Positions 1-41,585 of a DNA stretch of 41,585 nt are shown here, piece by piece. Positions within the stretch are counted from its first letter, which is position 1. Every line of letters begins with the position of its first letter. Source of the DNA: a virus; IMG/VR virus record IMGVR_UViG_3300048091_000060, positions 1 to 41,585 of that record; one strand, given 5' to 3'. A model generated the notes under the pieces. The model searched no databases. It saw nothing but the letters and a program-made list of their open reading frames with translations, and was not told the DNA's origin. A program made the translations under genes and the position numbers.

Positions 1-142
1 TTCAATGTCCCCATGCTCGATTTAACCCATCCCCACCCAATTCGGACATCGTGGACACTAGGTCAATTCGGACATTGAAGACATGAACCAAATCGGACAT
101 TGAGGTCAACAAAGACATCGATCGAAACGGACATCAGCGACA
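1..142. repeat. Terminal short-repeat cluster (CGGACAT iterons)
   Basis: No gene is visible here. The core TCGGACAT(T/C)G or a close variant recurs at about 41-51, 67-78, 92-103 and 127-137, and in inverted form at 1-10 (TTCAATGTCC). Spacing is about 25, 26 and 34 bp. A terminal position next to the presumed packaging end fits terminase-binding or replication iterons, but function is inference. If the window is a linear cos genome this is its right end in conventional orientation. Confidence 0.5.
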
Positions 143-511
143 TCAAGCACGATCGTTCCATCCACCAGGTTGCTCACGTGCAGTGATACGAGAGTGATGT
201 GCCTTGGTCATCGACTGTAGGTTTGTCCAGTCATGACCACGTGGACCTAGTGGCCCTAGCCCATCAATGTGGTTCACCTCAGTGGCCAATGGTCTAAGCA
301 TGGGTGACAGCGCCATACACTCAGCGCACTCACAGTAGGGGTGCTCACGTAGGTATGCCTTACGCGTGTGCTGCCAGGCTGCACCATAGGGGTGACGCTT
401 ACGCTTGCTGCCCCTTAGAGCCTGGGCCTTAGCAGTGCACTCATCACAGCGCCCCCCGCGCGTAAGCTCAGGGCATCCAGCGGTGGTGCATACGCTCATG
501 GCTTTCGCCAC
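143..511 (-). CDS. HNH endonuclease
   Basis: Small HNH family nuclease of 122 residues. Near the N-terminus are two Cys pairs (CTTAGC and CDEC) that look like a zinc knuckle. The HNH core follows: EVNHIDG supplies the first His and Asp, then NLQSM and a final KAHHSRIT. I start it at GTG 511 because GGAGGTG lies 6 nt upstream; longer versions would run through the tRNA-Leu gene. The Shine-Dalgarno is itself one half of the 22-bp palindrome at 517-538, so repressor binding would cover the translation start. It is the last gene before the left edge. It may be a homing-type nuclease or a packaging-associated nuclease; the sequence does not decide. Confidence 0.85.
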   Translation of the reverse strand: MAKAMSVCTTAGCPELTRGGRCDECTAKAQALRGSKRKRHPYGAAWQHTRKAYLREHPYCECAECMALSPMLRPLATEVNHIDGLGPLGPRGHDWTNLQSMTKAHHSRITAREQPGGWNDRA

Positions 512-516
512 AGGCT

Positions 517-538
517 CACCTCCGAAAATTCGTACGTG
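517..538. promoter_or_regulatory. 22-bp operator-like palindrome 1 (overlaps SD and tRNA end)
   Basis: CACCTCCGA, AAAT and TCGTACGTG on the plus strand. The left arm reads GGAGGTG on the minus strand and is the Shine-Dalgarno of the HNH gene; the right arm touches the encoded CCA of the tRNA-Leu gene at 537-540. Confidence 0.75.
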
Positions 539-619
539 GTCCGCTGTGAGGGATTCGAACCCCCACGCCAAAGGCACTGCGTTCTAAGCGCAGCGTGTCT
601 ACCGTTCCACCAACAGCGG
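537..619 (-). tRNA. tRNA-Leu (anticodon UAG)
   Basis: The minus strand folds as a class II tRNA: acceptor CCGCTGT pairs with ACAGCGG, the T arm has GGTTCGAATCC, and there is a long variable arm around TGCCTTTGGCG. The anticodon stem CTGCG/CGCAG holds the loop CTTAGAA, giving anticodon TAG (leucine, CUA). Discriminator A and an encoded CCA follow at 540-537. CUA is a rare leucine codon in high-GC hosts, so the tRNA may help translation of phage or host-atypical genes. Confidence 0.9.
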
Positions 620-731
620 TTGAGGGCTACTTGGGGCTCCGCTGCATGCATGACTAGTGCACCAGTTGGGAGCCGCTTTCACCCAGGGTGCTTGGCGGGG
701 TGGCCGGTCAAGGCTTCCGTCATTGCACCAG

Positions 732-802
732 TTGCTACGGCAGGATTCGAACCTGCGCACATCGGGGCGCGACCCCTGCTCTACCGCTGAGCTACGTAGC
801 AA
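732..802 (-). tRNA. tRNA, anticodon uncertain (possibly Ala CGC)
   Basis: Acceptor arms TGCTACG and CGTAGCA, D arm GCTC-AGCGGTA-GAGC and T arm GCAGG-TTCGAAT-CCTGC are all intact. The anticodon arm is odd: GGGG/CCCC closes a loop TCGCG, leaving 20 nt where 21-22 are usual. Taking the only T as U33 gives CGC (alanine). No CCA is encoded. It may be decayed or unusually folded. Confidence 0.7.
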
Positions 803-821
803 GTCTTCATGCCCGAAGGGC

Positions 822-1202
822 TTAGTTGTCGGTCGTCGCGTAGTACCAGGTGTCATCACAGTGGATAAGCTCGCCGGTGCTGTACTCGCCCGTGCAGGCT
901 CGATACCAGACGCCGACACCCTCAGCGGCTACGGACGAGTAGTGCTTGTTCCGCGTAGTGCCGGTGCCGTCCGGGTTCCACAGGTTCTCGTAGACTCCTG
1001 CGGAAGGGATCTGCACCTGAGCTAGGGCACTGTGACCGTCGCTCTTGGTGTCCTTCACGTAGATGATGTCACCGTAGGCAACGAACCAGGCGGAGGCAGC
1101 ACCATCGACAGACGACGTCGCGCCATCACCGGCGAATGCCGGGCCAGTAGCTAGCGCGAGGGCCAGACCAGTAGCGCCGAGGATCTTTGCAACACGTCTC
1201 AA
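822..1202 (-). CDS. Small secreted protein with signal peptide
   Basis: 126 residues. A textbook Sec signal peptide occupies residues 1-24: basic MRRVAK, a hydrophobic Leu/Ala core and a signal peptidase I site at AFA before GDG. The mature part is about 100 residues, rich in Tyr, Trp and Gly, with two Cys (ACTGEYS and IHCDD) that could form one disulfide outside the cell. The start is TTG at 1202 with AGGGAG 4 nt upstream. The family is not recognised. Next to integrase and attP candidate it looks like a lysogenic conversion or superinfection-exclusion gene, but that is inference from position only. A copy of the 17-bp element (1355-1371) and the 90-bp element (1381-1470) lie upstream. Confidence 0.75.
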   Translation of the reverse strand: MRRVAKILGATGLALALATGPAFAGDGATSSVDGAASAWFVAYGDIIYVKDTKSDGHSALAQVQIPSAGVYENLWNPDGTGTTRNKHYSSVAAEGVGVWYRACTGEYSTGELIHCDDTWYYATTDN

Positions 1203-1354
1203 GAGGCTCCCTAGTTCACGAAGTGAGGCCCTGCGTGCTCAACCTGGGGAGAGAGGGCCAGGGAGCGACGCAGGGAGTCTTAGGGGGCAAGCGCCTCGGT
1301 CCACCGGGTCTGTGTGCCTACATGTGCGGTACGCCCGCCCCCCATACCATGTAT

Positions 1355-1371
1355 CTGTCGAGTCGGTTAGC
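1355..1371 (-). promoter_or_regulatory. 17-bp conserved element, copy 1
   Basis: Reads GCTAACCGACTCGACAG on the minus strand. It lies 153 nt upstream of the secreted protein start, farther than most copies, and directly beside the 90-bp element. Confidence 0.7.
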
Positions 1372-1380
1372 TCTTGGGGA

Positions 1381-1470
1381 TGACGAACTGACGAAGAGAG
1401 GTTGCAACTTGGAATAGCTATGAGTTTCTTAGTGTGTTCTAAAAAGTAGTAGTAGTTCGTCAGTTCATCA
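1381..1470. repeat. 90-bp element with 15-bp inverted arms, copy 1
   Basis: Arms TGACGAACTGACGAA (1381-1395) and TTCGTCAGTTCATCA (1456-1470) are inverted repeats (14 of 15) and each contains TGACGAA-like units. The 60-bp interior is AT-rich for this genome and contains AACTTGGAAT. The same element recurs at 19971-20060. The gap 1203-1598 holds no convincing gene. Confidence 0.8.
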
Positions 1471-1543
1471 TTGTTGCTGGTCAGAGGGGGTGTGTTGTAG
1501 GTGAGAGCTGACGATCGCGCCTCGCCCCTGCACGCTGATACGC

Positions 1544-1590
1544 CAAAGGTCACGAGCCGATACGTTTCCGTAACCGACCCGTGACCTTTG
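1544..1590. other. Candidate phage attachment site (attP)
   Basis: A 47-bp dyad 9 bp downstream of the integrase stop. Outer arms CAAAGGTCACG and CGTGACCTTTG are perfect 11-bp inverted repeats; inner arms GATACG and CCGTAAC continue the symmetry around a central TTT. Serine integrase attP sites are about 50 bp, partly symmetric and adjacent to the integrase gene. It could instead be the integrase terminator, but there is no U-tract. Confidence 0.55.
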
Positions 1591-1598
1591 AATGTGAC

Positions 1599-3014
1599 CT
1601 ACGCCATCTCACCCAGGTAGTCAGCGAGTTCGTGATCGTCCCCGCCGGATGCCCAGCGGATGTCTAGCCGTTCCGCACGCTGTCGGGGGTGCAGGGTGAC
1701 AACCAGGCCCACATCGGCGAGCAAGCGGCTACGTTCGCCCGGGGATGCCTCCCAGGCTTCGCCCAGCGTCCTCCCAGTGGGCTCAAGCACTTCCCGTACG
1801 TCAGGGTCGTGAGAGTCCCTCAGAGCCTCGTACGCGGCTTCCAGCTCAGTGGCACGGCTCATGAGTGCGGACATCACCAGCGGCCCGGCGGTAGCCATGT
1901 TCTCTACGAGACGTTCGGCTTTCTCCTGTGCCTCAATCATCTCGCTGCTGAGGTCATTGCCACCCTCGTAGCGCACCTGGTACTCAGCCATGCCACCCCA
2001 GCGCGTGAGGAACGAGTCTTGCACCGCGTTATCAAGGGTTTCGGCGTAGATGGTGACGTGCCCGGTATGACACTTGTACAGGCGTACACCCTTACCGCTC
2101 GCCCCGCCGCTCAGTGGGCACCCTTGGTAGCAGAACGCCATTCCATGGGCCATGGGGGACGCTCCGCGTGGTGCCCGCTCTAGACCTGCGCCCAGTGCAT
2201 CCAGGCGAGCGTGAATGGCTTTGTGCTCGGCAGCGCTGATGATGGGCTCGGCGAACTGAACCGGCGTGATGCCATCCTCAGCGAGAACCAGGGAGCCCTT
2301 ATACGAGCGCTGACCACGCAAGGTGGGCGACCGGAGCAACAGGCGCCATCGCTGATGACCGAGACCCACCATGTGCGCCGTACTAGTGGCTGACCCGCCG
2401 TCGAGGAGCTTCCGAATGGCAGCGCGTACGTTCTCGGCCTGCTCGTCGTCGATCTCCAGATAGGCAGCACCATCCCGCCGGACAACCTTGTAGCCGTACG
2501 GGGCCGTCCCAGCGGACCAACGGCCCTGAGTGCGTCGGGTGGCGTGCCCATCGGTAATTCGGGCCTTGATGAGATCACGCTCCCACTCGTACAGCGCTGC
2601 GAGAACGGTGGCGACCATGCGCCCGTTAGCTGTGGCCGTGTTCAGTTGGTTGTCTGACGTGGCAAGCGTGATCTTGTGTGCCTCGGCCCAGGCAACCAGG
2701 CGGAGGAACTCAGACGCGCTGCGGGCGTAGCGATCTTGCTTCCATGCAACGACGACTTCCGGCCGGTCGCGCATGAGCTCGGACATATGCTTGCGTCGCT
2801 CCAACGGCTTCGCGCCACTCACACCAGCGTCTATGTACTCGACGATGTCATCGGGGTTGTGGCCGTTCTGCTCGGCCCATCGGCGGCATGCGGTGCGCTG
2901 GGTCTCAATGCTGGCCGAGTCGTCTGTGTCCACGCTCAGGCGGTAGTAGGCGCCGATTGTGGGGCGTCCCTGGCCACTGGCTACAGCGACCGCGCTGCGG
3001 AGAATCTGTGTCAT
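1599..3014 (-). CDS. int: Serine (large resolvase-type) integrase
   Basis: 471 residues from ATG 3014. The N-terminal resolvase domain has the catalytic Ser27 in AYYRLSVDTDD, the RKHMSELM helix, VVVAWKQDRYARS, and the ANGRMVATVLAALYEWERD helix that leads to the recombinase domain (about 160-260). A zinc-ribbon-like segment follows (FCYQGC and YKCHTGH), then a Glu/Ala-rich coiled coil near 370-410. Length is close to that of known large serine integrases such as R4 Sre. It would catalyse attP x attB recombination. The ATG is preceded only by GGGGAC at short spacing, so expression may be weak or coupled. A perfect 16-bp palindrome lies just upstream. The likely directionality factor is encoded at 18197-18925. 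Confidence 0.95.
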   Translation of the reverse strand: MTQILRSAVAVASGQGRPTIGAYYRLSVDTDDSASIETQRTACRRWAEQNGHNPDDIVEYIDAGVSGAKPLERRKHMSELMRDRPEVVVAWKQDRYARSASEFLRLVAWAEAHKITLATSDNQLNTATANGRMVATVLAALYEWERDLIKARITDGHATRRTQGRWSAGTAPYGYKVVRRDGAAYLEIDDEQAENVRAAIRKLLDGGSATSTAHMVGLGHQRWRLLLRSPTLRGQRSYKGSLVLAEDGITPVQFAEPIISAAEHKAIHARLDALGAGLERAPRGASPMAHGMAFCYQGCPLSGGASGKGVRLYKCHTGHVTIYAETLDNAVQDSFLTRWGGMAEYQVRYEGGNDLSSEMIEAQEKAERLVENMATAGPLVMSALMSRATELEAAYEALRDSHDPDVREVLEPTGRTLGEAWEASPGERSRLLADVGLVVTLHPRQRAERLDIRWASGGDDHELADYLGEMA

Positions 3015-3030
3015 GTCCCCAAGGCTACAG

Positions 3031-3046
3031 GCGTTTGAGCAAACGC
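3031..3046. promoter_or_regulatory. Perfect palindrome upstream of int
   Basis: GCGTTTGAGCAAACGC, a 16-bp perfect palindrome 17 bp before the integrase ATG, in the short gap after the preceding gene. It could be an operator for int. It is unrelated to the 22-bp palindromes. Confidence 0.5.
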
Positions 3047-3068
3047 ACACACCCTTCAGTACATAACC

Positions 3069-3338
3069 TCAGCGGTTGTAGTAAGCGGCGTCCCAGGGGG
3101 ATGGTTCGGGCCGCAGTGCGTTCCACCCCACAGGCGCTGGAACCAGGTCCCGACCCCAGGCAACCCGGCACTTGTACAGCCACGCCTCGGCCCCCTCGCG
3201 CATCTGCCATTCCAGCGGGAGCAAGTTGCCTTCGCCGTCCGGCAGTGTGCAGTAGCCGTACAGGTGACGGTCGAGGATCCCCCACATGCGCTGATCGGGG
3301 GTGGTGGTCACTACGTATCGCTGCGTGATTCCTGTCAT
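3069..3338 (-). CDS. Hypothetical protein, coupled to upstream gene
   Basis: 89 residues from ATG 3338, which overlaps the TGA of the preceding gene as ATGA; this 4-bp overlap decides the start over an in-frame ATG at 3380. The product is soluble, aromatic and Pro-rich (PDQRMWGILDRHLYG, EGAEAWLYKCRVAWG), with no motif I recognise. It sits between a short unknown gene and integrase, in a probable lysogeny operon of four genes (4073 down to 1599). A role in immunity or integration control is possible but not shown. Confidence 0.7.
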   Translation of the reverse strand: MTGITQRYVVTTTPDQRMWGILDRHLYGYCTLPDGEGNLLPLEWQMREGAEAWLYKCRVAWGRDLVPAPVGWNALRPEPSPWDAAYYNR

Positions 3339-3592
3339 GGAAGCAGCGTAACTAGCAGTCCATCGCTGTGACCAGACCATGAAGAATCCTCGCCAACTGC
3401 CTTGATTCCCTCGGTCACTAGACGATGCCTCAGCGGCCCCCAGACGTTCGTGAGCACCTGCGCTAGCACGTCCTGACCCTGGGGCTCAAAGGCGGCCCAC
3501 AGCGCCCCTGTGAGCGCCTGTAGGGCGTCCTCCTCGCTGTCCACCACGGCCGACCCTGCACCCTTGCCTGCAATCACCCATGCGATCTCCAT
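3335..3592 (-). CDS. Hypothetical small protein
   Basis: 85 residues beginning MEIAWVIAGKGAG. The middle is Ala/Leu-rich and probably helical (EEDALQALTGALWAAFEP, DVLAQVLTNVWGPLRHRL). The start codon follows the previous stop by about 10 nt and lacks a clear Shine-Dalgarno, so translation is probably coupled. Downstream it overlaps the next gene by ATGA. I do not recognise the family. Confidence 0.65.
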   Translation of the reverse strand: MEIAWVIAGKGAGSAVVDSEEDALQALTGALWAAFEPQGQDVLAQVLTNVWGPLRHRLVTEGIKAVGEDSSWSGHSDGLLVTLLP

Positions 3593-3602
3593 GGGGCGAA
3601 GC

Positions 3603-4073
3603 TTAGGCGGCGAGCGTCGGACGAATCAGCGGGATGACGTCGGCTAGCCGAGGCAGCGACACGGGGCCACCACCGATGCGCGCCCGGAACTTCTGACGGG
3701 TGATCAACACCCCTGTCAGTTCGAAGTATCGGCGAATGGCAGCCTGCGACGTGTCCCACGGTGTCTCGCTGGTCGGCCGGTAGGCATGTCGGCCTGGTGA
3801 CCACACCCACTCGTCTCGCGCTGTGATCATCCCCGTGACTCTCCCCCGGGCATGCACGGCGAACCGGTCAGCCTCAGCGGGACGCAGGAGACGCGCGATC
3901 GTCACGGCATAGGTGCGGACCAGGTCACACCCTTCCTTCCCGCTGTAGGCGTACTCAGCGGCGAGAGGGCCGGGGAATCTGGGGTGTTCCCCCCAAGTCC
4001 ATCCGCCTCTCTCCATCGGCACCGGAATGCGCAGGAACAAATCAACGGTTGGCGCCGACGAGATGCAGACCAT
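3603..4073 (-). CDS. Hypothetical protein, first gene of the integrase operon
   Basis: 156 residues from ATG 4073, with a GGGGGGG tract 9 nt upstream. Near the C-terminus, SQAAIRRYFELTGVLITRQK has the rough length and turn (TGV) of a helix-turn-helix, followed by a basic FRARIGGG. That, plus its place as first gene behind a palindrome-rich promoter region and ahead of integrase, makes it the best available candidate for the immunity repressor that would bind the 22-bp palindromes. The evidence is weak: cluster A-type repressors were not recognised by sequence, and the N-terminal two thirds match nothing I know. Confidence 0.65.
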   Translation of the reverse strand: MVCISSAPTVDLFLRIPVPMERGGWTWGEHPRFPGPLAAEYAYSGKEGCDLVRTYAVTIARLLRPAEADRFAVHARGRVTGMITARDEWVWSPGRHAYRPTSETPWDTSQAAIRRYFELTGVLITRQKFRARIGGGPVSLPRLADVIPLIRPTLAA

Positions 4074-4214
4074 GATCGAAAACCCCCCCAACGGGACATT
4101 GTGGCTAGGTAGGTAAGAATAGTGCTTGAGATCTCAACAACGCGCCGTGTGGAGGCTCAGGGTCCATTTGTGACCATCCCGTGAAGAAAAACAAGCACCT
4201 TGCCTCAGAGGCAC

Positions 4215-4326
4215 ATAGATGTAGTGCCCACGCATAGGATTCGGCCGGCTCGGACCAAAGATAGGTGTAGCGCCCACGCATCTACATTGACCCTGAAGAC
4301 CAAAGATAGATGTAGCGCCCATGCAT
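4215..4326. repeat. Three 21-bp direct repeats
   Basis: Copies at 4215-4235, 4261-4281 and 4306-4326 share ATAGATGTAGCGCCCACGCA with one to three changes, at a regular 45-46 bp period; copies 2 and 3 are preceded by CCAAAG. A partial inverted copy (AAAGATAGATGTAC on the minus strand) lies at about 4720-4733. Regular spacing suggests a multi-site regulator or recombination accessory sites. Confidence 0.75.
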
Positions 4327-4339
4327 CTTCCCTGAGACA

Positions 4340-4371
4340 CAAAGAAGCCCCCCGGTTTCCCAGGGGGCTTC
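4340..4371 (-). terminator. Intrinsic terminator of the 4382-4591 gene
   Basis: Minus-strand hairpin GAAGCCCCC / GGGGGCTTC followed by TTTG, just past the stop codon. Confidence 0.8.
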
Positions 4372-4381
4372 CCTTCAGTGC

Positions 4382-4591
4382 TTACATCCCGGCCCAGTAG
4401 CCGGTGCCCATCGCGCCCCAGCCCCAGGAGCGGCCAGTCTTGGTGTTCGCCGAGAGGAGCATGTCCTCGTTGCTGCGAACCTTGTGGGTGCGGATCTCGG
4501 TGCCCGTGGCGTCGAACTCGCGGACCAGGGCCCATCCCCCAGCGCCCTGCGTCTTGACGGTCACTCGGGTGATGGTGGCGTTGGCGTTCAT
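4382..4591 (-). CDS. Small early-cassette protein
   Basis: 69 residues from ATG 4591, preceded by GGGAG at 7 nt. The sequence MNANATITRVTVKTQGAGGW is beta-like, with a Gly/Trp-rich C-terminus (RSWGWGAMGTGYWAGM). No family recognised. It is a complete single-gene cassette: palindrome 4659-4680, promoter 4629-4657, leader, gene and terminator 4340-4371. The vegetative-type promoter predicts immediate early expression, repressed in a lysogen. Such phage genes often modify host functions; none is shown here. Confidence 0.8.
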   Translation of the reverse strand: MNANATITRVTVKTQGAGGWALVREFDATGTEIRTHKVRSNEDMLLSANTKTGRSWGWGAMGTGYWAGM

Positions 4592-4628
4592 TTCGTTCTC
4601 CCTTGTCGCTGTCGTGCTTACGAGTAGA

Positions 4629-4657
4629 ACTCTACACACGCTGAAGCGCCCGCGCAA
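4629..4657 (-). promoter_or_regulatory. Early promoter PE1
   Basis: Minus strand TTGCGC (4657-4652), 17 bp, TAGAGT (4634-4629). The -10 runs into TAGAGTTCTACTCGTAAG, a sequence shared with the other early promoters, containing a short dyad. Confidence 0.8.
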
Positions 4658-4658
4658 C

Positions 4659-4680
4659 CACCTACGAAAAATCGCATGTG
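4659..4680. promoter_or_regulatory. 22-bp operator-like palindrome 2
   Basis: CACCTACGA, AAAA and TCGCATGTG. One base upstream of the -35 of PE1. Confidence 0.75.
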
Positions 4681-4763
4681 ACCCGGGTCTCATCGCACCG
4701 CGTGACGTGCAGGGAACGTACATCTATCTTTGGGTCCCAGACACGGACAGAAACGGACAAATA

Positions 4764-4791
4764 GGGGCCCCAGGCGCAATGCCCGGGGCCC
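4764..4791 (-). terminator. Intrinsic terminator of the 4805-5053 gene
   Basis: Minus-strand GGGCCCCGGGC / GCCTGGGGCCC with a short loop, followed by TATTTG. Confidence 0.7.
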
Positions 4792-4804
4792 TTCAGTGAG
4801 AGGA

Positions 4805-5053
4805 TCAGGCAGCGTCGGCAGCCTTCGCGCACGTCTTGCAGAGCTTCCGCCCGCCGGTGATGCGAGCAGCCGCTACAGCCTCGGCCAGGGTCTCGAAGGA
4901 CGCTCCGGTAGCCAGGCGGGACCGGGTCATAGCACCGCACACGTTCTGGGCCCAGTTGCTGACCACGGCGCCCGACTCGTTGCCCCCGCCCGTGGTGCGA
5001 GCCTCCATGCCAGCGATGTGGTTCGTGGTCCGGTTGTACTTGATGGTGAACAT
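4805..5053 (-). CDS. Small early-cassette protein with C-terminal CxxC
   Basis: 82 residues from ATG 5053 with GGGGAG 7 nt upstream. Residues 50-66 form an Ala-rich helix (FETLAEAVAAARITG). The C-terminus carries GRKLCKTCAKAADAA, a single CxxC that might bind zinc as a dimer or be redox active. The remainder is polar. Family not recognised. It has its own promoter, palindrome half-site and terminator, like its neighbours. Confidence 0.8.
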   Translation of the reverse strand: MFTIKYNRTTNHIAGMEARTTGGGNESGAVVSNWAQNVCGAMTRSRLATGASFETLAEAVAAARITGGRKLCKTCAKAADAA

Positions 5054-5092
5054 CTGGTGTCTCCCCTGGTTCGCTGCGTCCTTACGAGTGGA

Positions 5093-5122
5093 ACTCTACA
5101 CACGGGCGAGCCCCCTGCGCAA
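5093..5122 (-). promoter_or_regulatory. Early promoter PE2
   Basis: Minus strand TTGCGC (5122-5117), 18 bp, TAGAGT (5098-5093), followed by the shared TAGAGTTCCACTCGTAAG. Confidence 0.8.
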
Positions 5123-5123
5123 C

Positions 5124-5145
5124 CACCTACGAAAAAAGAGCCCCC
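5124..5145. promoter_or_regulatory. Operator half-site 3, fused to a terminator U-tract
   Basis: CACCTACGA is intact; the mirror half is replaced by the terminator of the upstream gene, so the minus strand reads TTTTTTCGTAGGTG directly after the hairpin. Confidence 0.65.
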
Positions 5146-5165
5146 AGGGTTTCCCCCAGGGGCTC
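5132..5165 (-). terminator. Intrinsic terminator of the 5171-5479 gene
   Basis: Minus-strand GAGCCCCTGGGGG / CCCTGGGGGCTC followed by six T; the U-tract overlaps operator half-site 3. Confidence 0.85.
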
Positions 5166-5170
5166 CACTG

Positions 5171-5479
5171 TCATGCGCTGTAGGTGAATCTCACCGTGGA
5201 CCAAGACTCGCCCTCATGCTCGTACGCGGTGGCCTCAGCGGGGAAGCCCCAGGAAGCTACCTCAACGGCGATCTCAGCGGCTACCGTGGCGGCGTTGGCC
5301 CCCGTGTCCACCGTGACGCTAATACGGCGCTCAGCGGCCCGTACGAAGATTCCCTGCGCCTGGTAGCGACGGGCGGCGGGGCTGATGTTGAAGCCTGCGG
5401 CCTTGAGTCGACGGCTCACAACCGGGCCGAGGCGGAGGGACGAGCGGTTACCGCTGTTCTGGGGGCGCTTACCGGCCAT
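5171..5479 (-). CDS. Small basic early-cassette protein
   Basis: 102 residues from ATG 5479 (AAGGA 9 nt upstream). The N-terminal third is basic (MAGKRPQNSGNRSSLRLG, SRRLKAAGFNISPAARR) and might touch nucleic acid; the rest alternates beta and Ala-rich helix (ISVTVDTGANAATVAAEIAV) and ends STVRFTYSA. No family recognised. It has its own promoter (5521-5549) and terminator. Confidence 0.8.
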   Translation of the reverse strand: MAGKRPQNSGNRSSLRLGPVVSRRLKAAGFNISPAARRYQAQGIFVRAAERRISVTVDTGANAATVAAEIAVEVASWGFPAEATAYEHEGESWSTVRFTYSA

Positions 5480-5520
5480 GGTCTCGGTTCCTTTCGGGGC
5501 TCTCTGTGCTGACAAGAGGA

Positions 5521-5549
5521 ACACTAGCCGCTCCGCCCCGCAGGCACAA
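5521..5549 (-). promoter_or_regulatory. Early promoter PE3
   Basis: Minus strand TTGTGC (5549-5544), 17 bp, TAGTGT (5526-5521). Diverged from PE1, PE2 and PE4 but with the same layout. Confidence 0.7.
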
Positions 5550-5551
5550 CC

Positions 5552-5573
5552 CACCTACGAAAAAGGGCCCCCG
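5552..5573. promoter_or_regulatory. Operator half-site 4, fused to a terminator U-tract
   Basis: CACCTACGA intact; mirror half replaced by the terminator. The minus strand reads GGGCCCTTTTTCGTAGGTG. Confidence 0.6.
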
Positions 5574-5588
5574 GTCTCCCAGGGGCCC
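5560..5588 (-). terminator. Intrinsic terminator of the 5596-5964 gene
   Basis: Minus-strand GGGGCCCC and GGGGGCCC arms followed by TTTTT; overlaps operator half-site 4. Confidence 0.8.
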
Positions 5589-5595
5589 CGACTGC

Positions 5596-5964
5596 CTAGC
5601 TCATGTAGAAGTACCGGCCGTAGGACGATCCACCGTTGTGAATGTTGATGTACCTCCGGCCCCGGTCGTTGGTCACCACGCTGACTGACACCTTGTACTG
5701 CCTGGCGTTCGCGATGGCGGCGCGCATCCGGTCCGGGCCGACGATCTTAAGGCTTCCGTCATACCCGCTGCGGGTCTGGAACGTCTGCGTGTCCTTGACG
5801 ATGTCTTCCACGGTCTCTCCCTTGTCGTTGAAGGCGGTCCAGCACTTCGCGTCCGCCAGTGCCATTGCCTTAGTCAGGTAGCCGGTGGTGCGGAACGCCA
5901 CACGGCCAGCCTGGAAAACGATCCCGTAGTGCTTGCCGTTCTTCGTGGTGACCGTGATGCTCAT
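5596..5964 (-). CDS. Early-cassette protein, hypothetical
   Basis: 122 residues from ATG 5964 (GGGGAG, 5 nt). Beta-rich N-terminus (MSITVTTKNGKHYGIVFQAG), a middle helix around AMALADAKCWTAFNDKGETVED, then RMRAAIANARQYKVSVSVV and a Tyr/Gly-rich C-terminus (NGGSSYGRYFYMS). Not recognised. Carries the full cassette: palindrome 6034-6055, promoter 6002-6031 and terminator 5560-5588. Confidence 0.8.
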   Translation of the reverse strand: MSITVTTKNGKHYGIVFQAGRVAFRTTGYLTKAMALADAKCWTAFNDKGETVEDIVKDTQTFQTRSGYDGSLKIVGPDRMRAAIANARQYKVSVSVVTNDRGRRYINIHNGGSSYGRYFYMS

Positions 5965-6001
5965 GTCCGCTCCCCTGCTCGCTGTTGTGCTTACGAGTGG
6001 A

Positions 6002-6031
6002 ACTCTATGCGCATCGGGCGAGCCCGCGCAA
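6002..6031 (-). promoter_or_regulatory. Early promoter PE4
   Basis: Minus strand TTGCGC (6031-6026), 18 bp, TAGAGT (6007-6002), followed by the shared TAGAGTTCCACTCGTAAG. Confidence 0.8.
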
Positions 6032-6033
6032 GG

Positions 6034-6055
6034 CACCTACGAAAATTCGTACGCA
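6034..6055. promoter_or_regulatory. 22-bp operator-like palindrome 5
   Basis: CACCTACGA, AAAT and TCGTACGCA. Two bases upstream of the -35 of PE4. Confidence 0.8.
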
Positions 6056-6059
6056 GAAA

Positions 6060-6087
6060 GGCCCCCAGCGCCGGAGCACTAGGGGCC
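6060..6087 (-). terminator. Terminator of the 6107-6343 gene
   Basis: Minus-strand GGCCCCTAG / CTGGGGGCC followed by TTTCTG. Confidence 0.7.
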
Positions 6088-6106
6088 AAACACGGACATT
6101 TAGGGG

Positions 6107-6343
6107 TCAGCGATTGCGCTTCAGCGAGGCGAAGAACGAACCCTTGCGAACACCCTCGGGCATCGTACCCAGCGCCTCGCCGATCAACGCGCGGATCTGC
6201 TCGGCCTCACCGTGGGCGATCTTCAGAGTCTTTTGGATGCCTCCCGCAGTGACGTAGTCAATCTCAACCGATGCGTACTTAGGTCCAGCGTTCAGCCGAC
6301 CCTCAGTGATTCGGCCGATGTTCTCAACGTGACGCAGGCTCAT
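6107..6343 (-). CDS. Small hypothetical protein
   Basis: 78 residues from ATG 6343 (GAGGGAG, 5 nt). A beta segment (KYASVEIDYVTAGGIQKTLKI) is followed by a helix (GEAEQIRALIGEALGT) and a basic tail (KGSFFASLKRNR). Not recognised. A palindrome half-site lies upstream at 6385 but no promoter like PE1-PE4 is evident, so it may be read through from the dCMP deaminase operon. Confidence 0.75.
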   Translation of the reverse strand: MSLRHVENIGRITEGRLNAGPKYASVEIDYVTAGGIQKTLKIAHGEAEQIRALIGEALGTMPEGVRKGSFFASLKRNR

Positions 6344-6384
6344 GATGTCTCCCTCGGGTGGTTACGGCGAGGACGCTACGGGGT

Positions 6385-6406
6385 CACCTACGAAAAAGCA
6401 AGCTTC
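6385..6406. promoter_or_regulatory. Operator half-site 6
   Basis: CACCTACGA followed by AAAAGC; the mirror half lies over the end of the dCMP deaminase gene and is not conserved. Confidence 0.5.
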
Positions 6407-6798
6407 CAGCGGGCAGTAGGACAGACGACCCGGGCAATCCCGCTCGCACGGATCAGGGTCCAGCACGCCGGGCAAGGGGCTCGGGTGGTGTACAGGGTCG
6501 CCCCTAGACGCTCCTCGGGCCGCGTGTGCCGGATGGCGTTTCGCTCGGCGTGGTCGGCCGTGCAGTTGCTGTAGTCGGTGTTCGCTGCACACTGCTCGTA
6601 GGTCAACTGCCCACGTGGGCAAGCACCTTCGGACAGGCAACCAGGTACACCGGCCGGGGGCCCGTTGTAGCCAGTCCCCCGAACCTCATGCGAAGCGTTC
6701 ACCAGGATGGCACCAACGGCGCTCCGCGTGCAGTCGGCCCGTGTGGCAACCCATTCGGCACCGGCCAGGAAGTAGGAATCCCAGTCGGGACGGCCCAT
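6388..6798 (-). CDS. dCMP deaminase
   Basis: 136 residues. Zinc deaminase signature: HAERNAI (His83, catalytic Glu85) and APCPAC (Cys109, Cys112). A Cys-rich insertion (VPGCLSEGACPRGQLTYEQC) before HAE is typical of deoxycytidylate deaminases, which may bind a second zinc there. It converts dCMP to dUMP, the substrate of ThyX encoded at 7191-7895. ATG 6798 has GGAG 5 nt upstream and overlaps the stop of a 49-residue ORF as TAATG. The longer in-frame ORF to 6999 is unlikely because it crosses two other genes. Confidence 0.93.
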   Translation of the reverse strand: MGRPDWDSYFLAGAEWVATRADCTRSAVGAILVNASHEVRGTGYNGPPAGVPGCLSEGACPRGQLTYEQCAANTDYSNCTADHAERNAIRHTRPEERLGATLYTTRAPCPACWTLIRASGIARVVCPTARWKLAFS

Positions 6799-6947
6799 TA
6801 CATCTCCAAGTTGAAACCAAGGGGCCACCAACCCCGGTACGCGCCCCACAGGGTTACCCAGCGGGATGCGTGGAACAAGGTTGGTAGCCCCATGAGCAAA
6901 GCCAGGTTGAACGCCACAGTGTGAAGCATGCGGCGCCGAAGGCTCAT
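6798..6947 (-). CDS. Tiny membrane protein, coupled on both sides
   Basis: 49 residues: [20 protein letters not shown] at the N-terminus, ending GWWPLGFNLEM. The start overlaps the thioredoxin stop as ATGA and the stop overlaps the dCMP deaminase start as TAATG, so the frame fills the gap exactly. A basic N-terminus and a hydrophobic stretch over residues 10-25 suggest one membrane segment. Function unknown. The exact double coupling and the basic-hydrophobic pattern support it as real. Confidence 0.65.
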   Translation of the reverse strand: MSLRRRMLHTVAFNLALLMGLPTLFHASRWVTLWGAYRGWWPLGFNLEM

Positions 6948-7201
6948 GACACGAGCAGCCTGATTTGATCAGCGGTGGCAGCGCCGATGTGCTCTTCAAT
7001 GACCGTGTCGGAAGCGTCGTACAGACGAAGGGTCGGGACGGCCGTCACGCCATTGGCTCGGCTGTCGTATGTCTCCACGTCAACGTACTCGTAGGCCACG
7101 CCGGTTTGCTCTGCAACTCGCTCTGCAATAGGGGCAGTTCGCTTGCACGGGGCACACCAGGATGCACCGATCAGAACCAGGGTCAGACGCTCAGTACGCA
7201 T
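6944..7201 (-). CDS. Thioredoxin-like protein
   Basis: 85 residues, a minimal thioredoxin fold: beta strand [10 protein letters not shown], active site WCAPCK (Cys16, Cys19), helix PIAERVAEQ, strand YEYVDVET, cis-Pro strand AVPTLRLYD. It most likely reduces the class II ribonucleotide reductase encoded just upstream, which has the C-terminal Cys pair such reductants need. Start ATG 7201 (GGAG, 7 nt) lies inside the end of thyX, giving tight coupling. Confidence 0.9.
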
Positions 7202-7895
7202 AGGGGGTCTCCGGAACATCCTGGAAGCTGTTAGGGGCGATGGAGCGAAGGTGACCGAGCACGAGACCGGCGAACTCCTTGATCTCAGCGTCAGCAGCCT
7301 CATGCCAACGCTTACCGAGGACATCCCGCCATGCCCGCAGGTTGCCGGTAACCACCATGTCGACGGGGGCAGCGTTGGGCAGAACGGATCGCGCTGCCTC
7401 TCGTGCCTGCTTGCGCTTGATCCCACGGGCGGTCAGATCCTCGACCAACCACTCATAGCGCTTCAGTGCGTAGGTATAGGCGTTGGCAATGGCCGTTTCA
7501 GCGGGTGTGCCCTCGGCCGCAGGCGGGATGACAGGCTCGGTATCCGAGTAGCTCACGTATCGCTGTGAGACCACGCTGAACGAGAGGTGACGATGACGGG
7601 ACAGCTCAGCGAGTAGGGCACGGCTTACGCCCCGAACCAGGAAGCTCGCAGAGCTGTGTTCCAGCACGCTGTAGTGCCCCTGGCGGAGGATGTTGAGCAT
7701 GTAGCCATCGTTGGATGCCGTGGCCGGGTTCGGACGCCGGAACGACTTGTAGCAGAGTCGGCCCGCCGCTTCGCCTAGTGCATCTGCCGGGGTCGGTGCA
7801 GTGGCGTTGTACTCAGGATCCGACAGTGGGTAGCCGTAGGCATTCTGCATTGTCGTTCCGTCAACCATCGTGGTTGCCAGGATGTCAACCTTCAT
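7191..7895 (-). CDS. thyX: Flavin-dependent thymidylate synthase
   Basis: 234 residues. The ThyX signature is at about 100-113: [14 protein letters not shown], matching the RHRxxSxNxxSxRY pattern apart from Phe in place of Asn. [13 protein letters not shown] (73-85) is the other conserved block, and [17 protein letters not shown] the C-terminal substrate region. It makes dTMP from dUMP with FAD and methylene-tetrahydrofolate. It forms a dTTP supply line with the dCMP deaminase and the dNMP kinase. A 22-bp palindrome (7927-7948) lies just upstream of the start. Confidence 0.95.
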
Positions 7896-7926
7896 GCTCT
7901 CTCCGTACTTGGGATGACGAACGGGC

Positions 7927-7948
7927 CACCTACGATTTTTCGGAGGTG
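7927..7948. promoter_or_regulatory. 22-bp operator-like palindrome 7
   Basis: CACCTACGA, TTTT and TCGGAGGTG, 32 bp upstream of the thyX start, just past the stop of the preceding small gene. Confidence 0.75.
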
Positions 7949-7960
7949 ACCCGCTCGCAG

Positions 7961-8137
7961 TTAGTAAATTTCGTTCGTGAGGAATGACGTCAGGAGCAAC
8001 GCATCTTCGGGGGTGATGGTGTCCGGCTCGAAGCCTGCGTCTCGCAGTAGCCGAACTGCCAGCCTGTACGCATCTGCCCGGTCGGCCAGTAGCTCAGTGG
8101 GCGAGTATTCGTCAATCGACGCGTCTATCTGAGCCAT
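7961..8137 (-). CDS. Small acidic hypothetical protein
   Basis: 58 residues from ATG 8137, 2 nt past the stop of the preceding gene, ending at TAA 7961. Begins [20 protein letters not shown] and continues as an acidic helical protein ([29 protein letters not shown]). No family recognised. Filling the gap between two genes with no waste, and helical composition, support it. Confidence 0.65.
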
Positions 8138-8139
8138 GA

Positions 8140-8304
8140 CTAGGCAGCCTTGCGGCGCAGGTCGAGCACCAGATCACGGGCGGACAGGTAGCCCAGCGTC
8201 ACGCTGCTGATCGTCTCCCCCTGGGGGTTGATCGTCTGGAACTCCGTACCGTCCGCCACCTTGTGAGTGGTGACCTTGAAGCCGTTGCGAAGGTGGTAGG
8301 TCAT
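8140..8304 (-). CDS. Small hypothetical protein
   Basis: 54 residues from ATG 8304 with GGAG 6 nt upstream. MTYHLRNGFKVTTHKVADGT and the following strands look like a small beta sheet with a C-terminal helix (SARDLVLDLRRKAA). Not recognised. A copy of the 17-bp element ends 42 nt upstream of the start, so this gene may begin a transcript that runs into thyX and the dCMP deaminase. Confidence 0.75.
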   Translation of the reverse strand: MTYHLRNGFKVTTHKVADGTEFQTINPQGETISSVTLGYLSARDLVLDLRRKAA

Positions 8305-8345
8305 GGGGTGCTCCGTTCGTTGCGTACTTCCCTTGTGATGGGGGT

Positions 8346-8362
8346 CTGTCGGGTCGGTTAGC
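8346..8362 (-). promoter_or_regulatory. 17-bp conserved element, copy 2
   Basis: Reads GCTAACCGACCCGACAG on the minus strand, immediately after the ribonucleotide reductase stop and 42 nt before the next start. Confidence 0.7.
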
Positions 8363-8363
8363 A

Positions 8364-10397
8364 CTACTTCACGGGGCACGCACCGGACGCGCAGGCTTCG
8401 TCGTAAGAGGCATCTACGCTTCGCTGCGCCGACTCCTCGTAGGCAGCCTCAGACATGCGCTCGTAGGGGCTCTGCGGGCGCGTGAGGTCCGGGAACACAG
8501 TGGTCCCCTTCAGGGTCGGCAGGAAGCTGCGCAGGGTCTCCATGGCGTCTTCCAGCGAGATGGACCCAGGGGCAATGTTCACGGTGAAGCTGACAGCGTT
8601 GTTGGCGTAGTGCGTCTGGTACATCTCCTGGAACGCGAGCATGTCAGCGAAGGGGATTTCGTCGGCCGACTCGACCAGGTCTGCCGAGTAGCCGAGTGCC
8701 TCAACCTCCTCAACAAGCTTCTCTTTGGTGGGGAACTCAACCACCACGGTGTTGCCGGAAGCGTCGTACACGTCCTGCTCGACGGTGTAACCCTCAGCGC
8801 GGTACTGCTCGACCGTCGCCGCCTGCCGCTCATCCACGATGCTGAAGCGAACGCGCCGGATGAAGTGCCGGGCGTAGATCGGGTGGATTCCCTCGGTGGC
8901 TCCGGGCATCTTCGCGATGGTGCCAGTGGGGGCAACCGTGGTCGTCTTCACCGGGACCGGGATGCGAAGCTCATGCGCGTACTCGGCGGCAGCCTCGTTG
9001 ACGGTGGCCCGCATGTCTTCGAGCACCCGGAGCAGCTTGTAGTTGTCCGGCGCGCTGCTGTAGCGAACGCCCTGCTTGGCGAGGAAACCCTGTACGCCGA
9101 AGTGACCAACACCGATGCGGCGGTTACGGGCAAGCTTCGCTGCCTGCTTAGGGTCGTTGACGTCGCCGTACGTGGCACGGATCAGGAAGCGCGTCATCAG
9201 TCGGTGCGCTTCGTAGATGCCTGCATAGTCGGCGTTCTTACCCTTGGACGTAGGCGCGAACGCATCCAGGTTGACGTGACCCAGGTTGCAGTTTTCCCAG
9301 GCTTCGAGCGCTATCTCGCCACAGGGGTTAGTGGCAATGACCTCGTTCGGCTCACCGACGTTCGAAAGGTCACGGTTCCAGTAGCCAGGCTCACCGTTGT
9401 TCAACATGCCCTCGGTTGCAGCGCGATGGACAGCCACGGCGTGAGGATCCTTGGCGCTCAGGGCGGTAATGAACGCGTTATCGATCACCACGCTGATGTT
9501 GGTGGTCCAGTGCTTCCCGCTGTCGGCCTTACAGGCGATGAACTCGAAAATGGATGGGTCGTCCCACTCGACCATTGCCATACGAGCGCTGCGCCGGTTG
9601 CCTCCGGACACGACACATTCGGCGATGGCGTGATCCATTTCCATGGCGCCCAGGGGCGAGACGTGGGCTTCGCCAACCGAGTCATTCATGACCGAGGCAA
9701 TGTCCAGCATCATGCGGGCGAACGGGCGGGGGCCAGAGGCAGTGCCACCGAAGGTACGGAGCGGAGCCCCAGCACCACGCACACGGGAGACGTCATAGAC
9801 GCGCTCAGCGTGCTTCGCCTCGCGGTAGTAGGTATCGATCAGGTCGACCATTGCAGCGGCCCAACCCTCGCGGGAATCCTCGACAGCGAAGGCGCCGCCC
9901 CACTCATATGAGTAATGCTCAGACAGAACACCTGCGGCCTGCATGGCGGAGTAATCCGGGTGCTCAGGGTCACAAACGATGTGGACTTCCAGCGGACGGA
10001 CCGGGGCACCGAACGGCTTCAGGAAGCGAGACGAGTAGTTCGCGCCGACTCCCCCACCCTCCATGAGTCGCATGAAGGTGAAGTCAAAGTGTTCGCTCAG
10101 CGACTTCTCCCACCCGGATACGTGGCAGTTGAAAAGGTACTGACGGCCGGGGATACCAGAGGCCCAGAGATGACGTCCCGCAGGGAGGATCTTGAAGTCG
10201 TACATAAGCTCGATGAGGCGCTCACGCTCCCCCGGCTCGATACGTTCCCCAGGAACTAGGGCGGTGTTTCCGTCCACCACACGAGTCACGGTGTCCAGCC
10301 ACGATTCCCGCTCGCCGTTCGGCTTCACACGCTGGTACGTGCGCTCATAGACAGTCTGGCCGGTGGGACCAAAGGCGGGGGCATGGGTGATGCTCAA
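8364..10397 (-). CDS. Adenosylcobalamin-dependent (class II) ribonucleotide reductase
   Basis: 677 residues, single-chain type. NPCGE at 357-361 gives the thiyl Cys359 and Glu361; Cys370 (WENCNLG) lies 11 residues on and Cys91 (FNCHVSG) is its partner, the same spacing as Cys408/Cys419/Cys119 of the Lactobacillus leichmannii enzyme. The C-terminal CASGAC (Cys669, Cys674) is the external redox pair. It reduces ribonucleotides to deoxyribonucleotides using coenzyme B12 and needs no small subunit or oxygen; Streptomyces hosts make B12. The thioredoxin at 6944-7201 is the probable reductant. Preceded by an HNH gene with a 9-bp gap. Confidence 0.95.
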   Translation of the reverse strand: MSITHAPAFGPTGQTVYERTYQRVKPNGERESWLDTVTRVVDGNTALVPGERIEPGERERLIELMYDFKILPAGRHLWASGIPGRQYLFNCHVSGWEKSLSEHFDFTFMRLMEGGGVGANYSSRFLKPFGAPVRPLEVHIVCDPEHPDYSAMQAAGVLSEHYSYEWGGAFAVEDSREGWAAAMVDLIDTYYREAKHAERVYDVSRVRGAGAPLRTFGGTASGPRPFARMMLDIASVMNDSVGEAHVSPLGAMEMDHAIAECVVSGGNRRSARMAMVEWDDPSIFEFIACKADSGKHWTTNISVVIDNAFITALSAKDPHAVAVHRAATEGMLNNGEPGYWNRDLSNVGEPNEVIATNPCGEIALEAWENCNLGHVNLDAFAPTSKGKNADYAGIYEAHRLMTRFLIRATYGDVNDPKQAAKLARNRRIGVGHFGVQGFLAKQGVRYSSAPDNYKLLRVLEDMRATVNEAAAEYAHELRIPVPVKTTTVAPTGTIAKMPGATEGIHPIYARHFIRRVRFSIVDERQAATVEQYRAEGYTVEQDVYDASGNTVVVEFPTKEKLVEEVEALGYSADLVESADEIPFADMLAFQEMYQTHYANNAVSFTVNIAPGSISLEDAMETLRSFLPTLKGTTVFPDLTRPQSPYERMSEAAYEESAQRSVDASYDEACASGACPVK

Positions 10398-10406
10398 AGC
10401 AATTCC

Positions 10407-10661
10407 TTAGAACGTGCTCGCCCAGTCGGCGAGGCTCTTGTTTGACTTCGTCAGGTTGCATTCGGCGCAGGCGGGAACCAGGTTGTGAGCCCGATCCGCT
10501 CCGCCCTTGCTCAGTGGGATGACATGGTCTAGGTGAACAGCGGGATCCGAGCAGTAGCAGCAGGTTCCGCCCCATCGGGCGAAGATCTCTCGGCGCGAAT
10601 AGGGGGCCGCCCTGACCCGTCGGCGTGACTGGTACAGGGCGGCGTAGCGGGACGCGATCAC
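10407..10661 (-). CDS. HNH endonuclease
   Basis: 84 residues. CCYCSDP...HLDHVIPLSKGGAD...NLVPACAECN is a canonical zinc-bound HNH domain (Cys pairs, His-Asp-His, Asn). The body is little more than the domain. Start GTG 10661 overlaps the TGA of the sigma-like gene as GTGA, so it is coupled to it. It could be a free-standing homing nuclease inserted between the sigma-like and ribonucleotide reductase genes. Confidence 0.9.
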   Translation of the reverse strand: MIASRYAALYQSRRRVRAAPYSRREIFARWGGTCCYCSDPAVHLDHVIPLSKGGADRAHNLVPACAECNLTKSNKSLADWASTF

Positions 10662-11761
10662 TTCCGTCCGGCCTGCTTGCGCATCTCAACTGCGGCAGCT
10701 TCCCAGGCGAGGCGGTCAGCGTCGTCCGTGGCCACAAGGTCGATGTACTTAGCGGCGAACTCCGTGCGAGCCTGCGAGAGGTTCACCTTGCAAGTTCCCT
10801 CAGTGAAGTTGAGGAACTCCGCCAGTCCCTTGCGGTCGCACCCATCACCCCACCCGAAGTCAGAGACACCGCCGATGCCGAAGCAGTGGACCAGGACGAT
10901 GCGACGAGAGGGACGCATTCCAGCGAGGGCGGTGTGAATCTGCTCGATCCGCTCTGCCCGCTGCTCACGGCGCTCGTCGGTCACGTCCCGCAGGTCGGTG
11001 GACAGCTCACCATCGGCAACCGTGGAAACGTAGCTGCGCAGGATCGCGATTGCGTCGAGCACGTACCGACGAACCTTCGCCTCACGCGGAACCCAAACGC
11101 TGTCCTCAATGGCGTCCACGTCGTCAGCAGAGCGCGGGAGCGAGGCAACCAGGCCGGTGTAGCGGTCGAGCACCCGGAGCGCTTCCAGGGCGGCACCGTG
11201 GCCCACCTTCGGGCGAACATCCGGGGTCTCGTCGGTGACAGCGAGCGTGTGAAGGATGGACGTCTCATCGTCATCGTCAGACGTCTTGTCGATGGAAACC
11301 GGACCTTGCCATGCGAGGCGAGCAGCGTTCGCACGGTCGGCCGAAAGGCGCTTGCCCTTCGGAGGCTTGGTCTGGGCGAGCTTCTCGGCGAGGTGGAGAT
11401 CGCCGTCAGCCTCCGCCACCATGGCTTTGAAGGTGGAAAACGCATCCCGGTCCACGCCGCTGTTGCGCTCCGCCCCTACCTTCGCCTTCAGCTCACCGGC
11501 CATGGCGCCGTACAGGTACTCGCGGAAGGCATCCACCGAGTCACCAGACCAGCGAGGCAGGTACTCAAGCAGCGCCACCATGGCTTCCTGCCGGAACTCC
11601 TCGGCGTAGTCGGCGTACCGGGCCGGGTTGGTGGCCAGGGTTCCGGCCGACTTCGCCGCCAGGCTGGCTATTCGGCTGTCCATCTCGGCGAGGACTGCGG
11701 TAACGGCGTCCTGGTCATAAGCCTGGGCGGCGGTGATCTGGGCAAACGTGAGCTCGGACAT
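10658..11761 (-). CDS. Sigma factor-like protein
   Basis: 367 residues from ATG 11761 (AAGGGAG, 5 nt). Residues about 50-100 (ADYAEEFRQEAMVALLEYLP, then FREYLYGAMAGELKAK) resemble sigma-70 region 2. Residues about 285-345 resemble region 4: IHTALAGMRPSRRIVLVHCF, an insert with GDGCDRKGLAEFLN, then FTEGTCKVNLSQARTEF like a helix-turn-helix. The region between is long and acidic and lacks clear region 3. It may redirect host RNA polymerase to phage promoters; the 17-bp element found eight times is a possible target. It has its own operator-containing promoter (11928-11957), so it would be repressed in a lysogen. Confidence 0.65.
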   Translation of the reverse strand: MSELTFAQITAAQAYDQDAVTAVLAEMDSRIASLAAKSAGTLATNPARYADYAEEFRQEAMVALLEYLPRWSGDSVDAFREYLYGAMAGELKAKVGAERNSGVDRDAFSTFKAMVAEADGDLHLAEKLAQTKPPKGKRLSADRANAARLAWQGPVSIDKTSDDDDETSILHTLAVTDETPDVRPKVGHGAALEALRVLDRYTGLVASLPRSADDVDAIEDSVWVPREAKVRRYVLDAIAILRSYVSTVADGELSTDLRDVTDERREQRAERIEQIHTALAGMRPSRRIVLVHCFGIGGVSDFGWGDGCDRKGLAEFLNFTEGTCKVNLSQARTEFAAKYIDLVATDDADRLAWEAAAVEMRKQAGRK

Positions 11762-11788
11762 GGTGTCTCCCTTGGTTGCTGTGTGGCT

Positions 11789-11805
11789 CTGTCGAGTCGG
11801 TTAGC
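11789..11805 (-). promoter_or_regulatory. 17-bp conserved element, copy 3
   Basis: GCTAACCGACTCGACAG on the minus strand, 28 nt before the sigma-like start codon. Confidence 0.7.
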
Positions 11806-11927
11806 AGCAAGGAAGACCGGCCGGATTGGGATGCACTGAGGCAGCACCAAGGAGCAGACGGACACCCTTACTGCGGGTGGTCTGCGATTCGGGCCTCCGG
11901 CCGGATGGCCCGTGTTCGCTGAGGTGA

Positions 11928-11957
11928 GTTCTACGTGATTTTTCGTAGGTGGGTCAA
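11928..11957 (-). promoter_or_regulatory. Early promoter PE6 with internal operator
   Basis: Minus strand TTGACC (11957-11952), 18 bp, TAGAAC (11933-11928). The spacer holds the half-site CACCTACGAAAAATCACG, so a bound repressor would occlude polymerase directly. Confidence 0.65.
11930..11951. promoter_or_regulatory. Operator half-site 8
   Basis: Right half TTCGTAGGTG intact on the plus strand; left half degenerate (TCTACGTGA). Lies between -35 and -10 of PE6. Confidence 0.65.
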
Positions 11958-12007
11958 TGCGCTTGGCATATGCCCGACCTGTTGGACCGGCTACTACCGG
12001 TCATCGT

Positions 12008-12079
12008 TGTAGGGGATTCGAAGGTGAGACCTAGGGTCATCCCTTGGAATCAGCGAGTTGTGTAGGGGATGTGAAGGGG
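12008..12079. repeat. Pair of direct repeats upstream of the sigma-like gene
   Basis: TGTAGGGGATTCGAAGGTG (12008-12026) and TGTAGGGGATGTGAAGGGG (12061-12079), 53 bp apart, with a partial TATCGAAGGTGAAG at about 12091. Function unknown. Confidence 0.5.
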
Positions 12080-12137
12080 GTTCGCAGCGTTATCGAAGGT
12101 GAAGCTTCGTCAGAAAAAAGATGCGACCAACGAACGA

Positions 12138-12170
12138 CGGGGCCACCCTCCGTGATGGAAGATGGCCCCG
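12138..12170 (-). terminator. Terminator downstream of DNA polymerase
   Basis: Minus-strand CGGGGCCA / TGGCCCCG stem with an inner TTCC/GGAG; a T-run (ATCTTTTTTC) comes only about 15 nt later, so efficiency is uncertain. Confidence 0.5.
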
Positions 12171-12184
12171 CTGGTCACTCTCGG

Positions 12185-14035
12185 CTACTTGTCAGCACCG
12201 TACAGACTCCCCCAACTCCGCTTGCCGATCTCGGCTTCTGCCTCGATGGGCACGCCGTACAGGTCGAATGTCATACAGCGCTCGATGGCACGCGCGTATT
12301 CCTGTGCTTCGGCCTGCGGCACCGAGCAGAGCACTTCGTCATGGATCGGCAGGCGCATCGTGTCTAGCAGCCCAGCTTCCTCCATGTTGATCAGCGACTG
12401 TCCCAGGCAGTCACGGGCAGCGCTCTGAACCCCGTAGTTCACAACGGCGTAGGTGCGGTCACGGTCCAGCGGCAGGCGACGACCGGTGACGCTGACATGC
12501 ACCATGCCGGTCTCGTACGCCTCGCGCTGCAAGCGGTTGGACATGCGCTTGATCTCCGGGTAGACCCGGTCATACGCAGCCATGGCCCGGCGGACGTCTT
12601 CCAGGGGCGCGCCAGTCTGGCGACTGATCGTCGCTGCACCACCGCCGTACACCTTGCCGAAGGCAATACCCTTAGAGATCTTGCGATGCTTCGCCGTGAA
12701 GTTCTCGCCGAACACCATGCGCGCCGTGAACGAGTGGAGATCCTCGCCCGCACCGATCGCCCGCTTCATCTGCTTGACGTCACCGAGGGCAGCGAGGACG
12801 CGAAGCTCAACCGCAGCAAAGTCGGTCGAGACCATGACTTCACCAGGCTCAGCGAGCAGAGCACGACGGATCGTCCAGTCACCCGACGGGAGAGTCTGAA
12901 GCGCAGGGCGAGTGATGGACATGCGTCCCGTGCGCGCCTGCATGCTGTTCACGAAGCAATGCACCCGACCGTCAGAGTCGGCTACGTCAAGGAAGGTTTC
13001 GGCGTAAGCCGTGTTCCACTTGCCCGCCCGCTTGCTCCGAAGGATGGCATCAGCGAGAGGGTTGGGAGTGCGCACGTTGAGACGCTGCCAAGAGTTCTGA
13101 TCAAGGTCAGCGAGTGCGCAGAGAACGGCCTTATCAGCTTTGAAGGCACCGGAGGCGGTTCGGTCCGTAAGGACCTCTCCCATGGCCTGTAGCGCGTCGG
13201 TGACCTGTCGGGACGCATTGATGTTCTCGACCCCGTAGCGGAGCGCCTGAGCCTCGTAACGGAGCGCCTCGGTCGACAGCTCAGAACTCAGCTGCTTCGT
13301 GTACTCGACGTCGAGCACCATTCCACGCCGCTGCATGATGGCGCAGATACGGGCTATCTCGTGCTCATAAGCAACCAGGCGGGGGCGAACGTCCAGCTTC
13401 GCAAGTTCAGCGTCTAGGGCCACGTCGAGACGAGACGTCAGCAGCACGTCAAGACCGGCGTACAGGAGGTAGGTCGGGTGGTCCAGCGGAATGCCTGCCC
13501 ACCCGGTTGCCTTAGTCAGCTTCAGCGAGCGGAACACGGCCGTGAGGTCCCCCTGAGTGTCGGGGCTAGCCGGGTCGATGTAGTAGGCCGCAAGAGGCTT
13601 CAGGGCCGTCCCCCGGCCCCCCTCCTGGGGCTGACGCGGATCGATGAGACCGGCCTTTAGGCGCGTGTCGATGGTGCGCGGGGCGAGATCCTCAATCGGC
13701 ATAGCCGCGTGTCGGTCGAGTACGGCCCAGTCAAACGGCGCGTTGTGGATCTGGAACTTACGACCCAGACGAAGTGCCCAGTAGACAGCCTCAGCGAAGA
13801 TGCCGCCCCACTCGAAGGGCAGAACCCATGCGGTCCGCGCGTCGCCGAACTGCACCGTGCGCAGACGGTAGCCAGGCGAGTAGATGTCAAGCCCAGTGGT
13901 CTCGGTGTCCAGCGCGATCGGTCCGCGTTGGTTGGCGTCCTGGAACCAGTACCGGAACGCGCGCAAGTCGTGTGAGTCTTCCGGGACCTTGACCTGTACG
14001 GGTTCACCGGCGATGGAGTAGGCGTAGATCTTCAA
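12185..14035 (-). CDS. DNA polymerase, family A
   Basis: 616 residues. The 3'-5' exonuclease domain has DTETTG (Asp43, Glu45), NAPFDWAVL (Asp103) and YAGLD (Asp196). Polymerase motifs: A STDFAAVELRVLA (Asp405), B KHRKISKGIAFGKVYGGGA (about 449-467), C PIHDEV (His565, Asp566, Glu567). No 5' nuclease domain. It would replicate the phage genome with the primase-helicase upstream. The start is TTG 14035 with GGAGG 7 nt upstream; an ATG CCT TGA minigene overlaps that start, which could tune initiation. A large hairpin built on a 22-bp palindrome lies just upstream. Confidence 0.95.
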   Translation of the reverse strand: MKIYAYSIAGEPVQVKVPEDSHDLRAFRYWFQDANQRGPIALDTETTGLDIYSPGYRLRTVQFGDARTAWVLPFEWGGIFAEAVYWALRLGRKFQIHNAPFDWAVLDRHAAMPIEDLAPRTIDTRLKAGLIDPRQPQEGGRGTALKPLAAYYIDPASPDTQGDLTAVFRSLKLTKATGWAGIPLDHPTYLLYAGLDVLLTSRLDVALDAELAKLDVRPRLVAYEHEIARICAIMQRRGMVLDVEYTKQLSSELSTEALRYEAQALRYGVENINASRQVTDALQAMGEVLTDRTASGAFKADKAVLCALADLDQNSWQRLNVRTPNPLADAILRSKRAGKWNTAYAETFLDVADSDGRVHCFVNSMQARTGRMSITRPALQTLPSGDWTIRRALLAEPGEVMVSTDFAAVELRVLAALGDVKQMKRAIGAGEDLHSFTARMVFGENFTAKHRKISKGIAFGKVYGGGAATISRQTGAPLEDVRRAMAAYDRVYPEIKRMSNRLQREAYETGMVHVSVTGRRLPLDRDRTYAVVNYGVQSAARDCLGQSLINMEEAGLLDTMRLPIHDEVLCSVPQAEAQEYARAIERCMTFDLYGVPIEAEAEIGKRSWGSLYGADK

Positions 14036-14057
14036 GGCATTACCTCCAGGTACAACA

Positions 14058-14097
14058 CAGAGGCACCACCTACGAATTTTCGGAGGTGATGCCTCTG
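14058..14097 (-). promoter_or_regulatory. 40-nt hairpin built around an operator palindrome
   Basis: CAGAGGCA and TGCCTCTG extend the palindrome at 14067-14088 into a nearly complete 18-bp stem with an AT-rich tip, in the leader of the DNA polymerase gene. It could act as DNA operator, RNA hairpin or both. Confidence 0.6.
14067..14088. promoter_or_regulatory. 22-bp operator-like palindrome 9
   Basis: CACCTACGA, ATTT and TCGGAGGTG. Confidence 0.8.
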
Positions 14098-14136
14098 GGT
14101 ATTACGTTGTGTCGGTCTCTGGCTTATGCCGGGACC

Positions 14137-14153
14137 CTGTCGAGTGGGTTAGC
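14137..14153 (-). promoter_or_regulatory. 17-bp conserved element, copy 4
   Basis: GCTAACCCACTCGACAG on the minus strand. Its TAA is the stop codon of the primase-helicase, and it lies 102 nt before the polymerase start. Confidence 0.7.
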
Positions 14154-16587
14154 TGCTGAAGATGCCGGGTCCAGTCTTGGCCGGACCCTGGTCAGCGAGA
14201 CCGACACCGAACAGCGTGATCCCCTTCTCAGTCTTGGAGCGCGAGATACCCCGCTCCTCCATCGCGCTGTAAAACGTCTGACGCTTCCAACGCTCCTTGT
14301 GGGGAAGGTTCTCCGCCTCGCACCATTCCAGGTACGTGGTAAACGCTTCGTTGCCGAGGATGCGCGAGCCTTCGGCGGGGACCAGGACGCCGGGGAAGAA
14401 CCCAGACAGCGCGTCGCTGGTCTCCTTGTATTCCGTGGTTGCCTGCGAGATCGACTCGGGATCCTTCAGCCCCTCGGCAAACCACAGCATCGCCCCACGG
14501 ACGGCCCACGCTGCGATGCCCTGCGCCTCCGCACCAAGCTTCTTGTCAAGGTCGTGATCCTGCTCGTGGCGCTGAAAGGTGCGCTTGAACGGAATCATCT
14601 TGACTCGACGCCAGAGGCCGTTGTCCTGTCCACGGAACTTGGGCTTGTGGTTGGTGGCGAGCATCAGCAGAAAGGAGGGCTTGAATTCGAAGAATTCCTG
14701 CCGCAGGAACCGGGCCGAGACCATGTCCTTACCCGTGACGCGCTTCAGAACTGCCTCAGACATCGGCCGACCGGCCTCCCCCTCGGATGCCATAACGAAA
14801 CGGGCCCCGCGAAGCGCTGCAATGTCGTTGGGGATCCCGCCGCCCTGCTTCTCCTCGAAGGTGGCGAACGGAGTGGTCTTGGTGATGGTGCCAAAGACCG
14901 AAGACAGCGTGTCGGTCAGAACCGATTTGCCGTTAGCGCCCTTGCCCCACAGCACAGCGAAACACTGTTCGTCGGTGTGACCGGTGATGCCGTACCCGAT
15001 CAGCTTTTGCATGTACGGGACTAGGTCTTGGTTCTCCGGGAAAATCTGCGTGAGGAACTCTTCCCAGCGAGGGCACTTCGCCATGGGGTCATAGTTGATC
15101 GCCAGGCAGTACGTCAACATGTCTTCCTTGGCATGCGGGCGAAGCTGACCGGTGCGCAGTTCCACGGTGCCGTTGCGGAAGCTCAGGAGACCCGGCCGGT
15201 TGTCGAAATCCTGGGGGGTCACGTAGACCGAGGGAACCGAGCGAAGCTCTGTCATCAGCGCATCAATGCGGGACGTCATCGTGAATCCCTTGGACTCCGC
15301 GAGCTTCCCCGCCATGACCAGTGCGGCGCCCATGCGGTGAATCTCCTGACGAACCTTGACTTCGCTGCGCTCCCAGGTGCGGCCGTTCCACGTGTAGAAC
15401 CCGAGGCCGGGGGCGAACTTGATACGGCCGTCGGTCCACGCCACCAGGGCATGCGCGTTCATCGCATCGGAATCGCCGTAACGCTCGATCAGGCTTGCCA
15501 GGATGCGCCCGGCCTCCATGCCCTGATCACGACTGACGACGTCGGCGCCGGTAGCCTCCGCCAGTTCCACGGTGACAGCCTCGCGGCGAGCCTCGTGGGC
15601 ATCCTTGACGGGTCGGGCAGTCTTCACAGCGGAGTGGAGTTGGGCAGCGAACTCAACCGGCTCAAGCTGACGCCAGTCCGTGAGGTCAGACTTACGTCCG
15701 CTGTCCGGGATGCTCAGCGCGTAGACGTCCACACCGAACGGCTTCAGGCCATCGGCAAGCTTCCGGTTGAACGCCTGTCCCGCCGGGTCATTGTCGCCGC
15801 AGGCAATCACCATCGTGCCTCGGATACCCTCTGCGATCTCTTCGAGCAGCTCGGGCGAGGCCACCAGCGAGGCACCCCGGACCATGATGACGTCGTATCC
15901 CACGGCAACCGCTGTGAGCCCGTCTCCGGGCCCCTCAGTGATGAGAGTGACTCCGTACCCACCCTGGCCCTTGAAAACCCCGTAGGGAGCCCAGCGGAAG
16001 CCTTCAGGGTTGGTCAGGGAGACCCAGCGGCCCGGACAGTCGCCGGTAAGGTCCCGACCCTGCAACCCTCGCGGCGTGCCGTTGAAGTCGTTGAGCGGAA
16101 CCGTCAGCCGCGCGTAGCGCTTGTAAGCGGGAGACAGCGAGGACCACATGGGATTCACGGTCGTATCGTCTACACCGACTCCCAGTTCGTATGCGGTGTC
16201 AACGCTCATTCCGAACCGGTCGGCGAGGTAGTCACGGGCAACACCCGCCCAGTCGTCCCCGTAGTCGACCAGGGCATCACGGGCATCGTCCGCGTACATG
16301 GTCAGCGCGGCAACGTGCTTAGGGCCAACAAGCTCAGGCTTGGCACTGGCCACGGTGGGGGCGTCTCCCTCGACATCGAACATGTCCGGCCACGAGAGAC
16401 CGGCACTGAACACAACCTCGGCAGGCTTGCAACCGGCGCGGCAGGTGATGCGAACCTTGCGATCCTCGCCAACCCACAGGCGCAGGGACGGGCGGGAATC
16501 ACCGTGCGACGGGCACACCGCGAGGAACCCGCCGTCAGGCTGTTCGGAGACATCAGCGAAGTGGGCGAGCAAGTCGTCAATCTTCAT
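14149..16587 (-). CDS. Primase-helicase (P4-type, SF3 helicase)
   Basis: 812 residues in three parts. Zinc finger: Cys25, His28, Cys49, Cys53. Toprim primase: LITEGPGDG (Glu218) and ACGDNDPAG (Asp265, Asp267). SF3 helicase: a D5_N-type segment (about 400-530), Walker A WGKGANGKSVL (547-557), then FVMASEGE (acidic Walker B position) and LMLATNHKPKF sensor-like motif. It would prime and unwind for the family A polymerase encoded next. ATG 16587 has AAAGG 7 nt upstream; the 17-bp element copy 5 lies 33 nt before the start. Confidence 0.93.
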   Translation of the reverse strand: MKIDDLLAHFADVSEQPDGGFLAVCPSHGDSRPSLRLWVGEDRKVRITCRAGCKPAEVVFSAGLSWPDMFDVEGDAPTVASAKPELVGPKHVAALTMYADDARDALVDYGDDWAGVARDYLADRFGMSVDTAYELGVGVDDTTVNPMWSSLSPAYKRYARLTVPLNDFNGTPRGLQGRDLTGDCPGRWVSLTNPEGFRWAPYGVFKGQGGYGVTLITEGPGDGLTAVAVGYDVIMVRGASLVASPELLEEIAEGIRGTMVIACGDNDPAGQAFNRKLADGLKPFGVDVYALSIPDSGRKSDLTDWRQLEPVEFAAQLHSAVKTARPVKDAHEARREAVTVELAEATGADVVSRDQGMEAGRILASLIERYGDSDAMNAHALVAWTDGRIKFAPGLGFYTWNGRTWERSEVKVRQEIHRMGAALVMAGKLAESKGFTMTSRIDALMTELRSVPSVYVTPQDFDNRPGLLSFRNGTVELRTGQLRPHAKEDMLTYCLAINYDPMAKCPRWEEFLTQIFPENQDLVPYMQKLIGYGITGHTDEQCFAVLWGKGANGKSVLTDTLSSVFGTITKTTPFATFEEKQGGGIPNDIAALRGARFVMASEGEAGRPMSEAVLKRVTGKDMVSARFLRQEFFEFKPSFLLMLATNHKPKFRGQDNGLWRRVKMIPFKRTFQRHEQDHDLDKKLGAEAQGIAAWAVRGAMLWFAEGLKDPESISQATTEYKETSDALSGFFPGVLVPAEGSRILGNEAFTTYLEWCEAENLPHKERWKRQTFYSAMEERGISRSKTEKGITLFGVGLADQGPAKTGPGIFSS

Positions 16588-16619
16588 TGCGGAACCTTTC
16601 GTTGGCTTCGCTGATGTCC

Positions 16620-16636
16620 CTGTCGAGTCGGTTAGC
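16620..16636 (-). promoter_or_regulatory. 17-bp conserved element, copy 5
   Basis: GCTAACCGACTCGACAG on the minus strand, 33 nt before the primase-helicase start. Confidence 0.7.
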
Positions 16637-16641
16637 AGTGC

Positions 16642-17070
16642 TTAGAACGGCGGCTCCTCGGGCTGACCAAACGTCTCGGACCACTCGGCCAGGGTCTTCG
16701 CTCCCTTGGAGAGATTGCACGTGGCACATGCCGGGACGATGTTGGATTCCTTGTCGGCGCCACCCTTGGACAGCGGCTCGACGTGGTCTAGGTGGGTCGC
16801 GTGGGATCCGCAGTACGCACACTTGCTGTTCCAGCGGGCGAGGATCTCCGTCCGGCTGTACTCGACGTGCTCGACACCGTACGTCTCCGCTCGCCTACGG
16901 TGAGTAACCGTGTGGCGCTTGTCCGGCGGTAGCGACCGGTAGTAGTTCTTGACGTGCTTGGCCTGCGCCTTGCGGCGACACGTACTGCATGCGCTCGATG
17001 GCTTCTTAGCCTTACCAGCGAGGAACTGATCAGCGGGCTTCCCCCGCCCGCATAGTCGGCACACCTGCAT
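16642..17070 (-). CDS. HNH endonuclease with N-terminal zinc module
   Basis: 142 residues. N-terminal CRLCGRGKPADQF...CSTCRRK is a treble-clef-like Cys4 module common in phage HNH proteins; the HNH domain is CAYCGSHATHLDHVEPLSKG...NIVPACATCNLSKG, close to the domain of the 10407-10661 gene. Its Shine-Dalgarno GGAGGTG is half of the palindrome at 17076-17097, the same arrangement as the HNH gene at 143-511, which suggests the unit moved with its operator or was selected for repression in lysogens. Confidence 0.92.
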   Translation of the reverse strand: MQVCRLCGRGKPADQFLAGKAKKPSSACSTCRRKAQAKHVKNYYRSLPPDKRHTVTHRRRAETYGVEHVEYSRTEILARWNSKCAYCGSHATHLDHVEPLSKGGADKESNIVPACATCNLSKGAKTLAEWSETFGQPEEPPF

Positions 17071-17075
17071 AACGG

Positions 17076-17097
17076 CACCTCCGAAAATTCGTATGTG
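17076..17097. promoter_or_regulatory. 22-bp operator-like palindrome 10 (contains the SD)
   Basis: CACCTCCGA, AAAT and TCGTATGTG. The minus-strand GGAGGTG is the HNH Shine-Dalgarno, 6 nt before the ATG. Confidence 0.8.
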
Positions 17098-17103
17098 ATC
17101 AAC

Positions 17104-17141
17104 CCAAAGTAGGGGCCAGGCACGAAGCCTGACCCCTACTT
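17104..17141 (-). terminator. Intrinsic terminator of the 17154-17429 gene
   Basis: Minus-strand AAGTAGGGGTCAGGC / GCCTGGCCCCTACTT followed by TGGG; strong 14-15 bp stem. Confidence 0.75.
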
Positions 17142-17153
17142 GAAATGGCTGTG

Positions 17154-17429
17154 TTACTGCGTGGTGAACTCCGCCATGACCAGGCGGACGTGTTCGGCGC
17201 CAATGCGCTGCTTAGTGAGCGTGCGCCTGCGGGTGAATCCGGACTCAGCGCCCGTGGGCTGGACTTCCAGCATCGGGATAAGGCGCCCGGCAACCTTCTC
17301 TGTGGTGACGTCTAGAACAACAGCGTCAGTCATACGCACCCGGTTACCCTGGCGAGCCGCGTAGGTGACCAGGTCCCCCGCATAGAGTTCTTCGCCTGCG
17401 TAGTCGGTAACGACCCCTCGTTTACCCAC
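17154..17429 (-). CDS. Small beta-rich hypothetical protein
   Basis: 91 residues from GTG 17429, beginning MGKRGVVTDYAGEELYAGDL. Alternating strands and Gly turns (LVTYAARQGNRVRMTDAVVL) suggest an SH3- or KOW-like barrel, then basic TRRRTLTKQRIGAEHVRLV. The start overlaps the stop of the upstream small membrane protein by 8 nt. Not recognised; nucleic acid binding is possible. Confidence 0.7.
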   Translation of the reverse strand: MGKRGVVTDYAGEELYAGDLVTYAARQGNRVRMTDAVVLDVTTEKVAGRLIPMLEVQPTGAESGFTRRRTLTKQRIGAEHVRLVMAEFTTQ

Positions 17430-17586
17430 GGTCCACCATCCTGAAGACAATCACGGTCCACTGGACAGCCACCAGTACGGCGAGCGTCACCAGGAACCAG
17501 GTCGGAAAGGCCACTCCGCCGACTATGCGGGCGACAGCGAGCAGAACAAGCAGCGCGATAAACAGGCGCTCGTAAGTCCTCTCCAT
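17422..17586 (-). CDS. Small two-helix membrane protein
   Basis: 54 residues from ATG 17586, starting MERTYERLFIALLVLLAVAR and ending VFRMVDRG. Two hydrophobic segments (about 8-18 extending to 27, and 30-48) separated by a short Gly/Pro turn suggest a membrane hairpin. The start follows the previous stop by 2 nt and the end overlaps the next gene by 8 nt. Function unknown; a holin-like or membrane-stress role is possible, but it is far from the lysis genes. Confidence 0.7.
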   Translation of the reverse strand: MERTYERLFIALLVLLAVARIVGGVAFPTWFLVTLAVLVAVQWTVIVFRMVDRG

Positions 17587-17588
17587 GG

Positions 17589-17957
17589 TTACGCCTCGCC
17601 CCTGGTCTCATCGGCGATGGTGAGCAGACGCGAGGACACGTGGGCCACCCTGAGCCGATCACGCTGGTTGAGTGCGGCGTAGGGCATGCCGTACAGGGTC
17701 ATTGCCATGGTTCCGGCGATCTTGTCCAGACGCGGGACGATGCGGGTCAGATCCTGCTCGGGCACAAGGGAGACGTTTCCATCCGCCTTCATGATGAGGT
17801 ACCGGGCGGCGCCGGGCGACTTGTGCGGGCCGGACAGGATCTCGGCGGGCATGGTCATACCGCGATAGTTGACCTTTGTGCCTACCTCGTGATTCGCCGT
17901 GCGCTCGCGCATTTGCTCTCTCCTCGGGTCAGACTCAGGGGTGAAGATGAATGTCAT
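17589..17957 (-). CDS. Hypothetical protein
   Basis: 122 residues from ATG 17957 (GAGAGAGGG, about 6 nt). Central VGTKVNYRGMTMPAEILSGP and RYLIMKADGNVSLVPEQDLTRI look beta-rich, with a helical tail (LRVAHVSSRLLTIADETRGEA). Not recognised. It begins a compact group of three small genes that ends at the terminator 17104-17141. Confidence 0.75.
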   Translation of the reverse strand: MTFIFTPESDPRREQMRERTANHEVGTKVNYRGMTMPAEILSGPHKSPGAARYLIMKADGNVSLVPEQDLTRIVPRLDKIAGTMAMTLYGMPYAALNQRDRLRVAHVSSRLLTIADETRGEA

Positions 17958-17981
17958 TGGATGCCCTCTCTCCTACTGCCT

Positions 17982-18020
17982 AAAGCCCCGGGCCAACGCG
18001 CAGTGCGTCAGCTCGGGGCA
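17982..18020 (-). terminator. Terminator-like hairpin after the 18026-18193 gene
   Basis: Minus-strand GCCCCGAGC and GCCCGGGGC arms around a 20-nt middle, followed by TTTAGG. Long loop, so moderate support. Confidence 0.5.
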
Positions 18021-18025
18021 AGTGG

Positions 18026-18193
18026 CTAAGAATACTCGGGATCGCCTATGGGCTCATCGTCGATCTTGAAGCGTCGGCGCCTCTCATGCAGTACCGACTG
18101 TCGTATGTCCGGCGCGAACGTCCAGAGGGGGCGCCTGATCGTCTCGTCAGACTCACCCCGCAGGACCGTCGCCCAGTCGATCAGTGCGCCCAT
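18026..18193 (-). CDS. Small hypothetical protein
   Basis: 55 residues from ATG 18193, 3 nt after the stop of the Gp3-like gene, with GAGGAG 9 nt upstream. Begins MGALIDWATVLRGESDETIR and has a basic stretch ERRRRFKIDDE. Not recognised. Tight spacing after the Gp3-like gene suggests cotranslation and possibly related function. Confidence 0.65.
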   Translation of the reverse strand: MGALIDWATVLRGESDETIRRPLWTFAPDIRQSVLHERRRRFKIDDEPIGDPEYS

Positions 18194-18196
18194 GGT

Positions 18197-18925
18197 TTAC
18201 CGCTCCTCGCTGATCGCGTCGTTGTAGCTGCCCAGCACAGTGATAACCGGCTTCTTGAATTCGCGGTGCTCACCGGCCTTCGTTTCGTACTCCACGTGCT
18301 CGATCTCCAGTCGGCAAAGCGCCTCGCCGTCGACCTGGTCAAGCGCATCCTTGACTTCGTGGATGACCTCAGCGAGGGACCAGGCCGTAGCGATGAGCTT
18401 TCCGGCGCCCAGCTCATAGCCCTTACCAGCGAGGCGGAACGTGACGTTGATGGACGGGGACGGGCCACGCGGAGGGCGACGCCGGGCGAGGTCCTTACGC
18501 TCAGACATCAGCGTCGGGCAACCACACGGCTCGCCCTTGTCGTCCGGCAGGAGCGAGAACTCGCCGTCACACTCGTGGACCGGGCCACCGGCACCCCACT
18601 GGATCAGCTTGTCCTCAATGGACTTGGAGCCGTTGATGACGATCTCGACCGAGGGCGACTCAGTGAGGACGTGAAGGTGAAGCTTTGCGGTCGGGTTGTG
18701 CTCCTCGGGAGTGCCACCCATGAGTTCCGCGATGCCCTGCGCAACCGACGGGTCATCGGTCAGGACTCGCCAATTCGCAAGCGAGACCGGGTCGTTGCGC
18801 CGTGCCTGCTTGTTGAACACCTGCATGCCGGAACGGAACTGAAACACCGGCTGCTCGTAGTCGCGCTTGGGCTCGCGCTTGCGGGGCTTGGCGTCAGGGT
18901 CGGTGTCAAAGATGCGGAGGGCCAT
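18197..18925 (-). CDS. Gp3-like protein, probable recombination directionality factor
   Basis: 242 residues from ATG 18925 (MALRIFDTDPDAKPRKREPK). The pattern CGCPTLMSERKDLAR, then SINVTFRLAG, LGAGKLIATAWSLAEVI, matches my memory of the Gp3-like family named after the phiC31 directionality factor; two or three Cys around residue 125-140 may bind zinc. In phiC31 the Gp3 protein binds integrase and switches it to excision. Its neighbour is the Cas4-like gene, an arrangement seen in other Streptomyces phages. The Shine-Dalgarno is poor; GTG starts at 19024 would add 33 residues, and the 17-bp element at 19062 would fit that start better. Family members also occur in phages without serine integrases, so another DNA role is possible. 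Confidence 0.6.
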   Translation of the reverse strand: MALRIFDTDPDAKPRKREPKRDYEQPVFQFRSGMQVFNKQARRNDPVSLANWRVLTDDPSVAQGIAELMGGTPEEHNPTAKLHLHVLTESPSVEIVINGSKSIEDKLIQWGAGGPVHECDGEFSLLPDDKGEPCGCPTLMSERKDLARRRPPRGPSPSINVTFRLAGKGYELGAGKLIATAWSLAEVIHEVKDALDQVDGEALCRLEIEHVEYETKAGEHREFKKPVITVLGSYNDAISEER

Positions 18926-19061
18926 GGGAGGCTCGATTCTGTGAGGCGCAGGCGCGCAGTCTGTGAAGGTGGAACGGGGAGGGGCGGGGATTCGGCCACG
19001 TCGTCCCACAGGGACTTGACGCACACTCCGATCCGGCCGCCGCTCCCCCTTCGGTGTTGCT

Positions 19062-19078
19062 CTGTCGTGTCGGTTAGC
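19062..19078 (-). promoter_or_regulatory. 17-bp conserved element, copy 6
   Basis: GCTAACCGACACGACAG on the minus strand. It is 137 nt before ATG 18925 but only 36-38 nt before two GTG codons at 19026 and 19024. Confidence 0.7.
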
Positions 19079-19082
19079 TGCG

Positions 19083-19913
19083 CTACGCCCGTCGCTGTGT
19101 ACCGGTGATCAGCGCGCCATCGGTGGACCAGATGGGGTCACCAAGTACGGTCTTGCTCACGCGCCGGTCCCACTCGAACGTGCTACGCAGGTGCAGGAAG
19201 TGCGCGAACACGTCGGCCTCATCGATCCGCACAGGCTTGAATGCCGCCTGATCCTGCGTGATGTGAAGGACCACAGCGCCGTCAAACTTGGGCATGGCTT
19301 CGCGGGTACCGTCCGGCGAGACGATGAAGTCAGCGTGTGCGTAGGCGCTCATCTGGAGTGCGACATCCGGGTACGTGGCCTTAGACGTCTTCCAGTCAGC
19401 CATGACCAGGGCCGGTTCGCCGGTGGCATCAGGCTTGCCGTTCTCGTCGAGCTTCAGGCGGAGGATGCCATCGAACGACCCGGCGTACTCGTGGGTGTCG
19501 GACCAGGCCACATCCTCAGCGCGTACTAGCTCGGGCTGGACAGCGGCGAGGAACTGCTCGAAGTGACGCCGGTAAGGCTCCATGTCCGGGTGCACTCGGC
19601 CGACGTACTGACCCCTGATAAGGCGCTCGAACAGGTCGTGTGCGTCGCTGCCCACCTTCGCGCGGGTCTTGGTGTAGCGGGTCGCTGCGCCCTTCAGGTA
19701 CTGGACTGCGCCGTCACGGTCGCGCTGGGCCATCTGCTCGATGAAGTCCAGGGAGTCAACGGCGAGTTCGGCCACCATCTTCGCCTGCCAGTAGGCAAGG
19801 AACGGCTTAGGCAGCATGCCCACCACGGACGTCACACCCGGGTACTTAATATCCGGGGCGTCCTCGTTGAAGTAGAAGCGCGAACCGCTGCGCTGGATGG
19901 TGCGGATAGCCAC
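19083..19913 (-). CDS. Cas4/RecB-like PD-(D/E)XK nuclease
   Basis: 276 residues. Motifs of the family: GSDAHDLFERLI (His92), YAGSFDGILRL (Asp148), MADWKTSK (Asp173, Lys175) and LQMSAYAHAD (Gln187, Tyr191). No iron-sulfur Cys cluster is visible. Expected to be a 5'-3' exonuclease acting in recombination or replication. Start GTG 19913 has AAAGGGG 6 nt upstream, and that Shine-Dalgarno is inside a hairpin (19920-19948). No CRISPR array or other cas gene is present, so the Cas4 name reflects fold only. Confidence 0.88.
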   Translation of the reverse strand: MAIRTIQRSGSRFYFNEDAPDIKYPGVTSVVGMLPKPFLAYWQAKMVAELAVDSLDFIEQMAQRDRDGAVQYLKGAATRYTKTRAKVGSDAHDLFERLIRGQYVGRVHPDMEPYRRHFEQFLAAVQPELVRAEDVAWSDTHEYAGSFDGILRLKLDENGKPDATGEPALVMADWKTSKATYPDVALQMSAYAHADFIVSPDGTREAMPKFDGAVVLHITQDQAAFKPVRIDEADVFAHFLHLRSTFEWDRRVSKTVLGDPIWSTDGALITGTQRRA

Positions 19914-19919
19914 TGTGGG

Positions 19920-19948
19920 CCCCTTTCGTTGCGGTGCTTACGAAGGGG
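19920..19948 (-). promoter_or_regulatory. RBS-sequestering hairpin before the Cas4-like gene
   Basis: ACGAAAGGGG (minus strand, 19929-19920), which contains the Shine-Dalgarno, pairs with CCCCTTCGT (19948-19940) around a 10-nt loop, with one bulged A. Confidence 0.6.
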
Positions 19949-19950
19949 GT

Positions 19951-19967
19951 CTGTCGTGTGGGTTAGC
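19951..19967 (-). promoter_or_regulatory. 17-bp conserved element, copy 7
   Basis: GCTAACCCACACGACAG on the minus strand, 38 nt before the Cas4-like start and 3 bp from the second 90-bp element. Confidence 0.7.
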
Positions 19968-19970
19968 TAC

Positions 19971-20060
19971 TGACGATCTGACGAAGTGACCTGAGAACTT
20001 GGAATCTCTTAGGGTTTTCTATGTGATTCAAAAAAGTTAGTTGAGTTCGTCAGTTCGTCA
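19971..20060. repeat. 90-bp element with 15-bp inverted arms, copy 2
   Basis: Arms TGACGATCTGACGAA (19971-19985) and TTCGTCAGTTCGTCA (20046-20060), 60 bp apart as in copy 1. AACTTGGAAT lies at the same offset, and an AT-rich end with TTC and AAAAA matches copy 1. Confidence 0.8.
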
Positions 20061-20103
20061 GTCACCGACCCTCAGCGCTGTAGGGCCGTCTGCGGACATG
20101 CGA

Positions 20104-20148
20104 AAGCCCCGCCCACCCAATCCCTCGGGGACTAGATGAACGGGGCTC
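20104..20148 (-). terminator. Terminator of the 20159-20359 gene
   Basis: Minus-strand GAGCCCCG and CGGGGCTTTCGC with a long loop, right after the stop codon. Confidence 0.6.
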
Positions 20149-20158
20149 AGCGAGGCAC

Positions 20159-20359
20159 CTAGCGCCAGATACGAACGCCGTGCATCCACACGAAGAGTGC
20201 TGCGTAGGACGCGGCTCCCCACCACGGTCCACTGTCGACGAGCCAGACCAGTACCGCCGTAGTGCTGAGGAACGAGACCACGTGGTAGATGTCCTGCGAC
20301 AGCTTCAGCCGCCGTTCCTTCTTTTCACGCGTGATCTTGTCTGCCCAGTGCTCTTGCAT
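20159..20359 (-). CDS. Small membrane protein
   Basis: 66 residues from ATG 20359 (GGGGAGGG, 4-5 nt). A charged N-terminus (MQEHWADKITREKKERRLK) precedes two hydrophobic stretches: DIYHVVSFLSTTAVLVWLV and WGAASYAALFVWMHGV. Likely N-in hairpin in the inner membrane. Not recognised; separated from the lysis cassette by two genes and flanked by terminators on both sides. Confidence 0.75.
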   Translation of the reverse strand: MQEHWADKITREKKERRLKLSQDIYHVVSFLSTTAVLVWLVDSGPWWGAASYAALFVWMHGVRIWR

Positions 20360-20377
20360 GTGCCCTCCCCTATGACA

Positions 20378-20411
20378 AAGCCCCGGGGCACCTCCCTGCA
20401 CCCCGGGGCTT
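20378..20411 (-). terminator. Intrinsic terminator of the 20427-21419 gene
   Basis: Minus-strand AAGCCCCGGGG / CCCCGGGGCTT followed by TGTC. Confidence 0.75.
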
Positions 20412-20426
20412 ATGGCTGACGTGGTC

Positions 20427-21419
20427 CTACAGCGTGGCGGCGATCATCTTCTTAATGGCCTCGTAGAGCTCTTCCAGCTCGGTGCGGATGGACTCCTTGG
20501 TCTCGTCGCTCGCTGCCTCGAAGTCTTCCGGCGTGGCCTTGATGAAGTCGGTGCGTACGCGCTTCACGAACGACTGCACACGCTCGTCCGGGGTGAGGTC
20601 CGCCCCTGACTCGATCTCGTGGCGCATCGGGTTCGGGTCGCCCAGCTCCTTGCGCTGCTGGTAACGCTCGCGGTTCAACTCTCCGTGACCCTTCAACTGC
20701 GCACCGTAAAGATCAGCGATGTACTCGGACACGGTGACATCTTCGGGCTTGGCTTCCAGCGCCTTCGCGTAGCGCTTCTGCTCCTCGGGGTCGTTCTCCA
20801 GCTCGCGCAGGTACTTGGCGCGGACGTCAGAGCGGTGGGACTGGACGGAGCGCCTGAGCTTGTCGAGAGCCTGCTCGTTGTCGTAGTTGTGCTCGAACCC
20901 GTCCCCAGCCTTGGCGTACAGCGCACGGGCCGCCTCCTTCGCAGCGTGGCTGTTACCGAGGATGTCAGGGTTGCCATCCTTGTTGGGGATGCGACGCCAC
21001 ATGTCCAGAACGATCGCCGCAACATCCTTGGCGAGATCGCTGGTCTTGACGTGGAGCTTGACACCCTCGGCGACGCGCTCGGCACCGTCGCTGATGAGCT
21101 CGGTTACGCCCTGGTAGACGCTGTAATCCTTGGGGTCGATGGCAGGCTCCTTGGGCTCCGCCTTCGCTACGGCCTTACCCTTGGGCTTGTCCTCGGTCAG
21201 CGCCTTCGCCACAGCGCGCCACGCGTCCCGTCGATCCTTCTTGAACTTGGTCCACGTCTGGTCATCCGGAGCCTTGCCACGACCAGGCAGCGAGCTGATG
21301 AGCGTCTCAGTCTCCTTGTCAAGCTCGGCCAGTCCCTCGGCGTTCTCAGCTTCCACCAGGGAGGCAGCTCGCTCGATGTTCGCGTTGATCTGCTCGATGG
21401 TGTTCTCTACGTCCGACAT
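20427..21419 (-). CDS. Large early protein of unknown function
   Basis: 330 residues, charged and almost wholly helical: Glu/Ala/Lys-rich N-terminus (MSDVENTIEQINANIERAAS, with ELDKETETLISSLPGRGK), a Lys/Pro/Ala linker at about 80-95, and a helical C-terminal half (LDKLRRSVQSHRSDVRAKYL). No Cys, no enzymatic motif seen. It is driven by the best early promoter of the window (TTGACA, 17 bp, TAGAGT) with an adjacent operator, so it should be highly expressed early and silent in a lysogen. I do not recognise the family. Confidence 0.85.
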   Translation of the reverse strand: MSDVENTIEQINANIERAASLVEAENAEGLAELDKETETLISSLPGRGKAPDDQTWTKFKKDRRDAWRAVAKALTEDKPKGKAVAKAEPKEPAIDPKDYSVYQGVTELISDGAERVAEGVKLHVKTSDLAKDVAAIVLDMWRRIPNKDGNPDILGNSHAAKEAARALYAKAGDGFEHNYDNEQALDKLRRSVQSHRSDVRAKYLRELENDPEEQKRYAKALEAKPEDVTVSEYIADLYGAQLKGHGELNRERYQQRKELGDPNPMRHEIESGADLTPDERVQSFVKRVRTDFIKATPEDFEAASDETKESIRTELEELYEAIKKMIAATL

Positions 21420-21454
21420 GGCGTCCCCTTCGCTGTGTTGACCTTACGAGTGAA

Positions 21455-21483
21455 ACTCTAGCCATGCCCTGATGGCGTGTCAA
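21455..21483 (-). promoter_or_regulatory. Early promoter PE5 (near consensus)
   Basis: Minus strand TTGACA (21483-21478), 17 bp, TAGAGT (21460-21455), followed by the shared TAGAGTTTCACTCGTAAG. Confidence 0.88.
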
Positions 21484-21485
21484 AC

Positions 21486-21507
21486 CACTTGCGAAAAATC
21501 GTAGGCG
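21486..21507. promoter_or_regulatory. 22-bp operator-like palindrome 11
   Basis: CACTTGCGA, AAAA and TCGTAGGCG. Two bases upstream of the PE5 -35, between the promoter and the preceding terminator. Confidence 0.75.
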
Positions 21508-21514
21508 CCAACGC

Positions 21515-21558
21515 GAAAACCCCCCGGACTTCGCCTAGTTGGCGGAGCCCAGGGGGTC
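21515..21558 (-). terminator. Intrinsic terminator of the dNMP kinase gene
   Basis: Minus-strand GACCCCCTGGGCTCCGCC and GGCGAAGTCCGGGGGGT followed by TTTTC. Confidence 0.75.
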
Positions 21559-21562
21559 AGGG

Positions 21563-22123
21563 TTAGAGGACAGCGGACAGGCGCTGCTGAAGATCGGGGA
21601 TGGTTGCCGTGTTGTAAACCGTGGCGTCTGCCTGGTAGTTGTCGAGTGCGGTCTCGCTACTGTGTGATGCAGCGTCACCGGTCAGCCGCTCGGGCCGGAC
21701 GATGCGAACCAGCTTGAAGCCACGGGCGCGCAACATGTCAGCTTCGTTGGGGTACCGGACGTCGGCCACGACCACGGGGATGTTGTACGCCTCAGCGTTG
21801 TTGAGCTTCCGCCGCAGGGCCGTGAGCCAGAACGAATCATCGTAGTGACGAACGGTCTGACCAGTGTGCTGAAGGACGCGCCGAACCTCTTGATAGTGAT
21901 CCTTGGCGTACTCCCAGCCGACATCCCGGATGAGCGCGGACAGGCGAGTGTGTATGCGCCCGTGCGAGTCGATCGACGTCGGTATCAGCGGGTCGAGCGC
22001 CAACGCCATTTCCTTGAGCGGGTCGGCGAAGGCAACACGTGTGTAGTGGTGCTCCCCCACCAGGTAAGCGGCAGCTGTGTCCTTACCGCTGCGTGCCTTA
22101 CCTATGATCCCGATGTTGTACAT
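21563..22123 (-). CDS. Deoxynucleoside monophosphate kinase
   Basis: 186 residues. P-loop GKARSGKDTAAAYL (8-21), then VAFADPLKEMALAL, a motif of phage dNMP kinases of the T4 gp1 type, and VVVADVRYPNEADML. It would phosphorylate dNMPs to dNDPs, completing the pathway with the dCMP deaminase, ThyX and ribonucleotide reductase. ATG 22123 is preceded by GGGGAGGGG, which is locked in a perfect 10-bp hairpin (22128-22157). The 17-bp element copy 8 is 36 nt upstream. Confidence 0.88.
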   Translation of the reverse strand: MYNIGIIGKARSGKDTAAAYLVGEHHYTRVAFADPLKEMALALDPLIPTSIDSHGRIHTRLSALIRDVGWEYAKDHYQEVRRVLQHTGQTVRHYDDSFWLTALRRKLNNAEAYNIPVVVADVRYPNEADMLRARGFKLVRIVRPERLTGDAASHSSETALDNYQADATVYNTATIPDLQQRLSAVL

Positions 22124-22127
22124 GGGC

Positions 22128-22157
22128 CCCTCCCCAGGTTGGTACTACTGGGGAGGG
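22128..22157 (-). promoter_or_regulatory. RBS-sequestering hairpin before the dNMP kinase gene
   Basis: CTGGGGAGGG (minus strand, 22137-22128), the Shine-Dalgarno, pairs perfectly with CCCTCCCCAG (22157-22148) around a 10-nt loop. Confidence 0.7.
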
Positions 22158-22158
22158 T

Positions 22159-22175
22159 CTGTCGTGTCGGTTAGC
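22159..22175 (-). promoter_or_regulatory. 17-bp conserved element, copy 8
   Basis: GCTAACCGACACGACAG on the minus strand. Its first base is the last base of the stop codon of the 22175-22363 gene; 36 nt before the dNMP kinase start. Confidence 0.7.
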
Positions 22176-22363
22176 TAGGCGCCCAGGAACAGCCGGACGA
22201 CGTGAACGATTTCGTCAGTCGGGAACGCCGGGAAGTAGCGGGAGACGAAGGGCAGCGCGACGAGTACGCCGGTAGCCACCTTCCGCCGGTGGGTCCAGAG
22301 CCATGCGCCCGCATCCCGCGCGAGAGCCTTGATGCCCGTAGTGCCTGCGGCGTGATCAGCCAT
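22175..22363 (-). CDS. Holin candidate (one membrane segment)
   Basis: 62 residues from ATG 22363, directly abutting the stop of the previous gene. A polar N-terminus (MADHAAGTTGIKALARDAGA) with WTHRRK leads to a hydrophobic stretch VATGVLVALPFVSRYF and a hydrophobic end VVRLFLGA. Small size, membrane segment and place after endolysin and a second membrane protein fit a holin or holin partner. Confidence 0.65.
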   Translation of the reverse strand: MADHAAGTTGIKALARDAGAWLWTHRRKVATGVLVALPFVSRYFPAFPTDEIVHVVRLFLGA

Positions 22364-22603
22364 TTATGCTCCCAGTGCTTTCGCGATTGTGATTCCGGCG
22401 CTGACTATGGCGCCAACGGTTGCGGTAGGTACCGCGTACTTCCAACGTTCTACGGAGCGGAGACGCGTCTCGTGGTCATCGAGAACCTTGCCTACTTCGG
22501 CATTCGACTGAACCAGGGAGCGCACGTCATCCCGTAGACCAACGATTTGGTCATAGATTTCGCGCGCGCTGATGGTAACCCCTAGTGGATCTTGCTCTGA
22601 CAT
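22364..22603 (-). CDS. Holin candidate with coiled coil and C-terminal membrane helix
   Basis: 79 residues. Residues 15-55 are a charged coiled coil (EIYDQIVGLRDDVRSLVQSN, DDHETRLRSVERWK), followed by a single membrane segment (PTATVGAIVSAGITIAKALGA). This layout resembles XhlA-type or Rz-like holin partners found beside actinophage endolysins. It is 12 nt downstream of the amidase. Confidence 0.7.
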   Translation of the reverse strand: MSEQDPLGVTISAREIYDQIVGLRDDVRSLVQSNAEVGKVLDDHETRLRSVERWKYAVPTATVGAIVSAGITIAKALGA

Positions 22604-22615
22604 AACGACCCCCCG

Positions 22616-23428
22616 TTATGCGACGACAGTGAACCCATGCTTCGCGCCAAGCTTGGTCAGCGAAGTAAGGCCAGGAATGCCGTCTGCGTCCGAACCGCTG
22701 AAACCTAGGCGCTTCTGCCAGGCGGCAAATGCCTTGACAGTGACAGTGCCCCATGCACCATCGGAGGCGTAGGCCGCAGCTAGCAAGCCTTCGGCACGTA
22801 GCGCTGCCTCAACGATCTTGGTGTCAGCCGGGTACTTCCCCTTTCCCTGCGCCGCCTTCGGGTCAGCCTTAGCAGCGGCAATGACGTTGGACAGGTCAAC
22901 ACGCTTCGCCGGGGCAGGCGCCGAAGGCACACCCGCTAGCTTCTTGGCGCGGGACAGGATCTGTCCTAGCTGGGCGACAACCTTGGTACCGGGGCAGGAA
23001 GTGTGACCGCCCCATGCAGCGCCACCCATAGCGTGATAGCCGAGACCGCTGCCGCTGGGGCTGGAAGCTATCTGTAGCGGGACGCCGTACGTCTTGTGGG
23101 CCCACGCGAGAACCTCGGCACAGCGGTCTAGCTGAGCATCGGTCAGGACGTCGCCGCCCTTACCCTCGTTCTCGACGCTGAGCCAAGACGTGTTACCGCT
23201 CGCCTGCGCCCACGCACGGTCCTTAGTGTCAACCCACTGATACAGCGCACCAGCCTTGCCGGTACCGAAGTGGCTGGAAGCCTGCGCAGCGCTGTTGCGG
23301 AACCAACTGTCAGTACCAGCGAGGGTGCCCGCCATGATGTGAATGACCACACCGCGAACGGAAGCCTGTCCACCCTTGGTGAAGTTGGCGGGAATCGGGC
23401 GCCAGGTAGCACCAGACATGCGAGCCAT
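22616..23428 (-). CDS. Endolysin: N-acetylmuramoyl-L-alanine amidase with peptidoglycan-binding domain
   Basis: 270 residues from ATG 23428 (GAAAGG, 6 nt). Amidase_2/PGRP fold: VVIHIMAG (zinc His30), WLSVENEG (Glu86), and YHAMGGAAWGGHTSCPG with His132 or His142 and Cys145 as the other ligands. A linker (SAPAPAKRVD) leads to a C-terminal peptidoglycan-binding-like domain (about 195-270: VEAALRAEGLL, DGAWGTVTVKAFAAWQKRLG, DADGIPGLTSLTKL). It cuts the bond between muramic acid and L-Ala at lysis. Upstream is a 33-bp hairpin and palindrome 23483. Confidence 0.93.
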   Translation of the reverse strand: MARMSGATWRPIPANFTKGGQASVRGVVIHIMAGTLAGTDSWFRNSAAQASSHFGTGKAGALYQWVDTKDRAWAQASGNTSWLSVENEGKGGDVLTDAQLDRCAEVLAWAHKTYGVPLQIASSPSGSGLGYHAMGGAAWGGHTSCPGTKVVAQLGQILSRAKKLAGVPSAPAPAKRVDLSNVIAAAKADPKAAQGKGKYPADTKIVEAALRAEGLLAAAYASDGAWGTVTVKAFAAWQKRLGFSGSDADGIPGLTSLTKLGAKHGFTVVA

Positions 23429-23449
23429 GAGTGACCTTTCAAGAGAAGG

Positions 23450-23482
23450 GGCCAGGCGCTGACACTGTGTCAACACCTGGCC
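23450..23482 (-). terminator. Hairpin between tail and lysis genes
   Basis: GGCCAGG and CCTGGCC arms enclose the perfect palindrome TGACACTGTGTCA (23460-23472), followed on the minus strand by CCTTCTCTTG. It may be a leaky terminator or an RNA processing site ahead of the endolysin. Confidence 0.55.
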
Positions 23483-23504
23483 CACCTACGATTTTTCGGA
23501 TGTG
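23483..23504. promoter_or_regulatory. 22-bp operator-like palindrome 12
   Basis: CACCTACGA, TTTT and TCGGATGTG. Directly beside the hairpin and 2 bp past the stop of the 23506-23868 gene; no promoter is evident, so a stoperator-type role is possible. Confidence 0.75.
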
Positions 23505-23505
23505 C

Positions 23506-23868
23506 TCAGTACGCGGGAGTGACTACAACGTCGATGGCCTGGTGTCCCGGTAGGTCTGTGACAGTCTCAACACGCTTGCCTATGAGGATCTCCTGTAGCG
23601 CACCCAGCCCCTCCGCCGCCTCAGCGTGGTACTCAACAACGGCAGCGGGGTTGACCCAAAACGCATCCTGGGATGCCTTACGCCAGGCGTAATCCGTATT
23701 GGACTTATGGGCTAGCCATCCCTCAGTTGCAATCTTCTTGGCTAGTTCCTCGGCCGTATCAGCAAACGGGTAGCCCTGTGGAGACACTCCGCCAGTACCA
23801 ATCCAAACGGCAGTGGAACCCTTCGGCCGCTCAATGAGGATGTACGTGGTGTTGGTGGTAATAGCCAT
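23506..23868 (-). CDS. Hypothetical virion-region protein
   Basis: 120 residues from ATG 23868 (GAAAGG, 8 nt). N-terminal beta strands (TTYILIERPKGSTAVWIGTG), then EELAKKIATEGWLAHKSN and a Pro/Val-rich end. Located between the beta-helix tail protein and the endolysin. No family recognised; could be a small tail or assembly protein. Confidence 0.7.
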   Translation of the reverse strand: MAITTNTTYILIERPKGSTAVWIGTGGVSPQGYPFADTAEELAKKIATEGWLAHKSNTDYAWRKASQDAFWVNPAAVVEYHAEAAEGLGALQEILIGKRVETVTDLPGHQAIDVVVTPAY

Positions 23869-23884
23869 GTGATGCCTTTCGTAA

Positions 23885-25549
23885 TTAGGTTAGGTCGGTG
23901 GCCGACGTGTTCAGGTTGGTGCTGCCTTCATCGTTGATACCGACGCCCACGATGGACACGCCACCAGCGGAGCCAGTATCGCCACCCTGCCACTGTGAGC
24001 CTCGGAAGTCGTTTCCGTACCGCTGAACCAGGTCACATGTAGACGTGAGCGACAGGCCGTACTTAGCCTCGTTGCCCGAGCCGTTCGGTCGGCACTTGTT
24101 GCCGCTGATCGAGATGGACGATGCGCTAGTCGATAGGCGGATGCCGTACCAAACCTTGTTGGTCGCTCGGCCCGGCGCCTTGATGAAGTTGCCCCGTAGA
24201 TGCAGGTTGCTTCCGCCCTGAATCAAGATGCCGTTGTTCGCTGCGTCACGGACCTGGTTACCCGTGGCCGTGGAGTGATCGCAAGACACCATCGTGATTC
24301 CGTGAGCGCCCGGCGTCCACACCACATTGCCCGTTAGTGTCGTGTTGTTGAGGCTGTCGGTACTGATCCCCGTCCCGGAGACGTTCGCAATGATGTTGTC
24401 ACCGATCGTTACGCGGGACACGTTCACTAGCTGAATGCCATGCTGCCCGGCAGTAGTCGTGTCGATGGTGTTGCCCACGATGGACACGTTTAGGACCGTA
24501 CCCGGGGACACTTCACCACGCACGATGATCGCAGCGTCGTAGCCGAGACCCTCGCGCATGGTGTTGCCGGTGACCGTGTAGTTCCGCATCACCTGAGAGG
24601 CGCCCGTAGGCGTACCATCGGGTAGCAGCGTGTCATTAGGGTCAGACAGAATGACCGAGCGAATACGGACCGAGCTGCCACAACTGTTGAAGGTGTTACC
24701 CGTGATCGTGACGTCTTCCCAGTTGTAGGCGCTCACGCCGTACTGAATGACACCCTCAAAGGTGTTGTCACTGATCCGAATGCGCCGGTGCCACTTGGTG
24801 ATGGTGGCAGAGTGCGAGCCCACACCACGGGGCCAGGCAGTAGTACCAGCGGTACCCGACGCACCGAAGTAGCAACCTGATACGGCGATGTCTTCCGAGG
24901 GGGTGTGGTCATACGGACCGAATCCGCCGAACTCCCCCGCACCCTTGGCTAGGTCGATCTGGACAGCCTCGGAAAAGTCACGGCCCCCGGGGTCGATGTA
25001 GCCACGGAACATGCAGTTAGTCACGCGCCCGTGAATGGTGCTGTTCAGCTCCACACCGTGGTAACCGGGTAGGTCCCGCACTTCGATGTCACGGATAACG
25101 ACGTTACTGGCATGGCCGATTGAGATGCACATGGCCGAAGACGTCATGCCCGCTGTGGTGCCGCGCATGTTCCATAGGCCGCCCTCAATGGTGATGTTGC
25201 CGTTGCCGGTGTACCCACCGAAGGACTGCCCGGCGTCGCCATTGAGCAGCATCGTTCCGCCATGGTTGCGCCGGAACTCCGCACCCTGAGCTAGCGACAG
25301 CTTGGTGTTCTGGTAGATGCGCAGCGTGGCGCCGATTAGGTAGATGCCGGGCGGGACCTGAACTAGCGCCCCGCCTCTGTCTCGTGCATCGTTTAGCGCT
25401 AGCTGAATCGCAGCGTCAGAGTTCACAGCACCGGACGGATCGGCCCCGTAGTTGGTAACCGTTAGCCCAGTCTGCTGGTTCATGGACTCCAGCCGACCGG
25501 CGGTAATGTCCATCCCGGGTAGCCATTGCGCGACCGGTATTGCAACCAT
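23885..25549 (-). CDS. Beta-helix tail protein (pectate lyase-like)
   Basis: 554 residues. VTNYGADPSGAVNSDAAIQL followed by GGALVQVPPGIYLIGATL is the classic start of a pectate_lyase_3 right-handed beta helix. The rest is made of 20-25 residue coils with repeated GN and V-G-N-T signatures (ITGNTFNSCG, TVTGNTMREG, SIVGNTIDTT, TLTGNVVWTP, SISGNKCRPN). A trimeric tail spike or fibre that binds or degrades host surface polysaccharide is the likely role. ATG 25549 has AAGGGG 5 nt upstream and lies 9 nt after the large minor tail gene. Confidence 0.88.
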   Translation of the reverse strand: MVAIPVAQWLPGMDITAGRLESMNQQTGLTVTNYGADPSGAVNSDAAIQLALNDARDRGGALVQVPPGIYLIGATLRIYQNTKLSLAQGAEFRRNHGGTMLLNGDAGQSFGGYTGNGNITIEGGLWNMRGTTAGMTSSAMCISIGHASNVVIRDIEVRDLPGYHGVELNSTIHGRVTNCMFRGYIDPGGRDFSEAVQIDLAKGAGEFGGFGPYDHTPSEDIAVSGCYFGASGTAGTTAWPRGVGSHSATITKWHRRIRISDNTFEGVIQYGVSAYNWEDVTITGNTFNSCGSSVRIRSVILSDPNDTLLPDGTPTGASQVMRNYTVTGNTMREGLGYDAAIIVRGEVSPGTVLNVSIVGNTIDTTTAGQHGIQLVNVSRVTIGDNIIANVSGTGISTDSLNNTTLTGNVVWTPGAHGITMVSCDHSTATGNQVRDAANNGILIQGGSNLHLRGNFIKAPGRATNKVWYGIRLSTSASSISISGNKCRPNGSGNEAKYGLSLTSTCDLVQRYGNDFRGSQWQGGDTGSAGGVSIVGVGINDEGSTNLNTSATDLT

Positions 25550-25558
25550 GTGTTCCCC

Positions 25559-28500
25559 TTAGAGTGAAGCGATAGCAGGATCAGCTAGCGCAATTGCGGT
25601 GCCCGCTACCTGGGGCTTGACGACGCCGTTGACGGACCGCGTAACCGTGAACTGCTGAGTGCCCAGTTCCTTGAAGTTGTCCGCTGAGATGGTGACCGGC
25701 AGCGTCTGCGTACTGGTGTTGCCGATCAGCGAACGGAAGCCGATGGAGCCTGCGGCAGTCAGGTCCGTGTCAGTGACTTCTAGCTGCCATGCGGCCGGTT
25801 CAGCGGCGGAGCGCAACCAGGACTTTGCCCGGAGCGTCGACCCGCTGATCTGGAACCGCGTGGTGTAGAAGGTGTTCACAGCGAACGTGCCCAGCGCGAC
25901 GGATCCGCCCACCTGAGTCTCAGCACCGTTGCGCTTACGGATCGTCAGGTTCATCGCCTGTGTACCCCCAACCACCTGTACGCGCGCGAAGTACATGTGC
26001 GTGGTGTCGGTGTAACGCCCAAACAGGAACATGTAGTTGGAGTCAGTGAGTGCTGTCTTATCCATCGCCCAATCGGTGATCAGGTCCACGTCTGCCGAGG
26101 GCGCCGGAACGAGGGTGTGCCGGAGGATGTTCTTTGTGCTGTGGACGTGTTGCCCGAGCCCACCACTGACCGCGAAGTCTGTGGCTACTCCGCCTGCCGC
26201 AACAGTGGTCCATGCCTGGCCACTTTCAGCGTTGCCCCAACCGCTCGCGGACGTGCGGCCGAAGGTGTCAGCCACGGACTCACCTCCAATAGGAGAGGTC
26301 AGCCGGATACCCCACACGTAGTAGATCGCGCCTGCGGGCGGAGTGACACCCTGGCGGACACGCACGGCCATAAACCCGGTAAGGGCGGGGGCAGTTGCGG
26401 TGAACGTCAGGTAGGTCCACTGACCGGCGGGGATGACCTGCGCAGACTGAGACGTGGTCGAGATGGACACGTTGCTCGCGTTGTACCAGTCGAACGACAC
26501 GCGGAAGTCTGCGTAGCCTGCGGGCGAGTAGACCCAATAGCCACCCGTGTACGACTGTCCAGCCACCGCCGGGACGTGTGTACTCATGGACAGGCTGTTG
26601 GACGTGGACACACCGTTAGGAGTGACCTTTGCCGACACCAGGCCGCGCGGGTGGACGTAGTCTGTCGACAGTGCAACGGATCCCGTCGACTGCCCGACCC
26701 AACCAGTCAGCCCATTCCGGAAGTCCGGGTTCGTGTTGAACAGTTGGCCCACCGATTCGACGCGCATACGCTCGCCGGACACGTGGATATCGAACGGGAA
26801 CTCCTGCGCCGACTCGACCCACTGAGGCCCGGCCGTGACCGTGGTCATCAGCGTGGTGTCAGTGGTGCCGACCGGCAGAGCGAGAACCGTTCCATCCGTG
26901 TCAGCCTTCGCGTAGTAGCTGGTGTTCTCAACCTGCGCCGTGTTCCAGGGTCCACCCGGCGAACAGTTGAAAGTGATCTCCCAGCGGTAAGGCTCGATCA
27001 CTTCGCTGTAGCCGTTCACGATCAGGTCCACATCCTCGTGGGAGATGAACCCGGGTAGGTCGGTAAGGCGGATCTTGTCACCTTCGCGAAGCGAAAGGAT
27101 CTGCGGGATAAGCACTTCGGCCCCGGGCTTGTGGAGCATGACCGTGATGGACGGGTAGCGCGCACCATCGAACGTGCCCAGGTGTAGCAACCAGTTAGCC
27201 ATGGGCTCGGGCTGTGTGTCGTTGGCGAGCGACAGCGTGAGCCCCTCGTCGTAGAGACCGATACCCAGCGGCGGAGCCTGCACCGACAGCGGACCATCGG
27301 ACAGGAATGCACGCGCCGAGCTGCCCCCATCGCGGGTTACCTCTACGTCGTTCCGCACCGAGCTGTCATCATCGACCGGCTCAAGGTCGGGGGCTAGCCC
27401 TGCCTTGTTGTAGGAGAGGGTCAGCGCCGGATCCTGCGTGTACATCGACGACCGGTCACGGAAGACCAGACCCACGCGGTTGAGGGATTCCAGGAGGAAC
27501 CCGTTATCAGCGGAGGCAGCCTCCTCGAACAGATCAACCAGGGTCTTAGGCCGCTGGGGTCCAACGGCTTCAGAGGTCAGTAGCCCGTGGATGCGCTCGA
27601 CCGGCACACTCTCTTCAGTGCCCAGACGCATAATGCGGTTCCAGGCAGTCTCACCTAGGTACGCATTGTCGGATCCGTCGTACAGACCAGATGCCGACGT
27701 AGGCAGAACGGAAAGGTGGCCAATGGCCCAACCCTCATGCGCTGCACCCCAGTTGGCAGTGATCGCGCTCAGGCGCCCGGCCGTGCCCGCGTACGTCTCG
27801 GTGATGATCCCGCGACTTCCACCGATGTCCTGCCAACCAATCTGCCAAGTGACCGTGCCTGAGTCCTCACGGACCCAGAACCGAAGGCGCTGCCACCCGT
27901 GGTATGCGTCGTCACCGAGACCAATGCCCTTATCCACAACCATGTTGGTGGAGCTGTCATAGCCGCGAACGATGGCTAGATTCTTCATCATGATGATTGC
28001 CCAGCGCTTCACCGTGCCGTTAGGCGAGCTGAAGCTGATGAACTCCGGGCCCGGTGTGACGACAGCAGGAATCTTGTCATCCGCGTTGTAGACCATCTCT
28101 ACTTGCCATTCGCCGGACGGCATTGACGCCGGAATCGGGGCGGACAGCGTGCCGGATTGCTGGATCTTCGGCAGAGGGTTGGATGAGGGCAGATCGGAAG
28201 CTGACGCCCAATCAACTCCCGCTAGTGCCGCAGAGTCCACACCCGGGATAGGTGACCATGCGCGCGTAGCGAACTCACCATCCTCCATAGGCCAGTAGGC
28301 CACAGGGTTACCCGACGGGATCCGGCGCCGCAGCGTCGAGTCAAGCGCCTTCAGACCCTGGCCCAGTCGGCGCAGGATGCCGTTCGCCTGAATGGGTACG
28401 TAGATGTCAGACTCATCGGGCGTCCACTTAGAGGGCCACGTCGAGACTTCGCCTAGGAACCGGTCCTCTCGATCGCGCACTTCGGCACCACCATTGAGGG

Positions 28501-29377
28501 TCCAGAGAAGTCCAGCGCCGTCCGTAAAGGAGGTAGCTCCGGCAGCCTGTGCGGTGAAGTCGGGCGAGGCCACGACCGTACCGCCGATGCCGTTGCGAAC
28601 CTCGTACTTGTAGCCCCGGCCAATCATCGGGAAACGCTTCGGATTGGTAGTCAGGTCCGTGCCGCCGATGACCAGCGGGGCGGTACCTGAAAACATGGGG
28701 GTCGTCCCATACCCGCTGAGCACGATCGGGCCGCCTAGCGGAACCCACGTGCCCGTGATCGATGTCGACGTGTAGAACTGGACCGTGCGACCGCCTGCGC
28801 CGTTGTCAGCGTCAAGGGTCACACGCACCGCACCACGCGCCGGAATCTCTTGTAGCGAGCGGGAGAAAAAGAACCCGGTACCCGTGGAAGAAATACCAGT
28901 CGTCGTAAAGTTGAATATGAGCTGCCCCTGAGTTAGGCGCAGCAACCACGAGCGCTGATTGCTTGCAGCGTCCCACTTGCCGATGAGTACCTGCGAGTCC
29001 GGTCCATACCAGTTGGGCGAGATCTCAGCGCGGATGTCAATGTCACCCGTGATGTCCAGCGCAGCCGTGTCGGGCGTAGATACGTAGTTGGCCGGGTCGC
29101 CATCAAGGCTCAGGTACTTATCGGTAGCGGGCACCGACACGCGGAGCTGAGTGTTACGGCCGATCTGCCCATACAGCGGGCTCATGGCGTTACGCGGGCT
29201 GTACTTGCCTGACTTGTTATTGATGGTCAGAGAGAGGCTAGAGGGGTCAGTGGCCTGTCCCTGGTCACGGCGCCCACGCGATAGCTGCATAGCGTCGCGC
29301 ACGTACACGTCAGAGCTGATGTCCGACCACGCGCCATTGAGCAAAAGCTCAGTACGAATGTCCAGCGGAAAGGCCAC
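25559..29377 (-). CDS. Large minor tail protein with LamG-like domains
   Basis: 1272 residues, the largest gene. N-terminal WSDISSDVYVRDAMQLSRGR and SLTINNKSGKYSPRNAMSPL are typical of actinophage minor tail proteins that follow the tape measure. It contains concanavalin-like segments near 110-280 (DITGDIDIRAEISPNW and TVQFYTSTSITGTWVPLGG), a second lectin-like region near 350-560, a baseplate-hub-like middle and C-terminal carbohydrate-binding-like beta domains (FNTNPDFRNGLTGW, SYTGGYWVYS). It probably combines distal tail and receptor-binding functions. Start GTG 29377 with AAGGAGG 7 nt upstream; 12 nt after the tape measure. Confidence 0.88.
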   Translation of the reverse strand: MAFPLDIRTELLLNGAWSDISSDVYVRDAMQLSRGRRDQGQATDPSSLSLTINNKSGKYSPRNAMSPLYGQIGRNTQLRVSVPATDKYLSLDGDPANYVSTPDTAALDITGDIDIRAEISPNWYGPDSQVLIGKWDAASNQRSWLLRLTQGQLIFNFTTTGISSTGTGFFFSRSLQEIPARGAVRVTLDADNGAGGRTVQFYTSTSITGTWVPLGGPIVLSGYGTTPMFSGTAPLVIGGTDLTTNPKRFPMIGRGYKYEVRNGIGGTVVASPDFTAQAAGATSFTDGAGLLWTLNGGAEVRDREDRFLGEVSTWPSKWTPDESDIYVPIQANGILRRLGQGLKALDSTLRRRIPSGNPVAYWPMEDGEFATRAWSPIPGVDSAALAGVDWASASDLPSSNPLPKIQQSGTLSAPIPASMPSGEWQVEMVYNADDKIPAVVTPGPEFISFSSPNGTVKRWAIIMMKNLAIVRGYDSSTNMVVDKGIGLGDDAYHGWQRLRFWVREDSGTVTWQIGWQDIGGSRGIITETYAGTAGRLSAITANWGAAHEGWAIGHLSVLPTSASGLYDGSDNAYLGETAWNRIMRLGTEESVPVERIHGLLTSEAVGPQRPKTLVDLFEEAASADNGFLLESLNRVGLVFRDRSSMYTQDPALTLSYNKAGLAPDLEPVDDDSSVRNDVEVTRDGGSSARAFLSDGPLSVQAPPLGIGLYDEGLTLSLANDTQPEPMANWLLHLGTFDGARYPSITVMLHKPGAEVLIPQILSLREGDKIRLTDLPGFISHEDVDLIVNGYSEVIEPYRWEITFNCSPGGPWNTAQVENTSYYAKADTDGTVLALPVGTTDTTLMTTVTAGPQWVESAQEFPFDIHVSGERMRVESVGQLFNTNPDFRNGLTGWVGQSTGSVALSTDYVHPRGLVSAKVTPNGVSTSNSLSMSTHVPAVAGQSYTGGYWVYSPAGYADFRVSFDWYNASNVSISTTSQSAQVIPAGQWTYLTFTATAPALTGFMAVRVRQGVTPPAGAIYYVWGIRLTSPIGGESVADTFGRTSASGWGNAESGQAWTTVAAGGVATDFAVSGGLGQHVHSTKNILRHTLVPAPSADVDLITDWAMDKTALTDSNYMFLFGRYTDTTHMYFARVQVVGGTQAMNLTIRKRNGAETQVGGSVALGTFAVNTFYTTRFQISGSTLRAKSWLRSAAEPAAWQLEVTDTDLTAAGSIGFRSLIGNTSTQTLPVTISADNFKELGTQQFTVTRSVNGVVKPQVAGTAIALADPAIASL

Positions 29378-29389
29378 TGACCAACCTCC

Positions 29390-31159
29390 TTAGTTGCCGA
29401 ATGCAGTCTGGACGTTTCCACGTCCCTGCGTCTTTACGATGCGACGGATTAGCCGCTTCATGTCCTCATCCGAACCAGTGACGTCAACCACCATCTTCTG
29501 ATCCATACGCGTCGCCGAGCGGAATACACCACTAGGGTTGACGTTCAGAGCCATGCCGGGCAGATCGCTGGTAAGCCCCTGTAGCTGCGAGCGCAGACCA
29601 GGGGTTGCCCTGTCGATACCCTTCATGAATCCGTCAATGACCATCTGACCGTTAGGCGTAAGGATCTTCTTATCCAGAGACTCCGGACCCTTCCAACTGG
29701 TCAGCTTGGACGTGATGTCTCCAAGGGTGTTCTTGACGTTTCCGATCATCGACGTGATGCCTCGGATGAAACCGCGTAGCAGTTCCTTACCGGCGTTCAG
29801 CAGCGTGGAGCCGATACCCGAAAGGGCACTCTTGGCCATCTGCGGAATCTGCTTGACCTTCGCCACCAGGTCCGTGATGCCCTGCTGAATGGCAAGCAGC
29901 ATCTTGACTGACGCCGCCTTCATGGCATTCCAGAGCATTCCGGCCAGGGGCCCGATTGCCTGGATGATCTTCCCGGGGAATTCGGTGAACATGCTCACCA
30001 GGAAGTTCAGCGCACCGCTTAGTGCCTGCTTGGCGTACTCGAATGCCTGCGAGAAGTCGCCACGCAGTAGCGCAGCAACCATCTTCATTGCGGGAACGAT
30101 GACCGTAGTCAGGAACATCGCAAGCTGATTCGCCAGGATTCCAGCGAGCTGACCGACAAGAGCAATGATCGGCGTAAGGATCGGCACGAGTGCCTTTACG
30201 ATCTCGCCGAATGCACCGAATACCGGGATCAGCGCGGCCAGGATCGGCATAAGCGCCGGTAGTAGCGCCACCACAAGTTGCATGATGGGCGGAACCAGCG
30301 GCATGACCGCCTGTACCAGGGCTAGGAACGCGGTCACCAGGCCGTCAAGTACGGGACCTAGCGCTGTGATGATCGGCCCGAGCGCCTGCCCCAGCATCTC
30401 GATAACCGGGGATAGCCCTTCGAGCAGCTTGGAGAGGATCGGCCCAGCAACCTTGAGCATCTGCCCCATGAGCTGACCCAGCACCGGCAAGATCGTCTTA
30501 ACCACGCCACCAAGAGCGTCAAAGACTCCCCCGGCCTCGGCCATTCCGCTGGAAAGACCCTGAATGAATCCGCCCAGACCCGCGCCTAGGTCGCCAAGTA
30601 GGCCACCAATCGACTCAATTAGGGGCTGCATGGACTTCATTGCGGGGACCACGCCAGATAGCAGGCCCTTGGCGAACTCGCCGAACCCGGCCACCAGCGG
30701 CTGAATCATGGGACCGACGGTCTTGAAGATCTCGCCTAGCTGCGGGGCCAGTGAATCGAAGATGCCCGTCAATTGCTTCGCAGCATCCTTCAGCGGGGCA
30801 ACGATCGGCTTAGCGAGGCTCTGCATGGTCGACGTGACGTGATCCTTGAGACCACTGAATGCCGCTTGCACTCCCTTGTCAGCGGATGCCGCAGCAACTC
30901 CGATACCGGCGAAGGCTAGGCCCACACCAGCGAGAGCACCGGCAGCACCCACAGCGCCAATAGACATGACGCCAAGAGCCTTAGCGCCAACCTGCCCCAC
31001 CATCGCCATGGACTTACCGGCGTTCCGGGCGCCCGTGGCTACACCGTTCTGGATTGACGCGCCCATTCGCTGAGCTGTTTGCGCCGCTCGCCTAGCCCCA
31101 GCAGCTAGCGCCGAAGTGTCGATACCGAGCCGCACTGTCATTGTTGCCAGTGTGGCCAT
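29390..31159 (-). CDS. Tape measure protein
   Basis: 589 residues from ATG 31159 (GGGGG, 5 nt; a GTG 6 nt earlier is possible). N-terminal VRLGIDTSALAAGARRAAQT is typical of tape measures; the body has long runs of helical Gly/Leu/Pro/Met-rich hydrophobic repeats (ILPVLGQLMGQMLKVAGPIL, LVALLPALMPILAAL) and several membrane-like segments. It sets tail length and may help DNA entry. At the usual 1.5 A per residue it predicts a tail of roughly 90 nm, short for a siphovirus. Lies after the chaperone frameshift pair, as expected. Confidence 0.93.
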   Translation of the reverse strand: MATLATMTVRLGIDTSALAAGARRAAQTAQRMGASIQNGVATGARNAGKSMAMVGQVGAKALGVMSIGAVGAAGALAGVGLAFAGIGVAAASADKGVQAAFSGLKDHVTSTMQSLAKPIVAPLKDAAKQLTGIFDSLAPQLGEIFKTVGPMIQPLVAGFGEFAKGLLSGVVPAMKSMQPLIESIGGLLGDLGAGLGGFIQGLSSGMAEAGGVFDALGGVVKTILPVLGQLMGQMLKVAGPILSKLLEGLSPVIEMLGQALGPIITALGPVLDGLVTAFLALVQAVMPLVPPIMQLVVALLPALMPILAALIPVFGAFGEIVKALVPILTPIIALVGQLAGILANQLAMFLTTVIVPAMKMVAALLRGDFSQAFEYAKQALSGALNFLVSMFTEFPGKIIQAIGPLAGMLWNAMKAASVKMLLAIQQGITDLVAKVKQIPQMAKSALSGIGSTLLNAGKELLRGFIRGITSMIGNVKNTLGDITSKLTSWKGPESLDKKILTPNGQMVIDGFMKGIDRATPGLRSQLQGLTSDLPGMALNVNPSGVFRSATRMDQKMVVDVTGSDEDMKRLIRRIVKTQGRGNVQTAFGN

Positions 31160-31173
31160 GGACACCCCCTCTC

Positions 31174-31871
31174 TTACTCCTCGTTGGCTACGCTGCCTCC
31201 CAGCGCAGCATTTGCCTTCATGACGTCGTCCCAGATTTCGCGCACGGACTTCTTACGCTTGAACCATGTGGGGATGAAGTCGCCCGGCTTGAGCTTGTTT
31301 TTCGCACCCTGGGAATTCGCCACCGTTGCAGCGACGATGCCCGCGCTGATATCCCCGCGTAGGCGCGTATCAAGGGGTCCCGTCAGCTTCTCGTACGCCA
31401 TCCACTCAGTGAGTTCGTGGGACGACGTACGAGCCAGCAACTCGCGCACGGGCATACCGAGGAAACCGGCCAGGCGGAAGTAGAACTGCCGCTCTGGCCG
31501 GTCACTCAGTTTCCCGTCAGTTCCTCGACATCGCTAGACGAAAGGCCCGAGAGCCGGGTAGCAACATCAGCGACACGGGACAGCGCATCGGCCGACTTCT
31601 CGCCTAGGCGCCTCACCTCCGCCTCGCTGCGAAAGAGCCGCTTGCCCTCTCCGTCGACCATGCAGAATGCCGCTAGTCGAGCGCGGTAGTTGTCAAGCGC
31701 CTTATCCTTGGACACGCCATCCATGCCGTCATTCAGCATGGAAGACTCGAACTTGTCTCGGGATGCGCCGGACATACCCTGCACCCGGACAACGCCACCC
31801 CACTCGGGAACCTCGACATCCTCGCCACGGAGGTCATCGGCACCGAGAATCTGATCAGCGGAAAGGTACAT
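31174..31871 (-). CDS. Tail assembly chaperone, long form by programmed -1 frameshift
   Basis: The upstream frame (31506-31871) ends ACG GGA AAC TGA. The heptamer G GGA AAC (31509-31515) permits a -1 slip; translation then continues LSDRPERQFYFRLAGF into the frame that ends at 31174. The fused product is 121 plus 111 residues, 232 in all. This is the gpG/gpGT arrangement of lambda-like tails, placed exactly between tail tube and tape measure. The post-slip peptide RLAGFLGMPVRELLARTSS is typical of downstream chaperone domains in actinophages, and it lacks its own ribosome site. Confidence 0.9.
31506..31871 (-). CDS. Tail assembly chaperone, short form
   Basis: 121 residues from ATG 31871, 2 nt after the tail tube stop. 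MYLSADQILGADDLRGEDVE, then a helical body (ASRDKFESSMLN, DNYRARLAAFCMVDGEGKRL) and SSDVEELTGN at the end. It is the zero-frame product, expected in excess over the frameshifted form; together they coat the tape measure and recruit tail tube subunits. Confidence 0.88.
   Translation of the reverse strand: MYLSADQILGADDLRGEDVEVPEWGGVVRVQGMSGASRDKFESSMLNDGMDGVSKDKALDNYRARLAAFCMVDGEGKRLFRSEAEVRRLGEKSADALSRVADVATRLSGLSSSDVEELTGN
31509..31515 (-). other. -1 ribosomal frameshift site GGGAAAC
   Basis: Zero frame ACG GGA AAC TGA; the slippery X XXY YYZ pattern sits one codon before the stop of the short chaperone frame. Confidence 0.88.
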
Positions 31872-31873
31872 GG

Positions 31874-32296
31874 TTAGACTCCTGCGGTAATGGTCGGCTT
31901 ACCCGACATCTTGAGAGTTAGCGAAGCGGACAGCTTGTCGTCCACCGGCGATTCCTGCGAGAACCCGGTAAGCAGGGCAGTGAACTGCCACGAGCCCAGG
32001 GTGCCGGGGAACACCATTCGGTAGTTGCGGGGCGTCGGGTCATCGAAGTCCGAAATCAGCGGGTCGTGAATCCGGGGGTCATAGTTGACGTCCACGGAAA
32101 CCTCTCCGCCGTCCTTCAGGCCACCGATGAACTCGCGCCACCCATTCGGCGAATCGTGCGCAGTAACGTCGTACGCCTCGCGCGAAATCTCCGGACCCTT
32201 GACGCTGGTCACGTTGGCGAGAGTCGTGAAAGTCTCGGTAGGCGTGAGCCCGTCACCACGCTTTAGGGCGATGCCGAATGCATCTAGTCCAGCCAT
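31874..32296 (-). CDS. Major tail tube protein
   Basis: 140 residues from ATG 32296. Tail tube features: GLTPTETFTTLANVTSVKGP (loop and strand), EAYDVTAHDSPNGWREFIGG, GGEVSVDVNYDP and the SLTLKMSGKPTI end strand. It forms stacked hexamer rings around the tape measure. A 22-bp palindrome (32318-32339) lies between it and the upstream tail-terminator gene. Confidence 0.93.
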   Translation of the reverse strand: MAGLDAFGIALKRGDGLTPTETFTTLANVTSVKGPEISREAYDVTAHDSPNGWREFIGGLKDGGEVSVDVNYDPRIHDPLISDFDDPTPRNYRMVFPGTLGSWQFTALLTGFSQESPVDDKLSASLTLKMSGKPTITAGV

Positions 32297-32317
32297 TTGG
32301 ACACCTTTCTAGTTGAG

Positions 32318-32339
32318 CACCTACGAATTTTCGTGGGTG
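32318..32339. promoter_or_regulatory. 22-bp operator-like palindrome 13 (in the virion operon)
   Basis: CACCTACGA, ATTT and TCGTGGGTG, nearly perfect. It lies 21 bp before the tail tube start, inside the late operon, with no recognisable promoter: a stoperator-like position. Confidence 0.85.
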
Positions 32340-32744
32340 CTATGTGCTGGCTGTGAGCCAGACTCGGTACTGCGCATTGACATGCCGGATGCGCGGATCG
32401 GGATCCTTCACGAACTGGTGTTGCTCGTGCTTGATCGACACGTATTTGAATCCGGCCACGGTCAGCGGCACACGGTCAAGGGCAGCGTCTACCGCAGCGA
32501 AGATGTCTGCCGCTTCGGCGTTGCCCTGATATTCGGACCACACGTGAATGACGATCAGCGCGTCTAGGCCCTGGTGATCGTGCGCATCGGAGGCGGTCTC
32601 CGTGATGGATCCCAGCGACACATACGGCAGGCTCACACCCTCGGGCACTTCGTCATAGATGCCAGTCACCAGGGCGGACAGCGAGGCGGATCCCTTTAGC
32701 TTGCCGATCACCGCTGTCTGTAGGGGCCGTACAGCCGTAGCCAT
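32340..32744 (-). CDS. Tail terminator / tail completion protein (DUF3168-like)
   Basis: 134 residues. Features of the DUF3168 family: AVRPLQTAVIGKLKGSASLS at the N-terminus, SLPYVSLGSITE, and IHVWSEYQGNAEAADIFAAV. Expected to cap the tail tube and join it to the head. Start ATG 32744 overlaps the preceding stop by one base. Confidence 0.85.
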   Translation of the reverse strand: MATAVRPLQTAVIGKLKGSASLSALVTGIYDEVPEGVSLPYVSLGSITETASDAHDHQGLDALIVIHVWSEYQGNAEAADIFAAVDAALDRVPLTVAGFKYVSIKHEQHQFVKDPDPRIRHVNAQYRVWLTAST

Positions 32745-33127
32745 TACGCACCCCCAAGGTGTCGGCGTAGCTCAGCGCGATAGGCGGGAACGACCTGTGC
32801 GCGGGCAGCCTCGAACGCCGGGACTAGGTACGGCTCTTCATGAATGGAAGACGTACCCTTCTCGATGTACTCGGCATACTCCAGCTCATCGGGGTTGTAC
32901 ACACCGACGTAGGCCACGCCCTGAGTCTCGTACACGCGCTTATCGATCGCGTCATGCAGGTTGCCGGTACGCTGCGGAACACGCCGTTTGGCGCCATCCT
33001 GTACGTCCTCGGCCCAGTCCCGCAGGATCTCAGCGCGCGACTCCTTCATGTTGCCGGGCAGTGCGAGGATGCGGGCAATAGCGTGCCCCGTCCCCGTTAC
33101 CCGTGCATTCACACCACCCCGCGCCAT
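32744..33127 (-). CDS. HK97 gp10-like tail completion protein
   Basis: 127 residues: AEILRDWAEDVQDGAKRRVP, QRTGNLHDAIDKRV and YAEYIEKGTSSIHEEPYLVP are hallmarks of the HK97_gp10/neck family. It acts in head-tail joining. Start ATG 33127 overlaps the preceding stop by one base, and it is followed by the tail terminator with a one-base overlap. Confidence 0.88.
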   Translation of the reverse strand: MARGGVNARVTGTGHAIARILALPGNMKESRAEILRDWAEDVQDGAKRRVPQRTGNLHDAIDKRVYETQGVAYVGVYNPDELEYAEYIEKGTSSIHEEPYLVPAFEAARAQVVPAYRAELRRHLGGA

Positions 33128-33453
33128 CAGGCAGCCTGAAGAACACCCACGGTGACCGAGGTAACAGCGCTGTACGTGATGTCAGCGCGACCGGTCGCCG
33201 GGTTGCGATAGACACTGTCCAGCGGAATGAGCCCGCTACCTGCGGCCGGGACAACTAGCGCGGTGTCAGCGATAGCCAGACCCTTGTAGCTGCCAGGCGT
33301 GACGACAGTGACGGTGATCGAAGCGCCGCCACCGTTGCGGACTTCTAGGAAAAGGCCGGTGCCAATCGGCGCCTGATCGCCGCCCGCAGAGGCAGCAGCG
33401 TAGGTAGGGGCGAGACCGCTAACGGGAACGGGCTGAACGGCGATTAGTGCCAT
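33127..33453 (-). CDS. Small beta-rich virion protein
   Basis: 108 residues: GLAPTYAAASAGGDQAPIGT, LFLEVRNGGGASITVTVV and a final VTSVTVGVLQAA. All-beta, Gly/Ala/Val-rich, like small head-decoration or Ig-like proteins that many actinophages encode among the connectors. Exact role unknown. Confidence 0.75.
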   Translation of the reverse strand: MALIAVQPVPVSGLAPTYAAASAGGDQAPIGTGLFLEVRNGGGASITVTVVTPGSYKGLAIADTALVVPAAGSGLIPLDSVYRNPATGRADITYSAVTSVTVGVLQAA

Positions 33454-33463
33454 GGGTTATTCC

Positions 33464-33796
33464 TCAGTGCTCGATTTGGTGCGCGTAGCAGTCAGCGCGG
33501 AGATAGGTGCCGGGCATTGACGGCTCGAACACAGCGAGCACATCGAATGTACGGCCAGGCATGCGTAGCTCATCACCACGCCGAACATCAGCGGCAGTGT
33601 CCAGATAAACCACATGCGTAAGTCTCGATTCGGATTGATCAGCGGCAACACGCTCAGTGGCCGTGGGCTGCGAATAGCGGGCACGAACCGTCGCGATCTG
33701 TGCCCACTGCTCGCTGAATCCGCCCATGCCGTCATCCGTGCGCGTGAATCGCCAGATGTTCGCCGACGAATTCAGCAGACGATTGATGCGGCTCAT
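33464..33796 (-). CDS. Head-tail stopper
   Basis: 110 residues: an N-terminal NRLLNSSANIWRFTRTDDGM with GGFSEQWAQIATVRARYS, and RRGDELRMPGRTFDVLAVFE, typical of the SPP1 gp16 / head-tail joining family. It seals DNA in the head after packaging. Start ATG 33796 overlaps the adaptor stop by 4 nt. Confidence 0.85.
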   Translation of the reverse strand: MSRINRLLNSSANIWRFTRTDDGMGGFSEQWAQIATVRARYSQPTATERVAADQSESRLTHVVYLDTAADVRRGDELRMPGRTFDVLAVFEPSMPGTYLRADCYAHQIEH

Positions 33797-34374
33797 CGCA
33801 TCTTCACCACCGAGGCTCCGCCGTTACCGAACCGGGCCGCGAGCTTGTTGGCCTGGTAGGTGGTCAGCGACATAACGCCAGACTCGGTGTCCGCGTAGGT
33901 CACTGCGTAATCGCCGATGCGCTCGCTGGTCACCTGGCGTGGGGCAGGATCGCCACCCCTGAACGCCAAGAGCGCCTGCGCTGCCATCCGGCACACCATG
34001 TCGACGATGTCAGCGGGTACTGGGTCAAGGCCGTGCGTCATGGTCAGCGTCACCGCGCTGGGCTCACATAGACCCGTCCAGCCCTGAGAGCGCCATAGAG
34101 CGCCGTTCGTGAGCCGGTAGTCCGTGACTGCCACCATGTCGATCTCGACGTCTGACACGGCCGTTACGGGCTGTCCTGGTAGGAACAAGCGGGTAGCGGC
34201 CACACCTTCCAGCGTCACAGTGCTGATCACTTCGCTGATGGGGCAACCGGCGGCATCACGGACGATGGTGGATGCGACGTCAAGATAGGTGTTGACGATC
34301 GTGGTTTCCGACGGTTCAACGGTCACACCGCGCGCCGTCAGATCAGCGATCGTTGCGAGGGGAGCAAGCGCCAT
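33793..34374 (-). CDS. Head-tail adaptor
   Basis: 193 residues from ATG 34374 with GGGGAG 8 nt upstream; the longer frame to 34464 would overlap the previous gene. MALAPLATIADLTARGV and VASTIVRDAAGCPISEV, with LPGQPVTAVSDVEID and the helical C-terminus (DIVDMVCRMAAQALLAFRGG), are typical of gp6/gp15-type connectors that bind the portal. Confidence 0.85.
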   Translation of the reverse strand: MALAPLATIADLTARGVTVEPSETTIVNTYLDVASTIVRDAAGCPISEVISTVTLEGVAATRLFLPGQPVTAVSDVEIDMVAVTDYRLTNGALWRSQGWTGLCEPSAVTLTMTHGLDPVPADIVDMVCRMAAQALLAFRGGDPAPRQVTSERIGDYAVTYADTESGVMSLTTYQANKLAARFGNGGASVVKMR

Positions 34375-34387
34375 CGTCCGCGCTCCC

Positions 34388-34615
34388 CTACTTGACGTTC
34401 GTCGGGCTGATCCGGTCCAGGATCCACGCACGTGCATCAGCGGCAGAGGTGAAACCAGATGCAACAGTTAGCTGCGACGTGTCACTCTCATGCAGATATG
34501 CGTTGACGTAGAACACCGAACTGAGTGACTTCACCTCAAAGCGCCAAATGCTACTGAGGCGAATGAGTTCATCATTGCCAACAGGTAGGCGATCAAGCCA
34601 CACGGAACTACTCAC
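34388..34615 (-). CDS. Small hypothetical virion-region protein
   Basis: 75 residues from GTG 34615, whose first bases overlap the previous stop by 8 nt. Contains SSIWRFEVKSLSSVFYVNAY and a helix SAADARAWILDRISPTNVK. The Shine-Dalgarno is weak, so coupling is probable; a GTG four codons later is an alternative. Not recognised. Confidence 0.65.
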   Translation of the reverse strand: MSSSVWLDRLPVGNDELIRLSSIWRFEVKSLSSVFYVNAYLHESDTSQLTVASGFTSAADARAWILDRISPTNVK

Positions 34616-34811
34616 TCTTAGCCGCCTTACTCTGCCGGGGTGCCCGCTTACGCGCAGGCTTAGGGGCCGGGGTTACATCCGCCACCGGCTCGGGAATGTC
34701 GCGTGGATCAGGGACGACCTTGTAACCGCGAGAGCCGTCCCCGACAAGCGAATAAATCTGCTCATCGGGGACGACAATCACAAGGCCGTTAGGACCCTGT
34801 ACAGCGATCAC
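34608..34811 (-). CDS. Small basic protein after the capsid gene
   Basis: 67 residues from GTG 34811, which overlaps the capsid stop as TAGTG. N-terminal beta hairpin (MIAVQGPNGLVIVVPDEQIY), then Pro-rich and Lys/Arg-rich tail (PAPKPARKRAPRQSKAAKSE). Such short basic proteins after the capsid gene are common in actinophages; function unknown. Confidence 0.7.
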   Translation of the reverse strand: MIAVQGPNGLVIVVPDEQIYSLVGDGSRGYKVVPDPRDIPEPVADVTPAPKPARKRAPRQSKAAKSE

Positions 34812-35701
34812 TAGGCGATCGTGACATCCACGTCACAGACTGCCAGCGCCTCACCGCGAACAACCTTCGCGCCGTACAGATGGAGACCCTTAATCGCGTC
34901 CGAGAACGCCGACTCAGGACGGTACGCCTCAACCTTGCTGATCTGCTCAGCGAACGTGGTAGCCATCGAGTGACCAGCAACCACGAAGTTGGAGAACTCA
35001 CCCATGGCCGGAGGGGTCGCCGCAGTTCCAGCAGTACCCTGCGGGATGTTGTTGGAGACGATGACCGCGAATCCGAGGACGCGGCCAACCTCACCGTTCT
35101 GAATCGGCGAAGTAGAGCCGTACTGCGCAGCGTCGATAAAGCGCTGGTCCGAAAGGAGAACGGCGTAGAAGTCCGGGGAGACTAGGAGAAAGCGGCCGTC
35201 CTGCGGAACGTTCTGCTTGTCAAGCAGGAGCTTGAGCTTAAGAACAACGGCGTAGGCGCCGCCCGGGGTTGCAGTGCTGACATCCGTGGCCGGGACGATG
35301 TTGGTCGCGCCGGTCGTCATCTTGGTAAGCAGGAACGTGTCGGTGGCCTCGGCCAGACCATACGCGGCCTGCTGAGCAGCGCGAGTCATCAGAACGCCAC
35401 CATCGCGAACCTGACGCGCGTCCACGTCGTCGACCTCAAACGCGAAATACTTGGCCTGGTCAACCACTAGCGTCTGATCAGTCGTAGACAGAGTCTGCGG
35501 GTTGATGACGGTCGTGTTCTTGACGTAGTCAGAGATAGTCGGGTTGGACAGCGAACCGATGTGGACGGTGTCGCCAAAGTTGGCGATCTCGCCCTCGTAA
35601 TTGCGGTTAGTCACACCGGACTGACCAGCAACTAGCGTCTTGTCCAGCGCGGTTAGAAGCTCAGCGGCCCAAACCTTGGGAATGAAGAGATCAACGGCCA
35701 T
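34811..35701 (-). CDS. Major capsid protein
   Basis: 296 residues. MAVDLFIPKVWAAELLTALD, with GDTVHIGSLSNPTISDYVKN and FAFEVDDVDARQVRDGGVLM, matches the P22 coat/HK97-fold capsid group found in actinophages; it ends VRGEALAVCDVDVTIA. Its position directly after a scaffold gene supports it. No N-terminal delta domain, consistent with a separate scaffold. ATG 35701 is preceded by GAAAGG at 9 nt. Confidence 0.95.
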   Translation of the reverse strand: MAVDLFIPKVWAAELLTALDKTLVAGQSGVTNRNYEGEIANFGDTVHIGSLSNPTISDYVKNTTVINPQTLSTTDQTLVVDQAKYFAFEVDDVDARQVRDGGVLMTRAAQQAAYGLAEATDTFLLTKMTTGATNIVPATDVSTATPGGAYAVVLKLKLLLDKQNVPQDGRFLLVSPDFYAVLLSDQRFIDAAQYGSTSPIQNGEVGRVLGFAVIVSNNIPQGTAGTAATPPAMGEFSNFVVAGHSMATTFAEQISKVEAYRPESAFSDAIKGLHLYGAKVVRGEALAVCDVDVTIA

Positions 35702-35729
35702 GTGGGTGTTTCCTTTCGGGAGTTACCGG

Positions 35730-36365
35730 CTACTTACCGGCAAACAGGTTGGCTAGGCGCCCTTCGGCCTTTGCCTTGACAATCTGTGCGGGGCTCATCG
35801 AATCGAGTTCATCCCGCGTGATCTGTGTAGGGCCAGCAGCCTTGCGCGCCGCGCCACCATCACCGGTGCCCTGAAACCTCTTGGCCGTTGCGGCAGCAAG
35901 GTGGGGCTTACGGTTTAGAAGATCCTGGATAGCGTCCGCGATCTCATCGGCGTCAACGTCTCCGTTTTCGTCGACTTCGAACGAGTCCATATCCAGGTTC
36001 GGGATTACGTCCGAGAGGTCATGGAACTTGCCAGCAGCGGCAGCCTTGATCTCGGAACGTAGAATGCGGGCATTGGCCTTTGCCGTTGCCTCGCGAGCTG
36101 CCTGAGACTTGAGAGCCTCAAGGTCGGGGGTTTCATCAGCGGAGGCAGGCTTAGCGGCGTCGGCTAGCTTCTGCTCTAGCTCGCGCCGCGAATCACGCTC
36201 GGCCTTCCACTTAGCCTTCATGGCGTCGAGCGCCTTTTTACCGGCATCCCCCAGAGCTTCGGCGCCCTCCGGAGTGGCGTCGGTGTCTGTGTCGGGAACC
36301 TGCTCGGTCTCGACAGCGGGAGTGATCTCGGCTTCAGGCGTGGCCTCGGTAGCGTTTTCGGACAT
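35730..36365 (-). CDS. Scaffolding protein
   Basis: 211 residues from ATG 36365 (GGAGG, 9 nt). Acidic Thr/Glu/Pro-rich N-terminus (EATPEAEITPAVETEQVPDT), a charged helical middle (AMKAKWKAERDSRRELEQKL) and a C-terminal helix before NLFAGK. Composition and place before the capsid gene identify it. It guides procapsid assembly and is not in the mature virion. Confidence 0.9.
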   Translation of the reverse strand: MSENATEATPEAEITPAVETEQVPDTDTDATPEGAEALGDAGKKALDAMKAKWKAERDSRRELEQKLADAAKPASADETPDLEALKSQAAREATAKANARILRSEIKAAAAGKFHDLSDVIPNLDMDSFEVDENGDVDADEIADAIQDLLNRKPHLAAATAKRFQGTGDGGAARKAAGPTQITRDELDSMSPAQIVKAKAEGRLANLFAGK

Positions 36366-36413
36366 GCGGAACTGCCTCCATTGCGGGGGTTGTTGATGTG
36401 CATTGCGCACGAG

Positions 36414-36435
36414 CACCTGCGAAATTTCGTAGGTG
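36414..36435. promoter_or_regulatory. 22-bp operator-like palindrome 14 (before the scaffold gene)
   Basis: CACCTGCGA, AATT and TCGTAGGTG, between the MuF-like and scaffold genes. No clear promoter accompanies it. Confidence 0.85.
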
Positions 36436-36439
36436 GAAG

Positions 36440-37363
36440 TCAGACGATGTAGCCGTTCTTCTTGAGCAACCGGATCTGTAGCGCGCGGTCGTTCTCGGCT
36501 AGCTTCATGATTTCCTCAGGCATTAGCCGAGGACTTTTCTTGACGCGGCTGTGGGCTAGGCCGCGCTTCGTGGTGCCTTCGGTAGTGGTCTCGATCGTGT
36601 GCCCGTACGCCGTGGCCGTGCCCATTCCCCGTCGGGCATTCACCACCTGGCCCATGTCGGCGCCATTGGCGATTGCCTCTGCCCCTGCCTCGCCGAACGT
36701 GGCGATCTTCTGCGCTGTAGACATCTCGTCGAAAATTGCTTCCGGCGACGCAGGGCGGGGGGTGTGGAACTTGGTTACCGGCTCCATCGTGCAGTCACAG
36801 CGGGGATGCCGCTGGAACGCTTCACTGATGCCGTACTCGACACCCGCCAGTAGGATGCACCGCGAGCACGCGGGAGCCTCCACAACGCGGATATACGACG
36901 TAACGGCGGGACGGGAGATCATGCCGACTAGGTCAGCCTGTCGCCCGATGTCAGCGATCTGTGTGCGTACGAGTAGGTCTAGGAAGGCTCGGCCCGTTGC
37001 GAGCGATTGAGCCAGGGACAGACCACGCGATAGCGCGTTCATGGTGTTCCACGCCGGGTACATCAGGAGGTTCGGGAGCGGTCGGCCGTCACCGGCGATT
37101 CCGGCTAGGGCCTCAGGGGCGATACTCCCCTCGCTGTTGATGTCGCCGAGTAGTTGAGCTAGGAAGGGATCCGCCGCGCGCGCTGCCTCGTACTGGCCAT
37201 TGGCGATTAGCTCGGCAACCGCCGGAACCATCTGGGCCCACGAGCCGACAATGTTGTTTTCGTCGACCCGTGACCAGAATCGGGACACCAACCGAGCCAC
37301 CCGACTAGCCAGTACCCCGCGCGTGATTTGGTGGGCAACAGCGAGTTGGGTGGCAGTCATCAC
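36440..37363 (-). CDS. MuF-like minor head protein
   Basis: 307 residues. The segment VVEAPACSRCILLAG, then FQRHPRCDCTMEPV, is the MuF-type Cys/His signature of minor head proteins that sit after the portal; the N-terminal 200 residues are helical. It may bind the portal or be ejected with DNA; some databases label the family capsid maturation protease, but no catalytic triad is visible. GTG 37363 and ATG 37360 both overlap the portal stop (GTGATG). Confidence 0.85.
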   Translation of the reverse strand: MMTATQLAVAHQITRGVLASRVARLVSRFWSRVDENNIVGSWAQMVPAVAELIANGQYEAARAADPFLAQLLGDINSEGSIAPEALAGIAGDGRPLPNLLMYPAWNTMNALSRGLSLAQSLATGRAFLDLLVRTQIADIGRQADLVGMISRPAVTSYIRVVEAPACSRCILLAGVEYGISEAFQRHPRCDCTMEPVTKFHTPRPASPEAIFDEMSTAQKIATFGEAGAEAIANGADMGQVVNARRGMGTATAYGHTIETTTEGTTKRGLAHSRVKKSPRLMPEEIMKLAENDRALQIRLLKKNGYIV

Positions 37364-38814
37364 GGACCCGCTGTAGTAGGTGCCGCAGGCGTAGGCGCGT
37401 GAGACATAAGCGCAGTCGCCGCCGCTATGGGATCTAGCTGCGCCTCTCGCTCCTTCATCTTGAGCATGTCGACGATCTCAGTCGGGGTTAGCCCGTACTT
37501 GAGCGCGATCCACTCGAAGGGGAATCCGATCTGCTTGAGCTTGAGCAGCGCATCGGATAGCTGCGAATGACTGCGCGACTCGGCGTCGGCCCAGAGAACG
37601 CGACCACCAGCGATAGCGTCCGCCTTCGCAGTGTTGCCCTGAGCAAGCGCAACCAGTCGGAACATCTCGCGTAGTGCCTGGCCAAACCAAATCTGCTTTT
37701 CCTCGACCCGCTTAACCAGGCCGGTTTCCGCAGCGAGTAGTGCATCGCCGCTAATGTTCGTCATCTTGCCGGAAAGGTAGTGCTGGGGCGTGCGGGTCTG
37801 CGCCGCAATGTGGCCCACGGCAACCTCAATGATGTTGCTGTAAGCCTCCAGGTTCGCCGCAGTCCACTCGGTTACCTTGACGTCGTCACCGGTGAAGAAC
37901 ATCACTCGGTCAACGGCAAAGCGCTCAAGATCGACCGGGCGCGAACCAACAATCTGGCCGGTCTCGTCGAGAATCGGGACTTCAGGAACCTCGGCACCGA
38001 GCACGATTCGCTGCGGGAATGACGCATAGTCAGACGCAGTGAAGAGCTGGGCCCACAGCAGGTTTACCGCATCCTGCATCGCGACCACACCGGAGACATC
38101 CGAGATGGGATCCTCAGCGAGCATGGGGCGGTTTGGCAGTTCCACCATCGGGACAACGCCCATGGGGTTTACCTGCGGGTTGGGCTCGCCGCCCGTGTCG
38201 CGCAGGTCCCATACCTTGATGACCTCATCGACTTCACGCATCTGGGGCGTCTTGCCGTCCAGCGGGCTGTTAGTCGCCTGCGTGAACTTCCAGACCTCAC
38301 CGGGGAGATACAGGGTCGCGTGTGTCTCGTTCCCGTCCTCCCACAGCTTCAGTGCCGCGCGCCTGCGCCTACGCGAACCAGGCTCATAGGCGATGATGCA
38401 TTGCGAGGCATCCTCGAAGGTGACCTCTGGCGTCTCCTCATCCTCCGGGTTACCCCAGACAAGAGCGAAGGAGCGGCCCGCATTCACAGCGCCAAGGAAG
38501 CCAAGCTGCGAGTCAGCGTCTAGGCCATTCATCTGCCAGACACGCCACGACTCGTCATCGGCTTCAGTGGCCCCGGCGGGCTGGATGCCGTTCACGGTCA
38601 GTCGCTCAACCGGCGAGTCTGACGTGACCTGTACCCAGTTGTCAGAGAAGTTCTTGTATCGGTCACCGTGGAACTTGCGGAACTGATCAGACGCGAACGT
38701 GAGCTTCTGAGATCCACGGTAGTAGTCGGTATTCCGGGTAATGGTCGGGCGCCGGTTCAGTAGCTCGTTTTCCAGCGCGCCGACTAGCGATAGGGCCTGT
38801 TCCAGGGTGGCCAC
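37360..38814 (-). CDS. Portal protein
   Basis: 484 residues, the SPP1 gp6-like portal type: NRRPTITRNTDYYRGSQKLT at the N-terminus, FSDNWVQVTSDSPVERLTVN, LPNRPMLAEDPISDVSGVVA and QTRTPQHYLSGKMTNISGDA, then a charged C-terminus. It forms the dodecameric DNA channel. GTG 38814 with AGGAGG 5 nt upstream. Confidence 0.95.
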   Translation of the reverse strand: MATLEQALSLVGALENELLNRRPTITRNTDYYRGSQKLTFASDQFRKFHGDRYKNFSDNWVQVTSDSPVERLTVNGIQPAGATEADDESWRVWQMNGLDADSQLGFLGAVNAGRSFALVWGNPEDEETPEVTFEDASQCIIAYEPGSRRRRRAALKLWEDGNETHATLYLPGEVWKFTQATNSPLDGKTPQMREVDEVIKVWDLRDTGGEPNPQVNPMGVVPMVELPNRPMLAEDPISDVSGVVAMQDAVNLLWAQLFTASDYASFPQRIVLGAEVPEVPILDETGQIVGSRPVDLERFAVDRVMFFTGDDVKVTEWTAANLEAYSNIIEVAVGHIAAQTRTPQHYLSGKMTNISGDALLAAETGLVKRVEEKQIWFGQALREMFRLVALAQGNTAKADAIAGGRVLWADAESRSHSQLSDALLKLKQIGFPFEWIALKYGLTPTEIVDMLKMKEREAQLDPIAAATALMSHAPTPAAPTTAGP

Positions 38815-38842
38815 ACGATCCTCCTATGTGGCCAACCCTTGG

Positions 38843-40465
38843 TTAGGCAGCCATATACAACGGTTTCTTTTTCAGGAGACCAGCGGCGACGGCATCCGAA
38901 CGCGCTTCGTGCGCGAGGACACTGACAACCGCTAGGTCAATCTTTCGGCGGTGCTCGGGCTTGGTTAGGACGTAGCGATCAGACGGCCGGGCCGCCATAC
39001 GCGCGTTGAACATGTGTCGCGCTGTGATCTCGCACCCGTCATGCGTGAAGTTGGAATCCTTCTTGATGACGTCGGTCTTGATTCGCTCAGCAGCGGCATG
39101 CATCTGGACCGGTCGGCGCGTGTGCCATTTGATGATTCGTCGCTCGCCATAGCGCTCTGCCCACTGGTCAACCTCGGTTTCCCAATACGGCGGGTCGCAG
39201 TACATGAGTTTTACGTCGTACTTGGCGAACAGCTCGCTAACCGCTGCGTCGACTTCCAGGCGGGGAACCTGCCCTCCCCACTCCGCCGGATCCCAATACG
39301 TCTTTCGATCCGACGGGCCATAGGACGGGGTGAACTGGAAACCTTCCAGGGTCTCAGCGCGAATGCCCGTCCAGTCATCGGAGTCCGAACCATCGAACCC
39401 GAGGACAATCGGCACCTTCATGAGCTTGTAGGTGGATGGCTTAGGTAGCTCGCGGTCGCTCACGCGCGAGAGCCAGTGAGAAGCCTCAATCCAAGAGCCG
39501 TGACCGGCGACTACTCGGTTACCGAAGAACCGTTCAGCCTGCCCGGGGTCGGTCTCTAGTAGCTCCGCCGCCTCCGCCTCAATGGCGTCCAGGTCGATGT
39601 GTTCACACCCGGCGTAGACAGCGCGGTGGATCTTCCGGCGTTCCGCCTTATTGCGGTAGCTCAGGGTCGGGGGCGCCTGCGGGAAGAACTTGTAAACGTC
39701 CTCCGCCTTACCCTCGAACGTGCGCTGAGCCGTCGAGACTTCATCCGGCGCCCATGCGTTCGTCGTTTCCAGCGAGCGGCCTGACATACCGGCGAGACCA
39801 CGGCGCATAGTCTCTGCGACCTTGATCATCTTGTTCGTTACCGAATACGTGCCGGTCTCATCCTGAATGGCGAAAGTGATGGGGTTACCGAGGCGCGATT
39901 GCGCGGACGACGTGACCACATCGATACGGCCCTCCTCGCCTACGCGCACGAAGCCTTCACGGACGTTCATGACGGAGCCCAGCGAGCCATGCCGGATCAT
40001 CGCTGTAAGCGGCCGGTAGACGTTGGCAACCTGGTCTTCCGACGTAGCGAGTAGCTGAATCAGCGGAGTGGGTTGGGGCAGTGCCATGGGCTCGCCAACG
40101 GCGTAGTCATAGCGCCACCCGCAGGGGCAACCGTGTTCGGCGCACCGGTAGAACTCTCCGCCCTCGGCAAAGCCTGCGAACACCGTAGGTCCGGCAGCTT
40201 CAGCGAGGACGATGGACGCAGCGAACGGGCCCTTACCACTCTTCTGCGGCATGACCACCTGGCCACGTCGGTAGATGTACGCGGCGCTTCGCTGTCCTAG
40301 CTCGGCGGTAGGTCGGACCGTGTAGAAGTTGGCCGCTACCTCAACCTGCCAGTCAAGTAGCTCGAACGGCTCACCCTGGCGGAATCCATCGGGGATAACG
40401 GCGTGCGTCTGGATCCACTCCAGCGTCACGAGCATGACCCGCTCAGGGTCCACCAGGCTAACCAC
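38843..40465 (-). CDS. Terminase large subunit
   Basis: 540 residues. Walker A VVMPQKSGKG (70-79) and Walker B ITFAIQDETG (Asp202, Glu203) form the packaging ATPase; the C-terminal nuclease includes VLGFDGSDSDDWTGI and KLMYCDPPYWETEVD. A Cys-rich loop (RCAEHGCPCGW, about 107-117) lies between them, as in related actinophage terminases. GTG 40465 overlaps the small-subunit stop by 8 nt and has AAGGTGG upstream. I found no TTA codon on a partial look. Confidence 0.95.
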   Translation of the reverse strand: MVSLVDPERVMLVTLEWIQTHAVIPDGFRQGEPFELLDWQVEVAANFYTVRPTAELGQRSAAYIYRRGQVVMPQKSGKGPFAASIVLAEAAGPTVFAGFAEGGEFYRCAEHGCPCGWRYDYAVGEPMALPQPTPLIQLLATSEDQVANVYRPLTAMIRHGSLGSVMNVREGFVRVGEEGRIDVVTSSAQSRLGNPITFAIQDETGTYSVTNKMIKVAETMRRGLAGMSGRSLETTNAWAPDEVSTAQRTFEGKAEDVYKFFPQAPPTLSYRNKAERRKIHRAVYAGCEHIDLDAIEAEAAELLETDPGQAERFFGNRVVAGHGSWIEASHWLSRVSDRELPKPSTYKLMKVPIVLGFDGSDSDDWTGIRAETLEGFQFTPSYGPSDRKTYWDPAEWGGQVPRLEVDAAVSELFAKYDVKLMYCDPPYWETEVDQWAERYGERRIIKWHTRRPVQMHAAAERIKTDVIKKDSNFTHDGCEITARHMFNARMAARPSDRYVLTKPEHRRKIDLAVVSVLAHEARSDAVAAGLLKKKPLYMAA

Positions 40466-40916
40466 GGGCCACCTTCAGCCGGTCAGCGATGGACGACACA
40501 CCAGCGAACTGCGGGGAGTCATCTGCGGCGTCAAGGCCACCGGTTCCAACGACCCACTTGTTACGCAGCATGCCGTTAGCGGTGAGGCCCAGCGACTCGC
40601 CGTGCATCTTCACCTGAGACCAGATCAGCGAGGACGACTTAGGAAGCTCCGCGCGGGCGAGTAGGCGCACGTAGGCAGCCACTTCGAACTCAAGCCCCAT
40701 GGCCTCCCACTGGGCAGCCTGCGGAGTCTCCCAGAGTCGTTCCCAGAGGTCATACTCGCGGTCGCTGGGATCGACCAGGGGGAAGGCGGGGAGTGCTCCG
40801 TCGCGTCCCTCAGCGGGCAGGGTGACCCATTCGGAGCGATCGGCCTTTGCCTTATGGCTTCGATCCTTGCTTGTCGGCACCGGACCGGAGTTGGGGCGTG
40901 CACCACCTCTTGCCAC
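40458..40916 (-). CDS. Terminase small subunit
   Basis: 152 residues from GTG 40916 (AGGAGG, 9 nt). N-terminal MARGGARPNSGPVPTSKDRS is typical of small terminases of actinophages; the helical body DLWERLWETPQAAQWEAMG and LIWSQVKMHGESLGLTANG supports it. It recognises the packaging site and loads the large subunit. Confidence 0.85.
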   Translation of the reverse strand: MARGGARPNSGPVPTSKDRSHKAKADRSEWVTLPAEGRDGALPAFPLVDPSDREYDLWERLWETPQAAQWEAMGLEFEVAAYVRLLARAELPKSSSLIWSQVKMHGESLGLTANGMLRNKWVVGTGGLDAADDSPQFAGVSSIADRLKVARG

Positions 40917-40934
40917 GTTGGGTCACCTCCTTCG

Positions 40935-41513
40935 TCAGGTCAGCCAGGGATGCAACTCCCTAGCAAAGTCGTATGGATCCTTGTTGTACTTCCGCCGGTT
41001 ACAAGGGGCGCAGGACGGAACCAGGTTGGACAGCGCGTGTGCGCCACCCTTAGAGAGGGGGAACACATGGTCTTCATGGATGGGCTCAGTGCCCGTGAAC
41101 GGCGCGTCACACCAGTAACAGGCGTAGTACCCAGCGTCGTCCCAATGGGCATACAGGTCAGCGGTACTGAACGGTTCTAGCGTGGCGCCTCTGAGACGAG
41201 CCCTGCGGCGACTCTTCTTAGCGGACTGTTCCGCCATCCTGGCCGCATCGCGAGCACGTTGCTTGGCCCTAGCCTCTGGTGTCCGCGCCCGTACGTACTC
41301 CATAGCCTTACGCTCAGGCGTTTCGTTGTACGCCCGGTCCTTAGCTGTCAGGCACTCGCGGCAACGGGCAGTGCGACCCATCCGGTTAGCCCTGTTGACC
41401 CGGAAAGCTTCTAGTGGGAGATCAGCGGAACAGCATGGGCAGGTACGCAGCGCGGGTGCGGGCAGTTCGCTGTGTCCGATCGGGGTGAGGTCAAGGTCAA
41501 GGGTCAGACTCAC
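40935..41513 (-). CDS. HNH endonuclease next to the terminase
   Basis: 192 residues from GTG 41513 (GAGGGGTG, 7 nt). N-terminal zinc module (CPCCSADLPLEAF and CRECLTAKD), a long basic linker (about 70-115) and an HNH domain CYWCDAPF...IHEDHVFPLSKGGAH...NLVPSCAPCN. HNH proteins encoded beside the terminase assist cohesive-end cutting in several phages (for example HK97 gp74), so this one probably serves packaging rather than homing. Confidence 0.9.
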   Translation of the reverse strand: MSLTLDLDLTPIGHSELPAPALRTCPCCSADLPLEAFRVNRANRMGRTARCRECLTAKDRAYNETPERKAMEYVRARTPEARAKQRARDAARMAEQSAKKSRRRARLRGATLEPFSTADLYAHWDDAGYYACYWCDAPFTGTEPIHEDHVFPLSKGGAHALSNLVPSCAPCNRRKYNKDPYDFARELHPWLT

Positions 41514-41585
41514 AACGCGTCACCCCTCTTATCACTCTTGGTAGTTTGATCAAGGTTTTTGAACCGGGCACACTTTCTAGCGCGC
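41514..41585. other. Right-edge non-coding segment, possible packaging end
   Basis: 72 bp without a gene, containing the palindrome TTGATCAA (41546-41553), GGTTCAAAAACC and a terminal GCGCGC. Together with the repeats at 1-142 it may frame the cos region, if the window is a whole linear genome. Confidence 0.4.

Follow-up and report, generated by a model that had tools for sequence, protein, structure and literature searches.

A row of single-gene cassettes in a phiC31-like Streptomyces phage shares its control design with the immunity repressor gene

RESULTS

Four small genes form a row of self-contained units

The window, by which we mean the whole stretch of 41,585 nucleotides that was analysed (IMG/VR record IMGVR_UViG_3300048091_000060), belongs to a phiC31-like Streptomyces phage. 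At 4382–5964, on the minus strand, it contains a row of four adjacent small-gene units. The most upstream of these has a 122-aa gene (MSITVTTKNGKHYG..; 5596–5964), supported by N-terminal homology, dN/dS and a structure model, which is preceded by an operator palindrome (CGTACGAATTTTCGTAGG; 6034–6055) and by the promoter TTGCGC-18-TAGAGT with the leader TAGAGTTCCACTCGTAAG (6002–6031), and is followed by a terminator hairpin (5564–5589). The second carries a 102-aa gene (MAGKRPQNSGNR..; 5171–5479), recognized by its recurrence in relatives and its dN/dS, with an operator half-site (5552–5560), the promoter TTGTGC-17-TAGTGT (5521–5549) and a terminator at 5137–5166. The third encodes 82 aa (MFTIKYNRTTNHIAG..C..CKTC; 4805–5053) with homology to a module at the N-terminus of several phiC31-type repressors, and has the half-site TCGTAGGTG (5124–5132), the promoter TTGCGC-18-TAGAGT, again with the leader TAGAGTTCCACTCGTAAG (5093–5122), and a terminator at 4765–4791. 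In the last unit, a 69-aa gene (MNANATITRV..; 4382–4591), supported by the leader and Shine-Dalgarno sequence at its ATG, by homologues and by dN/dS, lies behind the palindrome CACATGCGATTTTTCGTAGGTG (4659–4680) and the promoter TTGCGC-17-TAGAGT with the leader TAGAGTTCTACTCGTAAG (4629–4657); its terminator (4344–4371) is a hairpin with a T-run. The row is headed by a 78-aa gene on the same strand (6107–6343) with its own terminator (6060–6087) and a half-site (6385–6393), without the shared promoter and leader of the cassettes.

The four promoters, with −10 hexamers starting at 6007, 5526, 5098 and 4634, are the only matches to TTGYGC-N17/18-TAGWGT in the 41.6 kb, and 300 shuffles gave a mean of 0.02 matches and a maximum of 1. 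At each of them, CGTAGG lies 3–4 bp upstream of the −35 hexamer. A generic sigma70 scan reported no promoter here, its filter excluding TTGCGC/TAGAGT. A hairpin terminator lies 3′ of every cassette gene, so that each gene has both a promoter and a terminator of its own, as expected of morons. Three of the four cassettes, and the repressor gene c, have the leader core TAGAGTnnnACTCGTAAG in exact form; the 102-aa unit has the divergent leader TAGTGTTCCTCTTGTCAG in its place. An earlier note on this DNA had described a repeated order of operator, promoter, leader, gene and terminator, and this order holds for all four units, but the operators are not uniform (two palindromes and two half-sites) and one leader is not shared. 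Its observation that the U-tract of one unit forms part of the operator of the next was borne out at 5124 and 5552. The cassette genes are under purifying selection (dN/dS 0.06–0.79).

Operators within and outside the row

Within the row, full palindromes are found only at 6034 and 4659. The operators at 5124 and 5552 are half-sites, TTTTTCGTAGGTG, in which the stem of the preceding terminator replaces the left arm. Ten full palindromes were detected genome-wide, each scoring at least 19 of 22, while no shuffle scored above 17 of 22. Besides the two in the row and one at c, the other seven are in intergenic gaps without the cassette promoter: upstream of thyX (7927–7948), of the DNA polymerase gene (14067–14088) and of an HNH gene (17076–17097), and in gaps at 517–538, 23483–23504, 32318–32339 and 36414–36435. 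Across phages, 54 of the 55 units had 32–34 bp between half-site and −10, in a scan that itself confined this distance to about 20–40 bp. The operator centre is placed some 48 bp before the presumed start, next to the −35 hexamer and not over it.

The repressor gene has the same control region

What the earlier note took for a fifth, stronger unit with a small unknown gene (20427–21507) turned out to be the immunity repressor gene c. Its 330-aa product (20427–21419, minus strand) consists of the core only (PF25746, E = 1.8e-68), matches the Rowa and phiBT1 repressors by tblastn and was assigned to PHROG 19947. It has no cysteines and lacks the N-terminal extension with H-C-CxxC modules, a variable feature of this repressor family carried by phiC31 and most other extended repressors. 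The gene is preceded on the same strand by a terminator hairpin (21519–21557), the operator CGCCTACGATTTTTCGCAAGTG (21486–21507), which is presumably autoregulatory, and the promoter TTGACA-17-TAGAGT with its leader, TAGAGTTTCACTCGTAAG (21443–21483); a further terminator hairpin follows it (20378–20411). The half-site to −10 distance is 33 bp. Operator, promoter, leader and preceding terminator thus repeat the cassette design at c, in the window as well as in its relatives.

By comparison with phiC31 (Lomovskayavirus), the window palindrome is this phage's own version of the conserved inverted repeat (CIR), which phiC31 records annotate as a repressor binding site. Both phages have a PF25746 repressor together with 10–16 intergenic palindromes that are nearly identical and have CCTAC..GTAGG arms; one of these lies upstream of c. 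The operator core, however, is CG.AATT.CG in phiC31 and CTCACGTGAG in the window, and the phiC31 operator TACTCACGTGAGTA occurs 16 times in phiC31 and not once in the window, which therefore represents another immunity class of the phiC31-type system. The phiC31 repressor is also longer (683 aa, with two H-C-CxxC modules, against the 330-aa core alone), and only the window has a row of c-like cassettes. Moreover, the window operator abuts the −35 hexamer, about 27 bp from the −10, whereas the phiC31 CIR lies near the −10 (1–5 bp from it at gp32 and at the promoter inside c); because of this closer placement, the phiC31 mechanism is not simply transferable. Binding of c to the palindromes is suggested by the phiC31 annotation and by the concordance between operators and repressors described below.

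Cassettes are exchanged between immunity classes

At least five operator classes were distinguished among the relatives. Each genome of classes A–E carries 6–17 operator copies, all of a single class, except for one stray in G030. In every genome holding both, the operator class of the cassettes is that of c, a concordance due in part to common descent, since several of the class A contigs are nearly identical. When the 82- and 69-aa units were compared between classes A and C, genes (91–96% identical) and leaders (92–98%) were close, in contrast to the operators (57–65%) and the repressor cores (about 40%). Relatives carry differing sets of cassettes downstream of the dCMP deaminase and thyX genes, a variable presence also typical of morons, and the order changes as well, with the 69-aa unit before the 82-aa unit in G008 and after it in G000, G003 and G010.

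The proposed plug-in set, with the immunity repressor in control, is upheld by these data, since leaders and genes recur elsewhere in differing order and membership, each with the operator class of its own genome. Alignment of leaders across phages, which had been expected to reveal genes swapped between constant flanks, confirmed the exchange of cassettes, but flanks conserved on both sides were seen in one case, the 69-aa unit between A and C, and there the differing part is the operator. The concordance and the exchange, both visible in the sequences, indicate that each cassette operator is refitted to the resident repressor as units move between immunity types.

The leader gave 32 matches in bacterial genomes, none in Streptomyces; since the four contexts inspected had no operators, these matches are attributed to chance at that database size.

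Cassette proteins

The 82-aa protein has an invariant His, Cys and CxxC and resembles residues 1–85 of the G023 repressor (54%, 2e-26). The same module is N-terminal in three further repressors, those of G006 and G022 and Shawty gp22, and in L009 the 82-aa gene is directly upstream of c. By homology, the protein is a free copy of the H..C..CxxC module, an interchangeable part at the N-terminus of phiC31-type repressors. Its AlphaFold2 model was poor (pLDDT 57).

The N-terminal part of the 122-aa protein, about 48 aa, recurs in phiC31 gp32, with a similarity spanning 37 residues only, and is followed by different C-termini in further phages. In phiC31, gp32 (ORF6) is annotated as "transcribed in lysogens" and "expressed in uninduced lysogens", with the annotated repressor site CIR8 just upstream. 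The AlphaFold2 model was usable (pLDDT 81) and matched nothing in the PDB (best E 0.11).

Homologues of the 69-aa protein were found in classes A, C and D and in G015 (dN/dS 0.12–0.46). It belongs to PHROG 32368, a family without known function, and tblastn in phages gave zero matches. Searches of Pfam, named PHROGs families and PDB sequences returned nothing convincing for the small proteins.

DISCUSSION

Proposed regulation

We consider it probable that the row is a repressor regulon of autonomous, exchangeable cassettes of one gene each, built on the control region of c and refitted upon exchange. Each unit would combine a promoter of the host sigma type (TTGCGC...TAGAGT) with a c operator directly next to the −35, the common leader and a terminator of its own. 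In a newly infected cell that has not yet built up c, all units and c itself would fire together in an immediate-early burst; as its level rose, c would then bind the operators and clamp its own gene along with the cassettes. Expression in the lysogen would be low and c-like, or leakier for the half-site units. Units would pass between phages of different immunity type, their operators adapting to the repressor in residence. The timing, repression as the direction of control, and the function of the proteins are parts of this model that we infer. Occlusion by a repressor bound beside the −35 is plausible, and c may instead activate.

A rather unlikely alternative is that the cassettes are morons expressed from the prophage, c beside the −35 stimulating or tolerating their promoters and the products changing or protecting the lysogen. 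The individual promoters and terminators would suit this, as would the weak −35 (TTGCGC) with an operator directly upstream, an arrangement like that of an activator site, the lysogen transcription annotated for gp32 behind CIR8, and the fact that c, whose control region is of the same design, has to be active in lysogens. However, a centre near −48 does not match the classical class II position, the similarity to gp32 is short and the CIR there is placed otherwise relative to the −10, and the operator of c itself is expected from the phiC31 literature to be autorepressive.

The earlier note saw in the row classical immediate-early genes for host takeover, all of them necessarily silent in a lysogen, and this we regard as unlikely. 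Such a set would be expected to look much like this one, with small, fast-exchanging genes close to where the early region ends, controlled by the immunity repressor and sharing the promoter type of c. Complete shut-off is nevertheless too strong a claim, because c has a switch of the same design and must run in the lysogen, and gp32 is annotated as transcribed there despite CIR8; full silencing also becomes less likely because two units have half-site operators. No named Pfam or PHROGs family was matched, and two families have links to immunity or lysogeny: the 122-aa protein through gp32, and the 82-aa protein as a repressor module, an identity that speaks for immunity no less than for host takeover. 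It is more probable that the gene products serve as accessory factors, in immunity or in early infection, than that they make up an established host-takeover set.

Very unlikely, in our judgment, is a view of the units as mobile DNA elements with a 27-bp repeat, CCAAAGATAGRTGTANCGCCCAYGCAT, at their borders, their regulation being incidental. This repeat is present in 19 IMG/VR stretches, within the cassette-bearing phage group, and in the window as well as in several relatives, of more than one operator class, copies facing inward lie on both sides of single cassettes. Some cassettes, however, lack these borders and there is no recombinase of their own; the element folds as a single strand no better than shuffles and could be the site of a second regulator. 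The chance that the genes are spurious reading frames behind repeated intergenic DNA, as their very short length and general lack of database names might suggest, is negligible, this being ruled out by purifying selection, the conserved Shine-Dalgarno sequence and ATG, recurrence across phages and the shuffles.

Relation to known systems

Lambdoid morons are single genes, each with a promoter and a terminator of its own, that sit between other phage genes. The window units resemble them in this respect and differ in that the promoter carries the immunity operator, alike in every unit and in c.

In stoperator systems, repressor sites are distributed genome-wide, mostly in intergenic regions, and their consensus changes along with the repressor from one immunity group to the next (PMC6550527); actinophage R4 is cited as one such system (in PMC10276819). 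The sites of the window are likewise spread over the genome, mostly intergenic, and follow the repressor class. The stoperators of cluster A mycobacteriophages, however, are asymmetric, 13–14 bp long and bound by a monomer (PMC6550527), whereas those of the window are palindromic and five are built into standardized promoters of single-gene units. Heteroimmune lambdoid phages such as lambda and 434 have homologous circuits with different operator specificity (PMC6550527); here, in contrast, single cassettes cross immunity classes and appear refitted one by one.

New here are the CIR identity of the palindrome, the cross-class cassettes with refitted operators, the 82-aa protein as a repressor module and the resemblance of the 122-aa protein to gp32. 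The temperate-phage immunity system would thereby serve as a standard socket, any small gene being pluggable behind the repressor's own control region. The relatives also offer a natural series of matched repressor/operator pairs, in at least five classes, several inside one shared promoter setting.

Because one module occurs naturally fused, adjacent and free, the cassettes provide a handle on the role of the N-terminal extensions of the phiC31 repressor, which exists as nested isoforms. As a tentative possibility, the cassettes may be a shuffled pool of repressor accessory modules, the free 82-aa H-C-CxxC module, expressed from a c-type promoter, acting in trans on the core repressor and the long and nested isoforms of phiC31 being fused cassettes. 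The internal CIR, TAGAGT and start of phiC31 c would then be the relic of a second cassette boundary.

Control region of the cassettes

The IMG/VR virus record was taken whole, and the window of 41,585 bp matches the phiC31 group in gene content (serine integrase, RNR, ThyX, dCMP deaminase, DNA polymerase, primase, and a dNMP kinase whose gene adjoins the repressor gene). The closest deposited phages have only single genes in common with it, at ∼70–78% DNA identity. All features in the cassette region and at the repressor gene c are on the minus strand. Close to the integrase are tRNA-Leu (TAG) and tRNA-Arg (GCG) genes, at 537–619 and 731–801 (minus strand).

Four TTGYGC-N17/18-TAGWGT units were found where the earlier note had placed them, with −10 boxes starting at 6007, 5526, 5098, and 4634 (genes of 122, 102, 82, and 69 aa, respectively), and none elsewhere in the window (0.02 expected); a terminator hairpin lies 3′ of each gene. 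The leader described as common to them has the core TAGAGTnnnACTCGTAAG exactly in three cassette units, as it does in the 21460 unit, but is divergent at 5526. Only two of the four operators are full palindromes, the others being half-sites. In two cassettes the terminator U-tract is indeed shared with the next operator, providing the T-run of the half-site, whose left arm is gone. This fusion also occurs in relatives, at the G006 repressor gene and in L065, where the half-site, GGTAGGTG, belongs to another operator class. In all cassette units and in c, the operator touches the −35 region; across the phages, the distance from half-site to −10 keeps to 32–34 bp. The supposed fifth unit exists with the same control region, but its gene, at 20427–21419 (minus strand, 330 aa), is c rather than a small unknown gene; the control region common to the cassettes is therefore that of the immunity repressor itself.

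Operator classes and cassette exchange

The window contains 10 palindromes CACCTACGAnnnnTCGTAGGTG scoring at least 19/22, while shuffles never exceeded 17. In phiC31 there are 16 sites of the CCTACTCACGTGAGTAGG type, one of which is CIR8, carrying a repressor-binding annotation in X91149. The operators of the 19 genomes compared fall into sharply distinct classes, with the outer bases TAC...GTA common to all and a differing core: A (TACGAWWWWTCGTA, 6–10 copies per genome), B (TACTCACGTGAGTA, 14–16), C (TACTCWTTTCAGTA, 11–13), D (TACTGAATTCAGTA, 17 copies), and E (TACGCACGTGCGTA, 13 copies). Only one stray copy blurs this separation; operators outside these classes occur in four of the 19 genomes. 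Two more were each encountered in a single case, L009 (TACCAAAATTGGTA) and L112 (TACGGATTTCCGTA).

The same cassette families were found behind operators of classes A, C, and D, and wherever c is present the cassette operators are always of its class, the independent cases being fewer than the units because class A includes near-identical contigs. When class A genomes G000 or G010 are compared with class C genome G008, the 82- and 69-aa genes are 91%–96% and their leaders 92%–98% identical, versus 57%–65% for their operators and ∼40% for the repressor cores. The flanks of the 69-aa unit are conserved on both sides between the window and G008, with a class A operator in the former and a class C operator in the latter. 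This unit precedes the 82-aa unit in G008 and follows it in G000, G003, and G010. We read this pattern as cassettes exchanged between immunity groups and then probably selected for a matching operator.

The CIR/c system of phiC31 is already known, and operators tracking repressors across immunity groups have been published for cluster A mycobacteriophages (PMC6550527). Our literature search, with most subscription papers outside its reach, found no report that a c-type control region serves as a standard socket into which many small genes fit, that operators are refitted cassette by cassette, or that a gene in such a cassette has homology to the N-terminal modules of repressors.

Cassette proteins and repressor modules

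The substitution patterns indicate that the cassette families are under purifying selection, with dN/dS of 0.06–0.65 (82-aa), 0.12–0.46 (69-aa), 0.15–0.35 (102-aa), and 0.08–0.79 (122-aa). The 122-aa family is modular, its N-terminal 48 residues being found again with different C-termini, including in gp32 of phiC31, for which transcription in lysogens is annotated.

In the 82-aa protein, H12, C39, C72, and C75 are invariant, four potential metal ligands. It is 54% identical to residues 1–85 of the G023 repressor (554 aa) and homologous to the repressor N-terminus in G022, Shawty (gp22), and G006, whose repressor (421 aa) has the operator class of the window. The Shawty and G022 repressors align to phiC31 c only from about residue 64–81 onward, their first module having been replaced. 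Other H-C-CxxC modules are present in most remaining repressors, core-only repressors (window, G001–G004, G017) have zero cysteines, and in L009 a module gene sits immediately upstream of c. Longer proteins of 180 to ∼480 aa, in which different C-terminal domains follow, also begin with the 82-aa module (L089, L228 in G016, L259 in G027, L262 as Dryad gp100, G013, and G030), an unrelated 69-kb Streptomyces phage being among the sources.

Regulation

The TAGAGT/TAGTGT −10 boxes and the TTG-type −35s agree with the consensus for the principal sigma factor of Streptomyces, so the cassette units should fire at once upon infection. In the simplest model, this burst would be followed by negative feedback of c on its own gene and on every cassette, with half-site cassettes expected to be leakier. 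The proposal that all units must be shut off in a lysogen is not supported: c, of the same control design, must remain on there, and thus the design cannot mean total silence of the cassettes. Activation of the cassettes in the lysogen, as in the moron model, is possible. Since the 82-aa cassette protein and c have a module in common, a role in immunity is at least as likely as the host takeover envisaged earlier.

In phiC31 (L132), where c has three isoforms differing at the N-terminus, a CIR inside c lies 1 bp before a TAGAGT box, followed by the internal start MATKKLKLKDVRG. Another CIR makes up the tip of the terminator-like hairpin that follows gene 21, and a further one is located just behind it; the positions noted for the CIR inside c and that at the hairpin are 19773 and 34781–34838.

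Other repeated elements

A 27-bp element, CCAAAGATAGRTGTANCGCCCAYGCAT, is present three times in tandem behind the last cassette (4209–4326, plus strand) and once, inverted, before it (4707–4733, minus strand). A search of IMG/VR gave 19 stretches that contain it, within the cassette-bearing phage group and in gaps between cassettes, and inward-facing copies flank single cassettes in several genomes; it may be an exchange border or the site of a second regulator. A 90-bp direct repeat (1381–1470 and 19971–20060), whose copies share 70% identity and whose ends are inverted (TGACGAACTGACGAA...TTCGTCAGTTCATCA), is possibly recombination-related or regulatory. Finally, GCTAACCGACNCGACAG occurs eight times on the minus strand (1371, 8362, 11805, 14153, 16636, 19078, 19967, and 22175), often 20–70 bp in front of genes for replication and nucleotide metabolism, and may represent a second promoter or leader class for the main early genes; G001, G006, and G010 likewise have eight copies, and phiC31 has none.

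Follow-up and report, generated by a model that had tools for sequence, protein, structure and literature searches.

phiC31 is a standard temperate phage of Streptomyces, and its early region carries repeated phage-specific promoters. Which protein reads such promoters, and whether it is the product of a gene next to the phage DNA polymerase gene, is the question raised by the stretch of DNA analysed here, the 41,585-base virus record of a Streptomyces-type phage (hereafter the window), in which the minus-strand gene order is that of the phiC31 group. Our literature search, which did not take in the older phiC31 promoter papers, found none that assigns a factor to the phage-specific promoters of phiC31 or to the element described below and its specificity; the older papers may anticipate part of the present findings.

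The sigma-like gene and its product

The gene in question, its putative domains and the gene that follows it are located as follows.

10658–11761, minus strand: gene for a putative sigma-70-family protein (367 aa, ATG start), homolog of phiC31 gp12
11462–11629, minus strand: putative sigma region 2 (about residues 45–100), covarying with element positions 13–17
11207–11461, minus strand: putative sigma region 3 (about residues 101–185), covarying with element positions 7–12
10727–10978, minus strand: putative sigma region 4 (about residues 262–345), covarying with element positions 1–6
10407–10661, minus strand: HNH endonuclease gene, overlapping the end of the sigma-like gene

The DNA polymerase I gene (12185–14035) precedes the sigma-like open reading frame, with 423 bp between the two, and the HNH endonuclease gene is probably part of the same transcript as the sigma-like gene. 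The window protein shares 42–47% identity with gp12 of phiC31, phiBT1, TG1 and the Vash group, with 92–94% of its length covered. The arrangement is shared as well: in phiC31 and its relatives (PHROG 15865; phiBT1, TG1, Vash and Rowa groups), the homologous protein is encoded after a neighbouring DNA polymerase gene, and several of these relatives already carry the RefSeq label ‘RNA polymerase sigma factor’. A search of a bacterial genome collection found six loci for the protein, all six in Streptomyces. Downstream of the sigma-like and HNH genes, the window also encodes an adenosylcobalamin-type ribonucleotide reductase (8364–10397, minus strand), with 69% DNA identity to the gene of R4-type Streptomyces phages; this gene is missing in the annotated phiC31 genome.

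Profile comparisons support the assignment of the window protein to the sigma-70 family, with candidate regions 2, 3 and 4. The full-length protein matches PHROG 15865 ‘RNA polymerase sigma factor’ (7e-102). On its own it matches Pfam Sigma70_r2 (E 0.042) and Sigma70_r4_2 (E 0.0054), both under the gathering cut-off. Among 50 homologs at E <= 0.01, Sigma70_r2 is matched by 39 (best 2e-9), Sigma70_r3 by two (0.0012) and Sigma70_r4_2 by one. A profile built from the 50 homologs matched only sigma factors in the PDB, the best match being 8x6g_H in region 2 (5e-7), with a weak match to RpoD region 4 (0.035). The blocks resembling regions 2 and 4 that a preliminary description had picked out from the letters are therefore real by Pfam, PHROG and the 50-homolog profiles. 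That description overlooked region 3, which is present in most members as the motif RLSADRA.AARLAWQG.VSLD (in phage Heather SLDAPVGGDGDG, a version resembling region 3.2) and contains an SLD...DGDG...L motif; to our knowledge, ECF factors lack region 3. The region 2 sequence of the Attoomi homolog reads EDLRQEGRVAVLEAL. A recognition helix is presumed near residues 318–333 of region 4, and no region 1 was seen in the protein.

The 17-bp element in the window and in related phages

Upstream of the sigma-like gene lies a 17-bp element, GCTAACCGACTCGACAG, which occurs eight times in the window when up to three mismatches are allowed, every time on the minus (coding) strand. Shuffled sequences gave a mean of 0.21 copies and a maximum of 3.

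11789–11805, minus strand: element of the sigma-like gene itself, ending 28 nt before its ATG; proposed sigma-dependent promoter
14137–14153, minus strand: copy before the DNA polymerase I gene
16620–16636, minus strand: copy before the primase gene (14149–16587)
19062–19078, minus strand: copy upstream of a phrog_9220 gene (18197–19024)
19951–19967, minus strand: copy before the exonuclease gene (19083–19913)
22159–22175, minus strand: copy before the dNMP kinase gene (21563–22123)
8346–8362, minus strand: copy 3' of the ribonucleotide reductase gene, before a 54-aa open reading frame
1355–1371, minus strand: copy upstream of tRNA genes (537–619, 731–801)

The copy before the sigma-like gene had been noticed at the outset, and the count against shuffles bears it out.

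The exact element of the window is absent from the named relatives. We dropped an early reading of this absence as evidence against a shared system, because per-genome motif searches gave a phage-specific version in each case. In phiC31-type phages, an unbiased k-mer search returned two kinds of repeat between genes: an operator that is palindromic, and an element that is asymmetric and oriented. For 47 phages, the element in the gp12 leader was taken and the rest of the same phage searched with it; outside the leader, 397 copies lay on the coding strand versus 36 on the opposite strand. Many of the aligned elements follow the pattern GG-NNNN-CGACTC-NCTAG with phage-specific letters, and most versions lack the host -10 consensus at the expected place. 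The full version of the window is shared only with the genome G005. For Attoomi, Dubu and SASD1, whose homologs are divergent, the search yielded no element. The phiC31 gp12 relatives thus resemble the window in having an element in the gp12 leader and an operator upstream, and the window differs from them in its own element version and in a half-site that replaces the full operator palindrome.

Two further kinds of repeat were seen in these phages. The motif first listed for Shaeky, Sycamore and Shady (L011, L012 and L018; about 32–38 kb) was set aside as another class, the gp12-matched element of these phages being different. This second motif (for example CACCGAGGGAACAGCCCGAGGG) is repeated before many small genes, with a host-type -10 on one side of it and the start codon on the other, and operator-like repeats stand upstream; it recalls the start-associated sequences of other actinophages. 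Separately, an inverted repeat over the -10/start region is frequent in gp12-leader elements, for example CTCACTC...GAGTGAG in Rowa; it was also seen in Sycamore, Shady, G012, G030, G033 and others, with arms that differ between phages. It is far commoner in gp12-leader copies than in the remaining ones (rank test, p 4e-9) and may be an autoregulatory site; the gp12-leader element of the window is without it.

Covariation of protein regions with element positions

To relate protein to element, we compared 45 phages using consensus elements built without the gp12-leader copies, so that the comparison is independent of the gene's own leader. The elements were anchored by hand on the core, and G042 and AbbeyMikolon were left out because confident alignment failed. 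Partial Mantel tests used the neighbouring PolI, the sole control protein, as the control for genome relatedness. Element distances at positions 1–6 track region 4 (r 0.34, p 0.001) and not region 2. Those at positions 13–17 track region 2 (r 0.36, p 0.001) and, less closely, region 4 (0.18, p 0.003). Positions 7–12 track region 3 (r 0.28, p 0.007) and also region 4 (0.22, p 0.003). For PolI, encoded about 450 bp away, no link to the element as a whole was left (0.04, p 0.32). As far as sequence can tell, the element changes with the sigma-like protein and not with the neighbouring DNA polymerase.

Finer comparisons placed these links within the protein. Sliding-window signals peaked at residues 66–96 for positions 13–17, at 106–146 for positions 7–12 and at about 286–334 for positions 1–6, region 4 giving some signal for positions 7–12 and 13–17 too. 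Mutual information with positions 1–6 was enriched 2.9-fold in region 4.2, and residues 326, 327, 330 and 332 of the presumed recognition helix were among the top pairs. In a nearest-neighbour test confined to phages whose closest region 4 and region 2 relatives differ, the region 4 relative was the better predictor of positions 1–6 (16 to 2, p 0.0013); for positions 13–17 the region 2 relative was better by 9 to 4, which is not significant.

Natural recombinants, compared by eye, follow the same division. The window and G005 are alike in having the helix CKVNLSQARTEF and the element start GCTAAC. Three other genomes (G001, G006 and G012) share a nearly identical helix (KKTRS.AK), all with GGTAAC; in G001, the change from GC to GG at the first two element positions is found in eight of eight copies. 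G001 and G006 combine this helix with a window-type region 2 and the 3' end GACAG, and G012 with another region 2 and GCTAG. G003 and G017 have DARSRGLKSF and TGCGTT in common, but neither region 2 nor the 3' end is the same in the two. Where region 4 has been swapped in recombinants, the 5' element halves are swapped genome-wide.

The pairing was also approached from the side of the DNA, by scanning a viral collection for exact matches to two element versions and examining nine contigs absent from the protein search. A full-length homolog is encoded by all four contigs with at least two copies and a length above 25 kb, and a divergent homolog by a fifth (38.5 kb, one copy seen); no homolog was found in the four fragments of 16–24 kb. 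The recognition helices of three full-length proteins found in this way resemble those of phages with the same element. Together with the PolI-controlled, domain-wise covariation, these contigs give good in silico support to the preliminary proposal that the sigma-like protein drives the genes with the element, its own included.

In canonical sigma-70 promoters, region 4 reads the upstream part, region 3 the middle and region 2 the downstream part, with 16–18 bp between the sites. The order 4-3-2 along the element is the same, and is the order expected of a sigma factor on a promoter. Because parts of the protein and parts of the element change in matching order across about 45 phages, the 17-bp element is very probably a promoter read by the phage sigma factor. 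We consider it highly likely that a sigma-70-family factor redirects host core RNA polymerase to this 17-bp phage promoter, with regions 2, 3 and 4 reading positions 13–17, 7–12 and 1–6, respectively.

Start position, control and known systems

Where transcription would start was judged from the aligned elements. Information drops after position 17 and has a small second peak at positions 26–30, position 26 being mostly a pyrimidine and position 27 mostly a purine; upstream of the 17-bp block there is no -35-like signal or information peak. The element does not have the canonical bipartite layout, in which a -35 box lies 16–18 bp upstream of a -10 box. Start codons are distributed unevenly: ATGs opening frames of at least 70 codons number 12 at position 27 versus 0–3 at each other position from 19 to 38. 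Of these 12, a short frame in G016 may be due to chance and several are orthologous, which brings the independent gene kinds to about seven; they include integrases, dNMP kinases, an RNA ligase and an HNH gene. Start codons after longer leaders cluster at positions 48–57. This spike, computed here like the sigma signature, the element repeats and the domain-wise covariation, suggests that position 27 is +1, and for the sigma-like gene's own element +1 is predicted at about 11779.

Among the leaderless frames, the serine integrase frame opens with an ATG at element position 27 in Vash (L007, 38992), Samora (L008, 39235), Lilbooboo (L009, 38431) and Euratis (L005, 38721), upstream of the annotated integrase start in each. 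The extra N-terminal residues resemble those in G028, and the annotated starts may be too short.

With +1 at position 27, the block spans -26 to -10 and the frequent T15-A16 falls at -12 and -11. The sites of regions 4 and 2 would then be about 8 bp apart, as against 16–18 bp in canonical promoters. Such a compact promoter would bring region 4 roughly one helical turn nearer to the start than the standard -35, and region 4 must then occupy a new place on the holoenzyme; the position deduced for it (-26 to -21) is at odds with known holoenzyme geometry. That the gp12 family consists of diversified sigma/promoter pairs on a compact promoter, with regions 2, 3 and 4 at about -14 to -10, -20 to -15 and -26 to -21, strikes us as evenly balanced between true and false. 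The sigma assignment would survive another +1; the compact spacing would not. We also weighed a reading in which a box at positions 25–30 (GYGAAG-like) is the -10 and the block the -35, and rejected it because leaderless genes begin at position 27 and because, in some genes including the sigma-like gene, the start would fall in or past the ribosome-binding site.

The same observations bear on other readings of the protein and the element. The protein might be an activator assembled from sigma-like DNA-binding parts; bound to the element, it would bring in the host holoenzyme, the host sigma being retained. That no region 1 was seen favours this, as does a region 4 half that lies too near the start for a standard holoenzyme. 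Against it, the protein has each of the three regions that read promoters, their covariation with the DNA follows the order of a sigma factor, and most element versions offer no host -10 consensus where one would be expected; we judge such an activator improbable. Even less probable is an RNA-level signal (a processing site or 5'-leader element) with position 27 as the cleavage point. The start codons at position 27 suit cleavage equally well, and a dyad is often present there in gp12 leaders, but the ordered tracking of sigma regions 2, 3 and 4 is then left unexplained.

Least credible to us is binding of the element by some other phage protein, with shared descent as the whole source of its covariation with the sigma-like protein. 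All of the data come from related phages, and PolI is the one protein used as control, which speaks for such a reading; against it, PolI retains no link of its own with the whole element, and recombination within the sigma gene shifts the 5' half with region 4 alone. The reading that we retain is that of a phage sigma factor with its own promoter.

How the first sigma protein would be made is suggested by the DNA upstream of the gene and by a repressor homolog.

11928–11957, minus strand: host-type promoter TTGACC-18-TAGAAC, with an operator half-site in the spacer
20427–21419, minus strand: repressor homolog (phiC31 c; 25% identity over 240 aa, 2e-13)

TTGACC (11952–11957) and TAGAAC (11928–11933, without the final T of the consensus -10) are separated by 18 bp, and the operator-like segment between them (11929–11952) matches at 12 of 12 positions in one half and 2 of 12 in the other. 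The half-site between -35 and -10 had been reported in the preliminary description, and the arrangement proves to be kept in related phages: the segment is nearly identical in G001, G003 and G012, with a TTGCAC version in G005, G006 and G015. An operator overlapping a host-type promoter, as in control of the phiC31 kind, is thus found in the window and conserved in related phages; phiC31 relatives have a full operator palindrome about 205 bp before gene 12. As in phiC31, the repressor homolog has the dNMP kinase gene on one side and the exonuclease gene on the other; an operator-like site (21485–21508) lies upstream of it. The arrangement fits a putative two-step control in which the first promoter answers to the repressor and the second is driven by the sigma factor. 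The repressor step of the cascade first suggested is weaker than the sigma step; it appears sound, given the homolog, about 14 operator-like sites in the window and one of them over the host-type promoter. Five operator-like sites also lie in a 1.8-kb stretch of small open reading frames (4658–6407), several being half-sites that all point the same way (reading CACCTACGAAAAA on the plus strand).

In the following scheme, we infer that the protein binds core polymerase, where transcription actually starts, what the repressor does and in which order the steps occur. In a lysogen, the repressor would sit on the operator, which overlaps the host-type promoter some 190 bp upstream of the sigma gene. 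Upon infection or induction, host RNA polymerase would make the first sigma, which would then amplify itself through its own element and turn on the dNMP kinase, exonuclease, primase and DNA polymerase genes, the gene that follows ribonucleotide reductase, and the tRNA region.

Part of this picture has precedents. Phages phiEco32 and 7-11 encode sigma factors that are distant sigma-70 relatives with short single-block promoters, and like the window they have a repeated phage-specific motif of about one block; their motif is 9–12 bp and of the extended -10 kind, (PMC4331800) whereas the window has a block of 17 bp, the upstream half of which goes with region 4. The early promoters of phiC31 resemble the proposed element promoter in that they, too, are repeated. 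Phage sigma factors with short single-block promoters and the sigma name of the gp12 family were already known. What the analysis adds is that protein and element pair up throughout the family, that a code links them domain by domain, and a proposal that the promoter is compact.

For phiC31-type phages, the analysis puts forward a gene and a site for the phage promoters and supplies a predicted start position. Dozens of natural protein/promoter variants, recombinants included, offer a readable recognition code for regions 2, 3 and 4. The compact geometry, if true, would break the usual spacer rule and raise the question of how region 4 is held on the polymerase, and the sigma/promoter pairs could serve as orthogonal promoters in actinomycetes.
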